From an uncultured Acidobacteriota bacterium (lineage in GTDB: Bacteria; Acidobacteriota; JAAYUB01), in the NCBI GenBank assembly GCA_937925645.1, contig CALAMB010000013.1, forward strand, positions 1 to 39,845: a stretch of DNA of 39,845 nt. Reading direction: 5' to 3'. The notes under the pieces were generated by a model. That model made no database searches. It was given only the letters and a program-made list of their open reading frames with translations, and was not told the origin of the DNA. The position numbers were made by a program, and so were the translations under genes. Numbering within the stretch: position 1 is the first letter of the stretch; each line of letters starts with the position of its first letter. Positions 1 through 39,845 of this stretch are shown one piece after another.

Positions 1-247
1 TGAATTGCACGGGCTGCCCCGCCGCGCCGGAGGATTTGGAACGGAAACCGGCATAGGACCCGCTTCGGACGAGAACGACATCCCCCGCCTGGACCTGGTC
101 GGCGGCGTGCTGGAGCGTCCGCCAGGGCTGCGACGACGATCCCGGGCCGCTGTCGCTGCCGGCGGGCGAGACGTAGTACGTCGCCGGCAGACCGAACACT
201 CCCGCCATCGCCACCATCAGCAGAATCCACCACCATCGGCAACGCAT
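1..247 (-). CDS. Exported right-handed beta-helix (pectate-lyase-like) protein, N-terminal fragment
   Basis: Only the first 82 codons lie in the window; the frame is open to the left edge. The start is ATG at 247-245, preceded by a clear GGAGGAG ribosome site about 7 bases upstream. A Sec signal peptide is visible (Arg-rich start, then WWWILLMVAMAGVFGLPA). The mature N-terminus reads TYYVSPAGSD, then PGSSSQPWRTLQHAAD and QAGDVVLVRSGSYAGF. This is the usual opening of bacterial exported parallel beta-helix proteins (DUF1565 / pectate-lyase-like fold), in which a Y-V-S-P-x-G-x-D segment precedes PW-T-Q-A and a GDxVxVxxGxY turn. It lies 65 bases downstream of the GT39-like gene on the same strand and is probably cotranscribed with it. 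The substrate cannot be told from this fragment. Confidence 0.75.
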   Translation of the reverse strand, partial: MRCRWWWILLMVAMAGVFGLPATYYVSPAGSDSGPGSSSQPWRTLQHAADQVQAGDVVLVRSGSYAGFRSKSSGAAGQPVQF

Positions 248-312
248 GGACTATCTCCTCCATTGAGTTCCAGGTTCGGTTCCCGCGCACACCGCCGCAG
301 TGCCGCCGGCGC

Positions 313-1896
313 TCAGTTCCAATGCTTGACCCGGGGCCAGAGCTCGCCGAGCGGGATCTTCGGGTCGCGGCCCACCCGGATGGTCAACCGCTCCTCAGCC
401 ATGGCCCACGGGTGTTCCACCCGCTCGGCTTCCTCCACGCGGTGGAAGACATCCAGGGCATCCTCCCGGCTCACCTGGAGCAGGATGACCACTTCGCCGG
501 TGCAGTCGCGCGGACCCCAAAGAAAATAACTCTGGTGGCCGGAGATGGCCTTGGGCAGGCCATGCCGGCCGCCGAAGAAATCGATGGCGCCCGCCTCGCC
601 ATAATTGCCGGCGAAAATGCAGGCCCGGCTCCGCTCCGCCTCCGGCAGGCCGTGATACACCCGGGCCACCGCCGCCACCATCTCCGGCCAGCCGAACATG
701 TCCCCGAAGTGCTGGGGGAGCGGCCCCTCGTGGGCCACCTCGGTCTTGAGGCGCTGCAGGCCCAGGGCCGCCATGTAGCCGGGAACCGCCTCCACGGGCA
801 GGACCGGCAGGACCAGCGGCGCCAGCGCCGCTCCTCCGGCCACAAGCAGCGCCGGATAGGCGCCTTTGAGCCAGCGGAGGGCGCGGCGGCGATCCAGCCA
901 GCCGGCCCACCAGACTCCGCCGGCGGCAAACAGCATCGGGTAGGCGGGTGCGACATAGTAGTGCTTCGCGTGCATGACGATCATCAATCCCAGGAACACG
1001 AGGAACGCCAGGCCGAGGTGGCGGTGGCGGCGGCCGGCCTGGTCGGCCAGGAAGAACCAGAGGCCGGCCAACCAGACCGGCAGGGTGAGCGGATTCATGA
1101 TGAGCAGCTGCTGGACCAGAAATTCCACCGGTGGATGGATGACGTTTTTGCCGGTGGCGCGGACGTTGCGCAGCAGTTCGAGCGTCGCCCAGTCGTGGCG
1201 CCATTCCCAGATCACGTTGGGCAGGATGATGACGACCGCCAGCGCCGCGCCGGCCCAGAACCACCGGCTGGAGAGCGCCCGCCGCGCCCGCGTCAGCAGG
1301 AGACCGGCCACGAGAGCGGCCGCGAAGAAAATCGTCGAGTGCTTGTTCATGAAGCCCAAGCCGAGCAGCGCGCCGAACCCCAACCAATAGCGCGGCTCAT
1401 CGAGCCGGACCGCCCGCAACGCGCACCAGACGGCCCCCATCCAGAACACCGGCTCCAAAGCGTTCATGGACAGCAGCGAATCGATGCCCAGGTAGATCGT
1501 CGCCGCCAGGGCGCAGAGCCCGGCCCAGAACACCGCCAGGCGGCCGCCGCCCAACTCGCGGGCCATGGCGCCGGCCAGAAACACCATGACCGCGCCGGCC
1601 ACCGCCGGGAAGAACCGGATGGCGAACAGGGAGTCGCCCAGCAGCGCGCGGCTCAGCCAGGCCATCCACGCGACCATGGGGGCGTGGTCCACGTATCCCC
1701 AGTCCACGTGTTCACCGCAGGCGAGAAAGTACAGCTCGTCCCGGAAATAGCCGTATTGGCCGTTGGTGAAGAAATGGATCAGCAGCTTGGCCAGCGCCAG
1801 CCAACCGGCGATGGCCAGCGGCGTCGTCCAATTTCTCCAGCGCGATGCGCCGGCGGGATCCGCCGGGGCCGTGGGCTCAACTGGCGTTCGGTTCAT
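313..1896 (-). CDS. GT39/ArnT-like membrane glycosyltransferase
   Basis: A 527-residue polytopic protein with about 10-12 hydrophobic helices. Near residues 40-65 it has the sequence YFRDELYFLACG followed by VDHAPMVAW. The R-D-E-L-Y motif in the first extracytoplasmic loop is the catalytic signature of GT39/PMT and ArnT-type enzymes, which transfer a sugar from a polyprenyl-phosphate donor on the outer face of the inner membrane. The reading frame could open at a GTG at 1917, but ATG at 1896 is preferred. A consensus promoter just upstream would place the transcript start at this ATG, and no ribosome site is present (see findings). The gene is followed on the same strand by the exported beta-helix protein. 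Donor and acceptor are unknown; the family call is firm, the substrate is not. Confidence 0.85.
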   Translation of the reverse strand: MNRTPVEPTAPADPAGASRWRNWTTPLAIAGWLALAKLLIHFFTNGQYGYFRDELYFLACGEHVDWGYVDHAPMVAWMAWLSRALLGDSLFAIRFFPAVAGAVMVFLAGAMARELGGGRLAVFWAGLCALAATIYLGIDSLLSMNALEPVFWMGAVWCALRAVRLDEPRYWLGFGALLGLGFMNKHSTIFFAAALVAGLLLTRARRALSSRWFWAGAALAVVIILPNVIWEWRHDWATLELLRNVRATGKNVIHPPVEFLVQQLLIMNPLTLPVWLAGLWFFLADQAGRRHRHLGLAFLVFLGLMIVMHAKHYYVAPAYPMLFAAGGVWWAGWLDRRRALRWLKGAYPALLVAGGAALAPLVLPVLPVEAVPGYMAALGLQRLKTEVAHEGPLPQHFGDMFGWPEMVAAVARVYHGLPEAERSRACIFAGNYGEAGAIDFFGGRHGLPKAISGHQSYFLWGPRDCTGEVVILLQVSREDALDVFHRVEEAERVEHPWAMAEERLTIRVGRDPKIPLGELWPRVKHWN

Positions 1897-1902
1897 GCCG
1901 CC

Positions 1903-1930
1903 ATGATACCGCCGCACCGGAGGATGTCAA
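1903..1930 (-). promoter_or_regulatory. Sigma70-type promoter for the GT39-like gene (possibly leaderless)
   Basis: Read on the minus strand, TTGACA (1930-1925) is followed after 16 bases by TATCAT (1908-1903). The -35 is perfect and the -10 matches 5 of 6. The expected start of transcription, 6-8 bases past the -10, falls on the A of the ATG at 1896. Confidence 0.6.
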
Positions 1931-1965
1931 CGGGCCGGTCTGTCGCGCCTTTCCCAAAAAATTTC

Positions 1966-1994
1966 ATGACGCCTTCGCCGTCCTGGCATATCAT
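1966..1994 (+). promoter_or_regulatory. Candidate promoter for the YheT-like hydrolase
   Basis: ATGACG (1966-1971), 17 bases, then TATCAT (1989-1994). The -35 is weak (4 of 6) and the -10 is good. The predicted transcript start near 2001 leaves about 25 bases of leader that includes GGGAGAAGG before the ATG at 2026. Confidence 0.4.
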
Positions 1995-2025
1995 CACCTC
2001 TCGATTTGGGAGAAGGCGCCGGATT

Positions 2026-3009
2026 ATGCCGCAGTTGACATCCTCTTGCTACCATCCGCCTCTCTGGCTGTGCAGCGGCCACCTGCAAACGATCTACCCG
2101 ACGCTCCGCCGGCGGGTGGCGGGCGTGGCGTACCGGCGCGAACGGGTGGAGCTGGCCGACGGCGACTTCGTCGACGTGGATTGGTGCCGCGGCGGGGCCC
2201 GCCGGGCGGCGCTCGTCTGTCATGGGCTGGAATCCAACAGCCGTTCCCATTACGTCCTGGGCCTGGTGCGCGCGCTGGTCCGGCGCGGCTGGGACGCGGC
2301 GGCGCTGAACTTCCGCGGCTGCAGCGGCGAGCCGAACCGCCTCCTGCGCTCCTACCACAGCGGCGACACGGGCGACGTGGCGGTCGTGCTCCAGCGGATG
2401 GCCAACGTCGGGTATCGCGACCTGGCCCTGGTGGGCTTCAGTCTGGGCGGCAATGTGGTGCTCAAATATCTGGGCGAACGATTCGCCGAAATGCCCAAAA
2501 CACTCCGGACGGCCGCGGCCGTGTCCGTCCCGTGCGATTTGGCCGCTTCGGCCCGCCGGCTGGCCCGGTGGTCCAACCGGCTGTACATGCGCCGGTTCCT
2601 GCGCAAACTGGATGAGAAGATGGCCGCCAAGGCCGCCCGATTCCCGGATCAGGTGCGGCTGGCAGATTTCGTCGGCATCACGACCTTCCAGGAATTCGAC
2701 GACCGCTACACCGCGCCGGCCCACGGTTTCACCGACGCCGCCGATTACTACGCGCGCGCGTCCTGCCTGCCGGTCCTGCCCGCCATCCGGGTGCCGACGC
2801 TGGTGCTCAACGCGCTGGACGATCCGTTTCTCACCACAAGCTGCCATCCGGCGGCCGCCGCCGAAACCAATCCATGCCTACTTCTGGAGACCCCTCGGTG
2901 GGGCGGCCATGTGGGCTTTATCCGCCCGGGGGGCGAGTATTACCAAGAAACCCGGATTGCAGATTTTCTCTCTGCTGGGGTGTGTGCCGCCGATGCCGTT
3001 GCGCGGTAG
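2026..3009 (+). CDS. YheT-family alpha/beta hydrolase
   Basis: A 327-residue alpha/beta hydrolase of the YheT / UPF0017 group. The N-terminal block PPLWLCSGHLQTIYPT is typical of the family. The oxyanion-loop segment CHGLESNSRS follows around residues 65-74. The nucleophile elbow GFSLGGN puts the catalytic serine at 139. LNALDDPF supplies the acid at about 265/266 and GGHVGF the histidine at 295. Length fits the family (about 320-340). The reading frame is open far upstream, but ATG 2026 is preferred because the conserved N-terminus begins there and a purine-rich ribosome site (GGGAGAAGG) sits about 10 bases before it. It is convergent with the M48 gene (26-base gap). YheT homologues are presumed carboxylesterases or acyl hydrolases; the in vivo substrate is not known. 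Confidence 0.9.
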   Translation: MPQLTSSCYHPPLWLCSGHLQTIYPTLRRRVAGVAYRRERVELADGDFVDVDWCRGGARRAALVCHGLESNSRSHYVLGLVRALVRRGWDAAALNFRGCSGEPNRLLRSYHSGDTGDVAVVLQRMANVGYRDLALVGFSLGGNVVLKYLGERFAEMPKTLRTAAAVSVPCDLAASARRLARWSNRLYMRRFLRKLDEKMAAKAARFPDQVRLADFVGITTFQEFDDRYTAPAHGFTDAADYYARASCLPVLPAIRVPTLVLNALDDPFLTTSCHPAAAAETNPCLLLETPRWGGHVGFIRPGGEYYQETRIADFLSAGVCAADAVAR

Positions 3010-3035
3010 TGTGCTTGTATTCTGCGCGGCGCCGC

Positions 3036-4838
3036 TCACTCCGCGAAACGGACCACCGTCCGGACGCGGTTATCCGCCACCTCCAGGGCGAAGGTGCGGT
3101 ACACCGCCAGTTCCCCGCCGCCGGTATGGATCAGCCGGTCGGGCGGACCGAAACGGTCCGTCCACGCCTGCGGATCGGTGACCGCCACGGCGCTGTCCTC
3201 AACCAGCTCTAAAAAATAATCAAGTTCCAGAACCCGCAGGCGGTCCCCCCGGTAGACGCTGCCGGCGAAGTCGCCCACATCGAACGGGGTTTTCCGCAGG
3301 GGTTTCAGCCGCTTCTCAAGTTCGTCGGTCACCTCCCCCACAGACAGCCGGTCGGCGTGAAACGCCTTGAGTTGGAGATCCCGGGCGGCCGCCGCCGGCT
3401 TGGGCGGCGGCAGCCCCAGGACGCGCCGAACCTCATCCGCGTAAGGTCCCGCCGGTTCGATCTGGAGAAATGCCTGCCGGGCCTCGTGCGCCGAGGCGGC
3501 CCGCCCCCGCTCGGCGAGGATGGTCGACAGGTTGTAAACGGCCGCGCTTTCGCCGGGACGGCGCCCGATGATTTCCTTCAACTGGTCGATGGCCGCGCCG
3601 GAAGTGCTCAGCCCGCTGGATTCCCCCAACAGGTAGAGCGCCACGGCCCTGGCCACTCCGGCCGACGCGGCGGCCGGGTTCAGCTTGTCCGCCTCTTCAG
3701 CGGCGGCGAGGGCCTGGGCGTACTGCCGGTCCAGGATGAGCGCCGCCGCCAGGTTCAACCGAGCCGGCGCGTACAGCGGATCCCGGTCGGCCGCTTCGCG
3801 CAGGCACCGGATCGCCTGCTCGATCCGGTTACGAAAGGCGGGGTCTCGAAGGTAGTCCGGCCCCTCCTGGCGCCGGAGTTCATAGCGCCGGGCCGGCGTG
3901 ACAGGATCCAGTTGCGTCGGCAGCATGAAGCGCGTGCTGTCCGGGTGATTCTGGAAAGCCGGCGCCTGCCGGGCCAGCGCGTAGTGACAGAATCCCAGGT
4001 TGTTGAACACCTCGCGACCCGGGAACCGGTGGCTGAACCGCTCCAGCAACCGCACCGCGTCCTCATACCGGCCCAGCTGGGCGAGCCGGACGCCGAAGTG
4101 GAACAGGTCCAGTTCCTCGGCCACCTGCACCATCTGGCTCTTCAGGAAGACGGCCCGGTCGGCCGCGGCGGGATGCTCCCCGCTTTCGGCGACGGCGTGC
4201 GGGAGTTGCCGCACCCACTGTTCGAAGAACGATGTGCCGCCCCCCACGATCACCGCCGGGTCATACCCGGCGACGGTCATGTAGATGAGACCATAACTGT
4301 CCGCCTGAAGCTCCTTGATGCGGACGATGTCCCGGATGGCTCCGCCGGAGGCCATCGCGCCGTCGGTTTGCTTCAGCATTTCCTCCAGCAGCTGGCGGCG
4401 GTCCTCCGTCCCGGGATATTTTTGGAGCGCCATGAACGCGGACCGATGCCAGAAATCGTCTTTGGCCAGATGCGCCAGCTCGTGGCCCAGCAGAAACGCC
4501 AGCCGGGCATCGCCGTCCGCGGGGGGCACATCCAGATAGCAGAGGCGCAGGCCACCGGCGGACATGACGATGCTGCCGTCAGGCAGGGCGACGGCGTGCG
4601 GATCGCCGGCGCCCCGGATCATGACGAGTTTGGGCAGCCGGTTGCCCTTCTTGTCAGCGGCAGCGGCCACCCGCCGGAACACCTGTTCCGCCCGGCCTAC
4701 GAGCGGATCGTCCTGGGCGGTCATCAGGCCGTAATTCCGGATCCACCAGCCCGCCGAGTCGGCGGGATTGGCGTCCTGGGCGGCCAGCGCGACCGCCCAG
4801 CCGGCCAGGATGACGCCCACGAGCAGTTGTCGACGCAT
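3036..4838 (-). CDS. Exported M48-family metalloprotease with TPR repeats
   Basis: A 600-residue protein with a signal peptide (MRRQLLVGVILAGWAVALAAQ), placing it outside the cytoplasm. The zinc site is GHELAH (His119, Glu120, His123), with the third ligand in KELQADSYG (Glu about 176). This is the M48/gluzincin arrangement also seen in BepA-type periplasmic proteases. The C-terminal half (about residues 230-480) is rich in TPR-like helices (LGRYEDAVRLLERF, YALARQ, YAPARLNLAAALI). ATG 4838 is chosen over the GTG at 4844: the GTG overlaps the upstream stop, whereas the ATG has GGGGAG five bases before it. It is the last gene of the CHAT - sigma - anti-sigma unit and is translationally coupled or nearly so to the anti-sigma gene. 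A role in trimming the anti-sigma domain or other envelope proteins is inference. Confidence 0.9.
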   Translation of the reverse strand: MRRQLLVGVILAGWAVALAAQDANPADSAGWWIRNYGLMTAQDDPLVGRAEQVFRRVAAAADKKGNRLPKLVMIRGAGDPHAVALPDGSIVMSAGGLRLCYLDVPPADGDARLAFLLGHELAHLAKDDFWHRSAFMALQKYPGTEDRRQLLEEMLKQTDGAMASGGAIRDIVRIKELQADSYGLIYMTVAGYDPAVIVGGGTSFFEQWVRQLPHAVAESGEHPAAADRAVFLKSQMVQVAEELDLFHFGVRLAQLGRYEDAVRLLERFSHRFPGREVFNNLGFCHYALARQAPAFQNHPDSTRFMLPTQLDPVTPARRYELRRQEGPDYLRDPAFRNRIEQAIRCLREAADRDPLYAPARLNLAAALILDRQYAQALAAAEEADKLNPAAASAGVARAVALYLLGESSGLSTSGAAIDQLKEIIGRRPGESAAVYNLSTILAERGRAASAHEARQAFLQIEPAGPYADEVRRVLGLPPPKPAAAARDLQLKAFHADRLSVGEVTDELEKRLKPLRKTPFDVGDFAGSVYRGDRLRVLELDYFLELVEDSAVAVTDPQAWTDRFGPPDRLIHTGGGELAVYRTFALEVADNRVRTVVRFAE

Positions 4839-4840
4839 GG

Positions 4841-5875
4841 TCACTCCCCGCGCATCAGCAGCGCGATATCCACCAGCGCCCGATCGGCCCGGCGGAACGC
4901 CGCGGCATTGGGAAACCCCGCACCGGCCTGACGGCGGATCTCATCGAATGCGGCGGCGACACCCGGCGGGCAGGTGGCCGCGGCCAGGCCGGCCTGCAGG
5001 CGGTCCATCTCCGCGGCTTTGAAGTATCCGCGGTCACCGGCGCGCGCGGCGATCCGGCCGCCCTGCACCCAGGCGCCGAGCTCCATTCGCACCGCGCCGC
5101 GCTGGCCGGCTGCGGCCAGGGTGCGCTCGAACAGCTCCGCGGGCATCACGGCGCCCGTTCCCCGGATGGCGGCTTCCGCCCGGGCGTACTCCACCTGGAG
5201 TTCGGCGCCGGTGACCAGCCGGTTCAAGTCGTTCCGGATATCCGCCAGCCGGTCCGCGGCCGCGGTCCGGTTGCCGGCCTGCGCGCTGCGTTCACCATCC
5301 ACCCAGGTCACGCCCAGGCGAAACCAGCCGGTTGCCGGCGTGCCGCTGAAACCGTACGCCGCGTCATCCGGCAGCTGGAGATCCGCCGACCAGGCGGCGG
5401 AGTCCGCTCCCGGCGCGGTCAGGGTCTTCCGGATGCCCGCCAGTACGCCGCCCGGACGGATCATCTCCGTTGGAGCGCCGTCACCGTCTGCCGCCGGATC
5501 AGGCGGTGCCGGCACCGGCGCAGGTTCGGTCACCGGCGCCACCGGTGTCGACTCAACGACCATAGCCGGCGCCGGCGCGGCCACCTGCACCGGCGCCAGC
5601 GCGACGAACGCGGCCGCCAGCAGCAGCATGGCCGCCGCCGCCGCGGGCACGGCCCAGCGGGAGACCGCCCGGAAGGCGCGAACGGGCGCGTCGGCCGGAT
5701 TCATCGCGCGCGCGTCGACCTCCTGACGGAAGGCGACGGCGCCCGCCGCCAGATCGTAGCAGTCGGGGCACCGGTCCAGGTGGGCGACGATTTCCTGCCG
5801 CCGGCGGTCGTCGAGCCGACCGTCGGCCCAGGCGGCCAGTTCTTCCAATTCAGGGCATGGGATGTGTTGCGGCAT
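4841..5875 (-). CDS. Membrane-bound zinc anti-sigma factor (zf-HC2 type)
   Basis: A 344-residue protein. Residues 1-50 hold a zinc-binding anti-sigma module with H32-x3-C36-x2-C39 (HLDRCPDCYD), preceded by ELAAWADGRLDD. It fits the zinc-associated anti-sigma (ZAS/zf-HC2) family, which binds ECF sigma factors in the cytoplasm. A single membrane helix follows at about 70-93 (WAVPAAAAAMLLLAAAFVALAP), then a Pro/Ala/Val-rich linker and a roughly 210-residue extracytoplasmic domain I do not recognise. ATG 5875 is chosen because GGAGG lies 8 bases upstream; the in-frame GTG at 5884 overlaps that ribosome site. The gene lies 67 bases after the ECF sigma stop and overlaps the start region of the M48 gene. 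It is the likely partner of that sigma factor. Confidence 0.85.
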   Translation of the reverse strand: MPQHIPCPELEELAAWADGRLDDRRRQEIVAHLDRCPDCYDLAAGAVAFRQEVDARAMNPADAPVRAFRAVSRWAVPAAAAAMLLLAAAFVALAPVQVAAPAPAMVVESTPVAPVTEPAPVPAPPDPAADGDGAPTEMIRPGGVLAGIRKTLTAPGADSAAWSADLQLPDDAAYGFSGTPATGWFRLGVTWVDGERSAQAGNRTAAADRLADIRNDLNRLVTGAELQVEYARAEAAIRGTGAVMPAELFERTLAAAGQRGAVRMELGAWVQGGRIAARAGDRGYFKAAEMDRLQAGLAAATCPPGVAAAFDEIRRQAGAGFPNAAAFRRADRALVDIALLMRGE

Positions 5876-5942
5876 GTCATTCACCTCCAGCGGCTCGGGC
5901 CAGCATGGCGTTCATCGTCAGTAGACGGCCACGCGGTTGCAT

Positions 5943-6809
5943 TTAGCGGGGTTTTTCATCGTTCTCCCCGCCGGCCGCCGCCGGATCAACGGTTCCGTCC
6001 GCGTCAAAAAAGTCCAGCGTCTTGCGCGCGTCCGCGCAGGCCAGCATCTCGTCGATGGATTCCCGCACCACCCGCCGGCGGACCAGGAGCTTTCGCAGCC
6101 GCTCCTGGATTTTCTCGAAGCGCCGATAGAGGGCGACCTGGTTGCCGCCGAACGACCGGGCCAGCTGGGCCACGGTCAAACCCTCGACATACCGGAACTT
6201 GATGAGCAGACGGTCCTCGGCGGACAGTTCCGCCAGCGCGTCGCGCAGGGCCGCGCTCAGGCGCGCGGACTGCTCCACGTGACGGATCCGGCCCAGTTCC
6301 TTCTCCGCCGATTGCCCGTGCGCCGCCAGACCTTCCACCAGCTCCAGCGGCACCAGCGTCGCGGTCCGGCGCAGGGGCAGATCCGCCGCCAGCCGGAACA
6401 CCGCGTCCCGGTCCAAAGCGCCGCCGCCGCGGGTGTTGAGAATCTGAAAGGCCTCGTCGAAGGTGCGCCGCCCGCGCACCATCAGTTTTTCCAACTCCAC
6501 TGCCAGGTCGCCGTGCTTGAGCGCCGCGGCCGACGGACGCCACCGGCCCCGCTCCTGGGCGATGTAGTCCAGCAGCAGCCGCTGCACCACCGTCACCAGA
6601 AAGGTCTGGACGCTGCTCAGGCCTCTGAATTTCCTGAGGACGTCGTAGTCGTTTTCCACCAATCGGACCAGCACCCGGGACCGGAACTCCTCCATCTCAT
6701 CCGTGGCGAGCGACCGGCGCCGGCCCACCCAGCCGATGACCCGCTCCACCAGCGGCATGTTCTGGCTCAGGAACCCTTCCGGATCGTGAATGGGCGGTTC
6801 TAGCGCCAT
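5943..6809 (-). CDS. ECF-like sigma-70 family RNA polymerase sigma factor
   Basis: A 288-residue sigma factor. Region 2 lies at about residues 10-85 (DEMEEFRSRVLVRLVEN, then FRGLSSVQTFLVTVVQRLLLD). Region 4 lies at about 195-245 (LSAEDRLLIKFRYVEGLTVAQLA, then a helix-turn-helix ending YRRFEKIQERLRKLL). The roughly 100-residue segment between regions 2 and 4 is longer than in a standard ECF factor of about 170-200 residues. A C-terminal tail of about 45 residues follows region 4. The start ATG overlaps the last 10 bases of the CHAT gene, so translation is probably coupled; its own ribosome site is weak. The anti-sigma gene follows immediately. Target promoters are unknown. Confidence 0.88.
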   Translation of the reverse strand: MALEPPIHDPEGFLSQNMPLVERVIGWVGRRRSLATDEMEEFRSRVLVRLVENDYDVLRKFRGLSSVQTFLVTVVQRLLLDYIAQERGRWRPSAAALKHGDLAVELEKLMVRGRRTFDEAFQILNTRGGGALDRDAVFRLAADLPLRRTATLVPLELVEGLAAHGQSAEKELGRIRHVEQSARLSAALRDALAELSAEDRLLIKFRYVEGLTVAQLARSFGGNQVALYRRFEKIQERLRKLLVRRRVVRESIDEMLACADARKTLDFFDADGTVDPAAAGGENDEKPR

Positions 6810-9800
6810 TGTCCGTTCAGCACGAAGCCGGCCCAAAAGTACGGATGGCTGAAGTCCGGCGGATCGCCGGCCGGCTCCGCCGCCGCGAGGCGAACCTTGC
6901 CGTTGATGAACTCCCGCTGGGCGAGCCGGCTGGCCTCGGTCTTGGTTCGGCCCGACCGAAGATGCCGGTAGTACCGTTTCTGAAATGCCGCAGTGGAGGC
7001 GTCCGCGACGCTCCAGAGCGTGGACATCACCGTGCGCGCCCCGGCGTACAAGAAGGACCGGTTCAGCCCCACGAGCCCTTCGCCGCCGAGTTCGCGGCCC
7101 CGGGCGGTCTCGCACGCGGACAAACTCACCTGCTCGGCGTCTAGCCGCACACTCTCGAAAACCTCCCAGACCTGCAAAAAGCCGTTGTCCCGTTCCCCAT
7201 TCTCCTCCTCGGGAATGGCCAGGAGGAGTCCGCTGTCCATGGGATTGACCGGATCGTAAAAACCGTGACAAGCGAAGTGGACGTAACCGGGCTGCCGGTC
7301 CAGCGACTTCACCCGCTCCTCGCTGGCATCGGGGCCCAGGTACGCCACATGGGCATCGGGGTACAAGGCCGCAATTTCCCGCACCTCGTCGCGTGACGCG
7401 GGCAGGGGCGGGACCGCGTCATCGCGGAGCACCCACCGGAGCAGCCGCGCGGCCGGGCTGCCGTCGGCCTTGCCCGGATAGGCGGGATCACCGAACAGCA
7501 CCATTGGCCTGGAGACGCGTCGCGTTGCTTTCTCTGTCCCTTCGGCGAATACGGTCGCGGAGATCGCATAGGAGACGGGTTTCTCCTCGATCAGGTAGCG
7601 GCGCGTGGTGGGGCCCAGCGCCGCGAACGGCAGCATGTGCAGCGGACCGTCGGGGCATACCAGGATGCGGCGGGATCGCCGCACCAGGTCGTCGACCGGC
7701 GCCACGTACTGCTGGTAGAGCGCGTGGGCCCGACCCATCAGCCGGGTTTTCCGGCTGGCGGGATTGCTCAACTGGGCGAGGAAGTATTCCACCGACTCAT
7801 GGACCTGCTGCCGGCCGACCGGGATGGTCTCCACCCGCAACTGGCCGTTCAGGAGAGCAAACAGGTGGGTGGCCCGATCGTTCACCGCGTAGGAAAGAAA
7901 CAGGGTATCCGGCCCCACCACCCCGGCGACCTCATCGAGGGTCAAGGTTGCGGGCGTCCGCAACGCCGCCAGGCGCGGCGAGACCCTGCGGATTTCATCC
8001 CAGACCAATGCCTGCTCGCGGCGGCGCTCCGCCAACTGCCGTTGGAATTCGCTCACGCGTTCCGGTTCCTGGTCGGGATTGAGCTGCATCAGCACGTCCT
8101 GCGCTTCGCGGCTACGGGCTCGGGCGGTTTCGAGGCGCTCCAGCAGTTCCACCGGCGCGTCGCGGGAGAAGTCCAGGTCGCGTTCAGCCATCATCGCCAG
8201 CAGGCTGCGCGCCCGGTAGCGTTCCAGCGTGTCGAATGCGCCCCGGGGATCGTTCAACAGCAGTTTCAATTCCAGCACGTCCTTATAGAAGACCGCATAT
8301 TCAGCGGCGAAGGCTTCGGCGACCTCCCGGCTCCCGCCCAGTTTTTCCAACTGGCCCTCGAGCGCGGCTACGGCGCGCTCGTAGCAGACCAGGGCGTCGC
8401 GCAGCCGGTCCTGGCGGCGGCGGAGGTCCCCCCGGAGGTGTTCGATGACGGCCTCCTCGATGCTCAGGGGCGCCGTGGCGGCGACGATCTGTCGGGCTTG
8501 ATCCAGCAACGGCTCGGCGGCGGCGAGGTCGCCGCGTCGCAAGCACGTCTCGCCCAATCCCCGGAAGGACCGGGCCGCGTAAAGGCTGGCCGGGACGATT
8601 TCCCGGGCTTGATTCAACGCAGCCCGGTAATGGGCCTCGGCCTGGGTCAGGTCGCCGCTTTCCATGCGGATGGCGCCCAGGGTGAGCCGCATGCGGATCT
8701 GATTCAGCGGATCGTTTGCGGCCTGCTTCCGGATGGCCGCCGATTCCTGGTGGCGCGCCTCGGCCTCGGCAAACTTGTTTTCCAGGCGGGCCAGGTTGCC
8801 GAGTTGCTCCAGGCAGTCGGCGTGTTCCCGCGTGCGCGGGGCCTTCCGCTCCAGAATCTGCAGGGCTTTGCTGAGGTAGTCCGCCGCGGCCGGGAAATCC
8901 CGGCGGGCCATGGCGATCTGACCGACATTGTACAGCGTGCGAGCGAGACTCACGCTGTCCGGCTCCGCGGCCTGTTTGATTTTCAACGCGTGCAGGTTGT
9001 AGCGCTCCGCCTGCGCCAGATCGCCCCGCAGCCGGGCCACGGCGGCCAGATTGTTCAGGGTAAACGCCACCGCCATCGACTCCGGACTTTGCGCCTGTTT
9101 GAGCCGGAGGGCGTCCTCGAAGTATTGCTGGGCTTTAAGTTGGTGGCCGGCCTTGGATGCGTTGACGCCGAGCATGTTCAGAATGTTCGCTTCGGCGGCA
9201 TGACCCGGCAGGCGGCGCCGGTGGATGGCCAGCGCTTCCACCAGACAGCGGTCGGCAGCCGCCAGATCGCCGGTGTTGGCATACGCCGTGGCCAGCATCA
9301 GCAGCGAGCTCGACACCACCATGGAATCGGGCGCCACTTCCCGTCGGATCGCCAACGCGTTTTCATAGCACTGGACGGCTTCGGGCCAGCGGACCAGTTG
9401 CCAGGCGCCGTGGCCCAGGCCGGCGGTGCTGTTGGCGCGGCCCAGTTCCCCGCCGTCGTGCGTCCACGCGGCCAGCGCTTTCCGGTGGGCCTCCATGGCC
9501 GCTTCCGGCCGCTTGTCCAGACGCAGGAGTTCGCCCTGCATGTCCCAGATGATGGGCTGGAATCGCCCGGCGTCCACGGCGGCCAGCGCGTCGACACAGC
9601 GCCCGAGCGCCTCAACGGCCGCGGCCCACCGCTTTCCGTCGGCCAGGGCTTGCCCGGACCGGAACTGCAGCCACGCCGCCGACAGGTGGTCGCCCCGCGC
9701 GGCCGCTTCGGCTGCGCCGGCATCCCAGCGCGCCACGGCGCCTTCCAGGTTTTTCGTTTCGAGCAGCCGCTCCCCCTCTCCCTGTGCCACGCCGGCTGCG

Positions 9801-10162
9801 CCGGCCAGTGCCGGCCGCACCGAAAGCCGCCATTCGTAGGCCGGAATCGCCATCCAGCGCTCGATTTCTCCGCGACGCACCAGGAGCTCGACACCGCCGC
9901 GTGGTCCGTGCAGGATCTCCACCTCCTTGAGATGGAAAAATGAACTCAGGTCTCCGCCGGTTTCCCCCAAACCCGCGAGCCGTCTCCAGCGCAGCAGCAC
10001 GTCGTCCGGCTGGACGCCGGCCGCGGCGAGGGCGAAACCGGCATCCGCTCGCACCACGGTCAATCCGGCCCCGACCGGCGGCGGATCCTCTGCCCGGAGG
10101 CCGATCGCCAACGCGCCCCACAGCACCCACAGGCAAACCAACGGCCCATACGATCGATTCAC
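6800..10162 (-). CDS. Exported PDZ-like / TPR / CHAT caspase-type protease
   Basis: An 1120-residue protein. A Sec signal peptide (MNRSYGPLVCLWVLWGALAIGLRA) is followed by a short PDZ-like segment at about 30-105 (GLTVVRADAGFALAAAGVQPDD, then LLRWRRL). Around 120-600 lie many tandem TPRs, with units such as ALAIRREVAPDS and ALKIKQAAEPDS. A CHAT domain occupies about 770-1120. The caspase-like dyad is intact: His966 in HFACHG and Cys1017 in LSACETA, with GLVGLNRSFLYAGARTV and the C-terminal FWAGFVLNG also present. CHAT proteins are clan CD cysteine peptidases. The start is GTG 10162 with AGGAG nine bases upstream; a promoter candidate lies at 10216-10244. The export signal means its substrate should be extracytoplasmic. 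The 3' end overlaps the sigma gene by 10 bases. Confidence 0.9.
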   Translation of the reverse strand: MNRSYGPLVCLWVLWGALAIGLRAEDPPPVGAGLTVVRADAGFALAAAGVQPDDVLLRWRRLAGLGETGGDLSSFFHLKEVEILHGPRGGVELLVRRGEIERWMAIPAYEWRLSVRPALAGAAGVAQGEGERLLETKNLEGAVARWDAGAAEAAARGDHLSAAWLQFRSGQALADGKRWAAAVEALGRCVDALAAVDAGRFQPIIWDMQGELLRLDKRPEAAMEAHRKALAAWTHDGGELGRANSTAGLGHGAWQLVRWPEAVQCYENALAIRREVAPDSMVVSSSLLMLATAYANTGDLAAADRCLVEALAIHRRRLPGHAAEANILNMLGVNASKAGHQLKAQQYFEDALRLKQAQSPESMAVAFTLNNLAAVARLRGDLAQAERYNLHALKIKQAAEPDSVSLARTLYNVGQIAMARRDFPAAADYLSKALQILERKAPRTREHADCLEQLGNLARLENKFAEAEARHQESAAIRKQAANDPLNQIRMRLTLGAIRMESGDLTQAEAHYRAALNQAREIVPASLYAARSFRGLGETCLRRGDLAAAEPLLDQARQIVAATAPLSIEEAVIEHLRGDLRRRQDRLRDALVCYERAVAALEGQLEKLGGSREVAEAFAAEYAVFYKDVLELKLLLNDPRGAFDTLERYRARSLLAMMAERDLDFSRDAPVELLERLETARARSREAQDVLMQLNPDQEPERVSEFQRQLAERRREQALVWDEIRRVSPRLAALRTPATLTLDEVAGVVGPDTLFLSYAVNDRATHLFALLNGQLRVETIPVGRQQVHESVEYFLAQLSNPASRKTRLMGRAHALYQQYVAPVDDLVRRSRRILVCPDGPLHMLPFAALGPTTRRYLIEEKPVSYAISATVFAEGTEKATRRVSRPMVLFGDPAYPGKADGSPAARLLRWVLRDDAVPPLPASRDEVREIAALYPDAHVAYLGPDASEERVKSLDRQPGYVHFACHGFYDPVNPMDSGLLLAIPEEENGERDNGFLQVWEVFESVRLDAEQVSLSACETARGRELGGEGLVGLNRSFLYAGARTVMSTLWSVADASTAAFQKRYYRHLRSGRTKTEASRLAQREFINGKVRLAAAEPAGDPPDFSHPYFWAGFVLNGQWR

Positions 10163-10215
10163 GGCTATGTTCTCCTGCCGAGCGGTATCCGTCTCTTCCG
10201 CGCGGCTGCAGCAAC

Positions 10216-10244
10216 ATAGTAAAAGCAGCGGAAAGAGAACTCAA
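10216..10244 (-). promoter_or_regulatory. Candidate promoter for the CHAT - sigma - anti-sigma - M48 operon
   Basis: On the minus strand TTGAGT (10244-10239) and TACTAT (10221-10216) are 17 bases apart, each matching the sigma70 consensus at 4 of 6. The predicted transcript start is near 10209, leaving about 47 bases of leader before GTG 10162. It lies in the 171-base gap between the unknown secreted protein and the CHAT gene. I saw no GGAAC-type ECF promoter here. Confidence 0.45.
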
Positions 10245-10333
10245 GCAAAACAGCCGCGGACGGCGACGGTTCACGACCGCCACCGCCACGGCGTGCGTTG
10301 AATCCGAGATTCAGGGACCGGCTCCCCGCGGCG

Positions 10334-11257
10334 CTACTTGTCGATATTCTCCACCGGGATGGGTATTTTCCGCCCCTGGTCCGTCAGCTCCAGGGACCCG
10401 AAGCCGCCGGTGATAAGCTTGCGCTGTTCGAAGGTGCAGGTCCGATAGTAATACTTGCCATCCGTATCTTTGTACAATGCCGCCGCAGCGATGTGGCGGC
10501 CCACGATGGGGCTGTCGCCGCCCGAGGCCCGGTCATACCACCAGTCCTTGTCCACGATGTGGATCCGGTGCACGCCCGGCCAGCCGGCGTTCAACAGGAG
10601 CTTCTTCATGGTGGCCTCCATCTGCTTGTCGGTCATCTTGGCCGGAGGCAGGGTGGCGGCCTGGGCGTCGGCGTTGAGATACTTCTGGTTCAGGCCGGCA
10701 TAGAAACCGAAGTTGCTCCCCTGGATGGTGAACGTGCCCTCGGCGTGCTTGGTGCCGAAGTCCCGCACGTAGATTTGCACGGTGTGGTTCCCGGCCGCCA
10801 GCTCGCCCAGGCGGAAGGTGAAGCCGATGGGGCCGATCTTCCGGTTCCCCTTCCCTTTTCCGAAGACCATGTTCGGGTCCTTGTAAGCGGTCATCCGGGC
10901 GGGGTCCGGAGCGACGTCCAGAACCATGAAGCGGTTGTTCACCAGCGGACCCTTGAGGGTGATGTACTGATACTCCAGCATGTCCTGATCGTCGATGGCC
11001 ATGACCACCATCACCGGGACTTCCGTCTTGCCCGAGTACAATTCCCGCCACGTCTTGTCCACCACCATCAGGCCGTAGATGGGATCACCGGCCTGAAAAC
11101 TCTTCGTCAGGTTGGCTGGGTTGTTCGGGTCGATGGGCGTCTTGGAGAAATAGACGCCGGCGGCCGGCAGCGCCGCCTGGGCCGTCGCCCCGATGAGCGA
11201 CGCCAGGACGCCGGCCAGCACCATCGTGAACAATCTGCTGCCCGAAGGTCTGCTCAT
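10334..11257 (-). CDS. Secreted protein of unknown function
   Basis: A 307-residue protein I do not recognise. The N-terminus is a good Sec signal peptide (MSRPSGSRLFTMVLAGVLASLIGATAQAA, cleavage around residue 28). The mature part alternates beta-like stretches (IYGLMVVDKTW, VPVMVVMAIDD, FTFRLGELAAGNHTVQIYV) with a basic helix (MTDKQMEATMKKLLLNAG) and ends in IPIPVENIDK. No catalytic motif or cysteine pair is evident. ATG 11257 has AGGAG seven bases upstream. It lies 99 bases after the GT39-like gene and 171 bases before the CHAT gene on the same strand. It might belong to either neighbour's pathway, but nothing in the sequence decides this. Confidence 0.75.
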   Translation of the reverse strand: MSRPSGSRLFTMVLAGVLASLIGATAQAALPAAGVYFSKTPIDPNNPANLTKSFQAGDPIYGLMVVDKTWRELYSGKTEVPVMVVMAIDDQDMLEYQYITLKGPLVNNRFMVLDVAPDPARMTAYKDPNMVFGKGKGNRKIGPIGFTFRLGELAAGNHTVQIYVRDFGTKHAEGTFTIQGSNFGFYAGLNQKYLNADAQAATLPPAKMTDKQMEATMKKLLLNAGWPGVHRIHIVDKDWWYDRASGGDSPIVGRHIAAAALYKDTDGKYYYRTCTFEQRKLITGGFGSLELTDQGRKIPIPVENIDK

Positions 11258-11356
11258 GTTTCTCTCCTGTCGTGTTGGAATGTGAACTGAAGAGACGGAC
11301 ACAACATCCGCTGTTCACAGACAAAATGTTCCGGGATGAGCAAATCGCCAGTGGGG

Positions 11357-13546
11357 CTAGCGGTTCCCGCTGCCGGCAGGGACGGAACCGCCGGCAGTGA
11401 CCGCGGGGATGAACGCGATCCGCTTGAAGCCGGCGGCCAGGGAGCGGACGTCTTCGCCGACGCCGGCGGATCGGGGGGATCGGCTGAAGGCAAAAGCCAG
11501 GGTGAACAGGTTTTCGCCCGCCGCGAGCCGGTCACCGGGAACCGGCAGCCGGTACTCTGCCAATTCATCGGCCAGTGCGATCCGGCCCAGCTCATGCCCG
11601 TTGACGGCAACCCGGATTACTTGCGGCGGGCTGCCGGGCAGCCGGGGCGGGAAGACGACCAGTTCCAGGGTGCCGCCCGCGGCCGGTTCGCTGATCCGGA
11701 AGCGGATCTCCGCCCGGTGGCCCACGGCCCAGATGTATCGTTCACCGGCCCTGCCGTCCGGGTTCTGGCTCCAGCCCGACACCAGATAGGGACGCCAGCG
11801 CCACGGCGCCTCCAGGTCGATGGCCGTGCGCTCGCCGGCCGCGCCCGGCTCCGACCGCAGCCGGTAGACGCGCGCCTCGTGCCCGCCGCCTGTTGCAAGA
11901 CGAGCGACCAGCCGAAAGCCGTCGGGACCCAAGTCCGACCCGAAGCCGAGCTCGTTGAGATAGCAGGCGCCGATGCGGGCGTGCCAATAGTCGCTCCGGA
12001 CATCGTCCCGGTAGGTGCTGAGCCAGACCACGTGGCTCACCTTGTGCTCCCGGCACTGCCTGGCCAGACTCGGACCGCCAGGCCAGTCAAAATCGAAAAC
12101 GCTGATCAGGCGGCCGCGCACCTCGTCCCACGGAACGCGCGCCGCCGCCAGCCACGGCTCCGCCATCGCCGCCCGCTCGCCTACCGGAACATGCCGCGCC
12201 ACCCACCGGACGGCGGCCACCGTCTCGCTGAACGCCCACTTCTGCCGCTCGTACGTCCGGTCCCACCCCGCCACCTGGGGCCACAGGCAGGCCAGCACGA
12301 CGGCGATGATCGCGCCCGGCACCCACCGCGGCCACCGCCACCCGGCGGGCGAGAGCACGGCGAAGGCCGCCGCGTACAGCGCCGCGAACGCCCACAGCCA
12401 CCCCACGTGAGGCGATCGCGGCAGTCCGCATGCGGCCCACGCAATCCCTCCGGCCAAGGCGAACCACGCGGCGCCCGGCCAGAGGCCCGTTGCCGGTTGC
12501 GGCCCGTCAGCCGGCTTCGGCTCGATGGCCGCGAACAGGACGAACAGCACCAGCGGCAGCAGGGGCACGTGGTACCGATAGGTGGCGATCCCGAACACGC
12601 CGTGGACGGAGAAATAGCTGAACAGGTAACCTGCCAGCAGCGCGGCGACCCACCGGTCGCGCCGCCACAGGCGGACCAGCCCGGCCAGGAACAGGATCGA
12701 AACGCCGGCAAACAGCGGGATCTCGGCGCCCGAGAGCTCGCTCCCGTCGGGCGCGTGGCCGATGACCATCTGGAACAGGATCCGGAGCATGACCCAGAAC
12801 ACGGTGGACCCTGACCGATCGATCATTTCTTCGACATACGGGTTGACCTGCCGGCTGTGCGCCACGCTCAGCGCCAGCCAGGCCAACGGCAGCGCCATGG
12901 CCGCGGCGCCGTACAGCAGGTACCGCCACCGCCGGCCGGATTCGAAAAACCGCATGACGGCGAAGGCCGGCGCCAGGAAGAACGCGTCCCAGCGCGTCAG
13001 CGCCGCGAAACCTGCTGCCACATACCCGCCGCTGTGGCGGCGCGCGGCCAGCCACAGACTGACGGTACCCAGCGCCAACAGCGTCATCTCCAGCAGGGGT
13101 TGGGTGGCGAATTCCAAAAAGTAGGGATTGATCACGACGAACAGCACCAGCAGCGGCGCCCCCCACGGCACGTACCGCCGGGCAAACAAGAACAAACCGG
13201 CTGCGCCGGCGAGCGCCGCCAGCGCCGAAACCAGCTGGGCCGCGTGGATCACGGCGGCGGGGCCCGGCCAGAGCAGGGAGACGAGGGCAATGACCGCCGG
13301 GTAGAGGGGCAGAACCTTGTAATAGTCCGGCGCCCGGAGATCGAGGAGCCGTTGCGCCTGCGAGGTGAACTGGACGTAGTCGTTATGGGGCAGCGCGTAG
13401 AAGTCAAACAGGTAAACCAGCAGGCCGGCGAGGCCCAGCAGGAGGATCGATCCGAGGATCCACTCGCGCCGGCTCAGCGGACAGTCGGGCCCCCGCCCGG
13501 CCTCCGGCATATCGCCTGCTCTCCCCGCGCCACCTCCCCTGGACAC
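11357..13546 (-). CDS. GT39/ArnT-like membrane glycosyltransferase with C-terminal beta-sandwich-like extension
   Basis: A 729-residue protein. About 10-12 membrane helices fill residues 25-410. The first outer loop holds an acidic catalytic-type motif (LPHNDYVQF), and later LTRWDAFFLAPAF appears, as in GT39/PMT-like enzymes using polyprenyl-phosphate sugars. A soluble region follows, and the last 155 residues or so look like a beta-sandwich. It has SGWSQNP, then IRVAVNGHELGRI, YRLPVPGDRLAAGEN and a conserved-looking FSRSPRSAG tail, reminiscent of jelly-roll carbohydrate-binding modules. GTG 13546 is taken as start because AAGGAGG lies four bases upstream; ATG 13510 is a possible alternative. 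The gene lies 73 bases after the DUF1684 lipoprotein gene and is probably in its operon. The family call is good; the sugar and acceptor are unknown. Confidence 0.82.
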   Translation of the reverse strand: MSRGGGAGRAGDMPEAGRGPDCPLSRREWILGSILLLGLAGLLVYLFDFYALPHNDYVQFTSQAQRLLDLRAPDYYKVLPLYPAVIALVSLLWPGPAAVIHAAQLVSALAALAGAAGLFLFARRYVPWGAPLLVLFVVINPYFLEFATQPLLEMTLLALGTVSLWLAARRHSGGYVAAGFAALTRWDAFFLAPAFAVMRFFESGRRWRYLLYGAAAMALPLAWLALSVAHSRQVNPYVEEMIDRSGSTVFWVMLRILFQMVIGHAPDGSELSGAEIPLFAGVSILFLAGLVRLWRRDRWVAALLAGYLFSYFSVHGVFGIATYRYHVPLLPLVLFVLFAAIEPKPADGPQPATGLWPGAAWFALAGGIAWAACGLPRSPHVGWLWAFAALYAAAFAVLSPAGWRWPRWVPGAIIAVVLACLWPQVAGWDRTYERQKWAFSETVAAVRWVARHVPVGERAAMAEPWLAAARVPWDEVRGRLISVFDFDWPGGPSLARQCREHKVSHVVWLSTYRDDVRSDYWHARIGACYLNELGFGSDLGPDGFRLVARLATGGGHEARVYRLRSEPGAAGERTAIDLEAPWRWRPYLVSGWSQNPDGRAGERYIWAVGHRAEIRFRISEPAAGGTLELVVFPPRLPGSPPQVIRVAVNGHELGRIALADELAEYRLPVPGDRLAAGENLFTLAFAFSRSPRSAGVGEDVRSLAAGFKRIAFIPAVTAGGSVPAGSGNR

Positions 13547-13619
13547 GAAACCTCCTTCGTTTCATCCCGGATGCATCCGCCGCCTGCCGACAATTTCGCC
13601 CGGCCGTCCCGGCTCCCCC

Positions 13620-14564
13620 TCAGTGCGGGTAGGTCAGTTCGCCGGCGCGGATCGCCACCGCCAGACGGTTCTCCGCCGGCGGGATGGGGCAGTTGTAGGC
13701 CGGTGAATAATTGCACAGCGGGTTGTACGCCCGGTTGAAATCCAGCACCATGGTTTCGCCGTCGGGCTCATCCAGGTCGAGAAACCGGCCGGCGGGGTAG
13801 GTTTCGGTTCCGGTGGTGGCATCGGTGAACGGCACAAACAGGGTGCGATCGGCCGACGCGTCCGCGGCCGATTTGAACGCCATCAGCGTGCACGCCGTGC
13901 CGTCCACGGAAAAGCTGAGGCGAGCGTAGCGGATGAACCGCTTCTCCAGATTCCGGCTGGTCAGCATGACCACCGTTTCGGGATCGGGCAGCCGCTCCAG
14001 TCGTGCCGGCACGGCGAACGCCCGGTCCGGCGGGAAGTACAGGAGCCGGCGGAACTCGCGGCGTTCGCGCCGGGCGGGATCGAACACGATCAGGGTCAGC
14101 CCGTCGGCGCCGGGGTACGCCGCGAGGGTGAACCGCGCCAGCCGGAAGCGGATCCCCTCGCTCAGCGGACCGGGCGGAATCGGGCTGCGCGCCACTTCGG
14201 CCCAACCGCCGGGCGCCCGGGATTCCCATCGCCACTGGCCGTCCGCCAGACCGAACACCAGCGGATCGTCCGGCCCGGGCGGCTCCGTCGGCGCGACCGC
14301 GCCCGCCGCCACCCGAAGACCGCCGCCCGGCGCCGCCAGCGTCAACCGCGCCGCGCCGGCCATGGGCGACATCGCGTCGGCGGCGAACTCCCGGTCTTTC
14401 GCGGCACGGTCCGCCTCGAGGGCCTGCCGCCAGGCCGCCGACTGTTCCGGCGGTATGCCGCTGGAATCCCGGCCGCAGCCGGCTCCGATCACGGCCGCGG
14501 CGACCAGCAGCGCCAGCCAGCGGATCCCACGGCCGATATTCCGCCTCACCCCGATTGTGTTCAT
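13620..14564 (-). CDS. DUF1684-domain lipoprotein
   Basis: A 314-residue protein beginning with a lipoprotein signal (WLALLVAAAVIGAGC, lipobox cysteine about residue 30). The C-terminal block is diagnostic of DUF1684: LFVPFTDATTGTETYPAGRFLDL, then LDFNRAYNPLCNYS and CPIPPAENRLAVAIRAGE. The biochemical role of this family is not established. ATG 14564 has GGGGAG eight bases upstream; a longer frame upstream has no support. A promoter candidate at 14599-14627 would start the transcript about 28 bases before the ATG. It heads the minus-strand block that continues into the GT39-like gene. Confidence 0.85.
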   Translation of the reverse strand: MNTIGVRRNIGRGIRWLALLVAAAVIGAGCGRDSSGIPPEQSAAWRQALEADRAAKDREFAADAMSPMAGAARLTLAAPGGGLRVAAGAVAPTEPPGPDDPLVFGLADGQWRWESRAPGGWAEVARSPIPPGPLSEGIRFRLARFTLAAYPGADGLTLIVFDPARRERREFRRLLYFPPDRAFAVPARLERLPDPETVVMLTSRNLEKRFIRYARLSFSVDGTACTLMAFKSAADASADRTLFVPFTDATTGTETYPAGRFLDLDEPDGETMVLDFNRAYNPLCNYSPAYNCPIPPAENRLAVAIRAGELTYPH

Positions 14565-14598
14565 GTGGTGCGCTCCCCGACGTGTTTCAGTTCCCCGG

Positions 14599-14627
14599 AT
14601 GGTATCACGGGGGCGTGGCACAGACAA
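14599..14627 (-). promoter_or_regulatory. Candidate promoter for the DUF1684 gene
   Basis: On the minus strand TTGTCT (14627-14622), 17 bases, then TACCAT (14604-14599). The predicted start near 14592 gives a 28-base leader containing the GGGGAG ribosome site. Confidence 0.45.
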
Positions 14628-14668
14628 TCCGTCGCTTTCTCCCCCAGGTCCCGCGATGAAAAAATGGA

Positions 14669-14697
14669 TTGGGTTCGTTCCGCCCCTCGATTAGAAT
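14669..14697 (+). promoter_or_regulatory. Candidate promoter for the alpha-mannosidase
   Basis: TTGGGT (14669-14674), 17 bases, then TAGAAT (14692-14697; 5 of 6 to consensus). The predicted start near 14704 leaves about 83 bases of leader to ATG 14787. Confidence 0.45.
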
Positions 14698-14786
14698 GAA
14701 CCTTCACGCACGATCCCACGCTTCCGGCACCGGTGCGGCCGATTGCCGGACGCTTCCGGCCGGCAGCCCGGACAAAAGGAGGATGG

Positions 14787-17700
14787 ATGCCAACCACGCT
14801 CCGGTTTTTGCTTGTCGCGACCCTCACCGTTGGTGCTTGTGTCGCGCTGCCCGTCCAGGATGCGGCCGCCGACACGGCAGCCGCCAAAGCCAGACTCCAG
14901 GAGATCGCCGCCGCCGTTAACCTCACCGTGGACGGCTGGGCCTGGACGCTCGACGGCCAGGCGTGGGAGGACTATCGACTGGGCCGCGGACTGACGGCCT
15001 CGCGCGTGGGCCTGCGCACCCGGATCCCCTGCCGCGAGTTCGTGGCGGCGGTGCCGGTGCTGGGCACGCCCACCATACTGAAATTGAAGTTGTACGCCCG
15101 CGGCCTCGTCGACGTGACCGTGCGGCAGGACGACCGCGTCGTCCAGGTCATCCGGCTCGACGGCGGCGGCGACCAGGGCGCCGAGGTCGTCAAGGAGGTG
15201 TTCCTCAACGATCCGCCGCCGATCACGGGTTCCACGATCGACCTCGAAGCGGTCAACAGCGGCCGGCGGCCGCCCCGCGGCGAGTTCTGGCCGCCCCGGC
15301 GCAATCCGCTGCCCGAGACCGGGCTCGTCTTCGCCGTCCGGGGCGCCGAGATGGATTACCTGGAGGCCCGCCCCATGGTCGCGGCGCTCCGCGACTGGGT
15401 GGACAGCCTGCAGACCGCCGAACGGCTGATCTGGCCGGAGCTGGTCCGCTACACCTTCACCCGCAAGCCCTTTCCCATCGAGGACCGCCGCGGCGTTCCC
15501 GCCGAACGTCTGGCCCAACTGGGCGACGCGTACGCGCGGGCGGTGCAGGCCCTCGATCTGGACGCCGTCAAGCGCGGCAGCCGCGACCGCCTCGAGGCCT
15601 CCCTGAAGCAGTCGCTGGCGGAGACCGCCGAGCTGCGCCGCTACGCCCAGGAGTTCAAGGTCCACCTCATCGGCAACGCCCACATCGACATCGCCTGGCT
15701 GTGGCGCATGGCCGAAACCAAGGAAGTGGCCCGCAACACCTACGCCACCGTCCTGAAAAACATGGACGAATACCCCGAGCTGGTGTACGCCCAGAGCCAG
15801 GCGCTGACGTACCGCTGGATGGAAGAGCGCGACCCGCAGCTCTTCCGGCAGATCGCCCAGCGGATCGCCGACGGGCGCTGGGAGGTGGTGGGCGGCACCT
15901 GGGTGGAACCCGACTGCAACCTGATCTCGGGCGAAAGCTGGGTGCGCCAGCTCCTGTTCGGCAAGCGGTACTTCAAGGAGAAGTTCGGGGTGGACGTCAC
16001 GATCGGCTGGAACCCCGACTCCTTCGGCTACAACTGGAACATGCCGCAGTTGTACCGCAAGAGCGGCCTCGACGTGTTCATCACCCAGAAGATCTGGTGG
16101 AACGACACGACGGTGTTCCCCCATTTCGTGTTCTGGTGGGAGGGCCCCGACGGCACCCGCCTGCTGACGTATTTTCCGCCCGAGGGCTACACGAGCCGGG
16201 TGGACCTGGCGGAAAACGCCGACGCCATCACCAAGTACCAGGCGACCACGGGGTGGCAGAAAAGTTTGATCCTGTACGGGCTGGGCGACCACGGCGGCGG
16301 CCCCAACCGCGAGATCCTCGACCGCGTCCGCCGCTACGGCCGGCTGCCGGTGGCGCCCCAGTACGTGCACGCCAAGGCGGGCGATTTCCTGAAACAGATC
16401 CCCGGCGACCTGGGCGACCGCATCCCCGTCTGGCGGGATGAGCTCTATCTCGAGTACCACCGCGGCACCTTCACCTCCCAGGCCCAGGTCAAGCGGAACA
16501 ACCGGCGGTGCGAAGCGGATCTGGGCGCGGCGGAGAAGGCGGCCACCTGGGCCCGGCTGCTGGGGGCGGCCTATCCCAAAGCCGACCTGGCGGCACTCTG
16601 GCAGGACGTGCTCACCAACCAGTTCCACGACATCCTGCCCGGCTCCTCCATCACCCCGGTCTACCGGGACGCCCTGGAGACTTACACCACCGTCCGGCGC
16701 AAGCTGGGCCGGATCGAGGACCAGGCGCTGCGCCGCGTGGGCGCCGCGGTGGACACGTCGCGGATCATGGGCATTCCCGTGGTGGTGTTCAATCCATTGT
16801 CGTGGGAGCGGTCCGATTTCGTCACCGCGGATCTGCCGGCCGCGTCCGGCGAACTGGCGCTGTGGACAGTGGACGGCAAGCCCGTGCCCGCCGAATTCAG
16901 CCGGGACGCGGAGACCGGCGCGCTCCGTGTCGCCTTCGTGGCCGAGAACGTGCCGTCGCTGGGTTACCGGGTGTTCGTGGCGCGGCCCGGGTCGCCCGGG
17001 CCGGCGGTCCTCGAGGTCAAGGCCGACCAGACGTTCCTGGAGAACCGGTGGCACCGCCTGGAGGTCGATCCCGAGAGCGGCCAAATCCGCAGCTTTCGGG
17101 ACAAGAAGCTGGACCGCGAGTTCGTCGCCCCCGGCCAGGCGATCAACGCCCTGCGGATCTACGAGGACATCCCGGAGAACTGGGACGCCTGGAACCTGGG
17201 CTTCACCGGCCGGGTGTGGCAGTTGAACCGGGCGGCGGCCGTGGAACTGGTCCATGCCTCCCCCGTGCGCGCCGTGCTCCGGGTGCGCCACAACTTCCTG
17301 GGTCCCGACAAGGATCGCTACGCGCCCACCGAAGACTTCCCCTCGTCGACCTTCACCCAGACCATCACCGTGTACCGCGCGCTCGACCGCGTGGATATCG
17401 CCACCGAGGCCGACTGGTGGGAGTCGCACCTGATGCTCAAGGCCGCCTTCCCCGTCTCCGTCACCAGCGATCTGGCCACCTACGAAATCCCGTTCGCCGC
17501 CATCGCCCGGAGCAACCGTCGCGAGACGCTGGCCGAAAAAGCCAGGTTCGAAGTGCCGGCTCTGCGCTGGGCCGACTTGTCCGATGCCGCCGGCGGCATC
17601 TCCGTGCTCAACGACAGCAAGCACGGCTACGACATTCATGGCAGCGAGATCGAGCTGTCACTGCTCCGCGCCCCCACCTGGCCCGACCCCATGGCCGATC

Positions 17701-18113
17701 GCGGCCGGCACGCGTTCACCTACTCCCTCTACACCCACGCCGGAAGCTGGATCGACGGCGCGACGGTGCGCCGCGGCGCCGAGCTCAACACGCCGCTCCG
17801 GGCTTGGGCGGAGACACGGCACCCCGGCAAGCTGCCCACCGCGCATAGCTTCGCCTCCGTGGACACCGTCGGCGTCATCCTCGAGACGGTCAAGCCGGCC
17901 GAGGACGGCGACGCCCTGATCTTCCGGTTCTATGAGTCGCTGGGCCGGCCCGACCGGGCCGTGCTCCAGCTGCCTGTCACGCCGGCGAAGGTATCCGAAA
18001 CCGATCTGATGGAGAATCCGATCCGGGATCTGGCGCCCGCCGGCGCCACGGTCACCCTCGACTTCGGGAAATTCGAGATCAAGACGCTGCGGGTCGTCCT
18101 CCCGCCGCGATGA
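14787..18113 (+). CDS. Exported GH38 alpha-mannosidase
   Basis: An 1108-residue glycoside hydrolase family 38 enzyme. HLIGNAHIDIAWLW (residues about 293-306) contains the zinc ligands His299 and Asp301. GWNPDSFGY holds the catalytic nucleophile Asp411, and LYGLGDHGGGP and FHDILPGSS are further family signatures. GH38 enzymes cleave alpha-mannosides with retention using Zn. The N-terminus is an export signal (MPTTLRFLLVATLTVGACVALP). VGAC at residue 18 could be a lipobox, so this may be a lipoprotein rather than a freely exported enzyme. ATG 14787 is preceded by AAAGGAGG. It is convergent with the lrp-type gene (14-base gap) and divergent from the DUF1684 gene. Most likely it trims mannose-containing glycans outside the cytoplasm. 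Confidence 0.92.
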   Translation: MPTTLRFLLVATLTVGACVALPVQDAAADTAAAKARLQEIAAAVNLTVDGWAWTLDGQAWEDYRLGRGLTASRVGLRTRIPCREFVAAVPVLGTPTILKLKLYARGLVDVTVRQDDRVVQVIRLDGGGDQGAEVVKEVFLNDPPPITGSTIDLEAVNSGRRPPRGEFWPPRRNPLPETGLVFAVRGAEMDYLEARPMVAALRDWVDSLQTAERLIWPELVRYTFTRKPFPIEDRRGVPAERLAQLGDAYARAVQALDLDAVKRGSRDRLEASLKQSLAETAELRRYAQEFKVHLIGNAHIDIAWLWRMAETKEVARNTYATVLKNMDEYPELVYAQSQALTYRWMEERDPQLFRQIAQRIADGRWEVVGGTWVEPDCNLISGESWVRQLLFGKRYFKEKFGVDVTIGWNPDSFGYNWNMPQLYRKSGLDVFITQKIWWNDTTVFPHFVFWWEGPDGTRLLTYFPPEGYTSRVDLAENADAITKYQATTGWQKSLILYGLGDHGGGPNREILDRVRRYGRLPVAPQYVHAKAGDFLKQIPGDLGDRIPVWRDELYLEYHRGTFTSQAQVKRNNRRCEADLGAAEKAATWARLLGAAYPKADLAALWQDVLTNQFHDILPGSSITPVYRDALETYTTVRRKLGRIEDQALRRVGAAVDTSRIMGIPVVVFNPLSWERSDFVTADLPAASGELALWTVDGKPVPAEFSRDAETGALRVAFVAENVPSLGYRVFVARPGSPGPAVLEVKADQTFLENRWHRLEVDPESGQIRSFRDKKLDREFVAPGQAINALRIYEDIPENWDAWNLGFTGRVWQLNRAAAVELVHASPVRAVLRVRHNFLGPDKDRYAPTEDFPSSTFTQTITVYRALDRVDIATEADWWESHLMLKAAFPVSVTSDLATYEIPFAAIARSNRRETLAEKARFEVPALRWADLSDAAGGISVLNDSKHGYDIHGSEIELSLLRAPTWPDPMADRGRHAFTYSLYTHAGSWIDGATVRRGAELNTPLRAWAETRHPGKLPTAHSFASVDTVGVILETVKPAEDGDALIFRFYESLGRPDRAVLQLPVTPAKVSETDLMENPIRDLAPAGATVTLDFGKFEIKTLRVVLPPR

Positions 18114-18127
18114 CGCTCCGGGACCGC

Positions 18128-18601
18128 CTACCGGACACGCGGCACCGGGACTTCCCGGAGAATGGGGGCCTCCAGCGAGATCAGCGTCTCCGTCGACTGG
18201 ATCTCGGGGATCGACTGCAGCCGCTCGATGAGCAGGTCGTGCAGTCCCCGCGTGCTACGGGCCACAATCTTTAAAAAGATGTTGTACTTGCCGGTGGTGT
18301 AGTGGGCCTCCAGGATTTCCGGCACCCCCCGGAGCTGTTTGATCACGGTCTTGTAGTCCCGCGCGTTGTGCAGGTTGATGCCCACGAACGCGCAGACGTC
18401 ATAACCGATCCGGACCGGATCGACCACAATCCGCGACCCGCGGATCACACCCTGTTCCTTTAATTTGTTGAAGCGGACGTGGATCGTCCCGCCCGAGACC
18501 AGCAGGTCCCGCGCCAGCTCCTGGAACGGCCGGCGCGCATCCCGCTGAAGGGCCCGCAGTATTTCACCGTCCAATTTGTCAATCTCATAATCGGGTGCCA
18601 T
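18128..18601 (-). CDS. Lrp/AsnC-family transcriptional regulator
   Basis: A 157-residue regulator. The N-terminal helix-turn-helix covers about residues 8-55 (DKLDGEILRALQRDARRPFQELA, then GTIHVRFNKLKEQGVIRGSRIVVD). The C-terminal RAM/ligand-sensing domain covers about 65-150 (VGINLHNARDYKTVIKQL, YTTGKYNIFLKIVA, IPEIQSTETLISLEAPI). Members bind amino acids and form octamers. ATG 18601 has AGAGGTG five bases upstream. It is divergent from asnA across a very AT-rich 142-base spacer, the same arrangement as asnC/asnA of E. coli. It is therefore likely to control asnA and itself in response to asparagine or another amino acid. Confidence 0.93.
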   Translation of the reverse strand: MAPDYEIDKLDGEILRALQRDARRPFQELARDLLVSGGTIHVRFNKLKEQGVIRGSRIVVDPVRIGYDVCAFVGINLHNARDYKTVIKQLRGVPEILEAHYTTGKYNIFLKIVARSTRGLHDLLIERLQSIPEIQSTETLISLEAPILREVPVPRVR

Positions 18602-18743
18602 TTTTCACCTCTAATATTCCAGTATTAACAATGAAACAGCCAATAAAATATCCAAAATATAATAATATCGACAATATACAAATAAATCTTTACTTAGTAA
18701 ACCTAATAATTTAAATAACAATAAATTTTTCAGGAAGGATGTT
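18602..18743 (+). promoter_or_regulatory. AT-rich divergent regulatory region between lrp-type gene and asnA
   Basis: The 142-base spacer is about 78% A+T in an otherwise roughly two-thirds G+C window. It holds a consensus -10 (TATAAT, 18658-18663) without a clear -35. It also holds the inverted repeat TTTACT-T-AGTAAA (18689-18701), a plausible Lrp/AsnC operator half-site pair. Both flanking genes have good ribosome sites at its ends, so it must hold both promoters; the exact hexamers cannot be fixed because AT-rich DNA gives many chance matches. Confidence 0.6.
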
Positions 18744-19769
18744 ATGCATTCACTTCTCGCACCCACTCCCGAACTGGTGGAACTGGAACAGGCCATATTC
18801 TTCATCAAGGACCATTTTCAGCGGTCGCTGGCGCAGTTGCTGCTGTTGACCCGGGTCACCTGCCCGCTGTTCGTGGATCAGAATTCCGGGCTGCAGGACA
18901 ATCTGAACGGTGTGGAAACTCCCGTCCGCTTTCAGGCAAACCAGTTGGGTGATCGTCATCTCGAAGTGGTGCAATCGCTGGCCAAATGGAAGCGGTATGC
19001 CCTGTTCCGTTACGGCGTGCCGGCGGGTCGTGGCATTTATTGCGACATGAACGCCCTTCGCCCCGACGAAGGCGACCTCGCCAGCGCCATCCACTCGGTC
19101 CACGTGGACCAGTGGGACTGGGAACTGGCCATTCGCCGCGAGGACCGCACCCCGGCGACCCTGCGGCACACGGTCGCGCGCATCTACGCCGCCATGCGCC
19201 GCACGGAGCGGGCCGCCTGCCGCCGCTTCGGGATGACGCCCGATCTGCCGCGCCGGATCACCTTCGTTCACAGCGAGGACCTGTGCCGGCAGTTTCCGCA
19301 CCTGACCCCGCGACAGCGCGAGGACCTGGCCTGCCACCAACACCGGGCGATCTTTCTGGTGGGAATCGGCGGCCGTTTGCCCGACGGCGGCGTTCACGAC
19401 GGCCGGGCCCCGGATTACGACGACTGGTCCACTCCGACCGGGGACGGCCGGCACGGTTTGAACGGCGACATTCTCGTCTGGAGCCCGGTGCTGCAGCGGG
19501 CGCTCGAACTGTCCTCCATGGGCATCCGGGTGGACGCCGAGGCGCTGGTCCGCCAGTGCGCCGCCCGCGGTTGCCTCGACCGTTTGGAATTGCCCTGGCA
19601 CCGGCTGTTGCTGGACGGACGGCTGCCGGAGAGCATCGGCGGCGGGATCGGCCAGTCGCGCCTGTGCATGTTCCTGCTGCGGCGACGGCACATCGGCGAA
19701 GTCCAAGCCAGTCTCTGGCCGGACCACGTGATCGACCGCTGCCGGCAGGAGCGGATCATCCTGCTGTAG
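18744..19769 (+). CDS. asnA: Aspartate-ammonia ligase (asparagine synthetase A)
   Basis: A 341-residue AsnA, close to the usual 330, which makes asparagine from aspartate, ammonia and ATP in the cytoplasm. Family blocks are present in order: FIKDHFQRSLAQLL near the N-terminus, SGLQDNLNGVETPV (about 48-61), QSLAKWKRYAL (about 77-87), YCDMNALRPDE, HSVHVDQWDWE, DDWSTPTGDGRHGLNGDILVW and the C-terminal GGGIGQSRLCMFLL. AsnA is a class II aminoacyl-tRNA-synthetase-fold enzyme unrelated to glutamine-dependent AsnB. ATG 18744 has AGGAAGG six bases upstream. Divergent to the Lrp/AsnC-type regulator, its likely controller. Confidence 0.96.
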   Translation: MHSLLAPTPELVELEQAIFFIKDHFQRSLAQLLLLTRVTCPLFVDQNSGLQDNLNGVETPVRFQANQLGDRHLEVVQSLAKWKRYALFRYGVPAGRGIYCDMNALRPDEGDLASAIHSVHVDQWDWELAIRREDRTPATLRHTVARIYAAMRRTERAACRRFGMTPDLPRRITFVHSEDLCRQFPHLTPRQREDLACHQHRAIFLVGIGGRLPDGGVHDGRAPDYDDWSTPTGDGRHGLNGDILVWSPVLQRALELSSMGIRVDAEALVRQCAARGCLDRLELPWHRLLLDGRLPESIGGGIGQSRLCMFLLRRRHIGEVQASLWPDHVIDRCRQERIILL

Positions 19770-19928
19770 CCGGCGCCGGATTTCCTGCCGGCACAAAAAA
19801 AACCGTCAACTTTTCTCCGGTTCCTGTTTAAACTAGGAGCGCTCCGCTGTCCGTTCGAATCGACGGCCGGTCATGCTCCGCCGCGCATGGCGGGCTTGCC
19901 GCCAAACCGACCTCCCGACGAGGTGTTC

Positions 19929-21494
19929 ATGGTCGTACTGAGCTTCCTGGACTGGTTCTGGATCGTCGCCTTCCTGCTGCTGATGGTGGGCAGCGGCATT
20001 CTCTTTTACCGCCTGGGCAAGCGCTCTGAAGCGGACTTCTTTCTCGCCGGCCGCGGCCTGCCGTGGTGGCTGCCGGCGTCGTCGGTGTACGCCACTCACA
20101 CCGCCACCGACACGCCCATGTGGGTGTCCGGCGTGATCTACAAGCACGGCCTGGCCGGTCTCTGGTACACCTTTTTCTCGGCCTGGTGCGCCATCAGCGC
20201 CTTCGTTTCGGCGCGGATCTTCCGCCGTTCGCTGGCGTACACCCAGGCCGAGTGGCAGACCCTCCGGTTCGGCGGCCTCCCCTCCCATCTGCTTCGGGGC
20301 TGGACCGCCGGCTGGCAGGTGTTCATGAACATGTTCATCCTGGGCTGGGTGGGCATCGCCATGGGCAAGATCTGCCACTACCTGTTCGGCTGGCATCCGT
20401 TCGTCGGGCTGATGGTGTTCTCGGCCGCCTGCGCCGTGTACGTGCTGGCCGCCGGGTACTGGGGCGTGGTGATGGCCGACTTCCAGCAAGGCATCATCGC
20501 CTTCGTCGCCATCCTGATCGTCTCATTTTGGGGCATCGCCGCGGCCGGCGGTCCGGCGGCGATCGTAACCAAACTCGAGGCGCTGGGGCAGGCGCACCGG
20601 CTCAACCCGTTCGCGTTCACCGGCTGGTTCGGCGGCGACTTCCCCATCGCCTGGTTCCTGACCATGGTGGTCATCGCCGTGATCGGCGGCTTCGGCATGG
20701 GCACCAGCATCGACTGGTACGCCGAGGCCCAGCGGATCCAGTCCGCCCGGTCGGTCAAGGACGCCGCCTGGTGCATCTGGAGCGGCACCGCCCTGGTGCT
20801 CATGCGCAATGCCATCTGGGGCGCGGCGGTGCTGGGATTCTTCGTGCTCTACCCCGACCTGACCGAGGTCAAGGACTACGAGATGGCCTGGTTCCGGTTG
20901 GGGTTTGACAACCTGCCGGCCGGGATGCTGGGGTTCTTCTTCGCCGCCATCGTGGCCATCCACATCTCCACCATCTCCACGCATCTGAACCTGGGGGCGG
21001 TGTACATGACCCGCGACCTGTACCACCATTACCTGCGGCCGGAAGCGGACGAGCGCCAGCTCGTGTGGGTGGGCCGGCTCTCCACCCTGCTGCTGCTGCT
21101 GGGCTCCTTCGTCTTCGGCTCCATCATGGAAAACATCACCGAGTGGCTGATCTTCGCCCTGTGGATCATGGCGGCCGGCGTGTGGCTGCCCAACATTCTT
21201 CAGGTGGTCTGGTGGCGGTTCAACGGCTGGGCGTACCTGGCCTCCTGGATCGCCAACCTGGTCCTGTCGTGGCTCGTGGTCTGGGTGCTGCCCGCCTTCG
21301 GCGTCATCCCGGCCCTCCAGGACTACCAGCAGTTCTGGCTGCTCATGGTGCTGGGCGCGCTGGTCTACGTCCCGGTGACGTTCCTGACGAAGCCCGAGGA
21401 CATGAAACACCTGGTCAAGTACTACGTCATGTCCCGCCCCATCGGCTGGTGGGGACCCGTCCGGCGCGAAGCCGAGAAGCTTGGCTTGCTCTAG
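19929..21494 (+). CDS. Sodium:solute symporter (SSS family)
   Basis: A 521-residue membrane protein with about 13 hydrophobic helices. The family opening is visible (VGSGILFYRLGKRSEADFFLAGRGLPWWLPASSVYAT). It is followed by TDTPMWVSGVIYKHGLAGLW and, later, FFFAAIVAIHISTISTHLNLGAVYMTRDLY, the helix-8-type segment with the Ser/Thr residues that form the sodium site. The solute is not identifiable. ATG 19929 is chosen because the hydrophobic N-terminus starts there and GAGG lies just upstream; the frame is open to 19887 without added support. Upstream (19770-19928) I see only a weak promoter-like pair. Twelve bases downstream starts a run of three tiny membrane-protein genes. Confidence 0.88.
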   Translation: MVVLSFLDWFWIVAFLLLMVGSGILFYRLGKRSEADFFLAGRGLPWWLPASSVYATHTATDTPMWVSGVIYKHGLAGLWYTFFSAWCAISAFVSARIFRRSLAYTQAEWQTLRFGGLPSHLLRGWTAGWQVFMNMFILGWVGIAMGKICHYLFGWHPFVGLMVFSAACAVYVLAAGYWGVVMADFQQGIIAFVAILIVSFWGIAAAGGPAAIVTKLEALGQAHRLNPFAFTGWFGGDFPIAWFLTMVVIAVIGGFGMGTSIDWYAEAQRIQSARSVKDAAWCIWSGTALVLMRNAIWGAAVLGFFVLYPDLTEVKDYEMAWFRLGFDNLPAGMLGFFFAAIVAIHISTISTHLNLGAVYMTRDLYHHYLRPEADERQLVWVGRLSTLLLLLGSFVFGSIMENITEWLIFALWIMAAGVWLPNILQVVWWRFNGWAYLASWIANLVLSWLVVWVLPAFGVIPALQDYQQFWLLMVLGALVYVPVTFLTKPEDMKHLVKYYVMSRPIGWWGPVRREAEKLGLL

Positions 21495-21506
21495 AGGAGG
21501 TGCGCC

Positions 21507-21803
21507 ATGGCATTCATCCGCAGACAATGGACGCCCCGGGAGGCGGACGAGTGGACGCGCGAGGACTGGATCGCCATCGTCCTGTCACCCTTCGCCTATG
21601 CGGCGTTGATGGTGGGCACGGCGCTCAGCGTGATGCTGATGCCGGTGGGTTACGTCATCCTGGCCGCCGGCGTTGTCCTGACGCTGGTGATGCATTGGGT
21701 CATCAACCCCAAGCTGTCCACCGTTTCGGACGAATATGAGAAGAAGCAGAAGGCCTACCTGGAAGAGCTCGAACGGCAGGTGAAGTGGGAGGACGAGCCA
21801 TGA
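21507..21803 (+). CDS. Small two-helix membrane protein, symporter-associated
   Basis: A 98-residue protein. Two hydrophobic helices lie at about 21-44 (WIAIVLSPFAYAALMVGTAL) and 46-66 (MPVGYVILAAGVVLTLVMHWVI). A charged C-terminal helix follows (SDEYEKKQKAYLEELERQ) that could form a coiled coil. ATG 21507 has GAGGAGG seven bases upstream. It starts 12 bases after the symporter stop, and its own stop overlaps the next start (ATGA). I do not recognise the family. Position suggests an accessory or stabilising subunit of the symporter, as described for small partners of some Na+-coupled transporters. Confidence 0.8.
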   Translation: MAFIRRQWTPREADEWTREDWIAIVLSPFAYAALMVGTALSVMLMPVGYVILAAGVVLTLVMHWVINPKLSTVSDEYEKKQKAYLEELERQVKWEDEP

Positions 21804-21937
21804 ACGAAGGGTTGAAAATGCTGATGGGGATGTCGCTGGCGTACGTCACCTCTTTCGCCGGACTGATCCTGGCCTGGTACGCGTACCGCAAGCGCATTCG
21901 CGGTCGCTCCGGTGACAAAAAGGAGGACGACCGATGA
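21800..21937 (+). CDS. Tiny single-helix membrane protein (45 aa), symporter-associated
   Basis: Starts at ATG 21800, overlapping the previous stop by four bases (ATGA). It ends at 21937, overlapping the next start the same way. One hydrophobic helix (MLMGMSLAYVTSFAGLILAW, about 7-26) is followed by a basic segment YRKRIRGRSGDKK. The C-terminal pattern W-x2-YR-x(n)-GDK is shared with the 36-residue protein that follows. Function unknown; coupling suggests a subunit or assembly factor for the symporter. Confidence 0.7.
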   Translation: MNEGLKMLMGMSLAYVTSFAGLILAWYAYRKRIRGRSGDKKEDDR

Positions 21938-22044
21938 CTGATTTCTGGTTCGGGATCGTGATTCCCGGGGCGGTGCTGGCGTTCTCGTTCCTCATCACCT
22001 GGTTGCTGTACCGGCACTTCGCCCGCATCGCCGGTGACAAGTAG
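21934..22044 (+). CDS. Tiny single-helix membrane protein (36 aa), symporter-associated
   Basis: Starts at ATG 21934 with an AGGAGG ribosome site 7 bases upstream, inside the previous gene, and a four-base ATGA overlap with that gene. Helix at about 5-25 (WFGIVIPGAVLAFSFLITWLL) followed by YRHFARIAGDK. The W-x2-YR ... GDK ending resembles the preceding 45-residue protein, suggesting a tandem duplication. It is the last gene of the symporter unit; 59 bases separate it from the convergent ferredoxin-like gene. Confidence 0.65.
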   Translation: MTDFWFGIVIPGAVLAFSFLITWLLYRHFARIAGDK

Positions 22045-22103
22045 GTCCGGCCGAGCGGACGGCTCGTTCCTCCGGCGGGATACGCCATCCGGGCACGTTC
22101 CCT

Positions 22104-22955
22104 TCAGGCCGTCCAGAGCCGGGCGGCGGCGGGCACATCGCGGCGGTCCCGCAGCCGGATGGCCTCCGCCGCGCACTCGGCCCGGCAGATGCCGCACCCG
22201 AAACATTGCCGCACATCCACTTCCGTCTTACCGGTCCCCGCGCTATAAGCCAGTGCACCGAACGGGCAGAGGCGCAGGCACTGCCGGCAGCCGGTGCAGG
22301 CAGACGCGTCGACGGATGCGACATACTCCGCCCGGAACAGAATGGGGATGCGGTGTCCCACGCTGGCCTTGAGCGCCAGGCAGTCCGCCCGGTCGCAATT
22401 GCAGAGGCCGGCGATGAAGGGCGTGACGAATGTCCAGACGGTGTGGCACAGCCCCTCGTGCTCCAGTTCCCGCATGGCAGCCAAAGCTTCGGCCTTGTCC
22501 ACGGGCTCCACACCGGCGCGGTCCGGTCCGGCGTAGAAACTCCCATCCAAGCCGGTGATGATTTCGGCGAATCGGCCGCCGTTCGGCCCCACGCTGATCC
22601 CGTAGCAGTACCGTTTCTCCTGGCCCAAGGTCACCTGCCGGCAGATGCAGCTCACGCGGACCACCGAGTTGACCAGCTCGAAGATCCGGGCCACCTCCTC
22701 AATGGGCACCACCTGGCCGAAATGGTACGGGCGCATCCGCCGGCCGCTCCAGCGCCGCACCAGCGCGCGGAGAAATCCGGGCAGCCGGTCGAGTTCCTCC
22801 ATCCGAGCGGTGTCGCGTTTCAACCCGTCCAGATCCGTGACGAATGATTTGATGAACCGCTGGCGCCGCACGTCCGAGAGCAGGTCCTCGGAATAGTTGG
22901 CCGCTTCGAGATACCATCTCCGGCCTTCACCGTGCTTGAGGCAGAACTCACACAT
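22104..22955 (-). CDS. Cysteine-rich 2x[4Fe-4S] ferredoxin-type protein
   Basis: A 283-residue protein with a C-terminal bacterial-ferredoxin module. Its two clusters are C220-x2-C223-x2-C226-x3-C230-P and C251-x2-C254-x2-C257-x3-C261. The roughly 215-residue N-terminal part is unusual for a ferredoxin. It begins MCEFCLKHGEG and has further cysteines at CICRQ (103/105), YCYG (117) and CNCDRADC (185/187/192), which could bind another metal or cluster. ATG 22955 is preceded by AAGGAGGT; longer frames upstream lack support. It starts 43 bases after the VanX-type gene and may share its transcript. Probably an electron carrier or oxidoreductase subunit; partner and substrate unknown. Confidence 0.85.
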   Translation of the reverse strand: MCEFCLKHGEGRRWYLEAANYSEDLLSDVRRQRFIKSFVTDLDGLKRDTARMEELDRLPGFLRALVRRWSGRRMRPYHFGQVVPIEEVARIFELVNSVVRVSCICRQVTLGQEKRYCYGISVGPNGGRFAEIITGLDGSFYAGPDRAGVEPVDKAEALAAMRELEHEGLCHTVWTFVTPFIAGLCNCDRADCLALKASVGHRIPILFRAEYVASVDASACTGCRQCLRLCPFGALAYSAGTGKTEVDVRQCFGCGICRAECAAEAIRLRDRRDVPAAARLWTA

Positions 22956-22998
22956 CGATGACCTCCTTCCGCCGGCTGGACGGACCGGCGCGTCCCCG

Positions 22999-23778
22999 TC
23001 ACGGACGGTCGGCCGGGTTCGGCGGCGGGATTTGTCCGAACGGGATGTTGGCGATGGCATAATGCCGCCAGTCGCGGTAGTCGAAATGCCACCACTCGTA
23101 GGGATAGACTTCGAACCCCTCGGCGGCCATGGCTTGCCGGAGCACCTCGCGCATCTGCCGGGGCTGCGCCGGGCCGCCCCGATAGCCGGCATGCGCCCGT
23201 TCCGTCATCTCATCGTATCCGCTGGGCATGGTCACCACGTCGCCGGTGGCCAGCCGGACGAGAGTCACGTCCACCGCGCAGCCGCGGTTGTGGCGGGACC
23301 CTTGGGCGGGATCGGCCACGTAGCGGCGCAGCTCCGGCGGCGTCGCCTCCCAGAAGATCCACGTCACGAACCACGGGCGATACGCGTCGTACACCAGCAG
23401 ACCCAGGCCACGGGACGCCAGGGCGCGGTGGACCCGCGCCAGCGCCTCGGCGGCCGGGCGCTGCAGCAGCGCCCGCAACTGTTCGTAGACGGGAACCCCG
23501 AGGAAGTTCCGGTCCGACGCGTAACGGATGTCCAGCCGGATGGCGGGCTCCAGCGCCGCCACGTCCACCAGGTCGGCGGGCCGGAAGTCGCCCGCCTCGG
23601 GCAGCGGCGACTGCGCCCGCGATGCGTCCAGCAGGACGGCCAGGGGGCGGACAGGCTGGATCCGGAATTCGGGCGGGCGGGTGGGTCGGGCGGCGCATCC
23701 GGCCGCCACCAGGATCAATCCCACCGCCCAGCCGGCGACCCAACGGAGCCTGTCCTGGTCATCACATCGCTTGATCAC
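22999..23778 (-). CDS. VanX/DdpX-type D-alanyl-D-alanine dipeptidase lipoprotein (peptidase M15D)
   Basis: Zinc D,D-dipeptidase family. The catalytic motif SRHNRGCAVDVTLV gives zinc ligands His163 and Asp170, and EWWHF gives Glu228 and His231 (numbering from 23778). VYDAYRPW and ASDRNFLG are also typical. A lipoprotein signal (WAVGLILVAAGC, Cys28) indicates an envelope enzyme, unlike cytoplasmic VanX. Function is probably cleavage of D-Ala-D-Ala or cell-wall dipeptides. The start is uncertain. ATG 23814 and TTG 23820 overlap a good promoter -10, so I prefer GTG 23778 (259 residues; GGACGG six bases upstream). GTG 23784 is an alternative. Confidence 0.85.
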   Translation of the reverse strand: MIKRCDDQDRLRWVAGWAVGLILVAAGCAARPTRPPEFRIQPVRPLAVLLDASRAQSPLPEAGDFRPADLVDVAALEPAIRLDIRYASDRNFLGVPVYEQLRALLQRPAAEALARVHRALASRGLGLLVYDAYRPWFVTWIFWEATPPELRRYVADPAQGSRHNRGCAVDVTLVRLATGDVVTMPSGYDEMTERAHAGYRGGPAQPRQMREVLRQAMAAEGFEVYPYEWWHFDYRDWRHYAIANIPFGQIPPPNPADRP

Positions 23779-23812
23779 ATCCACCCGTCCGGCAAATCGG
23801 ATTGCGGGTCTC

Positions 23813-23842
23813 ATTATCAACCCAAAACGCCGGGATCGTCAA
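23813..23842 (-). promoter_or_regulatory. Candidate promoter for the VanX-type gene
   Basis: On the minus strand TTGACG (23842-23837), 18 bases, then GATAAT (23818-23813), each 5 of 6 to consensus. The predicted transcript start near 23806 lies downstream of ATG 23814 and so argues for a later start codon. Confidence 0.5.
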
Positions 23843-23872
23843 AGCGTTCCGGTCGTGCGCCGGAAGCAGCCG

Positions 23873-23901
23873 TTGCCTCTTCCCGGGTTGTCGTCTAAGA
23901 T
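23873..23901 (+). promoter_or_regulatory. Candidate promoter for the methylmalonyl-CoA decarboxylase gene
   Basis: TTGCCT (23873-23878), 17 bases, then TAAGAT (23896-23901). The predicted start near 23908 gives about 66 bases of leader to ATG 23974. Confidence 0.45.
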
Positions 23902-23973
23902 GCGGCTGCGGATCCCCGAATGGCCGGCCTGACATCCGGGAGTTCCGACACCCTGTCCGCTCCGGAGGTTGTC

Positions 23974-24753
23974 ATGTCCCTTGTGCTGCGCGCGCGCGAC
24001 GGCGCCATCGGCACCGTCACCCTGAACCATGCGGAGAAGCACAACGCCCTGAGCCATGCCCTGATCGACGAGCTGGTGGCGGCGCTGGATCAACTGCACG
24101 CGGACAAGGCGCGCGCCATCGTGCTGCGCGCGGCGCCGGGCGCGGCCGTTTGGTCCGCCGGACACGACGTTCGCGAACTGCCGGATCCCGGCCGGGACCC
24201 CTTGAGTTACTACGATTCCCTTCTCACCGGCATCCGCAAGATCCAGTACCTGCCGGTTCCGGTCATCGCCATGATCGAGGGCGCGGTCTGGGGCGGCGCC
24301 TGCGACCTGGCCATGAGCTGCGACATCCTGATCGGCGCCCCGAGCGCGAGTTTCACCATGACCCCGGCCAAGATCGGCGTGCCGTACAACGTGTCCGGCA
24401 TCCTGCACTTCATGAACATCCTGCCGGTCAACATCGTCCGGGAGATGTTCTTCACCGCCCGGCCCATGTCCGCCGAGCAGGCCCGCAACCTCGGCGTCCT
24501 CAACCATCTGGTGCCGGCCGACCAGTTGGGGGCGTTCACCTTCGAACTGGCGGCCCAGATCGCCCGCAACAGTCCGCTGAGCATCGCCGCCATCAAGGAA
24601 CAGGTCCGCCTGCTGGCGTCCGCCCACCCGCTGAGCCCCATCATGTTCGAGCACATCCAGGGCTTGCGCCAGCTGGTCTTCGACAGCGGCGACTACGCCG
24701 AGGGGATTCGCGCCTTTTGGGAGAAACGGCCGGCGGTGTTCTCCGGCCAGTGA
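23974..24753 (+). CDS. scpB: Methylmalonyl-CoA decarboxylase (crotonase superfamily)
   Basis: A 259-residue crotonase-fold enzyme that matches ScpB/YgfG over its whole length. EKHNALSHALIDELV and VWSAGHDVRELPDPGRDPLSYY (about 55-75) are followed by IEGAVWGGACDLAMSCDILIGA (about 104-125), FTMTPAKIGVPYN and the C-terminal QGLRQLVFDSGDYAEGIRAF. The SAGHD..ELP..GRDPLSY block is characteristic of methylmalonyl-CoA decarboxylase rather than plain enoyl-CoA hydratase. The reaction is (R)-methylmalonyl-CoA to propionyl-CoA + CO2, in the cytoplasm. ATG 23974 has GGAGG six bases upstream. It stands alone: no methylmalonyl-CoA mutase or CoA-transferase gene is next to it, and it converges on the kinase gene (4-base gap). 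Confidence 0.88.
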   Translation: MSLVLRARDGAIGTVTLNHAEKHNALSHALIDELVAALDQLHADKARAIVLRAAPGAAVWSAGHDVRELPDPGRDPLSYYDSLLTGIRKIQYLPVPVIAMIEGAVWGGACDLAMSCDILIGAPSASFTMTPAKIGVPYNVSGILHFMNILPVNIVREMFFTARPMSAEQARNLGVLNHLVPADQLGAFTFELAAQIARNSPLSIAAIKEQVRLLASAHPLSPIMFEHIQGLRQLVFDSGDYAEGIRAFWEKRPAVFSGQ

Positions 24754-24757
24754 ACCG

Positions 24758-27229
24758 TCAGTTGAAGGACGTCGCCGGGGGCAGGACGATCTGGTACTGG
24801 TCCAGCACCGGCTGGATCAGCGCCCGTTCCCGGAGCCGGCGCTCTCTTTGGTTGACCAATCCCTGCTTCCGCAGCGCCTGGTATTCCGCTGTCCGGCGGA
24901 CGTCGGCCAACAAGGGATTCCGGTCGAAGTAGCCCCAGTCGGTGAAGCCGATGTCGACGGTCTGCCGCATGAATTCCATCGCTTCATCGGTCTGGCCGCT
25001 CAGCGAAAAACACTCGGCCATCAACAGCGACAAGTCGTAATCGAGCCGGGCGACCCGGCTGAAGCGCTCGCTCGGGTCAAACGGGGCCCGGTCCCCCCGG
25101 AGGCAGGCGATCTGATGACGGACCGCCCGGGTCGGCAGCAGTTCCGGCAGTTTCTTGACGAGCCGGTCCGCCGTCTCGATGTCGCCCGACATCATGGCCA
25201 GGCGGATATGGTCCAATTGCACGAAATAGTATTGGGGCGAATCCCGCAACAGCGCGTGGAGCATCTCCCGGGCTTCGGCCTGGCGATCCGCCTGGATGAG
25301 GTTCCGGGCGAGGTTGAGCCGGATAAAATCGTGCTCGGGATACAATCTCAGCGCGTACCGGCACAGGGCGGTCGAGGCTTCGTGGTCGCCGTTGAGGCGG
25401 AAAATGGTCGCCGCCTGGCTGAACTGCATCACCTCCAGCCGGTCGGACCGGAACTGCTCCACCAGCCGGCGCATCGCCTCCTCCATCCGGCCCTGCTGGA
25501 TCTCCAGCAGAACGCTCAAGCGGAGGAGTGGACCGAAATCCGGCTGGAGCGCCTGGCCCTTCTCCAGATAATAGCGGCTGTAGGACAGGCTGTCGGGCTC
25601 CATCGAATTCCACGTGTTGACGGCCTGATAGTGCAACTCCGCCAGGCCGGCATACAGGATCACCGACGGCTCGATCTGCAGCGCGCGCTCCAGCAACGCC
25701 TTGGCTTCACCGAACGCGCCGGAATCGCCATGGCTCATGTCCTCGATCTTGCCGACGGATTTGAGATACAGTTCGTAGGCCGTGGGATTGATCTCCATCT
25801 CCGGGTCCGCCGGCGGCCGATCCAGCCAGGCCATGTTCTGGCGGTACACCTGCCGCACCATGGATTGCAGGTTGCTCGCCGACAACGGCATGCGGTCCGT
25901 CCACAGCAGGCTGCCCGAAGTGTTCGCCAGCCGGTATTCCAGCTCGATGCCGCCGGCGCGCGAACGCAACCGGCCTGTTTGGATAAAATCCGCTCCGCGG
26001 GCCCGGCTGGCCTTCACCACCTCCTCGAAGCGGGCCGGGCCCTGGGCCAGATCGCCGATGGGCACCACGCTTACGGCGCCGCTCGCCGGATAGAGCCGGG
26101 CCAGTTCGGCCGTGATGCCCTGGGTGACAAAGTTGTACGCGGGCTGGCCCGTTTCATTGACGAACGGCATGATGGCGACGGCTACGGGCCGGCGGGTTCC
26201 AGGCCAGAAGATCAACCAACCCGCGATCGCCGCCGCCACCGCCGCAGCCGCCGCCACCGCCGCCCACTTCCACCGGGCGCGCGGCGGGACCAGCGCCGGC
26301 ATGCCCGTTCCGGCGGTGGGAATCTCCGCTCCGATGTCGGCCAGCAGTTCCTCAATTCGCTGATACCGGTCCGCCGGCGATTTGGCCATGGCTTTGGCGA
26401 CGGCGGCGTGGAGCCACGGGGGCGCGTCCGGCACCCGTTGGCGCAGCGAGGGCGGCTCCTCGTGCATGACCTGAAACAACACCGTCACCAGGTTGGGGTC
26501 GGTGAAGGGCCGCTGGCCGGCGATCATCTCATAGGCCATGCAGCCGAGGGCGTACACATCGGTTCGCCCGTCGACCGCTTCGCCGCGGATCATTTCGGGC
26601 GCCATGTAGGCGGGCGTGCCGATGAGCGAGTCGCTGTGGGTCAGCGTGGCCTTGTCCATGACCCGGGCGGTGCCGAAATCACCCAGTTTCACCGTGCCGT
26701 CCTGGGCCAGGAACACGTTGGCCGGCTTGAGATCCCGGTGGACGACGCCGCCGGCGTGGGCAAACGCCAGCGCCGATCCGACCTGGCCGATGATCCGGAC
26801 CGCGGTGGGAATATCCAGCGGCCCGCGCCGCCGCAGCAGGTCGCGCAGCGTCTCGCCTTCAACATGTTCCATGATGATGGCCAGGCGCCCGTCGTGCTCC
26901 ACGACGTCGTGCACCGTGACGATGTGGCGGTGCTGGAGCCTCGCCGCCGCCTGGGCCTCACGCAAGAACCGCTGCGTCGCCTCGTCGCCCTTGCTGTCGC
27001 CGAGAACTTCCTTGCGCAGCACTTTGACACAAACCGCCCGCTCCAGCCGCTGGTCCCAGGCGTAGAAGACCTCGCCATAGCTGCCGCTGCCCAGCCGGCG
27101 ACGGACCTGATATCGCGGCGGGATCCCTTCGGGTTGCCGGTCGAGCGGCGGCACGCCATCACCCGCGGGTGCCTGGTTCACCCGATGGGTGTCTGCCTGT
27201 TGATCGCCTGGTCGCCCGTTCATGGCCAT
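24758..27229 (-). CDS. Membrane Ser/Thr protein kinase with TolB/FlgO-like and TPR C-terminal region
   Basis: An 823-residue protein. The Hanks-type kinase domain spans about 40-300. It has the glycine loop GSGSYG (47-52), Lys69, HRDLKPANV with catalytic Asp166, DFG at 184-186 and GTPAYMAPE, so it should be active. One membrane helix at about 321-343 (WAAVAAAAAVAAAIAGWLIFW) follows. The outer part starts with a TolB-N/FlgO-like segment (VAIMPFVNETGQPAYNFVTQG, then GADFIQTGRLRSRAGGIELEYRL) and continues with TPR-like helices to the end. ATG 27229 has AAGGGGA five bases upstream. It is divergent from the GT39-like and PP2C phosphatase genes. The kinase may sense an envelope or glycan signal through its outer region; this is inference. 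Confidence 0.92.
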   Translation of the reverse strand: MAMNGRPGDQQADTHRVNQAPAGDGVPPLDRQPEGIPPRYQVRRRLGSGSYGEVFYAWDQRLERAVCVKVLRKEVLGDSKGDEATQRFLREAQAAARLQHRHIVTVHDVVEHDGRLAIIMEHVEGETLRDLLRRRGPLDIPTAVRIIGQVGSALAFAHAGGVVHRDLKPANVFLAQDGTVKLGDFGTARVMDKATLTHSDSLIGTPAYMAPEMIRGEAVDGRTDVYALGCMAYEMIAGQRPFTDPNLVTVLFQVMHEEPPSLRQRVPDAPPWLHAAVAKAMAKSPADRYQRIEELLADIGAEIPTAGTGMPALVPPRARWKWAAVAAAAAVAAAIAGWLIFWPGTRRPVAVAIMPFVNETGQPAYNFVTQGITAELARLYPASGAVSVVPIGDLAQGPARFEEVVKASRARGADFIQTGRLRSRAGGIELEYRLANTSGSLLWTDRMPLSASNLQSMVRQVYRQNMAWLDRPPADPEMEINPTAYELYLKSVGKIEDMSHGDSGAFGEAKALLERALQIEPSVILYAGLAELHYQAVNTWNSMEPDSLSYSRYYLEKGQALQPDFGPLLRLSVLLEIQQGRMEEAMRRLVEQFRSDRLEVMQFSQAATIFRLNGDHEASTALCRYALRLYPEHDFIRLNLARNLIQADRQAEAREMLHALLRDSPQYYFVQLDHIRLAMMSGDIETADRLVKKLPELLPTRAVRHQIACLRGDRAPFDPSERFSRVARLDYDLSLLMAECFSLSGQTDEAMEFMRQTVDIGFTDWGYFDRNPLLADVRRTAEYQALRKQGLVNQRERRLRERALIQPVLDQYQIVLPPATSFN

Positions 27230-27252
27230 GCGTCCCCTTCAGCCCGCGCCGT

Positions 27253-27261
27253 ATTTTAGCA
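27253..27261 (-). promoter_or_regulatory. Extended -10 promoter element for the kinase gene
   Basis: On the minus strand TGCTAAAAT (27261-27253): a TGn extended -10 with TAAAAT (5 of 6). No convincing -35 lies 16-18 bases upstream. The expected start near 27246 leaves a 17-base leader with the AAGGGGA ribosome site. Confidence 0.4.
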
Positions 27262-27320
27262 CATGGCACAATCTGCCGTCCGTCTCATGGATCGGCGGGC
27301 GCGGTCAGCGGTCGCCGATG

Positions 27321-27349
27321 TTGCCCGATTCGCCCGCCTGAGTTAGAAT
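27321..27349 (+). promoter_or_regulatory. Candidate promoter for the GT39-like gene at 27437
   Basis: TTGCCC (27321-27326), 17 bases, then TAGAAT (27344-27349, 5 of 6). The predicted start near 27356 leaves about 80 bases of leader. Confidence 0.45.
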
Positions 27350-27436
27350 TTAGACTGTCCGTTCCCTGACCATGTTCCGTCACGCCCGTCAGTGAGTCGC
27401 CGCCCTCCAGGCACTTGGCATCGGCTGGAATCATAT

Positions 27437-28930
27437 ATGCCCGATTCGTTTGATTTATCTGAAGGCGCAACTCGGGGTTACCTGGCGGCCGGCACGGCCC
27501 TGCTGGGGCTGACCGCGGTGCGCGCCCTGTACCGGCTGGATGTGCCGGCGTTCTGGTTCGATGAGGCCGTTTCCTGGCGCAACATCAACGGCACCTGGCT
27601 CTTCCAGTTGCGCCGGGCCCAGGGCGGAGAGGACCTGGGCGGCTTCCTGTATTCGGCCATCCTGAAGCTCTGGTCCTCGGTGGCCGGCTGCTCGGAATAC
27701 GCCCTGCGATTTCCCAGCGTGCTGTTCGCCTTGGCCTTGGTGGGCGTGCTCTGGGTGTTGGGTCGTCTGCTCTGGGGACAACTGGCCGGCCTGTGCGTGG
27801 CGGCAACCGCAACCATCCTGCCGGGATATCTGGATTACGCCCGGGAAGCCCGCGGGTATTCATTCCTCATGCTGGCGACCGCGGTGGCCGTGTTGGGCCT
27901 GGTGGTGTACCGGAAGAAGCGGCGATGGGGTGAATGGTTGTTGCTCCTGGGAACCGGCGCCGCCATCGCCACGCACAGCTTCGGACTGTTCGTCTGGGCC
28001 GGCGTCACCGGCGCCCACCTCTGGCTGGTCTGGAAACTCGACAAGCCCGGCCGGTCCATCCGCGCCTGGTTCCATGCCGGCGCGGCCCTGCTGCCACCGA
28101 TAGTTTCCGGAATAATCTGGACCGTGGGCACACGCAAGACGATTATGCGATACATCGACAGCTTCTGGCTGAACCACTCGATACTCAGCGAGTGTTTGGC
28201 CCTCCTGCCATTGGTGCTGCCCGTTGCGGCGGCACTGATTGTGCTGGCCCGTGACCGGCGGAAATCAGCGCACCGACTGGCCGCCGCAAGTATCCTGGCA
28301 CTGGTGGGCGCACCCATCCTGGCCGGACCGGCCGCTTTGTCCGCTGCGGTCGGCGGCGATCATCATTTCATCCTGTTTCGATATTTTCTGGGCCTTCTGC
28401 CGTTGGCCGCCCTGGCTGGCGGCTATCTGCTCAGCCGGCTGCGCGCGCCCCTCGCTGCGGCACTGACTGTCGCCTTGCTGGCCGCGGCAATGGTTCACCC
28501 GTACACCCGGCGGCAGTACGAGCCGGGCGGCCGGCTGAACCGCCCCATCCGCGCGGTGGTGTCGTTCCTGCGAGACAACGTGTCGCCCGCCGACTGCCTG
28601 CTGGTATCACCGCCACACAAGTACTTGACGCTGCACTACTACGGCCTGAATCCCTCCTTCTGGGGCGATCAAACCGAAAACCTGTTCTCCCGCCGGTGGG
28701 CACAGTATCGCGCCGGTGAATTCGAACGCCGCACCTGGGTGGTTTTTTTCGAGTCACCCGACACCTTCGACATCCCGCCGGAACGTCTCAATCGACCGCC
28801 GGTTGTGTCCGCCGGATCATTGACTATCTATCGATACGAACCCGCCTTGATCGCGGCGCCGGCGGATTCAACGACCAGCGCATCTTGTCTGTCCGGAACG
28901 GCTGGGGTACAATCGCGGGCAGAACCTTGA
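27437..28930 (+). CDS. GT39-like membrane glycosyltransferase
   Basis: A 497-residue polytopic protein with about 10-11 hydrophobic helices. The first outer loop has FWFDEAVSWRNING, and the D-E pair is the usual catalytic acid site of GT39/ArnT-like enzymes. YLDYAREARGYSFLMLATAVAV is another common family segment. It presumably transfers a sugar from a polyprenyl-phosphate carrier at the outer face of the inner membrane. ATG 27437 is taken as start; a GTG at 27392 in the same frame is possible and neither has a strong ribosome site. The PP2C phosphatase gene begins 31 bases after its stop and has a promoter candidate inside this gene's 3' end. No acceptor or donor can be named. Confidence 0.8.
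   Translation: MPDSFDLSEGATRGYLAAGTALLGLTAVRALYRLDVPAFWFDEAVSWRNINGTWLFQLRRAQGGEDLGGFLYSAILKLWSSVAGCSEYALRFPSVLFALALVGVLWVLGRLLWGQLAGLCVAATATILPGYLDYAREARGYSFLMLATAVAVLGLVVYRKKRRWGEWLLLLGTGAAIATHSFGLFVWAGVTGAHLWLVWKLDKPGRSIRAWFHAGAALLPPIVSGIIWTVGTRKTIMRYIDSFWLNHSILSECLALLPLVLPVAAALIVLARDRRKSAHRLAAASILALVGAPILAGPAALSAAVGGDHHFILFRYFLGLLPLAALAGGYLLSRLRAPLAAALTVALLAAAMVHPYTRRQYEPGGRLNRPIRAVVSFLRDNVSPADCLLVSPPHKYLTLHYYGLNPSFWGDQTENLFSRRWAQYRAGEFERRTWVVFFESPDTFDIPPERLNRPPVVSAGSLTIYRYEPALIAAPADSTTSASCLSGTAGVQSRAEP
28885..28913 (+). promoter_or_regulatory. Candidate internal promoter for the PP2C phosphatase
   Basis: TTGTCT (28885-28890), 17 bases, then TACAAT (28908-28913, 5 of 6), inside the last codons of the GT39-like gene. 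The predicted start near 28920 gives about 42 bases of leader to ATG 28962. Confidence 0.4.
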
Positions 28931-28961
28931 CGGCAGCGCCGAACCGGCGCCGCAAACACCC

Positions 28962-30077
28962 ATGGGCAACAACCAGACCGCCCCGCCATCGTCGGACCGC
29001 CCAAAGACCCGCTGGAAGGTCACCCTGGAGGACCTGTTCCGGAATGATTTGGTGCACACCTACCGCCGGGACCTCCATGAGCTGTTCGCGTTCTACCTGG
29101 ACCGGGAGCGGCGGGATAAACTGGCGGCGATGGGCTGGCTGCGCCGCGGGATCTGGTTGTCCGCCTGGCTCCTCAAGAGCATGTTCCAGAAGCTGACACC
29201 GGCGCGCCAACTACTATTCATCCTGTCCGTGTTCTTTTTTTTCGCCCCCCAGATCTCCTGGAACCGGGGCAACATCCATTTCAACCTGGAAGCCCGACTG
29301 TTGGGATTCTGCATCATTCTGCTCGTGCTGATGCTGGAGCTCAAGGACAAGCTGCTGGCCCGGGATGAACTCGCGGTGGGCCGCGCCGTTCAAATGGCGC
29401 TCCTGCCCGACCGCGCGCCGGAGATCCCGGGGTGGGAAGTCTGGCTCTACACCCGCCCGGCCAACGACGTGGGCGGGGACCTGGTGGACTATCTCGACGT
29501 GGGCGGCGGACGGACCGGACTGGCGCTGGGCGACGTGGCCGGCAAGGGGCTGGGCGCCGCGCTGCTCATGTCCAAGCTGCAGGCCACCCTGCGGGCCCTG
29601 GCGCCTGGCGCCCGCGACCTGGCCGGACTGGGCGGCCGGGTGAACCGCATCTTCTGCCGCGACGGTCTCCCCAACCGCTTCGCGACGCTGCTGTACCTGG
29701 AACTGGCCGGCGGCGGCGGACCGGTCCGCCTGCTCAACGCCGGGCACCTGCCGCCGCTGGCGATCCGCGCAACGGGCGTGGATACGCTGGAGCCCGTCGC
29801 CGCGCCTCTGGGCGTGCTCATCGACGAGACGTTCACCGAGCAGACACTGGACCTGGATCCGGGCGACCTGCTGCTGGCCTATTCCGACGGACTGACCGAG
29901 GCGCACAACATTCACAATGAGCTCTACGACGATGCCCGGCTGCTGGCGCTGGCGCCCCAACTTCACGGGATGTCGGCTGAGGCGGCCGGTCAGCGCCTGC
30001 TAGCCGACGTCGACCGCTTCGCCGGTGACGCCCGCGCCCGCGACGACCTGTCGCTGATCCTCATCCGCCGGACATGA
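28962..30077 (+). CDS. Membrane-anchored SpoIIE/RsbU-type PP2C phosphatase
   Basis: A 371-residue protein. A cytoplasmic N-terminal segment is followed by two short hydrophobic helices (about 83-96 and 112-126) and a linker helix (ELAVGRAVQMALLPDRAPEIPGWEVW) typical of RsbU-like phosphatases. The PP2C domain spans about 155-370. Metal-binding motifs are NDVGGDLVDYL (Asp173), GDVAGKGLGAALLM (Asp191), LLAYSDGLTEA and the terminal ARDDLSLILIRR. Such enzymes dephosphorylate Ser/Thr residues, often on anti-sigma antagonists. No clear ribosome site precedes ATG 28962. Together with the nearby kinase it could form a phosphorylation cycle, but they are transcribed divergently and share no visible partner gene. 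Confidence 0.9.
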   Translation: MGNNQTAPPSSDRPKTRWKVTLEDLFRNDLVHTYRRDLHELFAFYLDRERRDKLAAMGWLRRGIWLSAWLLKSMFQKLTPARQLLFILSVFFFFAPQISWNRGNIHFNLEARLLGFCIILLVLMLELKDKLLARDELAVGRAVQMALLPDRAPEIPGWEVWLYTRPANDVGGDLVDYLDVGGGRTGLALGDVAGKGLGAALLMSKLQATLRALAPGARDLAGLGGRVNRIFCRDGLPNRFATLLYLELAGGGGPVRLLNAGHLPPLAIRATGVDTLEPVAAPLGVLIDETFTEQTLDLDPGDLLLAYSDGLTEAHNIHNELYDDARLLALAPQLHGMSAEAAGQRLLADVDRFAGDARARDDLSLILIRRT

Positions 30078-30111
30078 GCCCGGCGCCGCGGACCGCTGTC
30101 TTCGCTTTTCG

Positions 30112-32295
30112 TTAAAAAGTCGCCCGAAGGCCGACCTGGACGGATATCCCCGGCGCCAGCGCCGCCTTCTCGTCGGCCGAACCGGGATAACCGGCGTCGA
30201 ACAGGTTGCGCACCAGCACGTCCAGCTCCAGCCCCTCCCCCAGCCGGCAACCGGCCCCGGCGTCGCAGACTCCATATCCCGGCATCACGCCTTCCGTGGG
30301 ACCGGCCCGCTCGTCGCGGGCGAACGCCGCCGCGCGCACCAGCCACCACCACGCCCGGCCCGGGTCCCGGCGCAGCGTCACAAACACGCCCGGCGGGGGC
30401 ACGTCGTCGGTGGGTTCCCCGGTGTCTTCCGCTTCCCCCCGCAGGTGCTGGGCGCCGAATTCCAGGCGCAGGTTGCCGGCGACCGCCACCTGGCCCTCGA
30501 TCTCCACGCCCCGGATGGTCGCCTCGCCCCGGTTGCGGAAAAAGTAGTCGTTGCCGCTCTTGTACCGCTCGATCAGGTCGTGGATGCGATACCAGTACCC
30601 ATACGCCGCCAGCCGCAGCGGGCCGCGCGTCCACACGACGCTGCCATCGAGCTGCAGACTGGATTCGGGCTCGAGGTCCGGATTGCCGGTGGCGAAACCG
30701 CGTCCCGTCACCCCGTGGTAGTACCGGTCGGAGAGCGTCGCGTCCCGGAACCCGCGGGCCACCTGCAGGGTGAGCGCCAGATCCGGCCGGACGTCCACCC
30801 CGCCCGCCAGAAAGCCGGATACGGCGCCGTGGGCGCTGTCGCGGTCGCCGAAATACCCGCCGCGGTTCCGGCTGCTCACCCGGTCGGCCCGGATCCCCCC
30901 GCCCCAGGACCACCGGCCGGACCGGCCGTCCAGAGCGGCGAACGCCGCCAGGTCGTCGCGACGGGCGTCCGCCACCGACACCTCGGTGGTGATCGCCGAC
31001 GGGATGCCGCCCGGATTGTAGGTGAAGGTGGTGTTGACGGCCCGCAGGCCGTACCGGCCGGCGGCCGCGGCGCCCAGGACCAGCCGGGCCGATTCGCCCC
31101 AGCTCCGTTCCGCCTCGAGACGGGTCTCGTAGTCACGAGCGTCGGTATCCGAGCGGCTCAACTGTCCCGGCGCCGCAGCGGCGGGGTAGCGGTCCCGGGC
31201 CAACACCAGGCGGTAAGCGTCCCACGCGAAGCTGGCTCCGACCCGCGACCAGGCACCCGGGCCCGGCCGCTCGAACGCCGCGCTGAAGCGGTGCGAATCT
31301 TCCACCGGATAGACGGTTCCGATCGTGTCGGAATCCGTCGACGGCTTGCCCACGTCCCGGGCCAGGTCGCTCCGCCAGCCCAGCCGGAGCACGCCGCCGC
31401 CCAGCAGGCTCTGGTAACCGATGCGGGCGCCGCCCAGCGTGGCGCCCGAATCGGGAACCGTCCCCGCCGGACTGCGGTAGTCGTCAAAGCGGCGCCAGTG
31501 CGCGCCCGCCGTGACCGAACCGCCCGCCAGCGGCGCGTTCCCCTCGGCGCTCCCGCCGCCGCCGGCGGCGCCGGCGGCGCCGAACACGTGCAGCCGGCCG
31601 GCCGCTGGTTCGCCCGGCGACGCCAGGCGGGTCCGCGCCCGGATGATCCCGCCAAACGCGTCTGACCCGTATGCCACGGATCCGGGGCCCCGGATCACCT
31701 CGACTTCGCCCACCGTGTCGGGGTCCAGGAAAGAGGCCGACGGACCGGCGCGCCGCTCGGCCGTCACCCGGCCGTCGTCCACGAGGAGCAGCGTCCGGCC
31801 CTTGGACAGCCCGCGCAGGGCGGGCACCGCCGACTGCCCTTCCCCGGTGACGCCGGCGCCCGGGATGCTCTCCAGCACGTCCGACACCCGCGCCGGCACG
31901 CGCTGCTCCAGGTCGCCCCGTCCGATCACCGCCGCGGCGGCAGCCGGAGGCAATTCCAGATCCGGCACGATGCCCGCGACCACGGTGACGGTATCGCTGG
32001 CGACCGATTCCAACCGGATCTCCAGCTGACCGTCCGCCGGAACCTCCCGCACCGTCACGGGACGGAGCGCCACGCCGTCGGGGCGCATCACCACGAGTTC
32101 GAAGGGCAGCGCCGGCGTCGGCTCCAGCCGGAACCGCCCGGCGGCGTCGGCCAGCGCCGTCCCGGCCTGGCCCACCACAACCAGCCGGGCGCCGCCGAGC
32201 GGCTGTCCGTCCGGACCCAGCAGCCGGCCATCGAGCGCCAGCGGACACACACCCAACACCAGCCACATCAGAATCAGTTGAAGGTGTCTTCCCAT
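30112..32295 (-). CDS. TonB-dependent outer-membrane receptor
   Basis: A 727-residue protein. A short signal peptide (MGRHLQLILMWLVLGVCPLAL) is followed by a carboxypeptidase-regulatory-like beta-sandwich at about 22-95 (GRLLGPDGQPLGGARLVVVG, then DAAGRFRLEP). The plug spans about 120-230 (VSDVLESIPGAGVTGEGQ, LRGLSKGRTLLLVDDGRV, VEVIRGPGSVAYGSDAFGGII). The rest is a beta-barrel with DLEPESSLQLDGS and FFRNRGEATIRGVEIEGQ, ending in LRATF as outer-membrane proteins do. It imports a substrate using TonB energy; none is predictable. ATG 32295 has no ribosome site but lies right at the predicted transcript start of a strong promoter. It is convergent with the PP2C gene and divergent from the EamA transporter. 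Confidence 0.92.
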   Translation of the reverse strand: MGRHLQLILMWLVLGVCPLALDGRLLGPDGQPLGGARLVVVGQAGTALADAAGRFRLEPTPALPFELVVMRPDGVALRPVTVREVPADGQLEIRLESVASDTVTVVAGIVPDLELPPAAAAAVIGRGDLEQRVPARVSDVLESIPGAGVTGEGQSAVPALRGLSKGRTLLLVDDGRVTAERRAGPSASFLDPDTVGEVEVIRGPGSVAYGSDAFGGIIRARTRLASPGEPAAGRLHVFGAAGAAGGGGSAEGNAPLAGGSVTAGAHWRRFDDYRSPAGTVPDSGATLGGARIGYQSLLGGGVLRLGWRSDLARDVGKPSTDSDTIGTVYPVEDSHRFSAAFERPGPGAWSRVGASFAWDAYRLVLARDRYPAAAAPGQLSRSDTDARDYETRLEAERSWGESARLVLGAAAAGRYGLRAVNTTFTYNPGGIPSAITTEVSVADARRDDLAAFAALDGRSGRWSWGGGIRADRVSSRNRGGYFGDRDSAHGAVSGFLAGGVDVRPDLALTLQVARGFRDATLSDRYYHGVTGRGFATGNPDLEPESSLQLDGSVVWTRGPLRLAAYGYWYRIHDLIERYKSGNDYFFRNRGEATIRGVEIEGQVAVAGNLRLEFGAQHLRGEAEDTGEPTDDVPPPGVFVTLRRDPGRAWWWLVRAAAFARDERAGPTEGVMPGYGVCDAGAGCRLGEGLELDVLVRNLFDAGYPGSADEKAALAPGISVQVGLRATF

Positions 32296-32304
32296 GATGA
32301 ACCG

Positions 32305-32333
32305 ATTGTAGTCGGTGACGCGCCGGATCGCAA
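32305..32333 (-). promoter_or_regulatory. Promoter for the TonB receptor (possibly leaderless)
   Basis: On the minus strand TTGCGA (32333-32328), 17 bases, then TACAAT (32310-32305, 5 of 6). The expected transcript start near 32298 is only about three bases before ATG 32295. Confidence 0.55.
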
Positions 32334-32350
32334 CCGCTCCGCGCCCGAGC

Positions 32351-32379
32351 TTGACAAACCCGGTTGCCGGGCCAATCAT
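32351..32379 (+). promoter_or_regulatory. Candidate promoter for the EamA transporter
   Basis: A perfect TTGACA (32351-32356), 17 bases, then AATCAT (32374-32379, 4 of 6). The predicted start near 32386 leaves about 29 bases of leader that includes GAGG. Confidence 0.45.
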
Positions 32380-32414
32380 GGCGGGATGACGGGAACCGCC
32401 GGGACGAGGTATCG

Positions 32415-33347
32415 ATGACCGATCACCGCCGCCACACGCTGGAGCTCATGGCCGGCGCGCTGATCCTGAGCTTCGCGCCCATCTGCGTGAAGCTGGTGCA
32501 CAGCGGCCCGACGGTTACCGCTTTCTACCGCATGCTGTTCGGCGGCCTGATGCTCCTGGCCGGAGCGGCGGCGGCGCGGCAACGCCTTTGGCGCGGGCCC
32601 GGTCCGGCGCTGCTGGCGGTCGCCGCCGGCCTGGCGTTCGCCGTGGACCTGGCCGTGTGGCATCGGAGCATCCGCCTCGTGGGACCCGGCCTGGCCACGC
32701 TGCTGGGCAACTTCCAGGTGTTCCTCGTCGCCGCCTACGGCACGCTGGTCCTGAAGGAACGCCTGCGGCCGCGCCACCTCGCCGCCATCGTCATGGGGCT
32801 CGGCGGCATCGGCCTCATCGTGGGCCCGCGCTGGCAGGCGGTGAGCGACGACTACCGCTGGGGCGTCATCCTGGGGCTGATCACCGCGTGCTGCTACGCC
32901 GCCTATCTGATGATCCTGCGCGCCGCCCAGGCACATCCCCGGGCGCTGACGCCGCTGGCCAGTTTGAGCGTGGTGTCCCTGTCGTCGGCGATGTTTCTCG
33001 GCGCCGGGGGCTGGCTGCAGGGCGAGCGCTTCGCCATCCCTGACGGGACCACCTGGTCCGGCCTGCTGATTTACGCGCTGCTGGGCCAGGTGCTGGCCTG
33101 GGTGGTCATCGCCCGCGCGCTGCCCAAGGTGACGGCGACGCTTGCCGGCCTGATCCTGCTGCTGCAGCCCCTCCTGTCGTTCCTGTGGGACGTTCTCTTC
33201 TTCAGCCGACCCACCGGTCCGCTGGAGTGGCTGGGGCTGGGCGTGGCGCTCGCCGGGATCTATCTCGGCGCGGCGCCGCGGCGCCAGTCCGCCGACGCCG
33301 GAGCGTCGAAGCCGCCGGCTGACGCGACCGCGGACCGGACCGCCTGA
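32415..33347 (+). CDS. EamA/DMT-superfamily transporter
   Basis: A 310-residue membrane protein with about 10 hydrophobic helices in two EamA repeats. Repeat one includes LSFAPICVKLVHSGPTVTAFYR and GPGLATLLGNFQVFLVAAYGTLVLKERLRPRH, and its ending GLGGIGLIVG is typical. Repeat two includes LLIYALLGQVLAWVVIARALPKV and LLLQPLLSFLWDVLFF. Drug/metabolite transporters of this type usually export or exchange small metabolites; the substrate is unknown. ATG 32415 has GAGG six bases upstream. It is a single gene; the FAH-family gene 100 bases downstream has its own promoter candidate. Confidence 0.88.
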   Translation: MTDHRRHTLELMAGALILSFAPICVKLVHSGPTVTAFYRMLFGGLMLLAGAAAARQRLWRGPGPALLAVAAGLAFAVDLAVWHRSIRLVGPGLATLLGNFQVFLVAAYGTLVLKERLRPRHLAAIVMGLGGIGLIVGPRWQAVSDDYRWGVILGLITACCYAAYLMILRAAQAHPRALTPLASLSVVSLSSAMFLGAGGWLQGERFAIPDGTTWSGLLIYALLGQVLAWVVIARALPKVTATLAGLILLLQPLLSFLWDVLFFSRPTGPLEWLGLGVALAGIYLGAAPRRQSADAGASKPPADATADRTA

Positions 33348-33389
33348 CGCACCGGCGGCGCCCCACCACTGTTTCCGTCGACCGCGGGA

Positions 33390-33418
33390 TTTACCCGCAC
33401 CGGCGGTTCTGGTACCAT
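33390..33418 (+). promoter_or_regulatory. Candidate promoter for the FAH-family gene
   Basis: TTTACC (33390-33395), 17 bases, then TACCAT (33413-33418), each 4 of 6. The predicted start near 33425 gives about 23 bases of leader with CGGAGG before ATG 33448. Confidence 0.35.
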
Positions 33419-33447
33419 GATCCTGTTCATCCGGATCGGAGGCCGCC

Positions 33448-34302
33448 ATGCGTCTCGTCTCTTATGCCGCTCCCGATGGCCCGGCCGTGGGTGTCGTCCG
33501 CGACGAAGCGGTCGTCCCTGTGGCCGGGACCGACATGCTCGCCCTCATCGCGGCGGGTCCGGCCGGCCTGGCCCGCGCCCGCCAAGCCGACGGTCCGCCG
33601 GTGCCGCTGGCCGGACTGACGCTGCTGGCGCCCATTCCGGCGCCGCGGCGCAACATCTTTTGCGTGGGCCTCAACTACCTCGAGCACGCCCGCGAAGGGG
33701 CGCGGGCCCGGGGCCGCGAGCTCCGGCTGCCGGAGCGCCCCCCGTTCTTCACCAAGGCGACCACAGCGGTCAACGGGCCGTACGGCGACATCCCTCTCGA
33801 CCCGCGGGTCACCGCGCAACTGGACTGGGAAGCGGAGCTGGCCGTGGTGATCGGCCGGGCGGGCCGGAACATCCCGAAGGCCGCCGCCATGGACCACGTG
33901 TTCGGCTACACCGTGCTCAACGACGTCTCCGCGCGGGACGTCCAGTCCGGCCACGGCGGCCAGTTCTTCAAGGGGAAGAGCCTGGACGGCGCCTGCCCCA
34001 TGGGCCCCTGGATCGTCACCGCCGACGAGCTGGCCGACCCGCACCGCCTCCGCATCACCAGCCGGGTCAACGGCGCCGTCAAGCAGGACGCCTCCACCGC
34101 CGAGTTCATCTTCGACATCCCTACCCTGATCGAGTGGCTGTCGCTGGGCCTGACGCTGCTGCCGGGAGACGTGATCGCCACCGGCACCCCCAGCGGCGTG
34201 GGCTTCGCCCGCACGCCGCCCGAATTCCTCCAGCCGGGCGACGTGGTGGAGTGCGCCATCGAGGGGATCGGGTGCATCCGCAACAGGATCGTGTCCGCCT
34301 GA
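33448..34302 (+). CDS. Fumarylacetoacetate hydrolase family protein
   Basis: A 284-residue FAH-fold enzyme. The conserved core starts at NIFCVGLNYLEHA (about 69-81). Metal ligands are Glu128 and Glu130 (WEAELAVVIG) and Asp159 (LNDVSARD). FFKGKSLDGACPMGPWIV and TGTPSGVGFAR are further signatures. Family members cleave C-C bonds of diketo or oxo acids or decarboxylate them (fumarylpyruvate hydrolase, 2-hydroxyhepta-2,4-diene-1,7-dioate isomerase, YcgM-type oxaloacetate tautomerase). Sequence alone does not choose among these. ATG 33448 has CGGAGG nearby. Neighbours give no pathway context. Confidence 0.9.
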   Translation: MRLVSYAAPDGPAVGVVRDEAVVPVAGTDMLALIAAGPAGLARARQADGPPVPLAGLTLLAPIPAPRRNIFCVGLNYLEHAREGARARGRELRLPERPPFFTKATTAVNGPYGDIPLDPRVTAQLDWEAELAVVIGRAGRNIPKAAAMDHVFGYTVLNDVSARDVQSGHGGQFFKGKSLDGACPMGPWIVTADELADPHRLRITSRVNGAVKQDASTAEFIFDIPTLIEWLSLGLTLLPGDVIATGTPSGVGFARTPPEFLQPGDVVECAIEGIGCIRNRIVSA

Positions 34303-34401
34303 ATCCGGGTTATGACGGCGCGCGGGCAACCGGCCAGACGGGAGCCCGGGGAAACGGTTTGATGGTTCGGCTCGTTCCATGACATTCAACGGAGGGGCGC
34401 C

Positions 34402-35880
34402 ATGTTCGAAACCGCTGAAGTGATCCAGAAGGTCGGCAAAGACGCCTATGAGCAGCAGGTGCCCGCGCTCCGGGCGGCGCTGCTCGAGGCGCAGCGGGAA
34501 CTCGCTGCGTCGAACCGTGGCGTGATCGTGCTGGTGGGCGGCGTCGAGGGCGCCGGCAAGACCAGCACCGTCAACCTCCTCCACGAATGGCTGGACGCGC
34601 GCGGCATCGAGACCCACGCCATGAGCGAGCCCACCGACGAGGAGCGGATGCGGCCGCCCATGTGGCGGTTCTGGCGCGTGCTGCCGCCCCGCGGCCGGAT
34701 GGCCGTGTTTCTCGGCTCCTGGTACACCCTGCCCGTCATCGAACGCGTCTTCGGCCGGATGGGCGGCGCCCGCTTTCAGGCGCGGCTGGACCGCATCGTC
34801 GCCTTCGAGGAGCTGCTGGCGCGCGAGGGCTACCTGGTGGTCAAGTTCTGGCTGCACCTGTCGCGCAAGGCGCAGAAGCAGCGCCTCGAGGCGCTGGAAC
34901 GCGATCCGCTCCAGAAGTGGCGGGTCCGGCCCATCGACTGGAAGTACTTCAAGCGGTACGACCGCTTCCGCGAGATTTCCGAAATCGCCATCCGGCGGAC
35001 GAGCACCGGCGCCGCCCCGTGGCACATCATCGCCGCCGGCGACGCGAATTTCCGCAACCTGTCCGTGGCCGGGGCCCTGCTGCAAACCATGACCGACGGA
35101 CTGGCCGCCGCCGGCCACGCCGCCGCCCCGAAGCCGAAGCCCGACCTGCCGAAACCCGAGGCGGCCAACATCATCCGGGCGCTGGACCTGTCCCGCCGCG
35201 CCGACGGCAAGGGATACGACAAGCGGCTGCTGCGCTGCCAGGGCCGGTTCAACCGGCTCACCCGCCGGCTCTACGAGGAGCAGCGCCAGCTCATCCTGGT
35301 GTTCGAAGGCCCCGACGCCGGTGGCAAGGGCGGGACCATCCGGCGCCTCACCCAGGCCATGGACGCCCGCAACTACCAGGTAACCAGCATCGCCGCGCCC
35401 ACCGACGAGGAGCGCGCCCGCCCGTACCTGTGGCGCTTCTGGCGCCATCTGCCGCGGCAGGGCCGGGTGTCGATCTACGACCGCTCCTGGTACGGCCGGG
35501 TGCTGGTGGAGCGTCTCGAGGGCTTCTGCTCCCGTGCCGACTGGCAGCGGGCGTACGCCGAAATCAACGCCTTCGAGGAGGAGCTCACGGATTTCGGCAT
35601 CATCGTCGTCAAGTTCTGGCTGGCCATCAGCCCCGAAGAGCAGCTGCGACGTTTCAAGGATCGCCAGGTCACGCCCTACAAGCAGTACAAAATAACCGAA
35701 GAGGACTGGCGCAACCGGGCCAAGTGGGACGCCTACGAAGCCGCCGCGGTGGACATGATCGAGCGGACCAGCACCACCCGCGCGCCGTGGGTGCTGGTGG
35801 AGGCCGAGGACAAGCGCTGGGCCCGGCTCAAGGTGCTCAAGGCCGCGATCCGGCATGTCCGGCGGGAGCTGGACCGCTGA
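34402..35880 (+). CDS. pap: Two-domain PPK2, polyphosphate:AMP phosphotransferase type
   Basis: A 492-residue tandem PPK2 protein, the length of class II PPK2 (PAP) enzymes, which phosphorylate AMP to ADP with polyphosphate. The C-terminal domain is complete: Walker A FEGPDAGGKGGT (301-312), APTDEERARPYLWRFWRHLP lid region, Walker B IYDRSWYGRVLVERLEGF with Asp360. The N-terminal domain keeps a Walker A (GGVEGAGKTS, 46-55) and EPTDEERMRPPMWRFWRVLP. Its Walker B position reads FLGSWYTLPVIE, with glycine (105) in place of the aspartate, so it may not be catalytic. ATG 34402 has GGAGGGG upstream. It lies 61 bases before the S9 peptidase gene and probably shares its transcript. Confidence 0.92.
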   Translation: MFETAEVIQKVGKDAYEQQVPALRAALLEAQRELAASNRGVIVLVGGVEGAGKTSTVNLLHEWLDARGIETHAMSEPTDEERMRPPMWRFWRVLPPRGRMAVFLGSWYTLPVIERVFGRMGGARFQARLDRIVAFEELLAREGYLVVKFWLHLSRKAQKQRLEALERDPLQKWRVRPIDWKYFKRYDRFREISEIAIRRTSTGAAPWHIIAAGDANFRNLSVAGALLQTMTDGLAAAGHAAAPKPKPDLPKPEAANIIRALDLSRRADGKGYDKRLLRCQGRFNRLTRRLYEEQRQLILVFEGPDAGGKGGTIRRLTQAMDARNYQVTSIAAPTDEERARPYLWRFWRHLPRQGRVSIYDRSWYGRVLVERLEGFCSRADWQRAYAEINAFEEELTDFGIIVVKFWLAISPEEQLRRFKDRQVTPYKQYKITEEDWRNRAKWDAYEAAAVDMIERTSTTRAPWVLVEAEDKRWARLKVLKAAIRHVRRELDR

Positions 35881-35941
35881 ACCCGCTCGAACCGCCCGGA
35901 CCCGCCGTCGTTCCGGCGCCGACATTCATCGGGAGGAGAAC

Positions 35942-37966
35942 ATGCGCATCTGGATTCGAATGACCGCCATCCTGACCGTCCTGGCCGCCGCCGGCTGGCT
36001 GCCGGCCGAGCGGCGGAGCCTTCAACCCGAAGACCTGTACCGCGTGCTCGAGGTGAGCGATCCGCAGGTGTCGCCCGACGGCCGCCACGTGGCCGTCACC
36101 GTCACCCGCGTGACGCTGGCCGCGAACACTGCCGACAGCGACATCTGGCTCGTGCCTCTCGACGGCGGCGAACCGCGCCGGCTGACCGCCGGCCCGAAGG
36201 CGGACCACTCGCCCCGCTGGTCCCCCGACGGCCGGGTCATCGCCTTCGTCTCGAACCGGGACGGCGTGGCGGACATCTGGCTCATCGGCGTCGACGGCGG
36301 CGAGGCCCGCCGGCTGACCCGTTCCAAAGCCGACATCCGCTCACCGCTCTGGCTGCCCGACGGCCGCGGGCTGGTTTGCGTGGTGCGCAAAGTGCCGGAA
36401 GGGCGGGCGGGAACGGAGAATCCCTATCAGCAGGAACTGCCCAAGTGCACCGCCCGGACCATCGACCGGCTGCTGTACCGGCAGTGGGACACCTGGCTCG
36501 GCGACGCCCGCAACCACATCCTCCATGTGGAGCTGGCTGGCGGCACGATGCGCGACCTGACCCCCGGCGACTTCGACACGCCGCCCGTCTCCCTGGCCAG
36601 CCGGCACGACTTCGACCTCTCCCCCGAGGGCGCCGAGCTGTGCTACGTCCGCGTCACCGCGCCTGAACCGGCGCTGAGCACGAACCTCGACCTGTACCGC
36701 GTCCCGCTGGCCGGCGGCGACCCGGAGCGTCTCACGCCGAACCCGGCCCTGGACCGGCAGCCGCGTTACTCGCCGGACGGGCGCTACCTGGCGTACGTCG
36801 CCATGGCCCAGCCCGGCTACGAGGCGGACACCGAACGCCTCGCGGTCATGGATCGCCGGACCGGCGAGCGCCGTCTCCTCACCACCGGCTTGGACCGCTC
36901 CGTCGTCGAGTTTGCCTGGCACCCGGACAGCCGCCGCCTGTTCTTCACCACGCGGGACGAGGGCCGCACCGGCATCGGCACCGTCGATCTCGCCACCGGC
37001 CGGGTGGAGCGGCTGGCCCGCTCGGGCTACGTCACCGGGCTGCGGGTGACCCCCGACGGCCGCCGGCTGGTGTTCGTTCGCTCCCACGCGCACCAGCCCG
37101 GCGAGCTGTACGCGATGCCCGCCGCCGGCGGGGAAGCCCGGCCGCTGACCGCTTTCAACCGTGAGCTGCTTCAGGAAGTGGAACTTCCCGCGCTGGAGGA
37201 TTTCTGGTTCACCGGCGCCGACGGGGCGCGGGTGCACGGATTCCTGCTCCGTCCGCCGCGGTTCGACCCCGACCGGAAATACCCGGTGGTGATGGCCATC
37301 CACGGCGGTCCCCAGAACATGTGGACCGACCAGTTCCTGACCGCCTGGTTCACCCACCAGCTCATCACCGCCCCCGGGTACGTGGGCGTGTTCATCAATC
37401 CCCGGGGCAGCGAGGGCTACGGCGCCCGGTTCCGCGAGGAGGTCAGCCGCGACTACGGCGGCCGCTGCTACCAGGACCTGATGGCCGGCCTGGATCATGT
37501 GCTCGCCGGCTACCCGTTCGTCGACGCCGGCCGCCAGGCCGCCATCGGCGGCTCCTTCGGCGGCTACTCGGTGAACTGGATCATGGGGCACACCACCCGC
37601 TTCAAGTGCCTGGTGAGCCACGCGGGCCTTTACAACCTGACCGCCTTCTACGGCGCCACCGAGGAGCTGTGGTACCCCGCCTGGGACATGGGCGAGACGC
37701 CGTGGACCATGCCGGAGCTTTACGCGCGGTGGTCTCCCCACACGCGGGCGGCGGCGTTCGCCACCCCCACCCTGGTGACCCACGGCGAGATCGATTTCCG
37801 CGTCCCCGTGACCGAGGGGCTGTCGCTGTTCACCACCCTCCGGGTCAAGGGCGTACCCGCCCGGCTGCTCTACTTCCCCGACGAGGGACACGTCATCGAG
37901 CAGCCGCAGAACAACGTCCGCTGGTGGAAGGAGATCCACCGCTGGCTGGCAGAGTACCTGCGATGA
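35942..37966 (+). CDS. Exported S9-family prolyl-oligopeptidase-type peptidase
   Basis: A 674-residue serine peptidase. A signal peptide (MRIWIRMTAILTVLAAAGWLPAE) precedes a beta-propeller of TolB/PD40-type blades at about 30-400, with repeated SPDG and DGGE-x-RRLT motifs (VSPDGRHVA, WSPDGRVIAFVSNRDG, YSPDGRYLAYV). The alpha/beta-hydrolase domain at about 415-674 has MAIHGGPQ and the triad Ser538 (GGSFGGYS), Asp618 (GEIDFRVP) and His650 (DEGHVI). It is closest to dipeptidyl/acylaminoacyl peptidases (S9C/S9B-like). It likely degrades short peptides outside the cytoplasm. ATG 35942 has GGGAGGAG upstream; the frame is open earlier, but the signal peptide starts here. Confidence 0.93.
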   Translation: MRIWIRMTAILTVLAAAGWLPAERRSLQPEDLYRVLEVSDPQVSPDGRHVAVTVTRVTLAANTADSDIWLVPLDGGEPRRLTAGPKADHSPRWSPDGRVIAFVSNRDGVADIWLIGVDGGEARRLTRSKADIRSPLWLPDGRGLVCVVRKVPEGRAGTENPYQQELPKCTARTIDRLLYRQWDTWLGDARNHILHVELAGGTMRDLTPGDFDTPPVSLASRHDFDLSPEGAELCYVRVTAPEPALSTNLDLYRVPLAGGDPERLTPNPALDRQPRYSPDGRYLAYVAMAQPGYEADTERLAVMDRRTGERRLLTTGLDRSVVEFAWHPDSRRLFFTTRDEGRTGIGTVDLATGRVERLARSGYVTGLRVTPDGRRLVFVRSHAHQPGELYAMPAAGGEARPLTAFNRELLQEVELPALEDFWFTGADGARVHGFLLRPPRFDPDRKYPVVMAIHGGPQNMWTDQFLTAWFTHQLITAPGYVGVFINPRGSEGYGARFREEVSRDYGGRCYQDLMAGLDHVLAGYPFVDAGRQAAIGGSFGGYSVNWIMGHTTRFKCLVSHAGLYNLTAFYGATEELWYPAWDMGETPWTMPELYARWSPHTRAAAFATPTLVTHGEIDFRVPVTEGLSLFTTLRVKGVPARLLYFPDEGHVIEQPQNNVRWWKEIHRWLAEYLR

Positions 37967-37978
37967 TTTCGCCTGATT

Positions 37979-37994
37979 TGTGATTTAAATCACA
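37979..37994 (+). promoter_or_regulatory. CRP/FNR-family operator, perfect palindrome
   Basis: TGTGATTTAAATCACA is a perfect 16-base palindrome and exactly matches the CRP core TGTGA-N6-TCACA. It lies 13 bases after the S9 peptidase stop. A -10-like TACTAT (38017-38022) puts the expected transcript start near 38028, so the site is centred at about -41.5, class-II activator spacing. Confidence 0.65.
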
Positions 37995-38016
37995 TTTTAC
38001 CGGCAATTTTTTCAAT

Positions 38017-38022
38017 TACTAT
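38017..38022 (+). promoter_or_regulatory. Candidate -10 element for the zinc-module gene
   Basis: TACTAT (4 of 6), without a normal -35, as expected for a promoter activated by a CRP/FNR-type protein at the palindrome just upstream. Confidence 0.4.
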
Positions 38023-38070
38023 CCGTCTTCTGAGTATTCACCAGGCTGTATCCCTCTCGCAGGGGGCACA

Positions 38071-38163
38071 ATGGACCATCGTTCCTTCCGTGCCGTGCGT
38101 CAACACGGCGCCAATCCGTTCCGTTCCGACAACCCGGCCGACGGCCAGGCGGTGGCCGCATGA
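38071..38163 (+). CDS. 30-codon ORF coupled to the zinc-module gene
   Basis: ATG 38071 is preceded by a strong AGGGGG ribosome site five bases upstream. The ORF ends at TGA 38161-38163, overlapping the ATG of the next gene at 38160 (ATGA). The predicted peptide is basic and not hydrophobic (MDHRSFRAVRQHGANPFRSD then NPADGQAVAA) and resembles nothing I know. The downstream gene lacks a good ribosome site of its own, so this may be a leader ORF that delivers ribosomes to it. It may be a chance ORF. Confidence 0.4.
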   Translation: MDHRSFRAVRQHGANPFRSDNPADGQAVAA

Positions 38164-38525
38164 GCAAGACGCGCCACCCCCGCCAGGAGCTCGAGCTGGA
38201 GCTCGCGACGCTGCGCCGCCGCGTCGCCGAACTTGAGTCTGAAAGCGCCTCCGCCCGGCAGGCTGAAGCGGAGCGGGAGAAACTGATCCTGGAGCTGCAG
38301 GCGGCGTTCCACACCGTCCGGACGCTGCGGGGGCTTCTCCCCATCTGCGCCGCCTGCAAGAAGATCCGGGATGACTCCGGCTACTGGCACCAGGTGGAAA
38401 GTTACCTGCAGAGTCACACCGACGTGGAGTTCAGCCACGGCATCTGCCCCGACTGCATGGAGCGGCTGTATCCTGAATTCCCCGGCGAAGCGCTGCCCGA
38501 CCGGAGCCGGGCACCGATTCCCTGA
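38160..38525 (+). CDS. Small coiled-coil protein with a CxxC...CxxC module found at the C-terminus of signalling proteins
   Basis: A 121-residue protein. Residues 7-55 form a charged helix likely to be a coiled coil (ELELELATLRRRVAELESES, then AEREKLILELQAAFHTVRTL). Residues about 57-105 hold GLLPICAACKKIRDDSGYW, VESYLQSHTDVEFSHGICPDC and MERLYPE. This block, with its C-x2-C ... C-x2-C pattern (probably a zinc site), is often the C-terminal end of bacterial PAS, response-regulator or diguanylate-cyclase-like proteins, where it follows a coiled-coil linker. Here it is encoded alone, without a sensor domain. Upstream lie a CRP/FNR-type box and a coupled 30-codon ORF. Converges on the second symporter gene (10-base gap). 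Molecular function unknown. Confidence 0.8.
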   Translation: MSKTRHPRQELELELATLRRRVAELESESASARQAEAEREKLILELQAAFHTVRTLRGLLPICAACKKIRDDSGYWHQVESYLQSHTDVEFSHGICPDCMERLYPEFPGEALPDRSRAPIP

Positions 38526-38535
38526 CCGCATTAAA

Positions 38536-39845
38536 TCAGGGGTGCAACCACGCCTGGATCGCCGCCGCCGCCAGGAGCGCGGCCGCAAAGGCGGCCAGGA
38601 GCAGCCGGACATAGCCGGCCGGCCACTGCAGCGGCGCCGGCTCCGGCGAAGCCGGCCGTGCTGACGCGGCGGATCCGGCGTCCGCGATCCGCTGCACCGC
38701 CAGGGCGACTCCCAGGCAGACAGCCAGCCCGACGACGTTCCACCACAGCCAGGACACCGTCCGCTCCCAACCCAGCCACAGCGCGAGGTTGACACTTACG
38801 CCGGCCAGCAGACCGCTCAGCGCCGCCCCCTGGCCGGCCCGCCGACTCGCCAGACCCAGCAGGAACACCCCGAGCACGGGGCCGTAAAACGCCGATCCGA
38901 TCTTGTTGACGAGCTCCAGCACCGTTTCGGAACCGCCCGCCATGCCCAGGGCGAAACCGGTCGCCACGACGCCCCAGCCCACCGTCAGCGCCCGGCCCAG
39001 CCGCACCTCCCGGACAGGCGCCAGGCGGGCGAGGGCGGGGAAACGGCGCGCCAGGAAATCCCGGTAGGTGACGGCGCTCAGGGAATTCAGGGCGCTGTCC
39101 AGGCTGGACATCGACGCGGCGAAAATGCCCGCCACGATCACCCCCAACAGGCCGGCGGGCAGGTATTCCACCAGGAAGACCGGCACCAGGAAGTCGGGCG
39201 GCCGCCCCGCCAGCCGATCGGCGAATTCGGGATGCGCCGCCAGGAAGGGGATCAGCAGCACGCCCACCGCGCAGTAGCTCAGCACCAGCGGAAAACGCAG
39301 GAGCCCGTTGATGACCAGCGCCCGCTGCGCGCCCCGCAGCGTCGGCGTGGTGAGCAGGCGCTGGGCCTGGCTCTGGTCGCAGCCGTAGTACGACAGGTAC
39401 AGGAACAGCCCGCCGACGAGCATGGGCCAGAACGCGAACGTCTGGCCGTCGCCCAGGCCGGTGGCGGCGAAGTCGAACACGCGCGTCCGGTCCGCCGCCG
39501 CCCGGATCGCCGGCAGCACCGGTCCGTCGATCCGGACGGCCACGGTGAACGCGGTGGCCAGCGCCCCCGCCCACAGCACGCCCAACTGGATGATGTCGGA
39601 GTAGATGTCGGCGACGATGCCGCCGAGCGTGGTGTAGACAACCGCCACCGCGCCGATCGCCAGAATCGTCTCCGGCAGCGGCCAGTCCAGGCAGACCGCG
39701 GTGACGATGGCCGTGGCCAGCAGCGCCACGCCGGCCCCCAGTCCCCGGCTCACCAGGAACACCAGACCCACCGCCGACCGGGTGGCGGCGCCGAACCGCC
39801 CCTCGAGATACTCGTAGATGGTCACCCCGCCGGTGCGGCGGTAGG
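38536..39845 (-). CDS. Sodium:solute symporter (SSS family), N-terminus beyond window
   Basis: At least 435 residues. The frame runs off the right edge (residues before TIYEYLEGRFG read YRRTGGV), so the first two or so helices are missing. TIYEYLEGRFG, then LVSRGLGAGVALLATAIV and YTTLGGIVADIYSDIIQLGVL are the classic SSS core. GIFAASMSSLDSALNSLSAVTYRDFL carries the Ser/Thr residues of the sodium site. About 10-11 further helices are visible to the C-terminus (AAIQAWLHP). It resembles the sodium/glucose-cotransporter-like (SLC5) branch; the solute is unknown. Confidence 0.9.
   Translation of the reverse strand, partial: YRRTGGVTIYEYLEGRFGAATRSAVGLVFLVSRGLGAGVALLATAIVTAVCLDWPLPETILAIGAVAVVYTTLGGIVADIYSDIIQLGVLWAGALATAFTVAVRIDGPVLPAIRAAADRTRVFDFAATGLGDGQTFAFWPMLVGGLFLYLSYYGCDQSQAQRLLTTPTLRGAQRALVINGLLRFPLVLSYCAVGVLLIPFLAAHPEFADRLAGRPPDFLVPVFLVEYLPAGLLGVIVAGIFAASMSSLDSALNSLSAVTYRDFLARRFPALARLAPVREVRLGRALTVGWGVVATGFALGMAGGSETVLELVNKIGSAFYGPVLGVFLLGLASRRAGQGAALSGLLAGVSVNLALWLGWERTVSWLWWNVVGLAVCLGVALAVQRIADAGSAASARPASPEPAPLQWPAGYVRLLLAAFAAALLAAAAIQAWLHP

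Follow-up and report, generated by a model that had tools for sequence, protein, structure and literature searches.

A separate TPR-CHAT protein encoded with an ECF-type sigma factor and a zinc anti-sigma factor in an uncultured Acidobacteriota bacterium: a recurrent association and a possible envelope switch

The genes for a TPR-CHAT protein, an ECF-type sigma factor and a zinc anti-sigma factor lie together in the window, by which we mean the whole stretch of 39,845 nucleotides analyzed here, and the recurrence of this association in related loci supports the view that the three belong together. A sequence-only reading had joined them with a fourth gene, for an M48-TPR protein, into one unit. 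The link among the first three stands, as it recurs and is reinforced by gene fusions; the M48 gene belongs to the operon of this lineage, and its membership of the switch is not supported. The arrangement is of a known kind, represented by DdvA and by ECF54 sigma genes with CHAT neighbors, from which the window differs in having a separate CHAT protein, in the position of the CHAT gene before the sigma gene and in the lineage of its CHAT. By analogy, we see about an even chance that CHAT would act in trans on the anti-sigma factor and that the two, with the sigma factor, would form an envelope switch that works as DdvS/DdvA does.

The four genes occupy positions 3036-10162 of the minus strand in the order CHAT, sigma, anti-sigma, M48, with the following features.

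3036..4844, minus strand: M48-TPR protein, 602 aa (Peptidase_M48, E 3.9e-10, Pfam)
4470..4484, minus strand: HELAH zinc-protease motif of M48, read from the translation
4841..5884, minus strand: anti-sigma factor, 347 aa, with zinc finger, TM helix, linker and helical outer domain (zf-HC2, E 1.6e-7, Pfam)
5330..5596, minus strand: low-confidence linker by prediction, residues about 97-185, putative place of cutting
5588..5644, minus strand: predicted TM helix of the anti-sigma factor (hydrophobicity scan)
5759..5782, minus strand: HxxxCxxC zinc motif (H35, C39, C42) in the zf-HC2 region
5943..6809, minus strand: sigma-70 family (ECF-type) sigma factor, 288 aa from ATG (TIGR02937)
6800..10162, minus strand: TPR-CHAT protein, 1120 aa, CHAT domain at residues 812-1117
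7112..7114, minus strand: codon (TGC) of predicted catalytic Cys1017, from alignment
7265..7267, minus strand: codon (CAC) of predicted catalytic His966, from alignment
10215..10244, minus strand: promoter-like block upstream of CHAT, with partial conservation in three relatives

The sigma start codon lies 10 nt upstream of the end of the CHAT gene, giving a 10-nt overlap, and the M48 and anti-sigma genes overlap by 4 nt, provided that the M48 GTG is the start. The sequence-only reading had described four genes in one direction, with overlaps or short gaps and with intact active sites, and this holds: all four lie on the minus strand with Pfam or NCBIfam support for each identity, the CHAT dyad is intact by alignment, and HxxxCxxC and HELAH can be read directly in the translations. 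Its upstream promoter candidate came through only in part, as the block listed above retains some conservation but a consensus scan for a promoter upstream of CHAT found none. The neighborhood check that it had proposed likewise gave a divided answer. The sigma/anti-sigma/CHAT link recurs widely, but among the 74 loci described below the window order, with CHAT directly before sigma and with anti-sigma and M48 after it, is common to L001, L002 and L105 only. Synteny in these three relatives extends into the flanking genes on either side, and because of this the conservation of four genes there is weak evidence.

Elsewhere in the window, positions 11357-13546 hold a 729-residue gene that has no Pfam match and is missing from the corresponding syntenic region in L001 and L105, positions 24758-27229 encode a TPR-bearing Ser/Thr protein kinase, and positions 34402-35880 encode a protein with two PPK2 domains, whose tandem duplication is also visible as a DNA repeat.

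The window CHAT protein matches the Pfam CHAT model (PF12770, E 5.7e-64), along with TPRs, and combines the CHAT fold with a His/Cys dyad, as defines a CHAT peptidase. Its dyad aligns with those of Csx29 and DdvA. His966 and Cys1017 are invariant across the window CHAT and its three closest relatives, 27 of the 28 CHAT frames near window-type sigma genes retain both dyad positions, and in a CHAT alignment of 40 rows Cys is present in 40/40 and His in 38/40. Conservation of the dyad almost without exception speaks for proteolysis over mere binding. The N-termini of both the CHAT and the M48 proteins, read by eye, carry a hydrophobic, signal-like stretch, and the window CHAT is a separate, apparently exported protein. 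A PDZ domain considered for this protein was not supported.

The sigma factor matches TIGR02937 above its cut-off (E 1e-15), with Pfam sigma regions 2 and 4 below theirs, and its PDB matches cover mainly region 4. Across the family, regions 2 and 4 are separated by a long conserved stretch (window 6450-6548) whose consensus in the family alignment, GKWRPSAAARR... and then E.L..RDGLTFDEA, matches no Pfam model. Judged from this alignment, the stretch is the mark of a distinct sigma family. Two loci hold unusual members: at L124:7461-10121 an 887-residue frame opens with a sigma of the window family and continues without a Pfam family, and L033:8633-10753 carries two window-family sigma genes in opposite orientation, one of which has a zinc-finger/CHAT fusion.

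The window anti-sigma factor has HxxxCxxC within a small helical domain, the hallmark of ZAS anti-sigma factors. In the family alignment, many of its homologues (L005, L006, L010 and others) keep the helical domain without the HxxxCxxC ligands, so that zinc appears to be dispensable in parts of the family.

To place the window among its relatives, we scanned the sigma family alignment against genome contigs, which yielded 54 loci, most of them in records of Acidobacteriota and Gemmatimonadota. With 20 further stretches these make a set of 74 loci (L001-L054 and L105-L124) plus the window, searched with iterated profiles over all open frames of at least 60 residues. In a phylum sample, the sigma family (E <= 1e-30) occurs in 30 of 396 Acidobacteriota genomes. 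L001, the nearest relative, belongs to a class of six genomes, three of which have a window-type sigma; in two others the only matches are other ECF-like sigmas. The sigma rows number 80 including the window, of which 61 are assessable after exclusion of 19 with short flanks. A CHAT lies within 5 kb of the sigma gene, on either strand, in 37 of these 61, and about 0.024 CHAT per sigma locus is expected by chance, a figure based on a density of 184 CHAT matches over about 106.9 Mb, in 19 genomes that were themselves chosen for having a window-type sigma. The remaining 24 of 61 have no CHAT within that distance; the sigma family therefore does not require CHAT.

The fusions are the closest form of this association. 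In 12 of the 74 loci (L004, L009, L012, L017, L024, L027, L033, L034, L107, L114, L115 and L117), a zinc finger and a CHAT lie on one frame directly after the sigma gene. A hydrophobic TM helix stands just behind the zinc finger in 12/12, HxxxCxxC is kept in 11/12, and some also bear TPRs, which gives a zinc-finger/TM/TPR/CHAT layout on one chain. Three additional zinc-finger/TM/CHAT fusions (L169, L175 and L176) were found among other CHAT regions. The non-fusion loci have the zinc-finger protein and CHAT as separate neighbors, or CHAT on the opposite strand. The sole locus without a dyad, L027:9971-14042, looks degraded, with its sigma split by a stop and its fusion CHAT in two pieces.

Such arrangements can be read in more than one way. 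Sigma genes often adjoin their target genes, and CHAT might accordingly be a target of the sigma, an effector of the response that lies outside the sensing path; its place on the opposite strand near the sigma in several loci would fit this. The zinc-finger/TM/CHAT fusions, however, place CHAT in the regulator itself, and the window CHAT is encoded before the sigma, with which it overlaps, which makes a target gene quite unlikely. The fusions would suit equally a CHAT that serves as a sensor or assembly part and does not cut, the TPR-CHAT protein binding the outer domain and changing its grip on sigma. The structures of DdvA (PDB 8ROT, 8RW5 and 8RLZ) are titled as those of a dimeric transmembrane anti-sigma factor, and the large outer domain was reportedly proposed as a sensor in the DdvA study, both in keeping with such a part. 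Yet the His/Cys dyad is kept almost throughout, fusions included, and mere binding needs no dyad; we consider a non-cutting role unlikely.

On the sigma tree, by a quick method and with many weak forks, the link to CHAT changed at least 12 times and the fused versus separate state at least 6 times. In the CHAT phylogeny, the four CHATs of window type cluster with those of L125, L126, L132 and L135 (96% SH-aLRT), none of which has a sigma within 2.5 kb, and 31 of the 35 other CHATs beside window-type sigma genes fall into the opposite half, beyond an 86% branch. The two nearest CHAT homologues in G021, the nearest relative in the class to lack a window-type sigma, show 43% and 42% and have no sigma in the fetched stretches. 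A CHAT of another branch thus adjoins the sigma in the window lineage, and the tree would be explained either by a second recruitment of CHAT to the sigma or by chance proximity. A chance neighbor of the sigma/anti-sigma pair is suggested by the occurrence of this CHAT lineage without sigma and by a gene order common to four genomes only, inside wider synteny. We nevertheless judge it improbable, as the ten-base CHAT/sigma overlap is present in both the window and L001 and kin of the window sigma are linked to CHAT elsewhere far above chance. A second recruitment, if true, would strengthen the functional link.

The M48 protein presents a different picture. With a gene that overlaps the anti-sigma gene, an intact active site and, within the six-genome class, a full-length match in exactly the three sigma-bearing genomes, M48 could be thought to cut the anti-sigma factor, with CHAT secondary. 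M48 adjoins a window-type sigma, however, in only 3 of 74 loci, all of them the close relatives with two-sided synteny (L001, L002 and L105), and its homologues are widespread (287 proteins). A primary role for M48 is thus highly improbable, and it may help the switch or simply travel with it in this lineage.

Structural comparison connects the window to DdvA, a Myxococcus xanthus protein whose partner is the ECF sigma DdvS. In Foldseek, the first match of the window CHAT is DdvA, a transmembrane anti-sigma factor of solved structure; in the VIA ranking, Csx29 and separase chains stand above it. Kin of the window anti-sigma factor give a profile match to DdvA residues 8-116. Like DdvA, the window anti-sigma factor has an N-terminal zinc finger followed by one TM segment, the fusions of related loci share the layout of zinc finger, TM and CHAT, and the window CHAT shares the dyad residues. 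Unlike in DdvA, the window CHAT is on its own chain and encoded before the sigma, whereas in the 12 fusion loci a single chain carries CHAT and zinc finger, and the window anti-sigma factor has a helical outer domain of its own. As zinc finger and CHAT are on separate chains, we regard the window as working like the DdvA type and do not file it as a member.

The claim that no system of this composition had been described requires correction, both by DdvA, with its zinc finger and CHAT, and by ECF54/CHAT, which is already in print in a review (PMC8999054, section 3.3). There, ECF54 sigma genes have CHAT genes in their context and proteolytic control is proposed. The likeness is that a CHAT gene adjoins an ECF sigma gene; the difference is that PMC8999054 presents ECF54 without an anti-sigma factor and the window has one. 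A CHAT domain and an anti-sigma factor are also named together in one paper, PMC10028731. Literature searches, which demonstrably miss relevant statements, returned no zinc anti-sigma factor on which a separate CHAT protein acts in trans and no report of the frequency of the CHAT/sigma link in Acidobacteriota.

Two other systems invite comparison. Csx29 is the TPR-CHAT protease of type III-E CRISPR (Craspase), found with Csx30 and CASP-sigma. The window differs in having a membrane zinc-finger anti-sigma factor in place of Csx30, and assignment of its CHAT to the Csx29 family was rejected (NF041237, 34 bits against a cut-off of 300). No array of CRISPR form was present among the direct repeats of the 39.8-kb window, neither Cas7-11 nor Csx30 was found among the scanned window proteins, which cover part of its genes, and PADLOC called none of the four operon proteins Csx or Cas, its matches being one TPR model and one weak Cas1. 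The earlier description of the operon as lacking CRISPR is in line with these results. The Cas1 match, to the sigma (E 0.0013), was taken as noise. In the second system, DegS and RseP release RpoE from RseA by proteolysis. The window resembles it in having a membrane anti-sigma factor, and RseP is found above cut-off in the genomes of two of the three window relatives, the third being an incomplete-looking assembly without a full match; it differs in having a CHAT cysteine-protease fold where DegS would be.

Taken as a switch of the DdvS/DdvA kind, the window proteins would act as follows. The zinc-finger domain of the anti-sigma factor would hold sigma at the inner membrane, and the TPR-CHAT protein, outside the membrane, would sense a signal through its TPRs. 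The target of CHAT would then be the outer part of the anti-sigma factor, where a cut in the linker (residues 97-185) is the most likely action, and follow-up proteolysis, of the RseP type and then cytoplasmic, would free sigma. We infer the location of CHAT outside the membrane, its contact with the anti-sigma factor, the cutting and the sign of the response. The split form lends itself to testing: with the protease and its supposed substrate on different chains, a Cys mutant is directly comparable. If CHAT does cut the anti-sigma factor, the CHAT domain of DdvA would gain an explanation, and a caspase-fold protease family familiar chiefly through CRISPR would commonly serve envelope signaling in two large, little-studied phyla.

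CHAT genes also adjoin sigma genes of other families. We examined 54 CHAT regions (L131-L184) from 14 of the 19 genomes, hand-picked with best matches first, and dropped six as window-family sigma loci; 20 stretches from six of the genomes served as controls. A different ECF-type sigma lies within 2.5 kb of CHAT in 27 of the 48 remaining Acidobacteriota regions, against 1/20 controls, scored near the middle (Fisher p 8.3e-5), and anywhere in the stretch in 29/48 against 2/20. Of the 27 neighboring sigma genes, 17 share the strand of CHAT and 10 lie on the opposite one. A zinc-finger profile match adjoins the sigma in 10 of the 48 regions, and a frame with HxxxCxxC plus TM follows the sigma in 16 of the 27 sigma-bearing regions (0/20 controls). 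All ten sigma frames checked pass TIGR02937, nine of them from the 27 regions and one (L131) 3.4 kb from CHAT. In Gemmatimonadota, CHAT is present in 8 of 31 genomes, and an uncontrolled hand count over 13 CHAT stretches, all but two of the CHAT places, found a sigma within 2.5 kb in seven, of which four are of the window family and three are other sigmas; five of these seven have a zinc-finger frame. Tentatively, and with more doubt than confidence, we extend the proposal to CHAT as a general class of first-cut protease that serves the ECF sigma/zinc anti-sigma switches of Acidobacteriota and Gemmatimonadota, acting in cis, as in DdvA-like proteins, or in trans, as in the window, where a second CHAT lineage would have been recruited to one and the same sigma family.

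Proteins without family assignment accompany several of these loci. In other ECF/anti-sigma/CHAT operons, a protein of ~300 residues with an F.ASA...GG start and no Pfam match lies between anti-sigma and CHAT (L157:4099-4947, L165:9297-10307 and L168:8932-9870), and small proteins of 175-200 residues with no Pfam match above cut-off are encoded near sigma, anti-sigma and CHAT at L134:6221-6745, L142:6024-6623 and L150:9899-10477.
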